From: Hydra vulgaris
Lineage: Eukaryota; Cnidaria; Hydrozoa; Anthoathecata; Hydridae
Direction of reading: 5' to 3'
DNA length: 64,000 bases
Assembly (NCBI RefSeq): GCF_038396675.1
Contig: NC_088931.1
Span: 62,713,501 to 62,777,500, forward strand
The notes under the pieces are model-generated. The model was not told the DNA's origin. It worked only from the letters and a program-made list of their open reading frames with translations, and did not search any database. The position numbers and the translations under genes are program-made. Below, piece by piece: positions 1 through 64,000 of the stretch (its first letter is position 1; each line of letters opens with the position of its first letter).

Positions 1-599
1 CTTGCCGCTCTTGTGCCAGTCTTAAACCTCGTTTGTAACAACAACAAAAAGTACACAGTTGCACACACGTAACTTTTATAAAAATTTAAGGTTTCTAAAT
101 TATGTCAGTCATTATATAATTTATGAAATTTTGACTTCAGATTAACAAGTATATTTTCAGTAGCAATCGTATTTGTATTATACAAATAAAAGAGAAAAAT
201 TATAATAAAAAAAGGTGCAGTTATGGGTGATATACCAGCTAAGGAGTTTATTAACTGTACTAAATATAATTTTTATCTTAACTATGATTCTAAAAATACA
301 ATTTTCAAAAAATAATAAAAATAAAACAATAGTAAAAAACAGTATTAAGAATATAATATTGTAATCATTATAATATTTTTTTATTGCTGATTTAAGTTAT
401 TTTATAATATTTTCATAGTATATTTCTATAGTAATATCATTACATAAACAAGCTAAATGCATTTAATTTGTATACATTTGTTCGTTAAAATGTTGTTAAA
501 GACAAAAAGATAAATAACTGCTCGATTAGAAATTTTATAAAGATTATACATGTCCTTCTATGTTCAAATATAACTTATTGCAAGCTTAGAGTTTATTAA

Positions 600-794
600 A
601 TGTTTTTGTTTATTACTACACAAGATTGTATGGGAAATAATGAAATATATATAAATAATGATAATGATATTGTTCATAATGTGCGTATTTTACATTATTT
701 ATCACACCTGGCAGAGAGATTTGGTTATCTTGACAATGTTTTAGCATTTGTTTTTGAGAATTATTCTTCGAACTCTTCTAAAGTTTTCGAATAG
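600..794 (+). pseudogene. CMC/EnSpm-like transposase C-terminal fragment (tentative)
   Basis: This is a short open frame of 64 codons. Its middle reads V-H-N-x3-L-H-Y-L-x6-FG-x-LD-x3-AF-x-FENY. That resembles the histidine/'LD..SAF..ENY' block near the end of EnSpm/CMC-type transposases found in many animal elements. No catalytic region is present on either side, so it is at most a remnant, possibly the only coding trace of the foldback element around it. The family call rests on one short motif and could be wrong. Confidence 0.35.
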
Positions 795-879
795 TTTTCT
801 TATTAAAAAACATCACTAAAGCAGGCTTCTTTTACGAGCATTAAGCATTCAAAACAATTTTCAATCATGGTTAAAGATT

Positions 880-935
880 TGATATATGTATGTATGTATG
901 TATGTATGTATTTGTGTATGTATCTATGTATTTTT
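880..935. repeat. TATG microsatellite
   Basis: About seven tandem 'tatg' units are followed by degenerate units (tgtg, tatc). It lies inside the foldback element. Confidence 0.9.
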
Positions 936-1049
936 TAGGTAAGTCCATAATTTATTAAAAATGACATACACAAATGCCATACACAAAGCTAAGATTTAAT
1001 TTATGGTATAGACATACACATGTATGTATATAACAAAAATGTTACATAT

Positions 1050-1247
1050 CTGGGTCTCAAAAGAAGCGTATTTTTATGGAGATTTTAAAAATAATATTCT
1101 TTTGTAACAAAAATAAGTACTTTTTGTATTAATGCTGAGAAACAATGTATTAAAAATTTTTTTAAAGTCTTCTATAATCTATGTGAAAATTTTTTATTTT
1201 AAAAGTCTTCTAAATCTTTATGAAAATACGCTTCTATTGAGACCCAG
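1050..1247. mobile_element. Small MITE with 'ctgggtctca' ends
   Basis: The inverted ends are 'ctgggtctcaaaagaagcgt' at 1050 and its near-perfect reverse complement ending at 1247, with one difference in about 24 bases. The interior is AT-rich and non-coding. It is nested in the foldback element. A target duplication could not be fixed. Confidence 0.65.
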
Positions 1248-1705
1248 GTTGTTTTATTTATTAAATTTAGGTAATTAGATTATACCCCAAATATTAATGA
1301 TTTGAACCCAAATATCTTTGCAACTTGACATGATGGTGAAAAATGAGTTGCATATTTGAAATCAAAATGAGAAATGCTAAACAAAAAAACAAAGTGTTTG
1401 CTCGGCACCAGGAAAAAAAAAAATTTTTTTGTTGACCTGCGTTAATTTACGCCGCTGTTTTGCAATTATCCTATGAAAATATTATAAAATAACATAAATT
1501 GAAAATATAAAAATACTATAATGATTGTAAAAATGTAAAATTTATTATTATATTTTTAGTAATGTAGTTAAAATAAAAGTTATATTTAGTACAGTTAATA
1601 AACGCTTAGCTCGTATATCACCCATAACTGCTTATATGTTTTTATTATAATTTTTTTCCTTTATTTGTTTAATACAAATGCGACTGTTTACTAAAACTAT
1701 ATTTT

Positions 1706-3085
1706 TAGATAACAGATAAAAATAAGGCAGTTGAAACTTTTTTTCAATGAGCAAATCCAAGTTTCACCTTTTTTATAAAATCCTGACCCAAATATAATAA
1801 GTGCTTGAATATCGAATTCATTTTTAATAGTGTATAAGTTATAACAAATTTTGCTATAATACGTTAAAAAAATTATTTCATATAATAAACCTAATCTATC
1901 GCAAATTATTTTTAAAAAAATAAGTATAAATGGTTTAAATAAATTTAAATAAATTCAGTCTTAGTTTTACAAAAAACGCGAAACCTGGTTTGCTTTGGAA
2001 AAAAAATCGACCAAAATTGGCAAAATCTTTGGCACAATGGCAAAATGGCACAGTGTTGCCAATCTTAAAAGGATCTTGGCAAATCATTGGTACACGAACG
2101 ACATCACTAGTGCGGTGATAATCGTAATCTATCATAATCATATTCGATCATAATCCGTTGATATCTATTTTTATTATTATCCGATTATATCTATTTTTAT
2201 TATAATCCCATGATATCTATTTTTATTATTATTTTATTATAAACCATGCATGGTTTATTATAAAATTGTAATAATTTTCTTTTTTTTTTACACATCTTGG
2301 TCGGCAAATAAACTTTTTAGGCCTTACTCGGCAAAAAACAGATACGTCACCCCCCCCCCCCCCCACTCCTCCTTTCAAATCTCATCGGGACGACCCTGTT
2401 TTAGAAGAATAAAATAAATAGCGCTGCCGTGGTTAATTGTGCTTGCGAGCAAAATTCTGGGCTTAACCAGGATCACAGACTCTACTAGAGTCAATACCCG
2501 AGACTCTACTCAAGTGAATACTTGTATAAATGTTACAGCAAGTAGTAGTTTGGCGAGGTAGCATGCTAAAAAAAATTAAAAAAAAAACGTTTTTCATGGT
2601 GTCAGGTTATGTCTTCGTTATAGTTTTTGTCTATTTTTAGTCTAAAGTATGAAGGCATGTTTTTAAAAAGTGCTAGATGAGTTGATTCATAAGATGTTTT
2701 TTGAAGTTATGAAAACTTTCTAACAACTTTATAACTTTATAACGGCTGGATAAATAAGAATTTGTATGCCCAAAGCATTCAAATTCTCTTTTATTCATCT
2801 TTTTTGTTTGTAAATGCCATCTTATTTGTATGCACAGGTCAGGGCTGGATTGAGAAAGTTACCAAACAGGTCAAAACCCGGGTTGACAGTTTCAGTTGTA
2901 CTAAAATAAATCAAGGGTTATAATCTTTTTAAAAAATTTTTTTTCAGGTTTGGTTTCAACTCACTTTTTTATGGTAAGTACTAAGGTACTTACCAGGATC
3001 AGATCCCAAAAAATAAATAGAATGTCAAGAAGTAGTTAATTTTGACTCTATTTTTCAGCACAAGAAATTTTTGCTAATCATAACT
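1706..3085. other. Non-genic stretch with minisatellite and poly-C
   Basis: No gene is recognised. About three tandem copies of a 25-29-base unit containing 'gatatctatttttatta' lie at 2150-2245. A 16-base C run lies near 2349-2364. Around 2420-2480 is a GC-richer patch (tggttaattgtgc ... gggcttaaccagg) that could be a worn tRNA-like SINE head, but this is weak. Confidence 0.5.
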
Positions 3086-3312
3086 TTAGGATCAGCAAAC
3101 TTTAACTAGTTCTGATAACTTCATAACTAGCAACAAATTGCAACAACAGCTTATAACTTTATGATCAGCAACAAGAATATCTTTGTGGGCATTTAATGCT
3201 ACTTTGAAATTTACGTGAAAGATAACTTGGGCTGTCTCCTTGCAATAGATCTCTAGAGCCTCAGGATTTACCTCCTCCATACATGAGACAGTACATAGTA
3301 TGATGTACAAAC

Positions 3313-4307
3313 TAGTGGTGAGCACGAAATCCGGATCAATCCATATCCGGATTACCGATCCGGATTGATCCGGATTGAAACAAAAGTAATAATCCGTTTA
3401 ATCCGGATTAAAATACCAAATCCGGATTATGATATAAATCCGGTTTATTCAAAACAAAAAATACTTGGAAAAATTAAATATAAAATTTAAAAAACTCAAC
3501 ACTAATATAAACATTATTTTTTTCTTGATATATTAATTTAGTCTTGATATATATCAAGACTAAATTAATATATCAATTAGTATATACATACTACATAATA
3601 TTTTTACTTTATATCTTTGGTTATTTTATTATTTATTATTATTATTTTTTAATTTTGTTACTAGTTGTAGGATACAACTTGGGAGTTGGGTTTGGGACCT
3701 CCTAATAATTTTGATTAAAAACCCATGTTATATATTATCTATATTTCAAGATGGGACATACATATACTTTTTAAAAATAACTTGAAAAATGAAAAAAATA
3801 TATTAATTGATTAGAAAAATCAATAAAATAAACTTTAACACCTCTGACTTTTTATTTTAAAACCACATGAGGTTAGATTTGGCTATGAATTGCATACAAA
3901 TACGCACATAACATCTCCTTTGTTTATTAATAAAAATAGTAAATACCTACTTGCTACTTTCTAATTCCTAGTTCCTACCTTATAGGTGGGTATCTAATAA
4001 TAAATTGTGAAAAACTCTAAAACCCTGGTGTAATTGCTATTAGGGGTCTTATATTGAGTCGATTGTCAATAGATCTGAGATCGTAATTCGAATTATTTAG
4101 GTTGATACTTGATAATAATGAAAAAATAGCTGATTATCTCAAAAACAATGAAGCCGGATTGGATTCAAAATCCGAATCAACGGATTGAATCCGAAATCCG
4201 AATCGACGGATTGGATCCGTGAATCCAGATAAAACAGATTGATCCGAAATTCGGATTAAATAATTGTAATCCGTAATCCGGATTGGTCAAAATAATGCTC
4301 AGCACTA
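3313..4307. mobile_element. hAT-type MITE with exact 8-bp duplication
   Basis: The ends are 'tagtggtgagca' at 3313 and the inverted 'tgctcagcacta' ending at 4307, with one mismatch in 12. Both sides carry the 8-bp direct duplication 'gtacaaac' (3305-3312 and 4308-4315), the signature of hAT transposition. Next to both ends are many copies of 'aatccggatt'-like 10-mers, probably subterminal transposase-binding repeats. There is no transposase gene, so it must have been moved by a partner element. A perfect 52-bp palindrome lies inside. Confidence 0.9.
3525..3576. repeat. Perfect 52-bp palindrome
   Basis: Two 26-base arms with no spacer are centred between 3550 and 3551, inside the hAT MITE. 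The arms are pure AT-rich sequence around 'gtcttgatatatatcaagac'. Confidence 0.95.
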
Positions 4308-4954
4308 GTACAAACGCTTGGTTAGTTCCTTGTCGATACCCATTACTTCAGCAGAAACAGAATAATCTAGAGAACATTTTTATTTATAAACATTTTATAG
4401 ATTATATATCGTTTTGCTTAGATTATAAAAGTTATAAGGAAAGGTTAGATTTTTTTTTAAAAATATGCCCTGAAAAAACATCTTGCCGTATTAACATTGA
4501 AGGATGTTCCAGATCCGCCAGATCTGAGAACATCCACTACGAAACCAATTTTTGCATTTGATTCTCGCTGAACCAATATTTTCTTCTCCTTCATCTTCAA
4601 TTTATTTTCATTTACCCTAATTTGCCACTTCTCAAAACCATGGATGTGAACTTTCTCAAAACCATGTGGAGAAGACACTCCATACATCTGATCCATGCAT
4701 AAAGAATAAATATTCCATTGGAAAAGCTAGATTTACTAAGTGCGTTGCTTTTCTCATAAATAGTATCTAGATTATTCATTTCACTTGGAGTTGCCCCAAA
4801 AATAGAACAACAAAAGTTGAATCAGTTACATCACTGAGGGCTGTTGCTACTTTGCAATCCAACATGGTCATTTCTAGTTGATGATCAATCAAAATATTTT
4901 CAACAAGAATGAGCTGAAGCTGTCTTTTGATATGATTTAGCTCCTGAACAATAA

Positions 4955-5340
4955 AAAAATTGCTTAGCAAACAAAAACAAGCTATAAGGTTAGTTTCAAA
5001 CGTAGATCGTTTCTCTCACACACAAACACTATTTAATGAACACAATATCCTAAATGTATATAAACTAAACCTCTATCATGTTCGTATTTTCATGTTCAAA
5101 CTTGATAAAAATATATTACCAATCTTATTTTATTCAATTTTTTAAAAAAATAAATCACATATACCCTATTAGATTTTCAAAATACAACTATATTCTACAA
5201 AATACAATACTACATTCAATCCAAAACTTATTATTCCGCTACTAAATTCTCTATTTAGTATTGTAGACTGAGGACCAAAGTAAACTAAACCAATTCAAAA
5301 CAAAACATAAGCAATTACATGTTTAAAATAATAATTTTAT
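4955..5340 (+). pseudogene. LINE reverse-transcriptase 3' fragment
   Basis: The forward translation from about 4960 reads 'KQKQAIRLVSNVDRFSHTQ' then 'LNVYKLNLYHVRIFMFKL', the pattern seen at the C-terminal end of CR1/L2/jockey-group LINE polymerases (K-x-AIRL-x9-HT-x-LF-x3-NILN-x-Y). The frame then decays through several stops to about 5340. No catalytic core is left. It lies directly upstream of a different LINE (RTE). Confidence 0.6.
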
Positions 5341-5394
5341 AAAACAGCCATTATTCTAGTTAGATCAACCACTGTATTATGTATTTACATAGCA

Positions 5395-7735
5395 AGGTAA
5401 ATGAGGTTAATGGGGTAAATGGGATAAAAATGGGGTTAAAGAAAGGAATACTGAAGGACAAATGGTGGTAGATTTTGCTAAAAGGATAAAGATAGGTGTA
5501 GTTTACACTTATTTTAAGAAAAAGGAAGAGCACAGGGTGATGTATAAGAGTTGGGGAATAGGCACACAGGACTACTATATCCTCTGTAGGAGAAGAAACC
5601 TGAAAGAGGTAAGTGATTGCAAGGTGGTACCAGGAGAGAGTGTAGCTAAACAGCATAGGATAGTGATATGTAGGATGGTTTTGGAGGTGAAGAAGAAGAA
5701 GAGAGTTAGAGCAGAACCTAAGATCAGGTGGTGGTAGTTAAAGGATGAGGACTGTTGTGTAAAGTTCAGGGATGAGGTGAGACAGGCACTGGGTGGTGGT
5801 GTTCTGGATACCTGGGATAAGACGTCAAATACAGAGAGGGATGTGGCTAGGAAGATACTTAATGTGACATCAGGACAGAAGAAGATAGACAAGGAGACGT
5901 GGTGGTGGAAAGAGGAAGTTCAGGAAAGTTTAAGAGGAAAGCGGTTGGTTAAAAAGAATTGGCATTTTCAGCAAGATGAAGAAAGTAGACAGAAGTACAA
6001 GGAGATGTGTGGCAAGACAAAGAGAGCTGTGCGAAGCTAAAGAAAAGGCATATAGTAATCTGTATGAGAAGTTGAACACTAAGGAAGGGGAAAAGGATCT
6101 GTACAGATTGGCCAGACAGAGAAACCGTGATGAGCAGGATGTGCTGCAGGTTAGGATGGTTAAGGATAAAGATGGAAATGTGTTGTCTAGTGAGGAGAGT
6201 GTCTTGGGAAGATGGAAGGAGTATTTTGAGAAACTGATGAATCAAGAGAATGATTGGGAAGGAAGGTTAGAAGAGACAGAGGTTGTGAATCAGGAGATTC
6301 CCCAGGTGAGCAAGGAGGAAGTAAGGGCTGAAATTCGGAGAATGAAGTGTGGTAAGGCAGTTGGGCCGGATGATATTTCAGTGGAGGCATGGAAATGTTT
6401 GGGAGAGATAGCAGTGGAGTTCTTGACAGGGTTATTTAACAAAATCTCGGAAGGTCAGAAGATGCCTGAGGAGTGGAGACATAGCATAATGGTGCCAATT
6501 TTCAAGAATAAGGAGTAGTGGAAGAATAAAGAGTAGTGGAAGCTCGGCTTAGAGGAAAAGTAGAGATCTGTGAGCAGCAGTATGGTTTCATGCCAGCTAA
6601 GTGCACCACAGATACTATGTTTGCTCTGAGAGTGTTAATGGAGAAGTGTCGGGAAGGACAGAAGGAGTTACATTGTGTGTTTGTGGACTTAGAGAAAGCT
6701 TATGATAGAGTTCCGAGACTGTAGCTTTGGTATTGTATGAGGAGATCAGGAGTAGCAGAAAGGTGTGTGAGGGTGATGCAGGATATGTATGAGAACAGTA
6801 TGACAGCAGTGAGATGTGCAGTAGGAATGACAGACAGGTTTAAAGTGGAGATAGGACTACATCAGGGATCAGCCCTGAGTCCCTTCCTGTTCGCAATTGT
6901 GATGGACAGACTGACGGACGAAGTTAGACAGGAGTCCCCTTGGACTATGATGTTTGCTGATGAAATTGTGATCTATTGAGAGAGTAGGGAGCAAGTAGAG
7001 GAAAACTTGGAAAGATAGAGGTGTGCTTTGGAAAGCAGGGGAATGAAAATGAGCAGGAGTAAAACAGAGTACATGTGTGTGAATGAGAGGGCAGACGGTG
7101 GACAGGTTCAGATACAAGGAGTTGATTTGGTGAAGGTCGACGAGTATACCTACTTAGGGTTGAGGGTACAGAGTAATGGAGGAAGTGAAAGAGAGGTAAA
7201 GACGAGAGTGCAGGCAGGGTGGTGTGGATGGCACCAAGTGTCTGGTGTGATCTGTGATAAAAGGGTGTCGGCTAGAATGAAGGGTAAGATCTATAGGACA
7301 GTAGTGAGACCTGCTATGTTGTATGGACTGGAGACAGTGGCACTGACAAAGAGACAAGTGAGGGAGATAGAGGTGTCTGAGATGAAGATGTTAAGATTCT
7401 CATTTGGAGTGACGAAGAAGGATATGATCAGAAATAAGTTTATTAGAGGATCAGCACATGTAGCATATTTTGGAGATAAAGTTAGAGAATCGAGATTGAT
7501 ATGGTTTGGACATGTACAGAGGAGACAGGAGAGCTATATTAGCAGGAAGGTTTTGGGGATGGAACTTCCAGGTAAGAGGAGGAGAGGTAGACCTAAGAGG
7601 AGGTTTATGGATGCAGTGGTGGAGGATATGAGAGTGGCTGGTGTGTCAGTGGAGGACACTCATGACAGGGCTAGATGGAGGAGTTTGATCCGCTGTAGCG
7701 ACTCCTAAACGGGAAACGCCGAAAGAAAAAGAAGA
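5395..7735 (+). pseudogene. RTE-clade LINE, 5'-truncated and broken
   Basis: The single ORF encodes endonuclease plus reverse transcriptase. It begins within the endonuclease C-terminus ('VVDFAKRIKIGVVYTYFKKK', 5465-5525). A linker follows, then RT blocks 'KCGKAVGPDDISVEAWK' (about 6345-6395), 'FVDLEKAYDRVP' (6677-6712), 'LHQGSALSPFLFAIVMD' (6860-6908) and the FADD box near 6955. The C-terminal thumb region ends 'ARWRSLIRCSDS' at 7708, with a short tail to about 7735. Damage: in-frame stops at about 5735, 6722, 6977 and 7016; a frameshift near 6036; and a deletion of RT block 2 around 6515-6540, where a 'gagtagtgga' duplication remains. The catalytic FADD reads FADE, so the second aspartate is lost. 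Its base composition is much more purine- and G-rich than the flanks. It is inactive. Confidence 0.9.
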
Positions 7736-7739
7736 CATA

Positions 7740-8225
7740 ACAAGGTAAATACAAATACAGGAAAAGAAAAAGCAAATACAGGATTCAAATACTTAATGTT
7801 ATATGACAAAAATTTAAGGAAATATAAGTAAGTTAAATAAAGTACATTAAATATCAACCACATCAAACTTTGATGCAGTTAATAGTTATGTATGTAGCTT
7901 TGATGATCGAGGCTACATCAAACCACCAACTTCATCCGACGAACTTCTCAAGTGTTTACAAATATACGAAAAGATTGATACTAGCGGTACGGAACTTAAA
8001 CTGTTATAATTTTTATTGGTTAATTTTAAAATTTAGGCGCGTTTTTTTAGAAACGTGAAACTTTACAAATTAGAGTGGAAAAACTTCAATTTGCAAAATA
8101 GCGTTACTGGCTTCAATTTGCAAAATAGCGTTACAATTTACAATCATTTTGAGCAAATTGAAAAGGCCTAAAATTTTTTAGAATTAAAGGTTTAAAATAT
8201 ATTAAATTGAAAGCGTTGTAGATCA
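7740..8225. other. Non-genic stretch before the hAT gene
   Basis: No gene is seen. A 24-base direct repeat 'cttcaatttgcaaaatagcg' occurs twice, near 8092 and 8112, and may be a subterminal repeat of the hAT element that follows. Confidence 0.4.
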
Positions 8226-9396
8226 AGTGAACTAAATATTTAAAAACATGGCATCATTTATCTTACCAAAAACTAAAGATAACCATTTTAAATTAGATAC
8301 TGTTTTGAAATGGGAAAAAGAATTTAATTTAAAGTGTGAGTATTATATCGAGGGAAATGATGTTGTAAGATTACGCTGCTTGATTTGCAAGCAATATGAA
8401 GCTCGTATTGAAAACATTAAAAAATTTTCTGTTTTGTGGATTTGCCCTAGAACTCCGTCAATTAAAAAAAAACAGCGTAAGAAGTCATTGCAACAGTAAA
8501 CAACATAAGAAAGCATATATTATCGAATATCGCAGTAAAACGTGTGCGGAAGGTTTTAAAGAATATATAAATAAAAACACCGATATTAAAAAAGGGCTAC
8601 GAGAAATGGGTGAAAAAGATCGCGACTCACTTAGAAGAAATTAAATGTAGTTTATTACTTGGCAAAAAAAGAACGTCCATTTTCCGATTTCCCTGATTTG
8701 CTTTAGCTAATTAAAAAAAAACGGCGTTGATCTTAGTAATATATACTCAACAAATCGAGCTGCTGGTATATTTACAAAATACATCGGAAAAATTGCTAAA
8801 GATTCTTTCAGAGATGATTTTATAAAGTCAAGATATTACTTAATTTTAAGTGATGGCAGTTGTGATATTGCTACACTCGAACAGGAACTAGTATATGTGT
8901 TGTTTTTATTTTAGGGCAGTCCATGCGTTAAACTTTTGTCGGTTGAAAGCCCTGACAATGGTTATGCCTGTGGTTTACAAATCTGTCTAGAACAAGTATT
9001 TGCAAGAGTTGGAATAAATAACATGACTAAAAAACTCTTAGGGTTAAACGTAGACGGAGCTAGCGTAAATCTTGGTGTTCATTCAGGTTTAGGAGCATTA
9101 TTAAAAAAAAATCTCCATGGCTTCAAGTAATACATTGTTTTAACCATTGTCTCGAGCTTACATTTGAAGATGCTTTTGAAAAATGTACTGCATTTTCAAA
9201 TTGTGAAAACTTAAGTTACATAGTCTTTATAAACAATCGCCCAAAGGTTTTGTTGTATCACATCAAAATGAACTTTTTTAAGATGAGCGTAAAACGCCTC
9301 ATCTATCTTAATAGAATTCAACATAATTTATATACAAACTAATTCTCTTGATATTTACAATTACGTCTTTATATTATATACAAATTCGTCAATGTA

Positions 9397-10762
9397 CAGT
9401 GGTGGCCAAAAGTCTTGGAACAAAACATTTAAAGACCAAAAAAATTTATTTTTGATCTAAAGTATAAATTTTGAAAGTTTGATGCTTTTGTTTTTACATA
9501 GCAATATGTTTATAGTTACATATTTGTATATTGCGCAATTTATTATCGTTTTTTATTATTCATAAGCAATTTATCAGCTATATTATGCCAGAACTTTCAC
9601 CTAAAAAAAGAGGAATTATTGCTGCATTATATGAACAAGGTTTAGTTCAAAGAGAAATATCTGAAAAGCTTGGTTGTTCATTATCAACTGTAAGTAGAAC
9701 TTTAAAAAGGCATAAAGAAGAGCCCCAATTAAATTTTACTTCAAAGATGAGATCAGGCAGGCCCAGAGCAACCACCTCAAGAACTGACAAACTTATTGGC
9801 CGGATCAGCCATGCAAATCCACGGCTATCTGCACACGAGATTTCAAAAGAAATTTTTATTGAGAAAAAAGTAAGTGACGGAACAGTTAGAAGAAGGCTTT
9901 TGGTTGATTTCAAAATGAAGGCATGCAAGCCTGCAAAAAAACCTTTGTCATCATTAAAAAACCTAAAAGATCGAAAAACATTTTGTCAGCGCTACAAAAA
10001 TTGGACTGGAGAAAATTGGTCTAAAGTTATTTTTTCTGATGAAACATGTATTAAACAATTTAATGTTACAAACAACTTTGTAAAAAGACCAAAAATATGT
10101 GGATATATGCCAAAATATACAGTTAGCAGTGTCAAGGCTCCTGTGTCTTGTATGGTTTGGGGTGCTATTTCTGCCAAAGAACGTGGGCCATTATGGATAA
10201 TGCCCAAGAATACCACAATAAACAGCAAAGTCTATTTGGATGTTATGAAGGAGAAGTTGCCACCTTTCATGCAGATCTTGAATTGCACGTATTTCCAACA
10301 GGATGGTGCACCATGCCACACAGCCAAAATTGTAAAGAAGTGGTTTGCTGATGAAGGAATTCAAACCCTTGAAAATTGGCCTGGGTCATCAACAGATCTT
10401 AATGTTATTGAAAATTGTTGGCATATTATGAAAGTAAAAGTTGCTGCCAAAAAGCCTAGATCCTATAATGATTTAGTTGAACCAATCAAATCAGTGTGGA
10501 TCCATGAAATTACACCAGACTATTGTACAAAACTTGTTAACAGCATGCCAAAACGTATCCAAATGGTAATTGACAATAACTATGCTTCCATTAAATATTG
10601 AACTTTTATCATGTATGTGCATGTACCTATCATCTTTAAAATTGTTATAAACACTTATTTTATTGAAAAAAATAAAAAAATTTACTAATAAATTATTTTT
10701 CACACAAATATATTGATTTCATAACATAAAATATGATGTTCCAGGACTTTTGGCCACCACTG
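9397..10762 (+). mobile_element. Tc1/mariner element, 1366 bp, nearly intact
   Basis: The inverted ends are 'cagtggtggccaaaagtctt' at 9397 and its reverse complement ending at 10762, with two mismatches in the first 24 bases. A TA precedes the left end (9395-9396). The right side reads TG instead of TA, a point change or imprecise repair. One uninterrupted transposase gene fills the middle. It is inserted in the hAT gene. Confidence 0.92.
9585..10601 (+). CDS. Tc1/mariner transposase, DD35E, intact
   Basis: The enzyme would cut and paste its own element at TA sites. I chose the ATG at 9585 (338 residues) over the in-frame ATG at 9531, because homologues begin directly with the paired-like helix-turn-helix. 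Residues 1-50 form the first HTH (KKRGIIAALYEQGLVQREIS). GRPR at 58-61 is an AT-hook-like motif linking to a second HTH at about 65-110. The catalytic residues are D152 (FSDET), D240 (QQDGAPCHTA) and E276 (NVIENCW). The D-E spacing is 35 residues, not the usual 34 of Tc1, because of one extra residue near 'ENWPGSSTD'. There are no stops or frameshifts, so the copy may still be functional or is very young. Confidence 0.92.
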   Translation: MPELSPKKRGIIAALYEQGLVQREISEKLGCSLSTVSRTLKRHKEEPQLNFTSKMRSGRPRATTSRTDKLIGRISHANPRLSAHEISKEIFIEKKVSDGTVRRRLLVDFKMKACKPAKKPLSSLKNLKDRKTFCQRYKNWTGENWSKVIFSDETCIKQFNVTNNFVKRPKICGYMPKYTVSSVKAPVSCMVWGAISAKERGPLWIMPKNTTINSKVYLDVMKEKLPPFMQILNCTYFQQDGAPCHTAKIVKKWFADEGIQTLENWPGSSTDLNVIENCWHIMKVKVAAKKPRSYNDLVEPIKSVWIHEITPDYCTKLVNSMPKRIQMVIDNNYASIKY

Positions 10763-11883
10763 TGCATATGCAATTATTTACAAGTAACGCAAATCAATCG
10801 TTAGCTTTAAAACAATCATTAAATATAATTACACTTTACAGGTTTACGAGAATTGAAATTTTTATCAGAAGCTTGGGAAAAATCCGTTCCTAAACCAGCA
10901 AAATCATACGGTACTCGTTGGCTGGATCATAAGTGGAATGCAATAAAAATAGCTTTAGATAATTAAGGTGCATATATTTCTCATATAAAGTCTCTTAGCC
11001 AAACAGATTGTCAGCCGTCGAAAAAAGCCGAATTAAAACGGTTTTTTAAAAGTTTGGAAAAATACATCTTTTGTAATACATTTATCTGTTTATCTAGATG
11101 TTCTTGCACCGTTGAGACGCTTGAGTGTTGGCTTCCAGCAAAATTTACATGATCCTGTAAAAGCTGTCAGCAGGGTGCAGCAATTTAATTGGACAATGGA
11201 AAAACTTAAAGTTATCTTAAATAGTTCGTTAGGCAATATTTCAACAGAGCAAACTATTTTAACAGACCACAAAAAATTAATTGAAAGTATAGTCAAAAAA
11301 GATGGCAATTTTATTTACCAGAACATTCCTTTGGAAAATTTTAATAAAACTAATACATCGGTGCAACACATTTATACTGATATAATGAATAGTTTCACAA
11401 CTTGTATGGATTTACGTTTCAAAGACTTTAAGGTATCTCCTTTATTCTGTAATTTAATTTTTCTTTTGAACATTCTTTTTTGGCCAATGAACCCTATGAT
11501 TACATTTGGTGATAAATAGATAGCAGAAGTGGTTTCACATTTTAAAAACCTCCTAAAAAATGGGAGGTGTAAAACTGATGAAATTTTATTGAGTGGATTG
11601 TTTTAAAAAGTTATATATTTCCAATCTAAATAATTTGTTAAGTTAATACTAGTTGAAAACGTAGAAAAAATATTTACATCAGATATAGTTATTGCTGAAT
11701 GCAGAAATGTGTTAGACGTATTCGAGTTGCTTTTACTTTGTCCATTTACAAACGCTAAAGTGGAACGTATGTTTTCCCGCATTAACAAAGTAAAATCGAA
11801 TTGGAGAAATAAACTATCACGTGATTGTTTTGAATCTCTTTTACGAATAGGCGAAGAAGGATGCAGCACCAAGAAATTCGACT

Positions 11884-12674
11884 CAATTATGGGCTGCTGA
11901 TTTAGTAGACATACAATCTTTTTCCAAATTCAATGACGGTATAAAATTCTTATTAATGGTAATAGATGTTTTTCAAAGCACAGATATATTGTTCCATTGA
12001 AGAGTAAAACTGGAGTTGATGTTTCTAATGCTTTAAATAAAATCTTTAAAGAAAGAAGGTGTGATAAAATATGGGTTAATAAAAGCTTAAATTTTATAAT
12101 AAGCACGTTAAAGCGCTGGGTGTTAAGTTATATTCAACTGAAAATGAAGTAAAGTGTTGTGTAGTTGAACGTTGGAATAGAACAATGAAAGAGAAAATGT
12201 TTAAGTACTTTTCAGCTAATTCTACTAAAAAATATATCGACGTTTTAGATGAAATGGTAAATAAATACAACAACACAAGACATTCTTTAATTAAAATGAC
12301 ACCAGTTGCACCGAACGATAAAAAGAATAAAAATATTGTTTGGTTAAATCTAAATGGAAATGCACGATCAGCGTCCGTAAAACCAAAGTTTTCAATTAGT
12401 GATAGATTCAGGATAACTAAAAAGAAGACAGCGTTTGAAAAAGGATACACACCGAGATGGACTGAAAAGGTTTTTACTGTGTCACAGATTCAGGCCACAG
12501 ATCCACCAACGTATAAAATAACTGACGATAATGATGAAGAAATACAAGGTACAATTATGAACAAGAAATGCGAAAAACTGATCAAAACATATTTTGGATT
12601 GAAAAAGTTATTCGTATGGATATCCTGATTCGTTCAACTTATGGGTTGACAATAAAGAATTGATAAGTCTGTAA
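11884..12674 (+). pseudogene. Chromodomain integrase fragment, Maverick/Polinton type
   Basis: The similarity is to the retroviral-like (rve) integrase carried by Maverick/Polinton elements. It starts abruptly at 'LWAADLVDIQSFSKFNDG' (11887-11940), which holds the first catalytic D. A frameshift near 11975 leads into 'KSKTGVDVSNALNKIFKERR', and another near 12095 into the block with the catalytic E just before 12185. An open stretch at 12185-12628 covers the end of the integrase and its SH3-like barrel (KPKFSISDRFRI ... RWTEKVFTVSQI). A reduced chromodomain tail ending 'GYPDSFNLWVDNKELISL' stops at 12672-12674. The N-terminal zinc region is missing. No capsid, polymerase or packaging genes of such an element are in the window, so this is a lone 3' fragment joined to the hAT debris. 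Confidence 0.75.
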
Positions 12675-14828
12675 AATTTGTTATATAATAGGACATACTT
12701 TTTTTTACGCGTAAATGTAATATAGCTACGCGATTACCTTATTATTATTATTTCTTTGTTGAAATAATAATTAAATTAATACCTTGTCATACTAGTTGAA
12801 GAGATCCCATATTATACATGTTGAAAAATGGTTTAAATGTATCATACTTTCTAAGCCAAACACTTTTTTTTTTGAAAATGCACTAAAATATCAAAACTTA
12901 AATTTTCACTAAAAAAACCACTTAAATTAAAAATGTGTGACGTCATGAAATAATCTGGCGACTTTCATAATAAAATAAAATAGTTTTATTTTAAAAGGCA
13001 AGATAATGTGTTTTACATGAATGCCCCCTAAGATAACCACATCTATTTATGCTCGTATTTATTTGAAGAGTATACCACATTAGGTGGAATGATTATGCGG
13101 ATTTATAAAAAACAGGTTTGGGCTCAAAGAAGATACGGATGACTCAAGTGACCACAATCTTTTTATACAGCCCTTATGTGGGCTTTACAAGTAAAAAATA
13201 ATATAAAATAGTTAAAAATACTTTGTACATCTCTAATATAATAAAAAGGTTAAAGCTTGCATAAATATTTACATTAAATCAAGAAAGTAAATAATATCAA
13301 TATAAATAATAACAATATAAAAAAGTAAGAATAATGGAATTAGATTTTCATTTCGAAAAATCAACAAAATTATTTGTCTAATTTTAAAATTTCATTTTTT
13401 AGTACAAGCTTAGAGAAATTTTAAAGAAAAAACAATAAAGAACAAAAAGCAAGAAATTCTGTAAGCAAGATATTCTGAGTATGATCCCCGTAATGTCTCT
13501 TGCAATACCACGCTCCGCTTGTTTCTCTGAAAATAAGCAGTCTATTAGGGGCGTTTACAGGAAACTTTTTGGGTAAGTTCAAAAAAAATTATGATCCTCT
13601 CCCCCTCAATGGCGGGTCCTTCACTTCAACTTAAGTAGAAGAAGCAGTGGTAGAGGTTGCACGATTAAATGTTTTATTGATATTTAAAAACATACTTTGA
13701 GACAGAAAACCACAGAAATAAAAAATTTTTGTAAAGTATCCATGCCACGATTTCACATTTCATAACATCCAAAAAAAAATCAGTAACAGCTTTTATTAAA
13801 ACACTAAATAAACAAAATTTTCTTTCTGTCTATACTGGAATTTTTAGTACTAAAAAAACGTAATGATTGGGCAGAAAAATCATTTAATTATTTATTATTT
13901 TTTTATAACTTATAAAATCTCTTTGAAAACATAGGGCGTAGATATATGATAATTGATATATGATAATTGGTTGCCTAACTTTAAAGGAAATGATATTTTT
14001 CTCCAACAAACTAACTTTTTCCTTGAAATGCTATATAAACTTGTGAATTAATCAACATTTTAAGCTAATCAACGGCCATATTTTATGTTTAATAAAATTT
14101 GGTAAAACATAAATAAAACAGGGTATTTGTTAAAAGGGGAGTCCGAACTTTCCATATTTGAAACTTTTTCTCTACCTACTTATCATCAAAATACAAGTTA
14201 ATAAAATAATACGAAGTCTAGTGTAATAAAGTTGGGGATGTCCATTAATATATTTAAATGTATACTTGTTGTTACTAACTAATTTTGCCTCCTGATGATA
14301 ATTAAACAATAAAACTTGACAAAAATTTCACTCAGGGTGTATGTAAAAAGGGAAATCTAAAATTTTTTCTAACTAAAATAATCATTTTGATTTTTTTTAA
14401 ACTAATGAAAAAAAAATATTTAAAGAACAAAGTTCCAAATCACGAAATAAAATAAGGTATGTCAATTTAAGTTCCTAGCATCTGCCAAAGGTGAGAATAT
14501 TTAGCAGGTTAATCATGATGATCCTTACCCTGACTTGACTTTAAAAACTGAAACAGATTAATAAAAAATGGAACATATCAATAAAAAAAATTGCTGAAAC
14601 AAAGTACTGGAGCAAAATTTTGGAATAAATTACACGAACAAACTCTGGAATTTTGTAAATAAACAAATCACTGGTTTGCTGGGTAACTGGTATACTAAGC
14701 ATGATTAAACTCATACTAAACCAATATTTTTAGAAATTTTTTTTTCAGTTATAGAGTAAATATAACCATTTAGGTATAAAAAAGTTAAATATTTTGAAAT
14801 GAAAATAAAAAAAACACGATCTGTATTT
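12675..14828. other. AT-rich stretch without a recognised gene
   Basis: Both strands are full of stops. I see no SINE, LINE or transposase motif. There are scattered short GC patches (about 13480-13640) and poly-A runs. Confidence 0.5.
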
Positions 14829-14932
14829 AAAATAATGTCGAGTAATCTTCCTTGTGCTGATGATTGAATTCTTACAAAATAAACTCATTATTTTACAATA
14901 TTTTGCTACCAATGAACTTGTTATTAGTTTAA
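14829..14932 (+). pseudogene. LINE RT fragment, left half (split)
   Basis: The translation up to the junction reads 'IEFLQNKL ... FATNELVISL', the region just after the YADD box of CR1/L2-group polymerases (a helix ending in '..N.L.iN..KTE'). It is cut at TTAA by the Kolobok-like element and resumes at 18613. Confidence 0.55.
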
Positions 14933-15329
14933 GGTGGTACATACCCTTAGTTTATTGAAATTTTGAAAAAAATTATTATATTCATATTAGACGTAAAATT
15001 TTACGAGGAATGCATTTTTGAAGTTATTTTTTCAACATTCTTAATATAAATAAAGACATAAGCACCTTTTTTAAGACATGTTATTTTTTCTGACATAGCA
15101 ACGCCCTTAGCAACTATCCTCTGACTTGATTTTAAAGTTATATTAATGATCAGTAAAGTTATATTAATGATCAAATATTCTTTACAATTTATATATTTTC
15201 TAATACTATTTCAGGAAGAAATAATTCATTTCAATAGTGTATCTTTAATATTTTAGAAATATCTTTGGGCAAACTACAACCACATGTTTACGTCATTTTA
15301 TTATTTGTCAATTAGAGCTTGACATGTCG

Positions 15330-16664
15330 AATTCCGGACAAATTTTTGGCGAGTTGTGAAAAAAAATATTTATTGTGAGCGAAAACGTAATTCTAAATTA
15401 TTTTTCTTGCTTCAATTGTCGCTTTCTCTATCAAAGCACCCAAGTCGAACAATGCGCCAGACAACTCAAAAAAAGATAAGAAAACAACTCACTGAGTTTG
15501 AAAAGGGCCAAATTGTGGCATGGCATGAAAGTGGATACACTGACCATGAAATTGGAAAAAAATTGAATCGATGGTGCACTACAATTCGAAGATTTTTGTT
15601 CAAGTATTATTTGACGGGAAGTTTTAAGCGCAAAGAAGGGAGTGGAAGAAGGCGTAAAACAACTGCCAGAGAGGACAGATTAATTATAAGAGAGGTTCGA
15701 AAGAATAGAAAGATAACAGCGGCTGAAATAAAGAGAAATTTTAAACTGGATGTTTACGAACGGGCGGTTCTTCGAAGGATCCATTCTATTGGGAAACTTA
15801 AATCTTACTGAAGTGTTAAAAAACCAGTTATTTCTGAAAGTAACCGGAAAAAAAGACTTCAATGGGCAAAGCAATATCAAAATTGGACCATCAAACAATG
15901 GAAAAATGTTTTATGGAATGATGAGTCACCATTTTGTTTGTGCTTCAGTGGACGGTCGCGTCTTTGGCGGTTACATAATGAACGTTACGATCCCTTAGTA
16001 ACACAGCCAACAGTAAAGCACGATAAAAAAGTGAATGTATGGGGATGTTTTACTTCATTGGGTGTTGGTCGTTTGTATAAAATTCCTGGTATTATGGACA
16101 GTAAAATGTACAAACAAATCTTAATTGATCAACTGATACCTAGTGCAAATGAGCTCTTTAAAGATAAAAGTTGGTTCTTTCAGCAAGATAATGACCCGAA
16201 ACATACGGCAAACAATGTGAAAAATTATTTGAAGAACAAAAAATTAGTGGTTCTTTCTTGGCCAGCTCAAAGTCCTGATCTGAACCCTATCGAGGATCTC
16301 TGGAGTATATTGGATCATGGAATCAAGACAAGAGCTCCAAAAAATGAAGAAGAGTTGTTTCAAATTCTTCAAAATCAATGGAAGAACATTTCTGGGGAAC
16401 TCTTACAATCACTTGTTGAGAGTATGCCTCGTCGGTGCAAGGCAGTGATCAAAAGCCGTGGCTTCACCACAAAGTATTAGTTTGGTCTATTTCGTTATTT
16501 CAATAAAAATTCTCAAATTTTCGTCATTTTTTTCTTGTTTTTTTTCTATCAAAGAATCAATGCACCAAATAAAAATTTTTTGTTTATTTTTTTCTATATC
16601 AGTTGTAGAAATTTAGTTGAGTTCTCTTGCATGTCTATCTAAGCTTTTTTTTTGTCGGACACTG
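15330..16664 (+). mobile_element. Tc1 element nested in Kolobok-like copy 1
   Basis: The right end '...gtcggacactg' stops at 16664 and is followed by TA. The left end is worn: 'ccggacaaattttt' near 15334 is the best match to the inverted end 'cagtgtccgacaaaaaaa', so the left limit is approximate. It contains one transposase gene. Confidence 0.75.
15452..16480 (+). pseudogene. Tc1 transposase, DD34E, one premature stop
   Basis: The frame has 343 codons from the ATG at 15452. An N-terminal HTH runs from 'LTEFEKGQIVAWHESGYT' to 'FKRKEGSGRRRKTT', and a second HTH follows to about codon 118. The catalytic residues lie in 'WNDESPF', 'QQDNDPKHTA' and 'SPDLNPIEDLW', with the canonical 34-residue D-E spacing. 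The only lesion is an in-frame TGA at 15809-15811 (codon 120), between the DNA-binding and catalytic halves. The second half, from about 15938, is still open. This is a different lineage from the DD35E copy at 9585. Confidence 0.88.
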
Positions 16665-16667
16665 TAG

Positions 16668-18062
16668 TAGCAATAAATTATTTGCAACCAATGTTCAAAT
16701 GGTGATAGCATTTAGAGAAATTGGTGGAGGACATAGAGCCATTAAATTTTTTACATCATTATTAAATATGCCACCACCTATTTCTTTAAAAGCCTATAAA
16801 AGTATTATTAATGTTTTGCATGGTATATATACTAGTGTTTGTAAAGCATCTATGACCAAAGCAGTCATGGAAACTGCAAAACTTAGAAAACAGAAAAGTG
16901 ATGAAACAATGACTTGTACAGTTTCTGTTGGCAGTTCATAAAAGAAGAGAGAACACACCTCGCTAAATGGTATTGTCTCTATCATTTCAGCTAATAACGG
17001 AAAGTGTTTAGATTATGACGTCCTTTCAAAAAAGTGTCATAGTTGTGCGATGTGAAAGCATAAAAAACAATCTCCTCAATATGTGAACTGGAAACTCAAT
17101 CATGTTTGCCAGGCAAATCATGCAGGTAGCTCTGCTTCCATAGAAGCTATTGGGGCTGTTAAAATGTTTTCTCGTTCCATATCTGAAAATAATCTTATGT
17201 ATACCGAATACATTGGTGATGGCGACTCTACATCATTTAATCAAGTACAATTATCTAAACCCTATAAAAAGATTTTAATTACCAAGCTGGAATGTATTGG
17301 ACACATTCAAAAAGGCGTAGGTACTCGTTGCAGAAATATTTGTATAACTCATAAAAATAAAAAGTTATCTGATGGAAAAGGTGTCTCATGAATAAGTAGA
17401 CTGAAAAAGCTATCAATACTCTTCAAAATTATTTTGGTGGGGCTGTTAGGCAAAATATTGGAAACATTTATTTAATGAAAAAATCTATATGGGCAACATT
17501 GTTTCACAATACAAACTTTTTTGATGAAAATGTTCGTCATCAGTTTTGTCCACGCAACAAATATACCTTGTGTTTATTGCAGGCTGACAAAATAACAGGT
17601 AACAAAACCAATGAAAAAAACTTCAGCCTTCCAATTGCAATTAAAGATTTATTAATTCCAGTTTGACATGACTTAACAACAGGTTCATTGTTGTTAAAAT
17701 GTTTGCATGGCCAAACTCAAAATAGAAACGAATGCTTAAACAATATGGTGTGGAAAAAATATCCTAAGGAGATTTTTGTAACTAGAAAACTTCTTGAAAT
17801 AGGTATTTGCTCTGCCGTTATTGAATTTAATGATGGTAAATCTGGTTTAACACCAATAATACAAGTACTTGGATTGCCAGTTTCAAAGTTTATGCTAAAT
17901 GTGTTTAGAAATAGTGATACAGACCGCATAAAGAACATTCAGAGAAAGTCATCAACTAAAGGCATAAAGATGAGAAGAAAATTAAGAGCTATCAGAAAAT
18001 GATTCCTGGATAAAGAGAAGGAAAATGACATAATCCTAGCTTATTCAGCAGGCTCATATTAA
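16668..18062 (+). pseudogene. Mutator/Kolobok-like transposase, copy 1, C-terminal part
   Basis: It begins inside the protein at 'SNKLFATN', directly after the Tc1 right end, and continues 'MVIAFREIGGGHRAIKFF'. Later blocks are a C-x2-C pair (KCHSCAM, about 17034), 'YTEYIGDGDSTSFNQV' (a GDGDS acidic block, about 17200-17245), 'KLECIGHIQKGVGTRCRN' and 'KCLHGQTQNRNECLN' (about 17700). The basic tail 'KMRRKLRAIRK' ends near 18000, with a stop at 18060-18062. This is the block order of the Mutator-like transposase domain family (Pfam Mutator, cited from general knowledge). In-frame stops occur near 16939, 17054, 17389 and 17665, plus frame changes. It aligns block for block with copy 2 at 44264-45600. 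Confidence 0.75.
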
Positions 18063-18612
18063 TAAAATCATAATGTTTTTGTTAGTTTAATTTTATTTTT
18101 GTGTTTTTCTCAGTATTTAATTTTTAGCGATTTTGTTAACTTTAAAACATGATATTTCAAGATCCACATAAGCTTTTAGGTTGAAACTTTAACAGTACAT
18201 TCTTTAGTTTTAATAGCAGGAGGTGAACCAAAACTAATGAATGATACAAAAAAATAAAAATGTTATAGCACTTTTTATGAACATTTACTATACAAAATAA
18301 TGTCAATCAGTAACAAATATCAATATCTTTTGAAGTATTTTATATTGACTTAGTTTTGGTTCAACTCCTGTATTTCTATTTAAAGAACTGGTAAAAATTT
18401 GAAATCTCAAACTCTTTTAGTTTTCCAGATTTTTTGTTTACAAAATGTCATAAAATAACCCTTTTTTTAGTATTAATCGAGGCAAAAAGGCTTGATCAAC
18501 TATTTTTTTAATTTAATTTTTTCAAATTATTTTGTTCTGAATAAAATAAAAAATAGTAAAGTGTTGTGCATTTTGTTATTCTGATTTTTTGATTTTATGG
18601 GTATGTACCACT

Positions 18613-19120
18613 TTAAGTAAAGTAAAAACTGAATCAATGCTTTTTGGTACACCAGCAAAACTAAAAAATCATGTACTGAAGTTGCATTATAAAAGTGTAC
18701 AAATATACTTTGTGAGCTTTTATAACTATCTGGGCAATAATAAAGACAATACCCTCACATTAGATATAAATTTTGAATCTTCGTACAAGTAAACTAATAC
18801 GCTACTGAGGTTATTAGCCGACTTCAAACTAAATATAAGGGAAGAAGCCGCCAGAAAAGTTTGTATTAGTATGATGTACCTTTACTTACCCATTCGGGAT
18901 CATTTCAATTACTTTTTACCAATACGCAAATGTAAAAATAGTGTTTCACCGAAAAAAAGCAAGCAAAAGAATGCAACAAATCTTCCTCTACTAAAAATTG
19001 AACACCTAGTCAAGAAAGAATAATGTATACTTGTTTGAAAATGTCTAGAGGCAATGTATAATAATTTACAGAATTATTTTAAAATAATTCAACATAACAA
19101 CAACACCAGAAATAAACAAG
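18613..19120 (+). pseudogene. LINE RT fragment, right half (split)
   Basis: Immediately after the TTAA the frame reads 'SKVKTESMLFGTPAKLKNHV', then 'SFYNYLGNNKDNTLTLDINF' and, after a stop at 18790, 'LLADFKLNIREEAARKVCIS'. This is the usual post-catalytic KTE...YLG...D...I block of LINE polymerases. It continues from 14932. Decay increases toward 19100. Confidence 0.7.
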
Positions 19121-19129
19121 TCTCTTTAA

Positions 19130-19314
19130 GGTGGTTCCCCTAGAAAAAAAGTTTGTTATAAAATTATACTTTTTAAAGTTTGTTATAAAATTAGTTCAGT
19201 TTGTTATAAAATTATACTTTTTAAATTCGTACTTATTTCTAGTATTAAAAAATTTATATTAGAACGATTCGCTATCACTATAAAAGAAAATAGCTTTTTT
19301 CTAGGGGTACCACC
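19130..19314. mobile_element. 185-bp MITE of the 'ggtggta' TTAA family
   Basis: The ends are 'ggtggttcccctagaaaaaa' at 19130 and its inverted copy ending at 19314, with one mismatch, flanked by TTAA at 19126-19129 and 19315-19318. The outermost 'TTAA-ggtggt' is shared with the two large Kolobok/Mutator-like elements at 14933 and 38979. This makes it a likely non-autonomous relative. Confidence 0.9.
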
Positions 19315-19343
19315 TTAAGAACACCGAGTGTGAAATTTGTATA

Positions 19344-19480
19344 GGGTTTGTCCATAAACTACGTCACACTTAAAAGAGGAAGGGGGGGGGGGAAGGAGTA
19401 GGCGATTTTGTGACTATTTGTTACAAGGGGAAGGGGGAAGGTTTCTCAATTTTGTGACGAAAAATTTTTTTCAGTTCTAA
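19344..19480 (+). repeat. Solo transposon terminus related to the 46.4-kb element
   Basis: After a TA, 'gggtttgtccataaactacg' resembles the 'ggggtcatccataaa' end of the element at 46403. It is likewise followed by G-rich runs (19380-19440). I found no inverted partner downstream, so it is a solo end or a deleted element. Confidence 0.5.
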
Positions 19481-19589
19481 ATCTAGAGAAGACTTTCTTT
19501 TATTTAAAAGAGTATCTGACCAAGCCAAAATCCTCATTTAATGTATCTACATGTTGATTGTAAAAAATCCTCCGTCTAAATCTTATTTA

Positions 19590-19867
19590 GTTGATGTGTA
19601 CACTCCGATAACGGAGTTGTTAAAGCCTGTTAACGAACTGTTACAGCCTGTTAACGGACTGTTACGGCTGTAACAGTCTATTAGCAGTGCACGTTCTGCG
19701 CTTTGACTTTATATGATCAGAATTTAATTTAGTGCAAAAAAGTGTGCAGCAACAAAAAAACAACCTTTGTGCACAAACTAGAAAAAGTTTATATATCGAT
19801 ACCGAGAGGTGTACTTAGCACCCTCGGTTTACTAGCCCGAGGTGTACCTCGGGCTAGTAAACCGAGG
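19590..19867. repeat. Short tandem 'cctgttaacg' units and a strong hairpin
   Basis: At 19605-19675 a unit like 'gcctgttaacgaactgttac' is repeated about three times. At 19822-19867 two perfect 22-base arms flank a 2-base loop (cctcggtttactagcccgag in the left arm), unusually GC-rich for this window. A second, shorter pairing of 'accgagaggtg' (19801) with 'caccctcggt' overlaps it, so two mutually exclusive hairpins are possible. Confidence 0.85.
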
Positions 19868-20280
19868 AAGAAAGAACCTGTAAACAATATCCACTAGACC
19901 ACACTAACGTTATGAGAATGTATATTTATAAAATAATATTTTTGCATTTACAATATATTATATTGTATTAATATGTATTATATATATAATATTTTGCATG
20001 TATTTTATATCGGAAGAATATTTATCATGTTTAGGATAGCGATGTTAATCTATACAATTTTACACGGAACTATTGGGATGAAATTACAAAACATTAAACA
20101 GACTGAAAAGTACTAATTAAGTAACTCAAAGTAGCTCAGAAAATTATAAATATTATTATATTTAAAATCGTTTTGTATTTTGTACCCCCCCCCCTCCTCT
20201 TAAAAGGATATTTAAAAAAATGTTTTTTCCATAAAAAAAACCGACTTGTTCTCCACTGCTATCGAACGTTTTTAATGTTT

Positions 20281-20361
20281 TCTGATTGAATTCTATTCCG
20301 CGACGCTCTGTGATAAGATTGTTAGGACTTTCTTGAAGCACTTAAATAACAAAAAAAAAAG
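20281..20361 (+). repeat. SINE 3' fragment upstream of MRTO4
   Basis: It matches the 3' module shared by the other SINE copies: 'gctctgtgataaga', then 'taggacttt' and 'gcactta', and an A-rich tail. The tRNA-like head is missing. It ends about 130 bases before the MRTO4 start codon, so it may lie within the promoter or 5' UTR. Confidence 0.75.
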
Positions 20362-20491
20362 TTGTACGCGCTTCCAACTCGAAGAATAAAGTTCGCAACT
20401 TTAATCAGCCGTTGAGGCTTCTTCTGGTTTTTAGTAACAATTCTATTTTCAAACGGTTGATCTCAAGTGTTCCTCGTGTTGAAATATTGTC

Positions 20492-21166
20492 ATGCCTAAG
20501 TCTCGAAGAAATAAAGTTATTTCTCTAAGTAAAACAACAAAGAAAGAATTTCAAACTAAAAAAAGTCTTGTTGATGAGATTCGTAAGTGCTGTGATGAGT
20601 ATACATCTCTTTATGTATTTTCCGTTGAAAACATGAGGAACGATAAGCTTAAAGACGTTCGACAAAAGTGGAAAACGAGTCGTTTTTTTTATGGAAAAAA
20701 CAAAGTAATGGCTTTTGGTTTAGGAAGAACTAAAGAAATTGAATATAAAGAAAATCTACACAAAATATCATCGGAGCTCGTAGGTAATGTTGGAATCATG
20801 TTTACAAACGAGTCACAACAAGTTGTGAAAGAATGGTTTGAAAAATTTTCAGAAGTTGATTACGCCCGATCAGGAAATATAGCTACACAAACCGTTACGA
20901 TACCAGAAGGACCTCTTGATGAAAATTCATTTCAGTACACGATGGAACCTGTACTGAGAGCCCTTGGTTTACCGGTTATTCTTCAAAAGGGTGTGATTCA
21001 ACTCACTCAAGAATATACAGTCTGCAAAGAGGGAGATACACTTTCGCCTGAGCAATGTAAAGTTTTGAAACTTTTTTCATATCCTTTAGCAGTATTCCAT
21101 ATTACATTAAAATGTGTTTGGCATTCAACAGGACAATTTGAATTGTTTAACACTGAAAATCAATAA
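20492..21166 (+). CDS. MRTO4: mRNA turnover protein 4 homologue, ribosome assembly factor
   Basis: MRTO4 is a nucleolar relative of the stalk protein P0 (uL10). In known systems it occupies the P0 site on pre-60S particles and is later exchanged for P0. The frame is complete at 224 residues, close to the family length. It starts 'MPKSRRNKVISLSKTTKK', a basic N-terminus typical of MRT4. The P0-like core follows ('YVFSVENMRNDKLKDVRQKW', then 'FFYGKNKVMAFGLGRTKE'), and the MRT4 insert domain runs from about residue 120 ('TVTIPEGPLDENSFQYTMEP', 'LRALGLPVILQKGVIQL') to 'LSPEQCKVLKLFSYPLAVF'. There is no P-protein acidic tail, as expected. The gene is a single exon with no stops or frameshifts, and a poly(A) signal follows 43 bases after the stop codon. 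It is the clearest host gene in the window. Confidence 0.96.
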   Translation: MPKSRRNKVISLSKTTKKEFQTKKSLVDEIRKCCDEYTSLYVFSVENMRNDKLKDVRQKWKTSRFFYGKNKVMAFGLGRTKEIEYKENLHKISSELVGNVGIMFTNESQQVVKEWFEKFSEVDYARSGNIATQTVTIPEGPLDENSFQYTMEPVLRALGLPVILQKGVIQLTQEYTVCKEGDTLSPEQCKVLKLFSYPLAVFHITLKCVWHSTGQFELFNTENQ

Positions 21167-21208
21167 TCTTTTTGCTTTAAATAGAGCTGTTATATTTTTT
21201 GTTTATTT

Positions 21209-21214
21209 AATAAA
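21209..21214 (+). terminator. MRTO4 poly(A) signal AATAAA
   Basis: A canonical hexamer lies about 43 bases after the MRTO4 stop codon, immediately before an inverted repeat. Confidence 0.7.
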
Positions 21215-21222
21215 CTATTGGA

Positions 21223-21291
21223 TATAAACACAATTTTAATAAAAGATAGGCTATATCGTATAGCCTTTCACTTATTAAAACTGTGTTTATA
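21223..21291. repeat. Inverted repeat just downstream of MRTO4
   Basis: Two 33-base arms (five or fewer mismatches) flank a 'tcg' loop. The core is 'aggctatatcgtatagcct'. It could be a tiny foldback MITE or a structured 3' end of the transcript. Confidence 0.85.
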
Positions 21292-22389
21292 TATGATTAT
21301 AATATAGATCACTAAGTGTTACTTTTAAAGCCTTTAAAGCATCTGTTTTAATTCAGTATGGAGTGGCAAGTGAGTTGGTTAAATGTGTTCCCATAAAAAG
21401 CGTTTTCTGTTATTAAAAGCAGAAGTAAATGTATGTAATACATTATTAAACTAGCCCCCATAAAGAATTTTTGTTAATGCAAAATTTTACCTCTTAAATG
21501 TGTTTTTTATAATAACAGGATTTAAAAATCTTTTTTATTGGTGCCAAGATACTTTTGATTATTGAAAAGGTTTCTAATATACAAAAAAATCTTCATAAAT
21601 GGTCAACTTGGGTCTTAAATAAACCGAAATTAAAATTTAAAAATATTAAAACTTACTGCGCATAAAATAACTCATTCAAATAAAAAACAAATAAGGGTAT
21701 TTTTGCTTATATTTTTAATAATTGTTTCTATTTTTTAATATTTTTTTTTTTATAAAATGAATAAAAGTATTTTAAAATTTTGTATAGTTTTGTTCATGAG
21801 AGCCCAGACCCAGGTGGGTTTTTTTTAACGAAGTTATATAATAATAATAGGGAGTAGTTTTCCAGACATCCCTAAATTTTTCAACAATTGTTTCAATCCA
21901 GTGTTATTATATAGAACATATTCAGGCATGAAATAACTTATTTTAAAGTATTTTTTCTCAAGCGAACTTAATGTATATGTCAACAAAGGTAAAAAAACTG
22001 CAGATAGCTGACTTGATTTTTTTTAAAGTGTGTGTGTGTGTTTTTTTTTTTAATGTAATTCAAAGTTATGTGATTTAAAGCAGTTACAACAACTGATATG
22101 TTGTGCAAAATGTTTGTATTTAGAAATAAAAATTGTTAGAAATCAATTGAATTTTATTACAAACTTATTTACTCAATTTAATGTATCCATATAAAAATGA
22201 ATAAGTCTTATTACTAGTTAGCCATACTAGCTAATATATATATGGTTCACATGTCTCATTATTGAGGTTTTGTAGGCTTCCATGGCCTAATAAATTTTTA
22301 TATTATTGAAAATGTTTTTATGAGCTACATCTGCTAAACTTTTTATGAATATGATTTCTTTGTAAGTAAGTAAGAGTAAAAGTATATTT

Positions 22390-22500
22390 GTGACATGGTT
22401 TTTGGTTTAGAGAGAACTAATAACATTGAGTATAATTTATATATTATATAAATATTATTGGAATTCATTAGTAATGTTGGAATCAGAGCAATTTCATCCC
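22390..22500 (+). pseudogene. Decayed fragment resembling MRTO4
   Basis: 'atggtttttggtttagagag' and following bases match the MRTO4 coding stretch at 20707-20805 (VMAFGLGRTKE ... LVGNVGI). Both start with an 'ATGG-TTTTGGTTTAG-AGAACTAA' string and end in 'AGTAATGTTGGAATCA' or 'GGTAATGTTGGAATCA'. The middle contains stops. It lies about 1.2 kb downstream in the same orientation. A tandem partial duplication is more likely than chance, but only about 100 bases align. Confidence 0.6.
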
Positions 22501-22577
22501 GATGATCCTATAGAAAAAGAAACGGAAAGAAGAAAAACTAAGGTTAGTGTTTTTTTTACTTGAGGTTAAGGTTAGTG

Positions 22578-22578
<1 letters not shown>

Positions 22579-22673
<95 letters not shown>
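22579..22673. repeat. (TA)n microsatellite, left of foldback MITE
   Basis: About 46 uninterrupted TA units. The run appears to continue on the other side of the inserted MITE at 23254-23358. Confidence 0.95.
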
Positions 22674-23361
<688 letters not shown>

Positions 23362-23772
23362 GGCTTGCAATAACAAACTTTTTTGTACCTGACAATTTGT
23401 CCAATAAAAAAGTTTGCTGGACATGTCCGATTAAAAATAAATAAGTGCAATCAAACGCCATTCCTGACCACACATAAAATACTTTATCTTTACAACTTGA
23501 CCACGCAATTTGTTTGTTTTAACAGCTCTAGACGTTTAAAAATGCGCTGAAAATAAAAAGAAAATTTGTAAGACAAATTATCAAACAAAAAGAAAATCTT
23601 TAAGGAAAAAAAAATCTTAAAAAACTAAAATTTGAAATGAAAAATATATTTATATTATGTTTTTTTAAAATTACTATACTGTGCAAAATGCTTTGTAAAT
23701 TATTATATACATGAACTGTTACATAAATACATTAAATAATTAAATTTTGTAATTATTGAATATGTAATAAAA

Positions 23773-24612
23773 ATGTATAATAATGGTAACATCTTTAAGA
23801 TTATTGAACCCTTCCTTTCCAATCATAGTATAAAAGTTGAGCTTGAAAAGTATCTCACTTCTGCTACAGCGTGGGGCTCACAGTGGCTGGTGAACTTTAA
23901 TTCAGATAAAACTCAATTTTTTTCAGCCAATCGTTATCGCAATAATTTAAATCTTCCTATATTTATGAACGATGATGTACTCGATGAGTCATCTACCCTT
24001 CATCTTCTAGGATTAACTCTTACTTCCGATCTTTCTTGAAAACCATATATCAAATCCGTTGCAAAATTAGCATCTGGTAAGGTTGCACCTCTTTATCAAG
24101 CTCAACACTTTCTTACTCCGGATTCTATTCTCTATCTCTATAAATCTCAAATCTAGCCTTGTATGGAATACTGTTGCTATATCTGGGGCAGATCTTCTAA
24201 TGATGCCCTTTCTCTTTTAGACTAGGTGCAAAAACGCATTGTAAACATAGTTGGACCTGCTCTTGCAGCCAACCTCTAACCATTATCACATTGTTGTAAT
24301 GTTGCTTCTCTTTCTCTTTTCCACAATACTGTAATGGGCACTGCTCTAAAGAGCTAGTGTCTCTTGTACCATCTACTAAAGTTCAATCTCGTGTTACTTG
24401 TCATTCGATTAAGTCTCATCCTTTTTCTGCGACTGTTCCTAAGTGCTCCAAAAACTCTTATTTGTCTAGTTTTTTTCCTCGAACATCAGTTCTTTGGAAT
24501 TTGCTTCCTTTATCTTGCTTTCCTGATTCATATAATTTGCGATCCTTTAAGTCGTCTATCAATCGTTATCTTGCTCTACAATCTTCATCTTTTCTCTTCC
24601 AGTAACTTCCAA
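23773..24612 (+). pseudogene. CR1/jockey-like LINE 3' part, catalytic core deleted
   Basis: The frame begins with an RT piece 'IIEPFLSNHSIKVEL' fused directly to 'EKYLTSATAWGSQWLVNFNS', skipping the segment that should hold the YADD box. Then come 'FMNDDVLDESSTLHLLGLTL', 'VAKLASGKVAPLYQAQ', 'DALSLLDxVQKRIVN' and the terminal 'KSHPFSATVPKCSKNSYLSS ... VLWNLLPLSCFPDSYNLRS'. In-frame stops occur at about 24037, 24153, 24223 and 24280, and the frame changes near 24350. It ends in a poly-T/poly-A hairpin near 24650. Related fragments of this LINE lie at 25221, 33180, 55740 and 60205. Confidence 0.85.
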
Positions 24613-24699
24613 CTCTAATTAGTGGTTGCTTGCAGCCTTGTTGAAAGCTTTTTTTTTTAAACATCTTGAAAGATGTTTAAAAAAAAATTTTTTTAACTA

Positions 24700-25220
24700 T
24701 AATCATTTAAAAAGTAAAAGAAGACACAGAAACGGTTTACAAAACCTAGTTATGTAAAATTTGTTAGCTCTTTCTATTTGATATAGGAATTTTTCTGTAA
24801 CAAACTCTTTTAATTGAGCTGTTTTTAAATTATTATAGCTGTTGTTTGTGACAAAAATTGGTACTAAAAAGGTATGTAATGGAAACCATCATGGTTGTAA
24901 TCACCAAGGTGATAAAAGTATAAATGTTTTCAATAAATAATATAAAATACAACCGATATATAAGAAAATATAGCAAATATGGCCAATATATATAAACAAA
25001 ATAATAATTTTAAAGAGGAAAAATATTCCATTACATAATATGCAATTACTTAAAAAACAAAAAACATAACTTTCTTGAGATAAAATAAAAATATTGATAC
25101 TTAGATAACAAAAAAATACAATAAATTATAATATTTTACTATAAGCTGTCAGGACTCATACGATACCGGTCATAGTAACTATGTTCCACAGTTGCATAGC
25201 ATTTCTCCTTGTTGTTTTTG
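24700..25220. other. AT-rich gap between two LINE fragments
   Basis: No gene or repeat motif is recognised. Confidence 0.4.
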
Positions 25221-25425
25221 GATCTTCCAATGATGCTCTTTTTCTTTTAGACAAGGTGCAAAAACGTATTGTAAACATAGTTGGATCTGTCTTTGCAGCC
25301 AACCTCTAACCATTATCACATCGTTGTACTGTTGCTTCTCTTTTTCTTTTCTATAAATACTATAATGGGCATCTACTAAAGTTCATTCTTGTGTTACTTG
25401 TCATTCAATTAAGCCTCACCCTCAT
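25221..25425 (+). pseudogene. Second copy of the LINE 3' segment
   Basis: It is nearly identical in layout to 24190-24425, including 'aaggtgcaaaaacgtattgt' and the 'cagccaacctctaaccatta' stretch with the same in-frame stop. The segment just before the terminal part is shortened. The shared stop suggests that it descends from an already mutated copy or that the two share a source. Confidence 0.75.
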
Positions 25426-25429
25426 CATT

Positions 25430-26205
25430 TTTAGAAAGTGTTGTTTAAAACTTTATTTTTTACTTGACTAATAATCAGAGCATGTGATGATTAAAAAATT
25501 ACTATTTTAAATAGACTACGATATTTTTTCAAACCTTTTTTTTTTTTTTTTTTTTTTGCAACTTTTTGGAAATAATAAATGTTTATACAATTTAAAAATA
25601 ATATATATGACACTTTTTAGTAATCTAAATTAAATTTGTTTATTCTTTAAAAAATCATTAGTTAATTTCATTCAACGATCATTAAACAATCAGTAGTAAA
25701 TAATTTGTAAAAGCGTTTTTTTAAACAATCATTAGAAGTAATTTGTAAAAGCCTAACTTCAATACAACGTTTCAAAAGATAAATTTTTAAGTAATTTGTT
25801 TTAATCCTAATTAAAAATGTAGCAAAAAGAAATTTTCGCTTCAAGTTTTTTTAGTTTTAATTTAGTGCTTATATATTTTCTTTTTTGTAAGGAATTTCAT
25901 CTTTTCATTATTATTTTTTTTTTTTTTAATTTTTTTCCTAGTTGAAGTTTAGCTAGCGTTTTTTTCAGCACATTTCTAAAATGTTTAAAAATCATCTAAA
26001 CAGTTGTGGTCAAGTCGTCAAAAACTAAAATCATTTACATGGTCAGCAAAAGCACTCGATCGCATGTCATTCCTGCCCAAGCCTGCAGTTAGTTTGGTTA
26101 GTTACTTCATTTTAAATTTCATATTCTATATGTTCTTTTTTTTATTACAAAAAGTAAAGCATATTATCTGCATTGTGAAGGTGTTTATGACATTTTTTTA
26201 TATAC
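25430..26205. other. AT-rich stretch without a recognised gene
   Basis: Long poly-T runs (25538-25557, 25910-25930) and short duplicated 'agtaatttgtaaaagc' units near 25700-25755. No coding support. Confidence 0.4.
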
Positions 26206-26215
26206 GCAAAGTTAA

Positions 26216-28033
26216 TCCTTTTATGACCAGTGACCTGCGTCTTGCTGCATTAAGTCTGTACCTAAATGACAAGTGAACTGCGGTGAAGTGGCAGTTCATC
26301 AATAATTTTGAATTTTTCTTAATATCTATAGGGGTTTTGAAAAACTTGAAATATATATCTGAACTAGGAATAATTTATAAAGTTAACACTTCTAACCATT
26401 TGTTATTTGTATTTATAGATCAGTCGAAAAATAAATTTGAAAAATGGCTAAAAAGGGAACTAGTTATACTGATATAAATGAGATATTTTGTTTGATGATA
26501 GTGATATTGAGATAGCGATATTGATATTGGTATTGGTGACTCATGTGATTCTAAAAGTATTTTAGATTATGTAAATGAAAAACTGCTACCCTTGTCTGAG
26601 GATTTACTAGTTCAAAATTTAGTTTTACTATCACCATCCATCACAAATACCCCTAAAAATCAAAATTTCTGCAATCATATTTCTGCATCTGAGGAGAAAC
26701 CAGATAGTGACCTGACCATAGAATCTGAAACTGAAAAAGAAATTTATGAGGAATTATCTGGTGATATAAGTATAGAATCTGATAGTGAAAAGGAATGTTA
26801 TGAAACTCAACAACAATCTTATGTTTCACAACCCCAGAAACGTGTGAGAACCAGAGGTGAAAGTAGAAATGTAAGTGGTCTACATTCTTTTGATTATGTT
26901 GCTTTAGATAGATGTGCTTGTCATAACCTACACCTTAAGCAAGGCCTAATTAGGGTTATGTTTCCTTGTTCTTATGGTGGTCGATCACATCAACAGATCA
27001 TTGATTGTGTTGTTCCTGATCAAACTGAATTATAGTTAGAATGGGAGCACGTTGATGCTGATAATGAGGAAATCTAATGACACTTTTCCATTCTATTCTA
27101 CTGAAGATCTAAATGTTAGAATAGGAGGAGTTAGTACTCTTGACTTTTTTAAAGCTTATTTAACCAATTTTAAAACATATTGCTGTTGAAAGTAAGTGAT
27201 ACTGGAAAGATTTTTTAAGTAATCACCCAGAAAAGGCTAATAATTCTTACCTAAAGAATTGGAAGCTGTTAAGGTGGTTAAATTAAAAACCTGAGATCCC
27301 TGACAACCCTTGTGTAGGATTTGGATCAATTTACTGGCAGACACTTTCCTTTAATGTTACCTCCAGCCAAGCAAAGCAATAATGATAGGCACCAAAAAAG
27401 ATGTTGTATTTGTTATGCAAAGAAAAAACTGACTGTCGAAGGACATCCCTTGAAAACTGTTTGTAATTTCTGTCCATCACAACCTGTGTTACATCCTAAT
27501 AAATGTTTTCAAATTTGCCATATTGTTTTGGACTATTCCTAAAAAGATTATACATTTATGTATGAGCAAAAACATTTTATGTATGAGCAAACATACATAT
27601 AATGTTTTCTCAAGCCAAATGTGTATATTTTTTTATTTCCAATTTGTGGGTGCCCTTACAAAAAGCTAAATATCTTTAAAATATCAATTTATTGATTAAT
27701 TTTTTTGTTTGATCACCACTATAAATGCCGATCTTATTTAATATTTAAAAAAATGTTTATGAATTGATCTCTTATTATTTTAAGAATAAATTAAGAAAAT
27801 ATATATTTTTGTTTATTTCGTTTAAAATTTGAAAATTTTGTTTAATTCATATCAAAATATGGTATATTTTTGATTATGTGACAAAGAAATTTTTTTTAAC
27901 AAGAAAAAAACAAAGTCTCATTTGTTATATTCTGACAAGTTGTTTTTATTTTATACCTGTTCAATAGTTAATGATCCAAATTTGTCATTTTATGCACTAT
28001 TGTATTGCTTATTTTAACTCAGTTGCGAAAGGG
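26216..28033 (+). mobile_element. piggyBac-like element, internally deleted
   Basis: The right end '...gcgaaaggg' is followed by TTAA (28034-28037). Upstream, TTAA at 26212-26215 is followed by 'tccttttatg', a plausible but worn left end (expected 'ccctttcg...'). The span contains piggyBac transposase coding pieces. The transposase evidence is stronger than the boundaries. Confidence 0.5.
26444..27542 (+). pseudogene. piggyBac transposase remnant
   Basis: From an ATG at 26444 comes an acidic N-terminus rich in D/S/E (26470-26800), as in PGBD proteins, then a piece of the transposase body. The catalytic core is almost wholly deleted. The C-terminal part from 27318 reads 'DQFTGRHFPLMLPP', followed by the cysteine-rich zinc ribbon 'RCCICYAKKKLTVEG', 'CNFCPSQPVLHPNKCFQ' (27399-27515), characteristic of piggyBac. 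Frame changes near 26475 and 27035 and several stops make it inactive. Confidence 0.8.
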
Positions 28034-28186
28034 TTAAGTTTACATAGTGAATATAATACAGAACATCTTTAACTGAAACATTTATCCTGTTTTTCTTAAT
28101 ATAATAGTGTATATTTATACTTAAGCATTAGACAGGATGAATAAGAAAAAAAGCAATTGGTTTTACTCAGCATTTTTGCAGTAACT

Positions 28187-28252
28187 GCTCAGCTTTATGA
28201 GAATAAAAATTGAAGCTATTTACTTCAAATTTTTATTCACGTAAAGCTGAGC
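28187..28252. repeat. Inverted repeat 'gctcagcttta' with third copy
   Basis: A 29-30-base arm pair with a 7-base loop. A further direct copy of 'gctcagctttatgtgaataa' follows at 28281, suggesting a tandem, inverted cluster of one short unit. Confidence 0.8.
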
Positions 28253-28304
28253 AATTGCTCAGTGTTTTTGAAGTAAATTGCTCAGCTTTATGTGAATAAA
28301 AGTT

Positions 28305-30360
28305 TGTACAAAAGTTTCTTATTATTTCACTCTGTACTCTTGATAGTTTGTAAAACAACGAATTAGGATCATGAACAATTGAAAGGGTATAAAATAAAAA
28401 CTACTTGTCATATTACAAATAGACCTTGTTTTTTTGTTAGAGAATAGGCTTTCATATAATTATTTTAAAAAAAAAAAATCTGAGTCAGGTGATCAAATGT
28501 ATTGAAGTAAACATATAATTCAAATATATTGAAGTAAACAAAAATATATTTTATAAAAATATAATTTCTTAATTTATTCTTAAAATAATAATAGATTAAT
28601 CCATAAACATTATTTTTAATACTAATATTAAGTATTTATCTAAAATATTTATAATTTATCTTTAAATTAAATGATATTTTGATAAAAAAATTATCAATGA
28701 AATTTAAATGTTGTTTGAAAGAAAAAAAAGATTGTTTGAAAAAAAAATCAAGCATTCATCTTATGCTTGATTTCTCGCAAATTAGTTTTTTTTAAATGAG
28801 GGACAATTTGTTATGGTTGAACTTCATAAAAGTCAAAAAAAAAGTATATATATATATATCAACATTTTTTTTTTAATATTTTAGCTTTAACAAAAGCATC
28901 GCATTTTACTCTTAAACCAGGTATAATTTCTAATCAACATTTGATATCTTTTGATCCATTTTGTGCCACCAGCAATGCATTTATATACTGTTATAAGTGT
29001 ATTAAGCACCTTTTTATATTAGCACTTATGTCATGAAATAAAAAAAAATTATTGATTTGAAACTATAAATATATAAATAAAATAGTTGAATGTAAAACGA
29101 ACTAACTTGAATAAAATTTATTAAATTTTTTTTTCCTTAACATAGTTAGGAAATTTTAGCAGTAAAAAAATTTGTGAAGTAGAGCGTTTTAAATATTAAA
29201 AAAAATTTAATTTAAATTTGATAAAATAAATTTAAATTTAATGATAAATTTTTTATTTATAAAGTATTTAACAATAAATTTAGTTTAATTATGATAAAAT
29301 AAATTTAAATAAAAAATTTTTTTAAAATGGAAAGTCAGAAAAAGTTTATTTAGCTATCTGGGTTTTTTTATAATCTAAAAAAAATTATTTCACAATTGCA
29401 GTGAAAATGTTTTTTACAATAATTAATTACTGCCTAATGTTTTCTGCATAATTTGTTTCAAGACTTTAGTTGAGGAAAGTTTTGGCATAATGTAAATGAC
29501 TTAACGAGTGTGTGAAATCACCATTTCATTTGTAAAATGCTACTGGCTTGATGCTTCTTAACCAACCTGAGACTCTAATACCATTGGTATTGGGTTATTG
29601 GCGCCAGCAACTATTAAATGCAAAAAATCTGTATTTGTCACTTATTTTTAATTAAAAGTTTTAAAAATGTATAAATGCACTTAGTACTTCTTTTGATTAC
29701 AAATAATAATTGTAATTAAAAAAATATTGAAAAATAAAGAAACTATGCAATTACTTATTATATTTATTTACTAAGCGTCAAAATAAAGAATTCAACATTA
29801 AAAAATGAATAAAGTAATTCTTTGCTTATTAAACAACACTACAAAAAAATCAGCATATATAAAAATAAGTAATTTACCTAATGTAATTCAACAACAAATC
29901 TCGAGCGTCTTGTAAAAAAAGTTCACATGTATCAAATGAAATAATGAACTAACTGAAAAGAACTATCGGATTCGCTCAAATAACTCTATTCAAAAATGTT
30001 AAATGACACTTGTATTCTGGGCTGGCGATGTATTTTGTTTTCATTATTATATCTTTGGCGGGATAAGTAGGCAAAATTTTCCCAATCAAAAGGAAACTTT
30101 GTTTCTTCAAGTTGTTAAAAGAATTTGGAAGTCTGACTTTAATTAGTTCCCTAAAGAAGAAATGCCTAAAGAAGAAATGCTTATCAACACAGAGTTTATG
30201 TTTCTACCATAATCTCCTGCCTACTGGCTCTCCTACTCAAATTTTTCCTTATAATTGAGCGTTACATATTTCTTTTGTTTATGTAATAACATAATTTTTC
30301 TTTTTTAATATAATATAAAAACTGTTTCGTTTTTAACAGAGTATTGGAATTATTGATTTT
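28305..30360. other. Non-genic stretch before the BAR-domain gene
   Basis: No transposase or host coding is recognised. 'taaatttaaattt'-type tracts lie at 29200-29310. A 15-base unit 'ctaaagaagaaatgc' occurs twice near 30150-30180. The end of the stretch, 'atattttttatttag' just before 30386, looks like a 3' splice acceptor for the following gene. Confidence 0.45.
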
Positions 30361-30396
30361 AATATTGCAATATTTTTTATTTAGAAAGTACTCACA

Positions 30397-31077
30397 ATGC
30401 GTAAATCGTTTTCAACACCTGATTTGTTTCGAGGAAATAATAATGACTTTGAAATCAAACTATCACATAATCAAATTGCTAATGCTGAAAAATCTATAGC
30501 AAATCTTATTAGAGATTTTACTAACATATCAGTAGACATGCATCGTCTAGAAAGTCGTTATATTGATCTTTGTAATACACTTAATGATCTTGCTGCTTTT
30601 GAAAGTCCAATGTTCAGTAGATGTTTAAAAGGTGTATGTAAACACTTTCATGACACAGTTAGAGCACTTAAAGATCACACCGAAGTGATACAAAACAAGG
30701 TTATTTTACATCTTTCTGAAAATATTGATGGCTGTAATGCAACTCGACATTATCTAAAAAAATATACTGGAGAAAAAACAAAAGTAAAAGAAAATATCTC
30801 AGAAAGCTTTGTAATTACCCAACAAATAGATGAACTTAATAAAAAAATGGAACATTTTGAAAAAGAAAAAATTGATTGTTTGCATACTTGTTTTAAAAGA
30901 TTTATTCATAGTAGTCTTGCTTATCACATTAAAGGTGTTGAAAATATGACAGAAGCTTACAAAGCACTTGCTCAGTTAAGTAAATATGACCATTTAGACT
31001 ATATGAATAAAAAGTTGTTACCGTCAGCTGATAAAGTTCGATTAGAATTTGTGCGTCGTAATTCAATTCGTAAATAA
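30397..31077 (+). CDS. CIBAR1: CIBAR1/FAM92-like BAR-domain protein
   Basis: FAM92/CIBAR proteins are curved BAR-domain dimers that bind membranes and, in known animals, work with Chibby at ciliary basal bodies. The frame is complete at 226 residues. After a short basic N-terminus the protein is almost all helical with heptad-like spacing (about 20-215). Family-like points are 'ANAEKSIANLIRDF' at the first helix, 'DLAAFESPMF' (family: A-x-E-x-P), 'MEHFEKEKIDCLHTCFKRFI' (family: NFE-x-QK...KTIFSEFI) with 'LAYHIKGVENMTEAYKAL', and the ending 'DKVRLEFVRRNSIRK'. A possible splice or trans-splice acceptor (ttatttag) lies 11 bases before the ATG, and an AATAAA follows 22 bases after the stop codon. 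The single coding exon could be ancestral or a retrocopy. Family assignment is good; orthology to CIBAR1 rather than CIBAR2 is not decided. Confidence 0.75.
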   Translation: MRKSFSTPDLFRGNNNDFEIKLSHNQIANAEKSIANLIRDFTNISVDMHRLESRYIDLCNTLNDLAAFESPMFSRCLKGVCKHFHDTVRALKDHTEVIQNKVILHLSENIDGCNATRHYLKKYTGEKTKVKENISESFVITQQIDELNKKMEHFEKEKIDCLHTCFKRFIHSSLAYHIKGVENMTEAYKALAQLSKYDHLDYMNKKLLPSADKVRLEFVRRNSIRK

Positions 31078-31098
31078 AAGTGTTAAAATTTATTTTAA

Positions 31099-31104
31099 AA
31101 TAAA
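31099..31104 (+). terminator. Poly(A) signal of the BAR-domain gene
   Basis: AATAAA lies about 22 bases after the stop codon. Confidence 0.65.
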
Positions 31105-31109
31105 GTTCT

Positions 31110-33175
31110 CTCTATTAGTACAATAAGAATTTTATGTTTTTTAGATTACTTATGATTTTTTAATATTCATAATACTTGTATGCTTATAAATATTTATGAC
31201 TAAAATGATAAAAGAAAATTTAATATATTTTTTAGTATTATAATAAAAATTATTTTAATTTTTTGTTTAACCAATTTTCTTAGATTTTTATTTTGATAAT
31301 TTTAGCCTGAATAAGTTATTTTTGTTATTTTAAAAGTTGTTTTATTTTTTTTAAGTATAATGATTCTGATTTTTCTTTGCTGAAAGTATTTAAGAATAAA
31401 AACCTTTCATTTATGTTATGTGTCATGGCTCATGTTTTATGATCTTTTATAATGGAAATATAACGAAGCTATTGCTTTTTATTTAACATTGCAAATTAAT
31501 TTTTTAAAGTGGAAGATTTTATTTATATTAATATATACGGAAAATACATATTAAAATTGATATTTTCAAAGTTCTTTTTATCGATAACAATTTTTTAACG
31601 TATTTTAGATATTTAAAGTATTTCGTATTTATTTTAAGTATTTCGTTTTTATGAAAAAGGTTTTGCACAAAAGTTATTTAAGACTTGAAAACAGAAATTT
31701 CTAATTTAGCAATAACATTAGTAGTATCATCGTAATTTCAACAATTTTGCTGTTTTAATCTCATTAGGTAGTTTATTCTACTTCTTTACTATTCTGTTTT
31801 AAAAAAATAATGACTTATATCTGAACGATCTCTTTTGCAAATTCTCTTCTAATATTACTTTTTATTGGTTCCACTCAACTATCTGTAAGTTATTTTATAA
31901 TTTGAACAATTGTATCAGATCTTCGCGATTTCTTTTTTCCAGTGTTTATTAGGTTTTTTTATATAGTACAACTTTCGTCTATAGAATCCGTAGAATTTGT
32001 TCAATTTTGGTGATTTCTTCCTATGCGTTGTAGTCTCCGAGCAGGCATAGGTTACTCTAAATGCGGTCCGATTTAAGTAGTATATAGCCTTTTCCATATA
32101 TGCTTGTTTTAAACAAAAAAAAAGGTGTTGAACAAATGATGCCCTTACGTGCCTAAAATTAATTGAAATTTTATAGCTCTTTGTTTATGCGAAGTCTCCT
32201 TTGTTGAAAAGTTGGTTTTTAATATGTTTTGGTCTTCGGAAGTTTCTGTCGCGCTTTTCTAAAAATCATATATTGGTGTCACAGATAAGATAGTACTTGA
32301 CGGACGAAAGGGCGTTGCACTTTATCATGTTATATTTAACACCAAATGGCTAAACGGATTATATCTGTTAAACAGCTTTGCACCTCTTCTTAATCTATTA
32401 GGATGGCTTAGATGGGTATTGTGGTTTATCCTCCTCCAGCTAGTTGCCATATAGAGGCCACATACCCGGGCCCGCGAAGACAGTGAACGTTCAGCTCACA
32501 AAAAACCATCAGTTTAAGAAGAACGAAGTAAATTAAAGTGAAAGTCGAATTCGAAAGATATCATAGAGAAAGCGGACAGATATTGCCCTTGATGTTAGAA
32601 TGTGCAATTTATATTATTAATTAGTTTAACTAACTGATGTATTTGCATAAAGGTAATCATCATTGCTGATGACGTTTGTTTATACTTATTATGACTAATT
32701 ATAGGATAGCGTAGATGTATTTTAATACATTCTTTCCAGTTTAAATTGTTGAATCTTTTTGACTCAATGCATAGGTTTTGCTTGTGTCTCTGTTTTTATG
32801 ACTAGGCAACTTGATCTATTATCTCCTAATGAGGAGACAGTTTTAAAACTCAGTTTTATGCTTTTAAGCCGGCTGTTAGTCAGGTTTCCCGAACTCTGTG
32901 GTAGCACTAAGAGAGGCTGATTTCATCAACAGCTGTAAAGTATTAGAGTACTAACAGTGCCATGTTGCGCATGAATGGTGTCTCTGTTCATACACTTGGT
33001 GTGAATTGTCGAGGCCACATTTGGAGTCCTTTGTTACGGCCTAAAGTTTATTAATTTTAATTAGGCAATTGCTTGGACTATTAGGTAGTGTACTAAGTAC
33101 TACCTGTGCTTTGAGTCAAGCTCTTTAACCAATTTAAAAAACGAATAAACTATCAAAAACTATAAAACACAAAAA
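31110..33175. other. Non-genic stretch, probably LINE 5' region at its end
   Basis: 31110-31900 is AT-rich with no motif. From about 32280 the composition becomes more balanced and runs directly into a LINE endonuclease frame at 33180, so 32280-33175 is probably the LINE 5' UTR. It contains 'taggtagtgtactaagtact', a near-palindrome near 33090. A short minus-strand open frame at 31915-32097 was not recognised. Confidence 0.45.
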
Positions 33176-33179
33176 ACCA

Positions 33180-33815
33180 TCGTTTTCACCAAGCTCTCTA
33201 AATCTATCATTCACTAATATTCATGGTTTTCAAAGTAACTTTTCTTCTGCTGGGATTTATCTCATGCAAAGTTCATTTGATCTACCTGCTCTTTTTAAAA
33301 CTAATTTGAGTTCAGCTTTCTTTTCCTGTGATCTTAGTGTTGATGGTTTTCATCCTTTAATTCGTAAAAACTCCAGTAGTCACATGCTTGGCCTAAAAAT
33401 TTACATTCGCAAGAATTTAGCCATTTGTCGGGAATCTAGATTTGAATCCACAGATCATTTTTTTACGTGCATTCGGTTAGCACCATTTCACTCTATCGCC
33501 TTTCTCTTTGTTCTTTATCGCTTTCTTTCATCTCAAGACTGCACTCTTTTCGATGTTATTTCTGACAAAATTGATCAAGCCTTTTCTCTTTATCCTTCGG
33601 ATAATATTGTTGTTGTTGGTGACAATAATGCTCATCCCACTGAATGACTTGGTTCTAGTGTCAGTGACTTTGCAGGTGTTAGGGCTTATAACTTTTGCAT
33701 TTCTCAATCTCTAACACAGACATTCAACTTTCCAACTTGTTTTCCAGACTATCCGAATCATTTACTATTACTACTCAACTTATGTCTTGTTTCAGATCCT
33801 AATTAGTGCTCATTT
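33180..33815 (+). pseudogene. LINE endonuclease (5' part of the CR1/jockey-like family)
   Basis: The APE-type endonuclease N-terminus is recognisable from 'LSFTNIHGFQSNFSS' (33200-33245) through 'FFSCDLSVDGFHPLIRKNSS', 'GLKIYIRKNLAICRE', 'TDHFFTCIRLAPF', 'LFVLYRFLSSQDCTLFD', 'NIVVVGDNNAHPTE' (the G-D-x-N-x-H catalytic block, one residue changed) and, after a stop at 33645, 'VRAYNFCISQSLTQ'. It breaks off near 33815 with no RT. It is likely the missing 5' end of the family seen at 23773 and 55740. Confidence 0.75.
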
Positions 33816-33992
33816 TAACCACATTTACCCTTAGGTGTTAATGATCATGGTTTGATTTCTCTTAAACTTTTATTTTATTCTTCTTTATTATAGTTAGTTT
33901 TATTTATTTTGTCAATATGCACACATTTTACAATGTTATCTTTAAAATCTAATAAACACTTATATATGACTGAGGCAAGAAGAAGACAAAAA

Positions 33993-34168
33993 GTAGCCGT
34001 GGCGCAGTGGTAGCGCACTAGCCTCAGAAACAAAGGATCCCTGGTTAAAACCCCATCTCTGAGCAAGTTTTGCGACATCGGTTTGGAAAGAGGCGTGAAC
34101 TTCTGATTAAATACTCATCGGCGGTGTTCTGTGATAAGACCGTAAGGACTTCTTGGGGCACCTAAAAT
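33993..34168 (+). repeat. tRNA-derived SINE, near full length
   Basis: The head has an A box 'tggcgcagtgg' (34000-34010) and a B box 'ggttaaaaccc' (34043-34053; consensus GGTTCGANTCC), spaced as in a tRNA gene. An unrelated body follows ('aaagaggcgtgaacttct'), then the 3' module 'gttctgtgataagaccgtaa', 'ggacttcttggggcacctaa'. It is transcribed by RNA polymerase III in principle. Other copies lie at 20281, 53569 and 62024. Confidence 0.88.
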
Positions 34169-34169
34169 A

Positions 34170-34815
34170 GTTTTAAAAACATATTAAAAGTCCAAAAGAC
34201 ATCAAGCCCCTTAGTAAAATCAAGAAAAGTAAATTAAATTTTAAAAGTTCTAATATTATACAAAAAGGTTTTAAAAAAATTGTAAAGTTTGCAAAAAAAA
34301 ACGTTTCCACACCAACCGTGAGTTTAAAAAAAGTTATTATAATAGGTTAGATTACTCAAAAAGTAGAAATGAGTTAGAAATGAATTTTTGCACCCGTCAA
34401 TGTAATACAATAAGGGTTAGTTTAAAATTAGTCTCACTCTGAAATTGAAATCAATAGTGTACATATTTTGATCAAACTTTTAAAGCGCTGTTTTCCATTT
34501 TTATCGTAAGAGTTTCACACTTTTCGTATGTATTGTTGACACTTATCGTATATCTTAAAATTTGCTTTAGTATCGAGTTTATAATGCGCTCGCGTTTTCA
34601 AATGAAAGATTAATGATTTAGTAACATTTTATTAAACGTTTTTAGGTAAATAAATTGAAAAAAAAAGATAATTAAATAAACATTAATTATGTAGTAAAGA
34701 AAATATTATTACGAATAAAAACTAAAGATTTTAAAGTACTTCCATTAAATTAGTAAATATCCGTTAAGCTCTTAAACTGGAAATCCTTTCCAGTACAAGA
34801 ACTTAAAGGAAAAAA
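34170..34815. other. AT-rich gap
   Basis: No gene or repeat is recognised. Confidence 0.4.
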
Positions 34816-34816
34816 C

Positions 34817-34905
34817 GTTTTATTGATAAGTGTGCGGTTTGACTTGGTGTTACTCTATCCTAGAGTAAAACCGGGTCAAACCGCACACTTATCAATAAAA
34901 ATTAA
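34817..34905. repeat. Palindrome at the left end of the pogo element
   Basis: About 40 bases of the element's left end ('gataagtgtgcggtttgac' and onward) also occur inverted just outside it, so 34817-34905 is one large hairpin with 'tatccta' at its centre. Either a second element end abuts this one or the end was duplicated by inversion. Confidence 0.85.
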
Positions 34906-37411
34906 GTAACTATTTTACTTGTCTTTTTTTTTTTTTAATTCATTTTTCTTTTTTATTAGATAGGTGATAAAAAACTACATAAGATAATATAAATATATGT
35001 TAAAAAAGAAATAATAAAATTATCGAAAATATTAAATGTAAAGGAAAAGAAATTGTGCGGTTTTAGGCGACATTCTGATAAAACCGCACACTTGAGAAAA
35101 CATTGAATTTTTTAAATTTTAACTTATTTTTTTATTCTTTTTTTTAACACAACTTATATTTAAGGAACTATATTAAAGTTTTTACATTTTTTGAAGCAAT
35201 AAAATTAAGTTCCAATTATATATTTACTTGATCCTTTACGCAACCGTTCCAAACACATCGAATTCTCGCACTACAACATTTCTGTGTGTAACTGTACTCT
35301 ACACTTTTTACATTTTGCAACTTTTAATCGTTTGGCTGCTGGTACTTGTTCTTCATTATTGTTTTGCTGAGGTTTTTAAGTATTGTTATGCTTAGACATT
35401 TGAGTTCTTGGCATAGAGAGTCTACGCTTTGCGTTAAGTTTAGCAACTTTCACGGCTTCCTTTGTTGCTTTTTCTTCAACTTTTTGTTTGAGGAACTCGA
35501 TCATATCTTCTTCGATAATACATTTTCCGCCAAGTTTTGACATGTTGCACTGCTTTGATTTCTTAACATACGATTGATTTCTGGCTTGAAAAAACTGCTT
35601 CAACTCTTTCTCGATACTATTTTCGCAACGCTCTACACATGCTTGATACCTATCAAAACTTAAAGTTGGTTTAGTTAAGAAAGATAGTAATTGGTGAGTA
35701 ATTGGAGTTGGTGCTGCGGAGGCTGTTAGAGATGATGAAGCTGTCATTTAGCAAGATGGTGTAGGTGCTGCTGAGGCTGCTAAAGCTTATAAAAGGTGGA
35801 TTAAACGTTTGTGTGATTGCTAATGCCTTATGATTTATATTGTTTTTATTAAGTGGAAATAAGCCAGTTTACTGGAAACCAGCAATTGCATGCAAGCGCG
35901 TAAAACACTTACCACTCTCGTACAGCAGTTTGAGCAACGGTGTAAAATTTTGTTTATCTAAATTCTTACATTTTGAGTCTTTGCAATACTTTGTAAGAAT
36001 TTCTTTCCATGCTTGTTTGACATGACAATAGACACCTCTATCCAATGGTTGTAGAATATGTGAAGAATGTTCTGGTAGACAAATCAAGATTATATTGTGT
36101 TTTTTGCGTAGCAATACCTATTCCAAAATTATGTGAGATGTATGCCCATCTAATACTAAAATATGAATACCACCAATTTGCTCATTTTCGGGTATAAATA
36201 CTTCTTTCAACCATTCAATAAACGTATCGTGCTCGATCGAACCTGATTTTGAAATTGAATATTTGGTGCCAACTGGACCACCTCTTGCCCAGTCAGGACG
36301 AAAGTTTCTTTTAGTTTTGTATATCATAAATGATGGTGCAAAATGCCCATCAGCGTTGCAGCAATTGTTTACTGTATAATGAACTTTTTTATCGTTGCCA
36401 GTAAGTTTAAATACACGTCTTGTCCCTTTCCGACACTCTACGGTTGTTTTGCCTTGATCACCCCAAAAACCTGTTTCATCACAATTTCAAATATGCGACC
36501 AAGAAGTTATACCAGTCTGTTGATATTGGTTGGCAACGTACAAATTCTAGGATTTCATTTCGGGTTTAACCATAACCCCAGTAACCAAGTAACTGTAACG
36601 CATGCACTATCAATCTTTCTGTTTCATTTGAGAGTAGCGTTGTAGTACCTGAGCCATGGAAGCCTTTGTTGTTGTTATTTTTGCAATCCTTGAGCGTTGA
36701 GACTGGAACACCATGTTTGAATGCAGCTTTTCTTAGTGATGTTTTATTTTCTTTTATATCAGTTAATGCGGCTAGTATATCGTCCTCCTTGCATGCTTTT
36801 GTTTTTTTATGTGACATGTTAAATTGAGTTAAACTGAATTGAGTGAGTGATGATTATATTGAGAAATAATATAATAATTGGTTTTTAATGAGTAAGAGGT
36901 GATTATATTAACAAATAACATAATTGTTCATTTTTAATTAAACCGGAATTTACACTAAGTTAATTAGATAAAGATTGACACTTAGTCACTTGCGAAAAAC
37001 TAAATTAAGTAATTAATCGAGTGTGCGGTTTTATCAGAAAAAAGAGTTTTTTTTTACTTTTTTGATTTTTTTTTTAACTTTTTGCTCTAGCTACATAAAA
37101 ATTATACTATCAGAATTAAAATTAAATTTCCAACAAGATAGTGCTAAGATTATTTTTATATCGGTTTCGGTTCAAGCGCTATTTTGTTTGCAACGATAAA
37201 AAATATATAAAAAATTTTATATATAAAAGTTTTTTAAAATAGTTGTATAAAAAATAAAATGGAGTTGAATCGGCATATAACTTTATCAATTCGAATAGAG
37301 GAGATAGTTCTGTATTTGAATCTATTTTTATATAGCCATATCCGTTTAGTTTGTATTTGATAATTTCGATCAGTGTAAGGAACGATATGGCGGTTTGGCT
37401 CGGTTTTACTC
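34863..37411 (-). mobile_element. pogo/jerky-like transposon, 2.5 kb, TA-flanked
   Basis: The ends are 'gagtaaaaccgggtcaaacc' at 34863 and the inverted 'ggtttggctcggttttactc' ending at 37411, with TA on both sides (34861-34862 and 37412-37413). Further 'tgtgcggttt' motifs in both orientations near 35055-35091 and 37018-37036 are probably transposase-binding sites. It contains a broken pogo-type transposase on the minus strand. Confidence 0.88.
35376..36817 (-). pseudogene. pogo/jerky-like transposase, broken, catalytic triad kept
   Basis: Minus-strand start at 36817 ('MSHKKTKACKEDDILAALTD') with a psq-type HTH ('KTSLRKAAFKHGVPVSTLKD'). The DDE domain follows in pieces: 'NCDETGFWGDQGK' (about 36470-36485), 'ARGGPVGTKYSISKSG', 'GGIHILVLDGHTSH' (about 36130-36170) and 'EHSSHILQPLDRGVY' (about 36030-36075). 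All three aspartates are thus present. A C-terminal region with 'SKQCNMSKLGGKCII' and a basic tail ends near 35376. The linker between HTH and DDE is deleted, and there are in-frame stops and frame changes near 36566, 36487, 36118, 35869 and 35748. Confidence 0.82.
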
Positions 37412-37559
37412 TAGAGTTTCATTATAATTATCTGAGTCTTATTTTATAACTATTGTCAACATTTGAATGGAACTCGTTTTCTGACTCAGTTTCAAGACTT
37501 ACTACTTCTTTTGCAACTTTCTTAGTCACAGTTGAATGGTTCTTTTCTATATAAGGAGT

Positions 37560-38729
37560 TAGAGCAACATTAACTCAGATTATCTTTGAACAACTTTTGT
37601 GTAGTCAACACGATAAGCATCAAATGGAAAAGTTTCGGTATTTTTAAAACCACTTTTAAAATTATTTGCCATAGAAGAGTTGATTATGAATGAATTTAAT
37701 GCTTTTGCAACACTTTCATTGTTTAATTATTGTCCTGCATGGTCAATACGCCATTATCGGCAAAAAGATTTCTCTGCTTTCATTTTCCCAAAAATTGCCA
37801 TATTGAGCGGATGCAAAATATGTGCTGCATTTGGGAACAAAGCAACAAGAATTATTCCGTTTTTAGAGCAAAACTCACTAAGTTCGATAGAGTTATGTGA
37901 CGCATGACCAACAAAAAAAATAATAACTGGTAAAGAAATTTCTTCTTTTATCAAAAATGGATGAAAAACGTTTGTAATCTACTCAAAAAACATTCTGTAA
38001 TCATCAAACCATTTTCACTTTTTCCAATCCTGATGAAGCATTTATATTTCGTTTGGAAGACGAACATATTGAAAATTATTAATGATCGAGCAAAAGTTCC
38101 GCTGGCATTTACTGCAAATAAAGTGGTGATGCTTTTTTTATTACTTTCTTTATATGTATTTTTTCCTCGTTCACCAATTGATAAATTAGTTTTTGGTGAT
38201 AACTGAAAACCACTCTCATCCATATTGAAAACGCGCATCGAATCATTAATTATATATTAAACATTTTCTTCCAAAAGCTTCGGAATTTTAGCAAACCAAT
38301 CTCTTATGTCTTTTTCAGTTACTCTTCTTCTAGCTCGGTTTAAGTATTCACCTCGTTTTTGAGATAAAACCAACCTTTTGCAGAAGGGTTGTTAGTAAAT
38401 TGCGTTTATATGTTGTTGGAATTCAAAAATTTTTGCACAGTATCTAATAGCTGTACTACAGACATGGCGAATCCCATTCTGGTACATGTTAGTAACCACT
38501 CGACTAACTTTTGTTTCAATGTGTTTTCATCTAGTACCGATTCGCACCCGCAGTGTTTTATCTTCATAGAAGTTCTTCAAGACATTTTATCACGAAGCGT
38601 CTAATTAGGAATTCCAAAAGTCTTGCTCGCTTTTTATTTAATCATAACTTTTTCAACTGCATTAATAGCATCACGTAAGTGACTATCTGTATATTGAAGT
38701 CTTTGTTTGGAGCACGAAGCTTTTGCCAT
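37560..38729 (-). pseudogene. Second pogo/jerky-like transposase, decayed
   Basis: It starts at the minus-strand ATG at 38729 ('MAKASCSKQRLQYTDSHLRD', an HTH start), with stops in the HTH. A CENP-B-like linker 'LVEWLLTCTRMGFAMSV' (about 38460-38510) follows, then the DDE start 'MRVFNMDESGFQLSPKTNLS' (38180-38238), 'NKKSITTLFAVNASGT' and, after a frame change, 'FFVGHASHNSIELSEFC' where the second aspartate (normally D-G-H) is lost, and 'HILHPLNMAIFGKMK' where the third is N. It is therefore catalytically dead. It is only about 150 bases right of the previous pogo element and shares its orientation, but its own ends were not found. Confidence 0.75.
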
Positions 38730-39394
38730 ATACTTTTGTCTAGCTGTTGTAAAAGAATCTAAGTAAAATAATATTTATTTTATAGTAAAAAAGAAACAAA
38801 TTGAATATTCGTTGGACATACGACATGGAATGGTATGGAAACACATTTTTTGGTTTTAATAATATTAATAATGATTCATGTTTTATTTACCTGATTAAGT
38901 CAATTTAGAAATAAAATTTTATGTTATCTTCTTAAAAAATACAAGTTTTTGAAAATTTATGTTAGTACACGGGGTTAAGGTGGTAGTATAGTAATTAAAA
39001 TTGAAAAATTCATTTTTTCAAAAATACATTTTTTAGCTAATATAACTATTGTAGAGTCGAAATCTTATCTTGCTTTATAATAAAAAAATCAGTATATACC
39101 TCTGAAATTGCTTTTAAATTGTTCAATATCAATTTTTATCCGTAGCAACGCTTTATTTACCAGGTTGCTACGGGTTTTTGCAATCAAAGTTATATATAAA
39201 CAATAAAAACAGTTTCATGCTAAACTTTTATAATGAAAATTGTTAATCAGCAGTTACTTCTTGTTTATTGACTCGATTAATACGCGAATGAGCACGCTTT
39301 ATTGCTATTTTATGCTCTTTATAAGTTCACCAATAGTCTATAGTGTAGTATACATCAGTCAATTTTTTAAATATCTTATTTTAATAAAAGTGTA

Positions 39395-39859
39395 ATGGGT
39401 CGAACGAAAAGAAAACAATCTTCTAAAAGAGTATACCAAAATAAGAAAAGAAAGTTTTATGGAAACAGACATACAAATGTCTGCAAAAATAATGAAACCG
39501 TAGCCATACCTTCAGTTGAAAACATACCATGTTCCTCATCCTACAAGAAGTTGTTCAACAAAGAAGTTGTAAATGAACCTCAACAGATAAATGAAGACTT
39601 TAACTTTATTATGAACTTTGGTTTACTTAAAAAAGCAATATGGTCCTTAAATGCCCAGAATGTAACAAGTTAGTAAATTTGCAGTTTGATTCTTCAAAAA
39701 AATATGGCCTAAGTATTGGACTAAAAATTTGTTGCAGTGATTGTGAATGGAAAACGATTTTTTTTTCATCTGCTAAAATGGATAAAAAAATTAATTGTGT
39801 TGGACGAAAACGCTTTGACATAAACACTCGTACAGTAATTGCATTTCGTGAAATGGGTA
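39395..39859 (+). pseudogene. Kolobok/Mutator-like transposase, copy 2, N-terminal part
   Basis: The start 'MGRTKRKQSSKRVYQNKK' is strongly basic (a likely nuclear/DNA-contact N-terminus). A frameshift in an A run near 39630 leads into a zinc-ribbon-like block, 'VLKCPECNKLVNLQFDSS' then 'LKICCSDCEWKT' (C-x2-C ... C-C-x2-C, 39640-39755), and 'NTRTVIAFREMG' just before the pogo insertion at 39858. The protein continues at 44264. Part of this region (39640-39859) is missing from copy 1. Confidence 0.78.
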
Positions 39860-40099
39860 GGGCAAAGGAGGGCATTAAGACCACTTTTTTCATATACTTT
39901 CAGGTTTTTCTATTGTAAAAAATGAATATTATGAATTTCACTAATATTTTTTTTCCTAGTGACAGACAACATATTTGTATACGAGGCATAGCATTTTATA
40001 CGGAAAAAAAAAAGTTTTGCATAGTGCCAAGACTGGTAAGAAGTTATAAAAAAAAATCGCAAAAAATAAAAAAAGGGGGGCAATAAGACCAAGTATATT

Positions 40100-41700
40100 G
40101 AATGTATATACTTTTACCAAGACTTAGCGCAATTGTTAAAATTTTATTCGATAATTTAAATATTTTCCCTTTTTGTAATTAAAGTGCCTTCAACATTATA
40201 TAAAATGTCAAATATGTCATAACACACCTATTTATCACTTCTATCTCCACTTATTCGAAAACCTTTTATGCGGTATACGGTAAAATACGGTACAGTAGAA
40301 TTTTGACCAGGAATAAAATACTATAAAGCTAAAACTTTGTTCAAGTAAACACAAATGTATGATATTTCACAAAAACAAAATCCCCAATTATTTTAGCTCC
40401 GAAAGGTGAACTTTTGGGTCTATATAAAAGGGCCTATATAACTGTTTGGGGAGAAAAAAAGATTTAAAAAAAAAAAAAAATTTACTGTTGGAACAATTTA
40501 ACTAATTATAATTTAAATTCGTATGAGAAATGTGGTCTAAAAATGAGTATTCAAGAAGTTATTATTAAATATGCCAATCAAAAAATTATAAGTAATACAG
40601 GCATACATTATAATTTGACTATTGAAGTAATCCTTTATATACGATATAATTTATACCAAGTTAAATCTATTGTCTATAGCTATTCATTATATAAATAAAA
40701 CAAATTTCAAATCCAATTAGTGGTGTGTGATGACTAACCACGGATCTATGCCAAGGGTGGATCCATAGTAAGAGGGAGGCAATTGCTCCCTAAGATATAT
40801 TTAATTTTTTTTTTTTTTTTTTTGTAAACTTTTATATTAACACAGCACTTTGTTTAAATTAAGTGAGTAAACTAAAGAGGCTTTTTAAAATCATCAAAAA
40901 AAATTATGGACTTGCCTGCTTAAAAATCATCAAACTGAAAATTAACCCCCCCCCCCCCTAAATTCATAGGTGGTCAGGATCCACCAAATTGAAAAAGCAT
41001 GCCTTCCCCTCCCCCCTCCTCTATTACTACAAAGTCTTGACCCCCCTTCCACTTGATATGTGCTCTTCATTAGTGATCCAGTAGCAAAAAATTCTGACTC
41101 GTTAGTAACTTTATTTTCTTAATAATAACAAAAACATAGTGTTACTTTATAAAATCTTCAGTAAAAGCTATTTGAAACATTATGGTTAACTTTTGAGTCA
41201 AAAACGAATGAAATAAACTTAATTATTTTTTATTTCATATATCGTCGAAATATGCAAACTTATAGAGACCATTATCCTATATTTTGTCTTTTCTGTAAAA
41301 TAATTACATTATTTTACAGAAAAGACAAAATATTACATTATTTTTTAATTTATCTTAAGTTTCTATCCTTAACGTGTAATATTGTGGTAATTTGAGGCTG
41401 GGAACTGAAATATCTCAAAACTTTGACACTATTACCCGAAGTGTGGCCATTGAGCTAATTTTTTTTTTTTTTTGCTATCTTATAAAACATTTAAATTTAT
41501 CAGCAGGTTTTTTAATTTGATCAAATAACCTTATGTTTAAAAGTTACAATCATGTAAGATTTCACCTTCCCTAAAATGAGGGGGTTGTATACTTTACTTG
41601 ATCATATTTTTAGAATACTTAAATAAGATTAAAAAGCTGTTGACGAACTTAAAAATATCATAAAACTGTGTGAAAACAAATATTTAAAAAGGAGTCAATT
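40100..41700. other. Non-coding interior of the pogo element
   Basis: No coding sequence is seen. It holds a C run (40944-40956), a 'gtggatcc'-bearing repeat fragment (40770-40990) and a perfect inverted repeat (41279-41333). About 1.6 kb of non-coding DNA is long for a pogo element and may include smaller insertions. Confidence 0.5.
41279..41333. repeat. Perfect 26-base inverted repeat
   Basis: Arms 41279-41304 and 41308-41333 flank a 'tac' loop. The arm core is 'tttgtcttttctgtaaaata'. Confidence 0.95.
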
Positions 41701-41729
41701 AAAAAATAATAATTTTTAAGATTATATTT

Positions 41730-43460
41730 TTACAAAAACTTAGAACAATTACTACACTTCCACTCCATGACTTTAACATCATCTAATTCAGTTATCATAG
41801 TACATTTTACATGATACCAAATGTCACAAACATCGCAGCACACCCACTGATCACCTTTATCTCCACAGTCACCACATTCAGGACATACAATATTGCTGTT
41901 GTCATCATTATCATTTTTATTTTTTTTTTTTTTTTTCTTCAATTTTTTGTTTTGTTTTTTTGAGGCTTCTCTTGTTCGTTTTAAACATGCTTCTGATGTT
42001 AAACTTTCACCATAGCGAAACCTTTTAACCCGTGCAGATCTTCCATGAAGAGAGGTTTCTGCACATTTAGACTGTAATTGCTTAAGAAAAAAATCTTTGA
42101 TAGAGGAAGTCGATGTAAAAACTGGTAATGATGAAGCCGATGATATTGATGTTGAAATGGGAGCATCGTTAACACAAATGCTTTGAAGATTAGGCATTGA
42201 ACATGATCTTGTGAGATGATTAGTGGAGAATGTAGGTTTCTTTACATGTGACTGAAAACACTGATTAAATAAACGTGTGTCAATAGCATCTTTGTTAAGA
42301 GGGAAAATGCCAGTTCCCTTAAAACCACTTTTGACTTGTTCCATAGTAAAGGAACTCTGAAAAAGGGTACGTAGTAGCCCTGGAAAATGTTTCTTGGATA
42401 CTGGTCCATTATGTGTTCTTGCATATTTTATAAGCAAACTTTGCCATTTACTTTTTACAGGTCGAAAAACTGATGTGTCTAAAGGTTGAAGAAGATGGGT
42501 GAGATGAGCAGGAATCCGTAGGAGAATAACATTATTTTTTTTTGCCAAATCAATAAGTGGGGAGCTAATATGAGAAATATGACCATCAAATATAAGAACA
42601 CGTGGGCGGTTTGCAAGATGCTTTGTATACATTAGAAATATGCTTTGAAACCATTCTAAAAAATGAGGGCACTCCATCCAGCCCTTACTACTAGTAGTAT
42701 AAACAGCTCCATCAGGGCCACCTTTAACCCAGTCCTTATACAAATTTTTTCCTTTGTAGATAATATATGGTGGCAATATATGCCCACTAGCAGAACATGC
42801 ACAATTGACAGTAATTTGCTCCCGGCCTGACCCACCAATGCTTTGCGACACTCGAGAAGCACCTCGTTTTGCTAATACAATTTGCTCCTTTGGGTCAGTG
42901 ATGAACCCCGATTCATCAGAATTGAATATTTGACTAGGAAGGTTAATAATTCCTGCATTTTTTAATGTTTTTTCGACTAGATCAAACCAAATTTTGATGG
43001 TCTCAGGATTTTCAGCATGGTTTCTTGAATTGCTTAAATGTTCAGTTTTTCTTGGCGTAATTTTGGGATTTCGTTGTAAGAAAGCATGCAACCAGTCTTT
43101 ACTTGGTCTAGAATCTATAAATGGTGTATCAATACTGTTTGTTTTAAGAAAATCTTGTATCAAATCTTTTACTTCACCTCTAGTAAAACCCCATCCCCAA
43201 TCAGCCATTAAAATAAGACATTCTGACAGCTCTTTTTCTTGCTGTGAGGTCAAAACTGTTTTTCGTCCTGGATGAGAGTCAACTGATAGTTCACCGTTTA
43301 CTCTTTTTGAAAGAGCTCTCCTGTCACACCTAAAATGTTTGGATGCCTGGTTTATTGACATTTCTTTATTCAAAACAGAACTGCAGGCATCTTTCATTTC
43401 CTGGCTATTTGAGTAGGATTTCCTTCCTCCCTGCTTTAACTTTTTGTATGTTCGAACCAT
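41730..43460 (-). CDS. pogo/jerky-like transposase with C-terminal PHD finger, intact
   Basis: 576 residues with no stop or frameshift. Residues 10-56 are a psq-type HTH ('MSINQASKHFRCDRRALSKR'). About 57-150 is a CENP-B-like second DNA-binding domain ('WGWGFTRGEVKDLIQDFL', 'SKDWLHAFLQRNPKI'). The DDE domain spans about 160-390 with D182 (FNSDESGF), D292 (LIFDGHISH) and D328 (LLQPLDTSVF), that is DD35D spacing, all present. A lysine-rich low-complexity linker (about 500-515) leads to a PHD finger at about 526-572 with the C4-H-C3 pattern (CPEC, CCDVC, WYHVKC, WKCSNC). Transposases of this group cut and paste at TA; a PHD finger would let the protein read histone H3 tails, which could steer target choice (inference). 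A long A run just 5' of the start codon separates it from the element end. It may be active or a candidate for co-option. Confidence 0.93.
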   Translation of the reverse strand: MVRTYKKLKQGGRKSYSNSQEMKDACSSVLNKEMSINQASKHFRCDRRALSKRVNGELSVDSHPGRKTVLTSQQEKELSECLILMADWGWGFTRGEVKDLIQDFLKTNSIDTPFIDSRPSKDWLHAFLQRNPKITPRKTEHLSNSRNHAENPETIKIWFDLVEKTLKNAGIINLPSQIFNSDESGFITDPKEQIVLAKRGASRVSQSIGGSGREQITVNCACSASGHILPPYIIYKGKNLYKDWVKGGPDGAVYTTSSKGWMECPHFLEWFQSIFLMYTKHLANRPRVLIFDGHISHISSPLIDLAKKNNVILLRIPAHLTHLLQPLDTSVFRPVKSKWQSLLIKYARTHNGPVSKKHFPGLLRTLFQSSFTMEQVKSGFKGTGIFPLNKDAIDTRLFNQCFQSHVKKPTFSTNHLTRSCSMPNLQSICVNDAPISTSISSASSLPVFTSTSSIKDFFLKQLQSKCAETSLHGRSARVKRFRYGESLTSEACLKRTREASKKQNKKLKKKKKKNKNDNDDNSNIVCPECGDCGDKGDQWVCCDVCDIWYHVKCTMITELDDVKVMEWKCSNCSKFL

Positions 43461-44263
43461 TCTAAAAAAAAAAAAAAAAAAATTTTATTTTCAAAAATAC
43501 ATTTACAAAATTTATTTTTACATTAAAAAGTTGCTTTTAATTTTAGTCATAAATTTTTAACTAAATAGTATGAAATTTATAGCTGATTTAAATTTATTAG
43601 AGAGTTTTGCCATTTTTTACTAGTCAGGGAGGGCATTAAGACCTACTTGTTTTAAAATAAAAGTTTTATACTCTGAGTAAACTAATAAATAAAATTTTTT
43701 GTAATAAGTATCTCAAATAAGTCTTACCTTTGCTAGTATAACAAAAAAAAATTGTGTGCAAGATAATTTTAAAGGTATATGTTTAAAATGTCAAAACCTT
43801 GATTGGACGGCTCAATGAGTCAATGATTTTTACTAAAATAAATATGACATTTAAATTATTATTTTTATGTCTAAATATTACTTAAGTAGAATGTGTAACT
43901 TTAAAAAAAGACTTACTAAACTTAGATAGTACTTTACTTTCAAGAAAAATAAAAGCAAACAACTTGTTATAGACTTTTTAATTAAAAACTGAGGAGCACC
44001 GATATTGGAAAAGTTTTTCATAAACTTCGAACAAAATTAAAAACTGCCGTAAAAAACGTCGATATTGAAAACCAAATTAATCATGGTAAAAAATTAGTTG
44101 TTAGTCCAAGAAATGATTTAAACTACTTGTTTACGTAGTAAGCAAATATATATCATGAAAAACTTAGTAAATTATTATTTACACAATAGCATAAAGGAAT
44201 TTAGTATTAGCTCTGCTCAAAAAGGTCTTATTGCCCCTCTGATCTTATTACCCCGCTTTACCC

Positions 44264-45600
44264 TAAGGGATTTTCAGCAATAGAAACATTTTGTGGAATT
44301 ATGAACATGAACCCTCCAATGAATAAAAACTGCTATAATGACACATTGCACATAATGTTGGATGTCTATCAAAGTTTGGTTGACAAAAGCATGTCAAATG
44401 CAGCAAATGAGTTACTATCAATCAATGAAACATCTAAAGATATTATTTGTGGGTTTGATGGATCATGGCAGAAACGTGGATACACCTCAAACAATGGATT
44501 AGTAACAGCTGTTGCTGTAGAAAATGGTAAGTGTGTTGATTACGAAATAGAAACAAAAACTTGTAAGTTGTGTTCTATATGGGAGTTAAAAAAGTACACA
44601 CATCATGAAGAATATAATGATTTTCACTCCTTACATTATAAAAAGTGCAAAATCAGTCATACCGGTTCAGCCTCCTCTATGGAATCAAGTGGTACAATAA
44701 AAATATTTTTGCGTTCTGAAAAAAAAAATAATTTGAGATATGCAACGTTTCTAGGAGATGGAGATAGCAGTTCATATGTTAATGTCGTTTCTGCAAAACC
44801 TTATGGAGATTTTGAAATAAAAAAAGCAGAGTGCATTGGGCATATTCAAAAACGTGTTGGTACTAGATTAAGAAACTTAAAAAAACAAAATAAAGAAACT
44901 TTATGTGATGGCAAAAAGTTAGGAGGAGCAGGTCGCTTAACAGAACATGTTATAAATACATTGCAAAATTATTATGGTAAGGCAATAAGGCAAAACGTTG
45001 GAAATTTATATGGAATGAAAAAGAGTGTTGCAGCTGTACTTTTTCACTGTTCTGAAAGTTGTGATGGCGAAACGCGTCATTCAGTTTTGTTTGCGTACCA
45101 AAGATTCTTGGTGCAAATTCCAGTCTGACAAACTGACTGGCAAAATTTCATATAAAGAAAATATTTGTATTCCCGCTGCTGTCTGCAACACCATCAAACC
45201 AATATTTATAGACCTTGGTTCCGATAAACTTCTTGAAAAATGTTTGCATGGAAAAACGCAGAATCCCAATGAGTCTTTAAACCAGTTGATATGGAAGCGA
45301 TGCCCAAAAGATATATTTATTGAAAGAACTGCTCTAAGTATAGAAGTAGCCTCAGCTGTACTAAATTTTAATGAAGGGCAGCAGTTCTTAAATAAATTGT
45401 TTAATGAGCTTGGAATGGAATTCGGTGTAAATGCGCAAAATTACTGTTTACGTAAAGACAATAAACGAATCATTAAAGCAGAAAAACAATGTAGTACTAA
45501 AGTAAAATCAAGAAGAAAAAAGTTAAGAGCAATAAAAAAAGGTTTTTGTGACCAAAATGAAGAACTGGAAGGTGTAACTTATAAAAGTGGTGAATTTTGA
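44264..45600 (+). pseudogene. Kolobok/Mutator-like transposase, copy 2, C-terminal part
   Basis: The frame resumes straight after the TA with 'GFSAIETFCGIMN' and stays open to 45127. Blocks: 'DIICGFDGSWQKRGYTSNNG' (first acidic residue), 'KTCKLCSIWELKKY' (C-x2-C), 'SHTGSASSMESSG', 'ATFLGDGDSSSYVNV' (second acidic block), 'KKAECIGHIQKRVGTRLRN', 'GAGRLTEHVINTLQNYYG'. One frameshift near 45082 shifts to the second frame, which continues 'KDSWCKFQSDKLTGK' and 'KCLHGKTQNPNESLNQLIWK' (the conserved H...NPNE block) to the basic end 'RRKKLRAIKKGF' and a stop at 45598-45600. Apart from the pogo insertion it has only two frameshifts, so it is much younger than copy 1. Confidence 0.85.
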
Positions 45601-46402
45601 ACTATTTTATTCTTCTTTTTTTTTTTAATTGCGTTTTTCTCAAAATCATGTATTTGGGGTTTGCGACGTGGATTTTTTAAAAAACCAATTATCAGATTTA
45701 CTTGAAATTTGGCACACATACTCACTACATTAGTATCTACAACATACACTAGGATAATTTTTATTGCTTCTCTCGTTCAGTAATTTTTAATCATTTTTTT
45801 TCATAAATTACCCCCAAAATTGCAAAATTTTACACAAATGCAAATATTTTTTGATTTTTTTGACCATATCAAAATCTTCTAGTCTATGTTGCAATTCCAC
45901 ATGTAATATATCACCAGCCAAATTTTCAATAAAAAATATATAAGGGTTCTTGAAAAATCTCTGTCACAGTTTACCCCATTTATGGGCCTTCAGCGATAAT
46001 TATGCTGAAGAAGATTTGTCATAATTTTTTTTTTTTTTTTTTTTTTTTTTGCTTATTGATGTTATATTACACATTGTAGAATTTTTTTTTATTTGAAAAA
46101 GGTGATTTTTTTTTTTTTTTTGCTAATTACTATACTACCACAGGTGGCTTATATAGAAAAAAAAATTTTTTAATAGAATAAATTGCAACAGTTCATATAT
46201 ATTTTATTCTATTTTTGATGAAATAAGAAACTCAAATTTTCTTAAATAAAAACTGTAAATAAATTATATTTTAGACAACGTTCAACAAAATCAGAGGTAA
46301 AAAACGAAAACTTGAAAAAATTCAAAACGATGTTTAAGTAATTTTGGTTTAAACTCAAAAACTTTTTGGTTATAGCTTCATTACATTATTCATTTCTACT
46401 AA

Positions 46403-49400
46403 GGGGTCATCCATAAAGGATGTCAGTAAATATAGGGGGAGGGGGGAGGGAGTGCTTGAAAGTTTGACACTAATTGACAATGGGGAGGGGGTGTTGAGGC
46501 CAAAATGATGTCAATTTAAATTATTTTTTTAGTTTTAATGAGCAGATTTTAACGGTATTTACATCTACTAAATGGTATAGAAATGGTGTTTTGTTTGTGG
46601 GGAAATTAATATTAAATGCGGGGAATTTGACAATATATTTTATTAAATTATTTATAATATAATATTATAAATTAGTATAATAAGTTTCCTAGAGACATTA
46701 AATAAATAACAACTACTAACGTAATATAAAATTCACAATCGTTATTCGCTAGCGGATTATAAAACGTGGTTCAAAGTAAACTCATAAAAGTTAAACTCAT
46801 AAATTTGTCATTTTTTGAAATTAAATTGTCGTTATTTGAAATACGAAACTCTAGTTGCTCTCTAGTTGATTGTAAAACGTGATGCAATACAAACACGTAA
46901 AGTCTATTGAAAATTCGAAACGCTAATTTCTCGCTAGCAGGTTGAAGAAACTATTTTTAAAAACTTGCGCTAACAATGAGCAAAATCATTATTCTGATTG
47001 TGATGTAAGCAATACTAATAAATCAATATTAAAATATGAATAAAACCGCATTACTTAACTTATTGATGGTCTCGTATGGAAATGCTCATCCCGATAAAAA
47101 AAAAGAGGCTAATATCCAGAAAGAAGTCCATAGTATATGGAATTCATTAAAAGAAGAGAAACTGGTGCATAAGGATCTTGAATCAAGAGTAATGTATTTA
47201 ATCAATTTATTTAATGAAAAAGCAATGAAGTTCAAGAGCAAGAAATTATCGTTTTGGATTAATACTCCAAAACAGTCTGCTCCCACGTATACTCCACTTG
47301 AGTTTGACAAGAATTCCTCACAGTTTGTTGAGCCCACCAATGAGCGATCTGGTATTGATGATCAATAAAGTGCATTAACTTTGAGTTTGTTGACCACGAA
47401 AAATCAAAAAAATGCAAGAACAGTGGTTCAAGATCGACTCAATTCTGAGATTGCAGCTTTAAATTGTGAAGTTGCTGGACTAAGGACTTGAAAGAGAAGT
47501 GGATTCATTGCTGAAGCTGAAGAGGATGATTTGAAAAAGAAAAAGAAGAAACTAGCTCATCTATGTAAAGAACTGGCCAAAAAAAAGTATGATCAAGCTC
47601 AACAGAAGAAAACTAGAGAACTGAAAAAAGCTAGAATGGAGAAAATCTGCTTGGAGCATCCAGAAGTCAAACAAATACTAAAAATCAAAAAGAAACCTGG
47701 TTGACCGTCATTAGAAGTAGATCAACCTCTTCTTTTGAAGACGTTTATGGATATTGCTCCCCATGGTTCGTCCGCTGATGAAAGACGTCGGTCAGAGGTT
47801 CTTCGGGTAACGATAGCTTAGCTATGTTTGCTAATATTGTATTTGTTAGAATTTCACTCTTAATTAGCACTTGCACTATTGTAAATATCCTTGAAATGTT
47901 AACAACTAATTTCAAGATTTGATTTGAACATAATTTACGAAATAAATCCCGTTTTCTGTAAAAAAGTTAATTATATCCAAATATATTTCTTTATTATTTA
48001 GAGCATTAAAACTCTCGACGAATTGACATCCGAGATGAACAAAATTGGATTTGCAATCAGCAAGAGCGCTCTTACTCGTCTACTTCCGAGAAGTTACGGA
48101 ACATTAGATGGCAAAAGGCACGTCAAAACAGTCCCTGTTAGATTGATCAGTCCTCAGAATGAATCTCATTTAAAACATGTTGACGTTCTCTTTTGCAGTT
48201 CAGCTATAAAATATGCGGAAGAAGTTTGTTCTATTATAGGGCTAGATGAAGTGTGTTTCATTAGCCAAGACGACAAGGCTAGAGTGCCAATCGGAATCAC
48301 GGCAGCAAAAAAATAGACGCCGTTGTTAATGCATTTGGAGTACCGGGTAACTCTCCGGGACCATGACTGGGTCGTGGCTGCTAAACACAAGCTTATACCA
48401 TCTGTATACGCTGGAATTACGATCAAAAAAGATGGTCTCGGAAAAACAGATGCTGTTACTTATTCTGGACCTACCTACATTGCTTTTTGATCAGGTAAAC
48501 ACGCATCCTCGACCGCCTTCGCTCATGGATTAGACTTTCAGCGGCTCTTGGATATCAAAGAATTCGACTCTATTACCAGAGGTTCTCAAACTAATATGGT
48601 TAAGCCTATCGTTGTGTTTAGCGTCAATGGAGGACCCGACGAAAATCCCAGATACCAGAAAGTAATTGAAATCGGGATTCACCATTTTTTGAAGAATAAT
48701 CTTGAAGCTCTTTTCATCATGACAAACGCTACAGGCCGCAGTGCATTCAACAGAGCTGAGCGACGAATGGCACCTCTAAGTAAAAAAATATCTGTGGCGA
48801 TTCTTTCGCACGAACATTACGGAACTCATCTTGATTCTCAAGGTAATTACATTGACAAAAGTTAATTTTTAAAAATGTTAATATAATTTTTAACCTATAA
48901 TAACCAACATATCTTTTTAAATCAGGCAGAACAATAGATGAAAATTTAGAAAAATAGAGCTTTGGTTTTGCTGGACAGGCTTTGGCTGATCTACAAATTG
49001 ATGGTTATCCGACCATTGCAGAGTATATTGATCCAGACAAATCAGAGCTAAAGTCAAGGAGTCTTTTATTACAAGATCAACGTTGGATTGCCGATCATCT
49101 TCGTACAAGTCAATATTTTACTCAAATTGTGAAATGTGAAAATCGTTCTTGTTGTCGGAATATTAGAAGCTCTTACTTTACTCTAATTAGAGCAAGACTT
49201 CTTCCGCGGCCTGTCCCTGTCAACCAAATGAGAGACGGGCTCGAAGCAGTAGATATTTTAGAAGGAGCCAAAGAATTGTTTCCATCATCCGTCTTTATGC
49301 TCATCGCATCAAACATTGAAAGTATTCTTCCTCGTACTGCCAAAGGATTTCCAATTTTGCCGTATGATGCGTTTTGTCCATTAATTCAGTCTAGCCTAGC

Positions 49401-50005
49401 TGATAGAATCTGTAAAAAATGCAATATCTACTTTGCCTCTCAAGCTATGTTGAAAAAGCACGCTTCTATCCATTCTTCTGCTATAACACTCCCTCTAATC
49501 AAAAGGGTCCAACCTGTTCGTATCGCTGCCAAGCGTCAGACAGAATTTTTGGCAGTCATTGCCTTGCAGAAGAGTTCGGAATCTGCTGAATAGTTAGATG
49601 AAAATGAAGTTGACGCAACGAATTTGATTGTACCTCAAGAATGCGATATCCTTTTAGAGCGCGGAGAGCATTTACTACCTATTGTTTTAATCGATGATCA
49701 CTTCAACAAACCATGGGAAGATTATATTAAAGATATATAATACTCTTTGCTTAGTTGATTATTTAGTGAGATATCGACTATTACATAATATAATTTGATG
49801 AGATCTACTATTATATAAATGTATAATTTAGTCAGAAAAAAAATCAATGGTTTTTAAGCATTTTTACTGTTTTTTAGGGGGAGAGTACACAAAAACTGAC
49901 ATCATATATAACGGGGGGTTGGCCAAAAATTGACAGAGTTTGACAAAGGGGGAGGATGAGTCGAGAAATTGAGAAAAAACACTGACATCATTTATGGATG
50001 ACCCC
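46403..50005 (+). mobile_element. Unclassified DDE-like transposon with G-rich ends and TAA duplication
   Basis: The inverted ends are 'ggggtcatccataaaggatg' at 46403 and the complement of 'ggggtcatccataaatgatg' ending at 50005, followed inward by 'tcagt' in both. That gives 24 of 25 matching bases. Next to both ends are G-rich runs (46434-46495 and 49876-49960). The 3-bp TAA lies on both sides (46400-46402 and 50006-50008). A 3-bp TAA duplication and GGG start fit PIF/Harbinger-type targeting, but the protein inside is not the Harbinger transposase I know. It contains one three-exon gene. Confidence 0.85.
47036..49740 (+). pseudogene. Putative DDE-type transposase with C2H2 finger, three exons, seven stops
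   Basis: The exons are inferred as 47036-47806, 48002-48842 and 48926-49740 (introns GT-AG: gtaacg...ttatttag and gtaatt...aaatcag), phases 0 and 1, giving about 808 codons. Exon 1 encodes an N-terminal helical region and a lysine-rich coiled coil (about 47530-47650). Exon 2 holds an HTH-like 'ISKSALTRLLPRS', then 'VCFISQDDKARVPIG' (D), 'PIVVFSVNGGPDENPRYQKV' (D) and 'SAFNRAERRMAPLSKK' (E), spaced like an RNase H-fold DDE core. Exon 3 has 'RICKKCNIYFASQAMLKKH' (C-x2-C-x12-H) near 49410-49465. In-frame stops: about 47366, 47489, 47702, 48314, 48487, 48954 and 49591. There are no frameshifts. I do not recognise the superfamily; the DDE reading is an inference from motif order. Confidence 0.7.
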
Positions 50006-50008
50006 TAA

Positions 50009-51465
50009 AAGAATGAAAAAATAATTAAAATATCAAAAACAGGACACAATACTTAAAAAAATCACAAATTTATAGATAATAAAAAACGAGTGTTGTGTTA
50101 TAAAAATTGATAAAACTAATCTTAGTTGTCATTTTAGTATAACTGAAATCTTAATGATTAAGAAACATACACTAAAAATTTCAGCCAAATAGCTTTTCTT
50201 AATCTCGAGATATCATGTTTTGAAGTTCAAAAAAAGAATAAAATTAAAAAGTTATGAAAACCATGACCAAAGTTTTCCGATAAATAGAAATTATTAGCAA
50301 AAAAATGAAACTGACTAATAAAAAAGTTTAAATAAGGTAATATTAGTAAGTATTTTATGCAAAATGAACATATTTTCTGAAAGAATTATAAATTTTGAAT
50401 CAAATGGTGTATTAAAAAAAATTTAGAATTTTTTTTTTTAAATCGAGTATTTTTTTTTATATGAGCTACTTTAATTTTTAGCCAAAAATCTTTCAGCGCG
50501 AATTGTTCGCGCGACTATTAAAACTAAATGTCGTGTAGACTGGAATATTTTTACGTTTGGTTCAGTCTTGAATATGCGGTTAAGTAACCAAGGATCATGG
50601 CTTAATTGGTCAAAAGTTGAATGTTTTAATGCATTAATATGTTGAAATATCAGTTATACTTTTGGTTCATGGAAGAATATATGTATTTTAACACATTCAT
50701 CGTTTTATTTTATTCATAATAAATAAGTCTACAAAAAGATGCTTGAAAAACCACTATGTTACCTCTTCTATACACACAGTTTTACATTTGAAATTGATAC
50801 TTGCATTAATATCTTTCTTTTTAGCTAGAGATTTTGAAAGTTAATAAATGTATCTTAAGATATCTTATTTTTTCTTGTAAAAATTGACATTTTTGATTTT
50901 CAAAAAGTCTTAAAACCTAAAATAATGAATTAACTTTAAAATCTCTAACTAAATATGGACCTAACACACTAAGGACCATTTGCGGAATTTTTTTATAAAT
51001 GAAGTAAAAGATAAGTATGAGTATATCTCTGATGTTTCTATGTGACTTTTTGACTAGTTTTCAGAAAATTGGCAGCCATTTAAAAAAAAAATTTTTATCA
51101 CTTGATTAAAAAAAAAATCTATTTTAAGACTATCTTGAATGTTAAAATGTAAATGTTATACAATTTATTTATTTATTTGTCACTTGACATTTAAAAATAT
51201 TTTTTTTTTAATTTTATAGTTGATAAAATATATTTTGTAAAAATAATATTTAGTAGTAGGTATATATATATAGTATATAAATAAAGCATTAATATATATA
51301 TAAAACAGTAAAAAAATGTTTACAAATATTTTAACTTGCAACGTGTGACTGGCTACATCAGTGTTGTCTGTGTTTAACCGAGAAATGTATTCAGATCATT
51401 TTATGAAGTAAGTTTATGTTTATTCTACATTATTGTATTATTAGAATATTTAAACACACTAAATA
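50009..51465. other. AT-rich stretch without a recognised gene
   Basis: No coding evidence. A short GC palindrome 'gcgcgaattgttcgcgc' lies near 50497-50513. Confidence 0.45.
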
Positions 51466-51468
51466 TTA

Positions 51469-51993
51469 TTCCCTCCGTCCGGAAATATTGTATACATTTC
51501 AATAAAAATCGTAGAGTATCATGATTATAAAAGTAAATTGGCAACTGTCATTACATTGTTATAGTAAATACTCATAACAATATAACCTGAAATATTTGAC
51601 GTTAGCAATATTATTCTTAATTAAAAACTTAACACTCAAATATAAGTGTTTCTTGAGACAAATAAAATTAATACCGCTGCAAGACGAGTATGCAAAATTC
51701 TGAAGAAAATTTGTTAAACATAGTTATATTAGAAAATTATTACAGCAGATGTAGGAGAATAAGCTAAAACACGGTGCAATCAATGAAGTTGCTACTGCGT
51801 ATTAACTCCATTGCCAAATCAAATTTCGAGTGAAAAAAATTATTCTTATTTAATTAAACTGTTTCAAATAAAGTTAATATAATATACTTGTCATGTACAT
51901 TTTTTGATTTATTTTATTTTTTCGCAAACGTATACCATATTTCCGCACAACAAAAATCGCTAAAATGTATACCATATTTCCGGACGGAGGGAG
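51469..51993. mobile_element. MITE with Stowaway-like 'ctccctccgtccgga' ends
   Basis: The left end 'ttccctccgtccggaaatat' at 51469 and the right end (inverted) 'ctccctccgtccggaaatat' ending at 51993 differ at one base. TA precedes and follows (51467-51468 and 51994-51995). The end begins CTCCCTCCGT, the consensus known from plant Stowaway/mariner elements. No ORF remains in the 525-bp interior. Confidence 0.9.
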
Positions 51994-51999
51994 TACTTT

Positions 52000-52410
52000 T
52001 TATTTTATTTGGCTGCAGTAAGCAGGCTTTGTGAGAAAAAAAAAATGCCTGAAATTGTTTAAAGTTTCAAGTTTTATCCTTTTATAATTAGATCATCATA
52101 AAATGTTTATATTAATTATTATTTTTACTTTTATATTTTTTTTTTTTTTTTTTTGTTTTATTTCGTATTGATGAATTTCAAAGTTATGTCCATTAAATTT
52201 TAAAATTTTTTAATGTCCATTTAATTTTTGTCTGGATTTTATTATGCTTTTTTTTTTTGTATACTTGTATTGTAACTTTATTAAATACTTTTATGAGGGA
52301 TAAATTTTTTACTTGGTTACATTTTATTAACTTATTATTAAATTGATAAATATTTTTATTATTGAAGTTTATTATTGATTACAACAGTTTTATTATTGAA
52401 AGACCTCCAG
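52000..52410. other. AT-rich gap
   Basis: No gene seen; a poly-T run lies near 52136-52154. Confidence 0.4.
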
Positions 52411-52413
52411 GAA

Positions 52414-52856
52414 TGTTGACTGGTACTACTGTACCAGTATACATTCCTGTATAAAAAGTATAAACAGCTACAAAAAAGAATTTTAGGAATTATAATTAGT
52501 ATATTCAAACGACTATTTGAATATATTCAAATAGTCGTTTGAATATACTAATTATAATTCCTAAAATTCTGTAATGTAACATATATGTTACATTATATAA
52601 GTAATGAACTGAAGTGTTCACAAATTTTCTATTTTTACAGATTTGAATGTTTTATATTAATAATTTTTCATACAAATGCTGGTGTGTATCTTAAAAAACT
52701 GAGTTTCTCTCATTTATATTCAATAATATCTATTTATATGTTGCATGTTCAAAAACAAAAACAATTTGTTTTTCAAAGTTGATAAACATCTGATATAAGG
52801 TATTAGATATACTTTGTATGAGGTCATAGTAATCTGATACAAAGTATCAGATTATT
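52414..52856. repeat. Cluster of four palindromes
   Basis: (1) About 52414-52447: 'gactggtactactgtaccag' and flanks, imperfect. (2) 52478-52569: 92 bp, perfect, no spacer. (3) About 52571-52594: 'aatgtaacatatatgttaca' and flanks, perfect. (4) About 52830-52855: 'aatctgatacaaagtatcag' and flanks, 11-base arms around 'aaa'. No transposon ends or coding sequence accompany them. Confidence 0.92.
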
Positions 52857-53568
52857 AAAAACCTTGATGTTTGTGTTAAAGTTATCTAAGTAAAGCCATG
52901 ATCCAAGCAGGGATGCAGAGTCCCGAAAGGACCCGGGTTTGTATGTCACAAAAAGATTAGTTCAAGTATTGTGATATTTCAAAATAGGTATCACAGATGT
53001 AATGACTTGCAAGGCTGCTTTTATGGCTTTTTATAAAAAATTTGTGCCGGCGAACATCAAAAAAAATGTACAAGCAACAAATTTTTTGGTTTCATTTTAT
53101 TTCTGAAAATCCTTTTGCATTTTGATCTCGATTTCAGAAATTATATTTGTTCAAATTAATAAATTTTTTTGAATCGGATTTTATTTATATCATTTCAAAA
53201 TATTTTCATATAACCTTCATAAAAAAGATAAGATATTCAAAATATGAAAATATTTTATTTCTATTAGTTTTTATAAATATTACCTGTTATAAAAATATCA
53301 ATAAGATGACACCTTTCTTAATGTTATGCTTTTTTTTTAAATAAATTAAGATGTAGATGTATATAGTAGTTCTATTGGTTTAAGGCTAAGTTATTATATT
53401 GGTTTAAGAATAAATTATTCTATTGGTTTAAGATTAAGTTAAGGTTAGCTATATAATCCACATATCTAAAGCTAGGCTGTTCAACAAGCTATGCAAACTG
53501 CAGTGTGTGGAGATTTATGAAATAGAATTTACAAATTGAATGAAAATAGAACATGTATGATATATTTT

Positions 53569-53690
53569 CGCGTCACGGTAAGGAAGGAGGCGTGAACTTC
53601 CTGGTTAAATGCACTTCCGCGGTGCTCTGTGACAAGACCGTTGGGACTTCTTAGGGCACCTAAAAAATTAAAAAAAAAAATAAAAATATA
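53569..53690 (+). repeat. SINE copy lacking the tRNA-like head
   Basis: The body 'ggaggcgtgaacttcctggt' and 3' module 'gtgctctgtgacaagaccgt', 'tgggacttcttagggcacct' end in an A-rich tail (53661-53684). The 5' tRNA-derived part is missing. Confidence 0.85.
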
Positions 53691-53699
53691 TATATATTG

Positions 53700-54765
53700 A
53701 TAGGACAGTAGTAATTTTTTTGTTTGTTTTTAGGTATTGGTAGGCTGTAGTTGACGACTTATTTTCCTGCAACAAAATCAAAAAACCTTGAACTACAAAC
53801 CAATTTAAAATAATTTTCATAGCAGCATTTTCTAAGAAGAATTGTCCCTTTACTTTATTTACTTATTAGATTACTTGTATTTCATAGTTTTTTTAAATTA
53901 TTTTTGGAGAAAAAAATTATTTTTTATATGGATTTTTATTTTTTAATAATTAATTTTTATTAAGAAGTACAATTATAATTGTAGTGTCCAATTTTTGTAA
54001 TATTTATTCTGCAAATATCAATTCGATATTATGTCATCAATGTCAAAGTATAATCTCAAGATATTCATGAAGTACATAAACAGGCCTTCTCGGCCTTGAG
54101 GAGGTGAATAACAAGAAAAAAAAAAAAAAATTTACGCTTTGTTTTCTTATAAATAAAGTTCAAGTTTAGCGCAAAATGCCTGTACCGATGGAAGCCACTC
54201 GCAAAAACATTTGATATTGATTGGTCTATTAAAATTTAACTGTTATTTTCACATGGTTTCCACTTACTATGACTGTAAGTGTGAAAACGCGCGCAAACTG
54301 GCAAGCGGGAGATTTTTGAACAAAAATTAACGCCGTGGTATTTAAAACCTACGACAAGTGTCGACTCACGATAGGTGTGGAAACGACCCTAGGTATTGTT
54401 TAAATTAAGTTAGTGTTTTTTTTTATAGTTCTTTTAAATATATCAAAAGATTTTATTGTTTTCTAATTTTTGTCAAGAACCGAGTTTCACAAGCATGACA
54501 AGCCTGGTCCCAAACATGTAATCGAGAAGTCAGATTTTTTAGTGATGTTAATAGAATGTAGTAACAGGGCCGTTCCGAACGGGGGGTGTTCCACCCCACC
54601 AAAGCTGTCATAAGCATTTGAGTTGGCACATTTAGCAAGTTTTGAACTATAGTTGGCAAATATTAAGGATCTTTTATTTTGTGTGTGTGTGTCTCTAATT
54701 GGCAAAAAATACACACAACACCCCTGTGTAGTAATTACTTATTAATGGTGTTGTTTCATATTTAT
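53700..54765. other. Non-genic stretch
   Basis: No gene recognised. Somewhat GC-richer patches lie at 54056-54110 ('aggccttctcggcct') and 54540-54600 ('cgttccgaacggggggtg', possibly a transposon end). Confidence 0.4.
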
Positions 54766-54770
54766 GATTA

Positions 54771-55612
54771 GGGAATACCGGGGCTAGTTGCCTCTTTTTT
54801 TTACTATTTGAGCTCTGTAACACTAATGGCAAAATATAATTTTGTAAATATTAAAGTGCAGTCTTAAAGAGTATGAGTTTAGATAACATTTTAAACTTGT
54901 ATTCATTATTAAAAATATTTTCTTGAGACCCTTCTGAGGCCTCAAAAAAAAAAAAAAAAGTGCGCAAACTATAAAAATGAACATTTATGTACTTTTAAGT
55001 GCAAAACTTATAGAAATTTTTTTACTATTTATTTTGGCAAGTATTTTAAGCTAAAAATTTAATATTACTTTTAGCTAGTACCAAATATTGGTTCATATAA
55101 CAAGCCAAAACAGTAGCCCACTTTTTGTCTCTTAAAAAAAAGCCTATTAATTTTTTTTTTAATTTTGTAAAAAAAAAATTTTTTGAATATTATTAAAAAT
55201 TAGAAATAAAAAACTAATTTTATAAAAAAAAAATTTTTCCATAAAAAACGCTATAGCCAACTTGCCCTGTAGAAGTTTTGCCAACTCACCCCAGAAGTCT
55301 TTTTTTCAATCAACAGTCTAAAGATCCTAAAAAATTGCAACCATTAAAAAAAAAGATTGGAAATAATAAACTTCATACAACTAACTATTTTCTTTATAAA
55401 GTAAAATGAAGCGTGGTTCTAAAAGTTACGTTTTTGTCCAAAAAACACAAAAATCCCAATATCAGTGCATGCACTGATCCTAACAGTACTGCAGTAAAAG
55501 ATAAAATGGTCAATTATAAAGGTTCTATGTAATTTTAGGCACTTTCTAATGAAACGCTTTAAAGATAAGCGCAGTTCGTCCACTTACCCCAGCCAACTAG
55601 CTCCGGTCTCCC
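54771..55612. mobile_element. 'ggggagaccgggg' MITE, copy A
   Basis: The ends are 'gggaataccggggctagttg' at 54771 and the inverted 'caactagctccggtctccc' ending at 55612. TA precedes the left end and TTA follows the right. The interior is non-coding. It matches copy B at 58386 in the opposite orientation, including the block 'aagataagcgcagttcgtcc' (55562) against its complement near 58418. Confidence 0.85.
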
Positions 55613-55739
55613 TTAATTAGAAAGAAATTTTTGTAAAAAATATTTCGGAATTATTTCTGTTTATAGTTTAAAGATAAATAACAATTTTTGCTAGATATTT
55701 AATTTGTAATGATTTAGAGCATTTATTTTCTTGACATTT

Positions 55740-56856
55740 ATTTTATCATCGTACCTCTTACAACTATCTTAAAGCTGACTGGGACTCTTTCCGTTATTTT
55801 CTTTGTGATTGTCTTTGGGTAGAAACCTTAAGTCTTCCTGCAGATAAATGTTCTTCTTATGTAACTTCTTGGATTCAGGCTGGCATAGAATCTTTTGTTC
55901 TCTCCCCACAATTCTAAGTCAAGTATCACTTTTCTCCATGGTTTCCCACTTTGTGCAGCTGCAATATCCAATCGTAACCATTACTTCCATACCTATCACT
56001 TAGACAATTCTACTGAAAACAGATGTCTGTTTACCATTGCTAAAAAACATTGTAAAATATTTTTGTCTAATGCCAAAGTTCGCCATTCTCAGGTCACAAA
56101 ATCTCGTATTTTATCTCAAAAATTCAACTCCAGAGACTTCTGGAGAATCTTTAACAGTGTCTATAACTAAGGAAAACTTGTTATTTCACCTCTCTTGCTT
56201 GGTTCAGATTTTTTTTCATCAATCTTATCTCTTGATCCAAATAATCACATCCTACCTGGTATAGCCGACAAACAGGTTGATCAATGGCTTGATATTAGAA
56301 TCACTTCAGCTTTTTTATCTAAAGTAATGTCCTGCTTAGACTCTTCTACACTTGGGTCCGGACAACATACCTGTTATAGTATTGCAGAAGAATTCTTCTG
56401 AGCTGTCGTCTATACTTTCAAAACTATTTAACAAGTGGTTGTCAGAGACTTGTTTTCCAGTCTGCTGGAACGCAGCATCGGTTATCCCTTTTTTCGAAAA
56501 TTTTGGAGTGCGATCTGGCTCATCTAACTTCCGTCCATTAGTTTCTTCCTATCATAAGCAAGGTCTTTGAGTCTTTAATTTAAAAAAACACTTAATCTCT
56601 CATCTTAAGTCTGAAGATTTTCTATCTAATCATCAATATGAATTTTGATTTTGTGGTTATCATGTGGTTATGTGGTTATACTGTTGATTTGTAAACGGTA
56701 ATAACTGATAGGTTTTATTGTGAATTAGATAGATGTACATCTATCTAATTCACGATAAAAACCTATCAGTTATTATATCTCAACATATGTGGAGAGGTTA
56801 AGATTATCGCTCTCAACATTTCTAAAGTCTTTGACAAAGTTTGGCATGCTGGTCTT
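55740..56856 (+). pseudogene. CR1/jockey-like LINE, middle part (linker and RT start)
   Basis: The forward frames read 'YNYLKADWDSFRYFLCDC', then 'SYVTSWIQAGIESFVLSPHN', 'AAAISNRNHYFHTYHLDNS', 'NRCLFTIAKKHCKIFLSNAK' and 'SRDFWRIFNSVYN' (pre-RT domain). These are followed by 'MGPDNIPVIVLQKNSSELSS' and 'LFNKWLSETCFPVCWNAASV' (RT blocks 1-2) and, after an inverted duplication, 'ALNISKVFDKVWHAG' (RT block with the first catalytic D, 56795-56850). Frame changes occur near 55910, 56170 and 56380, with several stops. It is cut at 56856 by the candidate hAT insertion. It is the same family as the fragments at 23773, 25221, 33180 and 60205. Confidence 0.8.
56700..56774. repeat. Inverted duplication inside the LINE
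   Basis: 37 bases of LINE coding sequence (ending 'gaattagatagatgt') are followed immediately by their own reverse complement (one indel, one mismatch), making a 75-bp palindrome with no loop. Confidence 0.9.
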
Positions 56857-57894
56857 TAGGCGCAGACTGGCCCACCGGGAAATTTCCCGGTGCACCTCAC
56901 CAGCCTTGGCGCCCCCCTCCACGCCACAATGTTATTACCATATGTTATATATAAATAATAACTATAAAACCATTTAATGTTTTCACTTAAGGTGCAAGTT
57001 CATGATCTTTCAATTTCTGACAATTGAAGCATTATGTTTATTAGGGGTGGATCCAGAAAAGTTTTAGGAGGTGGGGAGAGAGGGAAGGGTCTTAATGATT
57101 TTTTAATGTTTTTTGAAGAATATTTTTTGACTTAACAAATACTCACGTGACATTGTTTTTCTTGTGCTGTTTACATTACTAAATGATAGTTTAAATTAGA
57201 CTAGAAAGAAACTTTATTTCGTTTGAAATTAAAAATTAAAAAAAATGATATTAAGAAAAGTCTGAGTTTAGACCTTTAGAACCCCCCCCCCTCCTCCTCC
57301 CTATAACACTCCTGATGTATTATATCACAAACTTGATAGCAAACGGCCTTGACACTTTTTATTTTTGATTTCAAAAGCGTGTCACAATTTCTTTAAATGC
57401 AAAATCGATGCTTTTATTTGCATTAATTGGAATTGTTTGCTTCTTTTAGAAACTATTCCAAGGGGAAATAATGCTCAGATGACGCTACAAAGAACAACAG
57501 AAAATTCTGCTCTAATTATATTTTAAATTAAATTTTATAATTATTTAAAAATTTAATGATTTTCAAATATTCGCGGTCGTCAAAATTTAAAATCGCATTT
57601 TTAATTTTTGGCAAAGGAAGGTTGTTTAATGTATTTTTTACAACATTTTATTTAAAATGCTTTCTTGTCGGTTTGTTTGTTTACTTTGTTTTTTAGGTGT
57701 ACGCGCAAAACAAACATTAGGTCAGCGGTAACAATAAATGTAATCGTTAAAAAAAAGTAATTAAAGAGAACAACGCTAAACAGACTTTAATTTAGCATAA
57801 AAGAATTCGTTAAGAAAAGTAGTTAAAACAAACGAAGTTAAACAAGCAAAAAAATGTCACACCAATGTAGAAATACTAGAGAAACTAATTAATA

Positions 57895-58205
57895 AATATA
57901 TAAAAGAACTTTAAAAAGATACATTTTAAAAAAGGACTAAAAAGTAAAAAATCAAATTTCACGGGACCCAAAGACTTTATGTACGTACACAATCTGAAAT
58001 ATCCATTAGAGTCAACGGCTAAAAACGTTGGGCGTCAATAGGAACGAGTTGTACTTTGTTCCCCAACAATTTCAGTCATTGACTTTAGTGGATATTTCAG
58101 GTTGTGTACGTACATAAAGTCCTTGGGTCCCGTGAAATAGTTTATTTTTTACTTTTTTCAAATTTTTAAAATGTTTTTTTTTTTAAAGTTTTTTTAAATA
58201 TATTA
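57895..58205. mobile_element. Foldback MITE with 'tttcacgggaccc' arms
   Basis: Arms of roughly 110-130 bases (about 57900-58028 and 58072-58200) are inverted copies; 'tttatgtacgtacaca' is in the left arm and its complement near 58105-58120. The spacer is about 45 bases. No coding sequence. Confidence 0.85.
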
Positions 58206-58265
58206 ATGTAAACTTACAATTACATAATTTAAACGTGTGAAATAACAACATTTTCGTCCGCAATT

Positions 58266-59428
<1,163 letters not shown>

Positions 59429-59446
59429 TATATATGTAAATATATG

Positions 59447-59659
<213 letters not shown>

Positions 59660-60200
59660 GATGATGTCGACCGGTAAAGACATTTTGGATTCAATTGCAG
59701 TTGGGGACGTAATTGGCTATTTGTGTAAAGGTTCCGTAGAGTTATCAAAGATGTTGCTTCTATAAATTACATTAGGAGATTGCAGTCAGTTACATTATAA
59801 ATAACAGTTACATCACAGGGTCCATTTTGATTTTTTTTTCATCTTAAATGATTTAAAAGAAGTGTTATTATTGATTTATCATTATAAATTCATCGTTTTA
59901 TTATTAATATTATTATCATGTCTCCATAATTATCATGCATATTTCATGCATAAATAAGATGACCTACTGAGTTATATTGTAAACCTGATTGATCTTAAAG
60001 ATAATTCAGGCTTACAAAAGCTCAAATCGAACTTTTGAAGTTATTTTACCTATTCATATTCAAATTAAAAAAAACCTTCATATGGATGAGTGTTGTAACT
60101 TATAATAGCTAAATACCCTCAGCCCATTTTCTACCCCTTTCCTGACCTTATAGCGCCCTCCCTCTTCTCTTCCTGATAGAATTTGAAGCCCCAGTCCACG
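59660..60200. other. Non-genic stretch
   Basis: No gene recognised. The last part (60120-60200) is C-rich and probably belongs to the right end of the candidate hAT insertion. Confidence 0.4.
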
Positions 60201-60204
60201 CCTG

Positions 60205-60262
60205 CTGTTCTTCTAAAAATTCTTATTCGTTAAGTTTTTTCCTAAATCATTAGTTCTTTGAA
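60205..60262 (+). pseudogene. LINE 3' terminal fragment
   Basis: 'ttctaaaaattcttattcgt' and what follows match the terminal LINE coding block at 24444-24500 (CSKNSY-x-SFF). It directly follows the candidate hAT right end. Confidence 0.65.
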
Positions 60263-60412
60263 GAATATGATATATTAAAAGGTAGAGAACAAAATTAGTA
60301 GTAAGAAAATGGTTAACAAGAGTTAGATTATACCTAATGAACAACAGAACCTTTTTGTTATTACGGTTAACAAGTCAGCAGTAGAACGATAGGATCAAAA
60401 TCTAATTAGGTC

Positions 60413-60731
60413 AGGGGCAGATCCAGTCTTTTTTGGTCTTTGAGATAGGTAACTTTCAGACATGGAGCAAACTCCAAACATTTATATGTTTATATTTATG
60501 TCACATAAGACTTTAGATAAAATTGTCCTTCAATTTGAGGAGGTTACAAACTTTGTATGGTCATAATTTTTAAGCGCTATAAGATTTTACTTTAACACTT
60601 AATATTTATCAATGAATATTTAACAAATGTATATATTATATATTTAACATAATATATTTAAAATGAATATTTAGCATAAACATATGCCAGGAAGTTATCT
60701 CAAAAACCAAAAAGTGCTGGATCTACCTCGT
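60413..60731. mobile_element. MITE with 'ggggcagatccag' ends
   Basis: About 40 bases at each end are inverted copies (left 'gcagatccagtcttttttgg', right complement 'gtagatccagcactttttgg', both followed by 'tttgagata'). A target duplication is not resolved. The interior is AT-rich and non-coding. Confidence 0.7.
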
Positions 60732-60734
60732 ATA

Positions 60735-61080
60735 GGTTGTCAGAGAGTAAGCTGTTTCTCTCAAGATTTTAAAAGTTTTTTTAATTAAAATTTAAACTAA
60801 AAAAAACGACTTAAAACCTCGTTTTTCAAGTGCAAATTCAGTTCAAGTTTTCTTCTTGTATTACATTTTAGTCAGACTTCAGACTTGAAGTATAACTTGA
60901 AATTAAAAGTTCGCTTCTTGCATTAGAAAATAATTTTTGCTTTCTTTTTTCGGTTTCTATGTATAGCATTAGTTTAAGTTCGCTCTTAACATACACTTAA
61001 GTCTAATTTCAGATTTAAAATATGACTTCAAATTTCAAGTTTGCTTCTTGCATTCCACTCTTACATTTTGAGGAGTAGAA
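60735..61080. other. AT-rich gap with a diverged internal repeat
   Basis: 'aagttcgcttcttgcatt' occurs near 60905 and in diverged form near 61038, each preceded by a similar 'cagacttgaagtataactt'-like stretch, suggesting a worn tandem repeat of about 130 bases. No gene seen. Confidence 0.5.
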
Positions 61081-61083
61081 AAA

Positions 61084-61455
61084 TTGGTACCTCTCGAATT
61101 TTTAAAAAAGAATAAGCTATTAAAGAACATTAAATTAAAAATAAAATTTGAAGCCCAGAACAATAACTTAATTTTATATTCAGTGTTAAATAAAAAATTT
61201 TTTCCCAACATTCGTATAGCATTGCAAATATTGCTGTCAATCGAAGTTTCTATTGCCAGAAGATTATTTAGTAAATAAATATTGCTGCTTTCATATTTGA
61301 GAGCCATGATGGGACGAAAATAACTATGTGATCTTGCTTTACAGAGCATAGAAAGAGAAATGACCGCGGAAATTGACTTTAATAATAATTTACGTCAGCT
61401 AAAGCAAGAAAAACAAATATGTATTAAAATAATAGATTTAACTCGTTTGCTTTTT
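61084..61455 (+). pseudogene. hAT dimerisation-domain fragment (ZMYM/TTF-type)
   Basis: The forward frame reads 'FFPNIRIALQILLSIEVSIA' then 'RRLFSK', stop, 'SYLRAMMG', and after a frame change 'LALQSIEREMTAEIDFNN'. This is the order of the C-terminal hAT dimerisation domain (YPN-IRIAL-x-ILL-x4-SVA...RSFSKLK...KSYLRS-x-M...L-x-LA-x-L-SIE). Only this end remains; the DDE core is not in the window. Confidence 0.72.
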
Positions 61456-61489
61456 TACCCAACTTTAAAGTAGTTTTTTACAAAATAAA

Positions 61490-62020
61490 ACGTAAGAAAC
61501 TTATCGTCGGAGGGGGTGCAAGACTGCTGTTTGCCATGTGCGTCATTTTCCTTTAGGTACAGCACTGATTACTAATTCTTTATACAAAGTTTTGTAGTTT
61601 AATGGATTTAATGAAAAAATATAGAGAGGTGTAAAAAGTCTTTGTTTATTTAGATTGTACATCTTTAAATAGTTTAATAGATTAATAGTTTAATAGAAAA
61701 TAATAGATTAAAAAATTTTTGGTGACAAGGATCATCTTCCAGTACAAAGTTGTTTTATTGTTATATTGTCACATTTAAATTAATGGTTCTGAAAAAAATT
61801 TGGTATAGACTATTATTATTTTTTTTAATATATATTTTTAATATATATTTTTCATGCAATTAAAAAAAAGAAAAAATTGCAAAGAAATGTCTATATAAAA
61901 AGATCACAACAATCTTTTCATAAAGCCCTTTTGCTCACAAGTTTAAAATAAAATAGTTGATAATATTCCATTAAAATATATAAAGAATAAAAGATTTAAC
62001 AAACATGAACTTTAAATAAA
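61490..62020. other. AT-rich gap
   Basis: No gene or clear repeat; short 'agtttaatag' units recur near 61670-61700. Confidence 0.4.
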
Positions 62021-62023
62021 CTG

Positions 62024-62210
62024 AGCAGCAATAGCGCGGTGGTTAGAGTTCTAGCTCAGAACCAATAGGTTCGAGATTTGATGCTAACTTTGGTCAGCTA
62101 AGCGACAGAGGTAAAAAAGGAGGTGTAAACTTTCTGGTTAAATGCTCTTTCGCAGAGCTAGACGCTCTGTGATAAGACCTCTATGTCTTCTTGAAACACT
62201 TTCATAACTA
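62024..62210 (+). repeat. tRNA-derived SINE, near full length
   Basis: The A-box region is 'tagcgcggtggttag' (about 62032) and the B box is 'ggttcgagatt' (62069-62079, close to GGTTCGANTCC). The body is 'ggaggtgtaaactttctggt' and the 3' module 'gctctgtgataagacctcta' to 'cttcttgaaacactt'. It belongs to the same family as 33993, and its B box is better preserved. Confidence 0.85.
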
Positions 62211-62334
62211 ACAAAAAATGATAATAATAGAAGTTATTTGCAAGATATATACTTTAAATATAAGTTAAAGTTTATTTTTTTTTTTTTTTTGTAGGATGCT
62301 TTAGTTTTATCAAAGTTAGTCTTTAACTTCTAGA

Positions 62335-62600
62335 TAACGGTTTCAAAAGACATGTCAGCTTCAGAATGAGTGATACCATCTGCATATTGTAGTGTGCTTG
62401 AATCAAACCCACTTTGTTATTTTCTAGTAAATGAATTAAAAAGTTGATGAACAAGCCTGCCTCCTTTTGGAACGCTTACACAATGTGTCTCCACATTGTA
62501 GTAATTAGAATTTTTTAACTTGTTAATATCATAAGTTTTGAACTATGCTTGAGTTTTGATGCTACACTTCAGTTTCATCAATTTTAACATCAGAGTTTGG
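62335..62600 (-). pseudogene. Possible coding remnant, unidentified
   Basis: On the minus strand one frame gives 'DINKLKNSNYYNVETHCVSV', 'KGGRLVHQLFNSFTRK' and 'STLQYADGITHSEADMSFET' with only a few stops, unusual for this AT-rich DNA. I do not recognise it; it may be an exon or element relic. Confidence 0.3.
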
Positions 62601-63228
62601 TGTAGAACTAGTGGCAGAATAATGTTTAGCGATGTGGGGGCTAGGGGAATGAGTTGGGGGCTACAGGGTTTGGAGGTGACACATTAACCGCCAAAATCAT
62701 TTTTTTATCGAGAACAGCACTGATGAAAAATATATTTTATCAATGCTTTTATGTGCCTATTATCATAACTATTAAGTACGTCTAAGACACCAAACAATCT
62801 AAAATAAAGTTTCCGTTTCTTTTCTGATTGCTATTCATTCTTTTTTTTTTTTCTTTTTTTGGAGGGGAGGGGGGGGGAGGCTGGGGAGGAAGTTATTAAA
62901 ATAATTTTTTTTTCGGATTAAGTTTTTTATTCATTTAATTTGTAGCAAATTAAAAACATTTTTTTAAGCCAAATAACATCGTCTAATACAACGCAAAATG
63001 ATAAAATAATCCTTAGAATTTCAAATTGTATTAATAAAAAAAAAGTCTTTTCACGTAATCCAATTGACTTTATTGTTTAGCCAATGAGTTCACGAATTTA
63101 AAGCAATTAAGTTATATTAACTTTGCATTCACTTATTACATGCGAATTGATAGCTTAAAAATATTGATTTCAACTTTTTAAAAAGAATTCCACAAATATA
63201 GTTTAAAAATATAAAGTTTAAAAAAAAA

Positions 63229-63598
63229 ATGCGTTTTGTAATATTTATGCTCTTGGTTTCACTTATTAATTTCGAATGCGTCCAAAGTATGGTTGACAAA
63301 ACTTGGAAAGTTGTAAAGAAAGAGGAAAGTTATAGAAGAGCGGCTGAAATAGTTGTTAACAAATTGACATCAAAAGTAATGGTAAGTGTATGATGTAATG
63401 TAAAAATGTAAATGTAAGTGTAAATGTAAAAAAAGCAAAAACGTGCTAAGCTTTAAAGTTTTTTCATTTTACGTTTTCTTATTTTACTTTATTTTATGAC
63501 AAGAATTCAGAATGAAGTAATGTCAGAATTAAATACAAAAGTTTTATTTTCTTTTTTTATAGAACATGATAAATGATGTGGAACTGTTAGATGATTAA
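63229..63598 (+). CDS. Small secreted peptide precursor, two exons
   Basis: Exon 1 is 63229-63381 and exon 2 is 63563-63598, joined across a 181-base intron with canonical signals (gtaagt ... ttctttttttatag), phase 0. The product has 62 residues. It opens with a classic signal peptide, 'MRFVIFMLLVSLINFECVQS', with likely cleavage after residue 20. The mature part, about 42 residues, is cysteine-free, basic in its first half ('TWKVVKKEESYRRAAE') and acidic at the end ('DVELLDD'), with helix-favouring spacing. No dibasic-Gly amidation site typical of cnidarian neuropeptides is seen. I do not recognise the family. A structural role, a signalling peptide or a membrane-active peptide are all possible. 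A poly(A) signal follows at 63817. Confidence 0.65.
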
Positions 63599-63816
63599 TG
63601 TCATCTTAAAGAAGAAAGCATATGCAAATCCAAAATATCAGTTTAACTGCTATTTTTAATTTTTATGTTTGCATGAAAACTTAAAAAAAGAGTAAAAATG
63701 AACTTTTCTGCTATAAAATGCAGGCACTAAAATGCTTAAACTATTCAATTAAGAAGATAAATTTTTATGTGGTGCGTTTTCTTTCTTCCGGAATGGGCGG
63801 TATGACCATGCCTCAT

Positions 63817-63822
63817 AATAAA
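63817..63822 (+). terminator. Poly(A) signal after the small secreted-peptide gene
   Basis: AATAAA about 220 bases after the stop codon, the first such hexamer downstream. Confidence 0.45.
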
Positions 63823-64000
63823 AGAAGCCCGTTATTAGTTTTTACAGTAAATATATTTTTACTTCAGGCTTAAGTATATATAAAATGAAAATAAATAATT
63901 TTCCCAAGAACGAAGGAGTTTATAATCTTTTATCACATATATGTGTTAAAAGTAACATTTTGTTTTGTAGTTTTAACACTACAAAAAATAATCCACACTT

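Follow-up and report, generated by a model that had tools for sequence, protein, structure and literature searches.

The Zator superfamily of eukaryotic DNA transposons was reportedly introduced by Bao and co-workers in 2009. Zator is described as similar to ISAzo13, with 3-bp duplications in both (PMC10045372), and is paired with ISAzo13-like elements in the relevant passage of PMC5718144. A phylogenetic study relates it to bacterial TP36 and places it near IS630/Tc1-mariner (PMC7386202). Its distribution is listed as animal-only in PMC4438587, the richest mosquito named in the account of PMC7728395 is Culex quinquefasciatus, and the part of a mollusc survey that deals with Zator gives it as rare and found in bivalves only (PMC10294476). 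The passages of PMC5199201, PMC11071193, PMC9783078, PMC12239620, and PMC12958814 that mention Zator list or count it without sequences.

The element described here lies in a 64,000-nucleotide stretch of Hydra vulgaris DNA (the window). It is quite probably a decayed, formerly autonomous cut-and-paste transposon from a lineage of animal elements related to ISAzo13, with Zator as the most likely superfamily, an assignment that draws on published descriptions and a profile link to ISAzo13 rather than on alignment with Zator sequences.

The element spans positions 46403-50005 (3603 bp) and is bounded by inverted-repeat arms of 25 bp with one mismatch (26-nt arms, 96% complementary, by repeat comparison), which agrees with the 25-bp inverted ends and flanking TAA of the initial annotation (Table 1). 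In 12 coding copies, the window copy included, the inverted repeat at each end contains GATGTCAG or a close variant of it. An inner copy of this motif is readable at the left end in 11 of the 12 (with one change in two of them, and absent from L151) and at the right end in all 12, some with one change. The distance from outer to inner motif differs between copies, following the length of the G tract, and is 88 bp on the left and 86 bp on the right in the window copy. The doubled GATGTCAG motifs are putative transposase sites. G-rich tracts occupy the same strand at both ends of the element (46403-46510 and 49880-50005) and are thus outside the inversion; they are kept in 11 of the 12 aligned coding copies and lost in L013. 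This layout may reflect a G-quadruplex strand asymmetry.

Table 1. Coordinates of the features of the element in the window.
Feature	Position	Strand	Basis or remarks
Left target duplication TAA	46400..46402	.	Read from sequence
Left terminal inverted repeat, 25 bp	46403..46427	+	Aligned with 11 other coding copies
Outer GATGTCAG motif within left inverted repeat	46418..46426	+	Sequence and coding-copy alignment
Inner motif copy TGATGTCAA, 88 bp inward of outer	46506..46514	+	Putative second transposase site
Exon 1, transposase gene	47036..47806	+	Long helices, then start of HTH-like region (putative roles); stops at codons 111, 152, 223
Exon 2	48002..48842	+	Remaining HTH-like region and DDE catalytic core; in-frame stops at codons 362 and 420
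Catalytic D1 codon, D347 in SQDDKARVPIG	48269..48271	+	Alignment of relatives
Codon 466, N in window copy; catalytic D2 of DGGPDENPR in relatives	48626..48628	+	
Catalytic E codon, E510 in ERRMAPLS, 43 residues past position 466	48758..48760	+	
Exon 3	48926..49740	+	Last part of the core; also cysteine motif, zinc finger, and C-terminus; in-frame stops at codons 548 and 760
C2H2 zinc finger, aa 700-720	49411..49473	+	Pfam E 0.032 and conservation in relatives
Final stop codon	49738-49740	+	End of exon 3
Inner motif, right end, TGATGTCAG, 86 bp inside outer copy	49896..49904	-	
Right terminal inverted repeat, 25 bp	49981..50005	-	Aligned with other coding copies
Right target duplication TAA	50006..50008	.	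Read from sequence

When joined at GT/AG junctions, picked from the sequence rather than from a transcript, the three exons give a single frame of 808 codons, closed by the final stop, as expected from the three-exon gene proposed initially, and no frameshift was seen in the joined frame. It contains seven in-frame stops (one TAA, three TGA, and three TAG) and has N at position 466, where D is found in 70 of 71 aligned relatives. Thus, the window copy no longer makes a working enzyme; the insertion is end-complete and its gene is dead. The same changes rule out an intact autonomous copy, and the earlier description of a complete transposon holds for the ends but fails for the gene. The D...D...E-like blocks recognised at that stage are all present, except that the aspartate of DGGPDENPR is replaced here; the three acidic catalytic positions are conserved across the aligned relatives. 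The C2H2 finger also noted there gives a weak Pfam match in the window copy, but it is conserved among 60 relatives, with the two cysteines in 58 and 57, the first histidine in 58, and the fourth position occupied by H in 34 and by C in 11. A search of NCBIfam gave a single weak match that was unrelated.

Further coding sequences were observed in the window. Two Tc1-type transposase frames are located at 9531-10601 (356 aa, stop-free) and 15356-16480. A 576-aa open frame on the minus strand at 41730-43460 combines a DDE_1 domain with a PHD finger at the C-terminus and is probably a pogo-type transposase, and a Mutator-like transposase frame (PF20700, E 4e-49) is present at 44301-45128, just upstream of the element. 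Open frames at 20492-21166 and 30397-31077 match ribosomal protein L10 with its L10P insertion domain and the FAM92 domain, respectively.

In the genome scanned (911.5 Mb, 15 sequences), the 15-bp end was found 9258 times with up to two mismatches (4604 + 4654), as compared with 717 times (350 + 367) for the reversed control. Together with the many coding relatives, this bears out the initial annotation in assigning the element to a family. The related solo end reported there at 19344 is less secure: its subterminal G-rich layout is similar, but it has three mismatches to the 15-bp end, a level expected by chance (mean of 1.12 such matches per window in 100 shuffles), and a search for a partner found none. 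This lone end, GGGTTTGTCCATAAACTACGTCAC, is accompanied at 19344-19450 by G tracts and GTGAC repeats.

The window and 40 fetched stretches (L009-L028 and L147-L166) were scanned for paired ends. The stretches came from the first 100 listed end places (47 inside fetched stretches, sequences 1 and 2) and constitute a non-random sample. Nineteen end-paired elements of 150-4201 bp were obtained, 22 of the 41 sources giving no pair. Twelve of the elements, including the window copy, have coding matches and are 2.7-4.2 kb long; all 12 have stops inside the matched stretches, and at the DNA level their longer matches with the window copy show about 88-94% identity. The other seven are short and have no coding match.

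Identical 3-bp flanks were found in 15 of the 19 pairs (seven TAA, four TTA, two TAT, one TCT, and one AGT), including nine of the 12 coding copies (three TAA, three TTA, and one each of TAT, TCT, and AGT); the flanks are unequal in L009, L021, L150, and L151. A value of 15 was reached in none of 20,000 random re-pairings of the flanks (mean 5.7, maximum 13). No pair has equal 4-bp flanks, and a 2-bp TA duplication is compatible with only two of the 19. An empty site was recognised near L024 in a paralogous repeat of 77% identity, in which the element is missing and TAA stands only once at the junction; this is the site of a 261-bp relative in L024 that shares the outer 15 bp and not that of a coding copy. 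The equal flanks and the empty-site TAA show that the duplication is 3 bp; TWA is strongly favoured as the target but is not obligatory, accounting for 11 of the 15 equal flanks and leaving four that are non-TWA. Hence the length of the duplication given initially stands, whereas its sequence is not always TAA.

Four of the short elements (L020, L024, L027, and L156) share the outer 15 bp, followed by GTACGTACG or a near form; they lack a coding match, have equal 3-bp flanks in all four cases, and look like non-autonomous derivatives of a second subfamily. Ends located near copies of other subfamilies have the sequence GGGGCTGTCCATTAATTACGTCAAC (L170 and L174) or the near forms GGGGCTGTCCATTAAGTACGTCAAC (L175) and GGGGCCGTCCATAAAGGACTTCACC (L176). 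Both ends are visible only in L174 among these four, and its 3-bp flanks are unequal. L175 has a 524-residue open stretch that includes the DENPR and MAPLS blocks. P0039, a protein named as Hydra vulgaris, has at least 169 matches in the genome, from 92 scored of 2561 candidates; several are stop-free, and exon-sized matches reach 93% identity.

A total of 387 homologues were found, and from the best 120 listed, 71 (A1), 60 (A2), and 26 (A3) were aligned. Members occur in snails, many arthropods, and Hydra; among the matches listed, gastropod members have 57-59% identity and a member is present in Culex pipiens. In viral contigs, four stretches matched a pattern and none was confirmed as a relative, and plasmids gave no match to the protein P0085. 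The three motif strings of the family were not found in the literature searched, though the family may have been published nonetheless.

An RNase H fold with characteristic placement of D, D, and E is given as a criterion of DDE transposases in a passage of PMC5718144. A fold prediction for such a core had been suggested initially, and the predicted model shows one, with D, D, and E at β-1, β-4, and the following helix, respectively; the fold evidence consists of this model, and the helices of exon 1 were taken from the model of a relative. By VIA-align and Foldseek comparison, the nearest solved folds are those of Metnase and Mos1, followed by Sleeping Beauty at a lower level. The best VIA-align Z score for the core, 9.9, is clear but not high, since the tool typically gives 7 to 8 as its best without a clear match, and it refers to a library of mainly transposase and integrase cores that does not exclude unlisted families. 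Foldseek gave no match at E 0.001 or better, and a sequence search against solved structures gave nothing meaningful for the core.

The link to ISAzo13 came from profiles. With an E threshold of 1, six of the 60 relatives matched PF07592 (DDE_Tnp_ISAZ013), the best at 8e-6, and the other 54 did not. These relatives matched 59 Pfam families in all, and the 25 that were listed include no other DDE family. Prokaryotic ISAzo13-type proteins were gathered with a degenerate motif, which gave at least 119 frames; 61 passed a length filter and 38, bacterial and archaeal, were aligned, all matching PF07592. Profile-profile comparison of A2 with this alignment (hhalign, realigned) covered 289 columns with the three acidic residues paired (probability 81%, E 1.2e-5). 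The scores were 54.7 for A2 and 64.6 for A3, a subset that includes two members with a precomputed PF07592 match, as compared with at most 26.9 and 25.1, respectively, when columns were shuffled (40 times each) and with 23.9 and 21.5 when the profile was reversed. Without realignment, the best match of A2 was limited to 79 columns of the HTH-like region, and that of A3 extended over 270 columns. Individually, the 38 ISAzo13-type proteins scored 22.2-56.4 (medians 32.4 and 32.9), the weakest falling inside the shuffled-profile range; four other transposases of the window scored 16.4-19.4 against the family profile.

Over the whole Hydra genome, PF07592 gave 99 matches, all of them weak and below the cut-off. 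Four of them were examined, three being Tc1-type and one other, with the family motifs in none; within this scope, no family closer to ISAzo13 than that of the window element turned up. Judged by the profile scores and these weak matches, the homology of the family to ISAzo13 is remote. Since the enzyme is a distant relative of a prokaryotic transposon enzyme, the element most likely belongs to an already recognised kind, the Zator group, and not to a new class. The initial annotation had called it unclassified, a reading open to refutation by a strong match to a named superfamily. That label gives way to the profile match with ISAzo13, which the papers pair with Zator, both having 3-bp duplications; the match to a named superfamily is thus partial, reached by sensitive profile comparison rather than through direct alignment with Zator.

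There is a modest chance that the family instead forms an as yet unnamed animal superfamily of its own, a sister group of Zator whose eukaryotic branch arose independently from ISAzo13-like insertion sequences. Its marks would be the zinc finger, long N-terminal helices, D-D-E spacing of about 118 and 43, ends like GGGGYYRTCCATWAA, the doubled GATGTCAG motifs, and the same-strand G tracts at both ends. The large profile distance to ISAzo13, the small share of members reached by PF07592 (six of 60), and the absence of the family from the four genome matches examined speak for this reading, as do the gastropod members, given that Zator is bivalve-limited in the mollusc survey as summarised (PMC10294476). 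Against it, the 3-bp duplication and the prokaryotic relative match those given for Zator in the passages cited above, which also have Zator as animal-only (PMC4438587) and abundant in Culex quinquefasciatus (PMC7728395), and the family is present in Culex pipiens. Furthermore, nothing closer to PF07592 turned up in the Hydra genome.

Tc1/mariner elements duplicate TA. The RNase H core predicted here is shared with Mos1 and Metnase, the nearest solved folds, and Zator/TP36 is placed near the IS630-Tc1-mariner group (PMC7386202), yet a divergent Tc1/mariner-pogo element is very improbable, because the duplication is 3 bp in 15 of 19 pairs and the scores of the Tc1 and pogo-type proteins in the window do not exceed 19.4, with no profile match above background to the Tc1 proteins.

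Harbinger elements duplicate TWA and have a DDE domain of the DDE_Tnp_4 type or kin. An assignment to PIF/Harbinger, first hinted at by TAA and agreeing with the TWA targets in 11 of 15 equal flanks, is the least credible of all and was rejected, as TAT (two), TCT, and AGT targets occur as well, the Pfam search found no Harbinger DDE domain in the window protein and, of the 59 families that 60 members matched, the 25 listed include no Harbinger family, in line with the earlier remark that the protein shows no familiar Harbinger motifs, and the family profile matches ISAzo13.

For the element as a Zator-like transposon, the following mechanism may be proposed. The transposase would bind the 25-bp ends via the HTH-like region and/or the zinc finger, and perhaps also the repeated GATGTCAG motif that lies 86-88 bp further in at both ends. 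The element would then be excised by the D-D-E site of the RNase H fold, and its insertion at T/A-rich targets cut with a 3-bp stagger would give rise to the 3-bp duplication.

The data provide a concrete protein, a predicted fold, and a duplication record for a little-studied lineage in snails, many arthropods, and Hydra; the finding is otherwise ordinary. The Pfam ISAzo13 model misses most members, and therefore their genes are named merely 'C2H2-type domain-containing' or 'uncharacterized'. A family profile would allow such genes to be labelled as transposases.

Like the window family, ISAzo13 has a colinear HTH-like region and DDE core with motifs in the same order, SVDTKKKE / D-GG / WNKIEHR corresponding to SQDDKARVPIG / DGGPDENPR / FNRVERR. 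The D-E spacing differs, at 42 in the first ISAzo13 sequence and 43 in the window family. The identity in the profile alignment is about 20%. Unlike the window family, the 38 aligned ISAzo13-type proteins are bacterial and archaeal, with 376-553 aa, and a zinc finger is absent among 25 listed of their 57 Pfam families. The window element, having two introns and residing in a 911-Mb genome, is not a prokaryotic insertion sequence. With Zator, the family shares the 3-bp duplication, an ISAzo13/TP36-related transposase as seen by profile comparison, occurrence in animals, and a position near Tc1/mariner.
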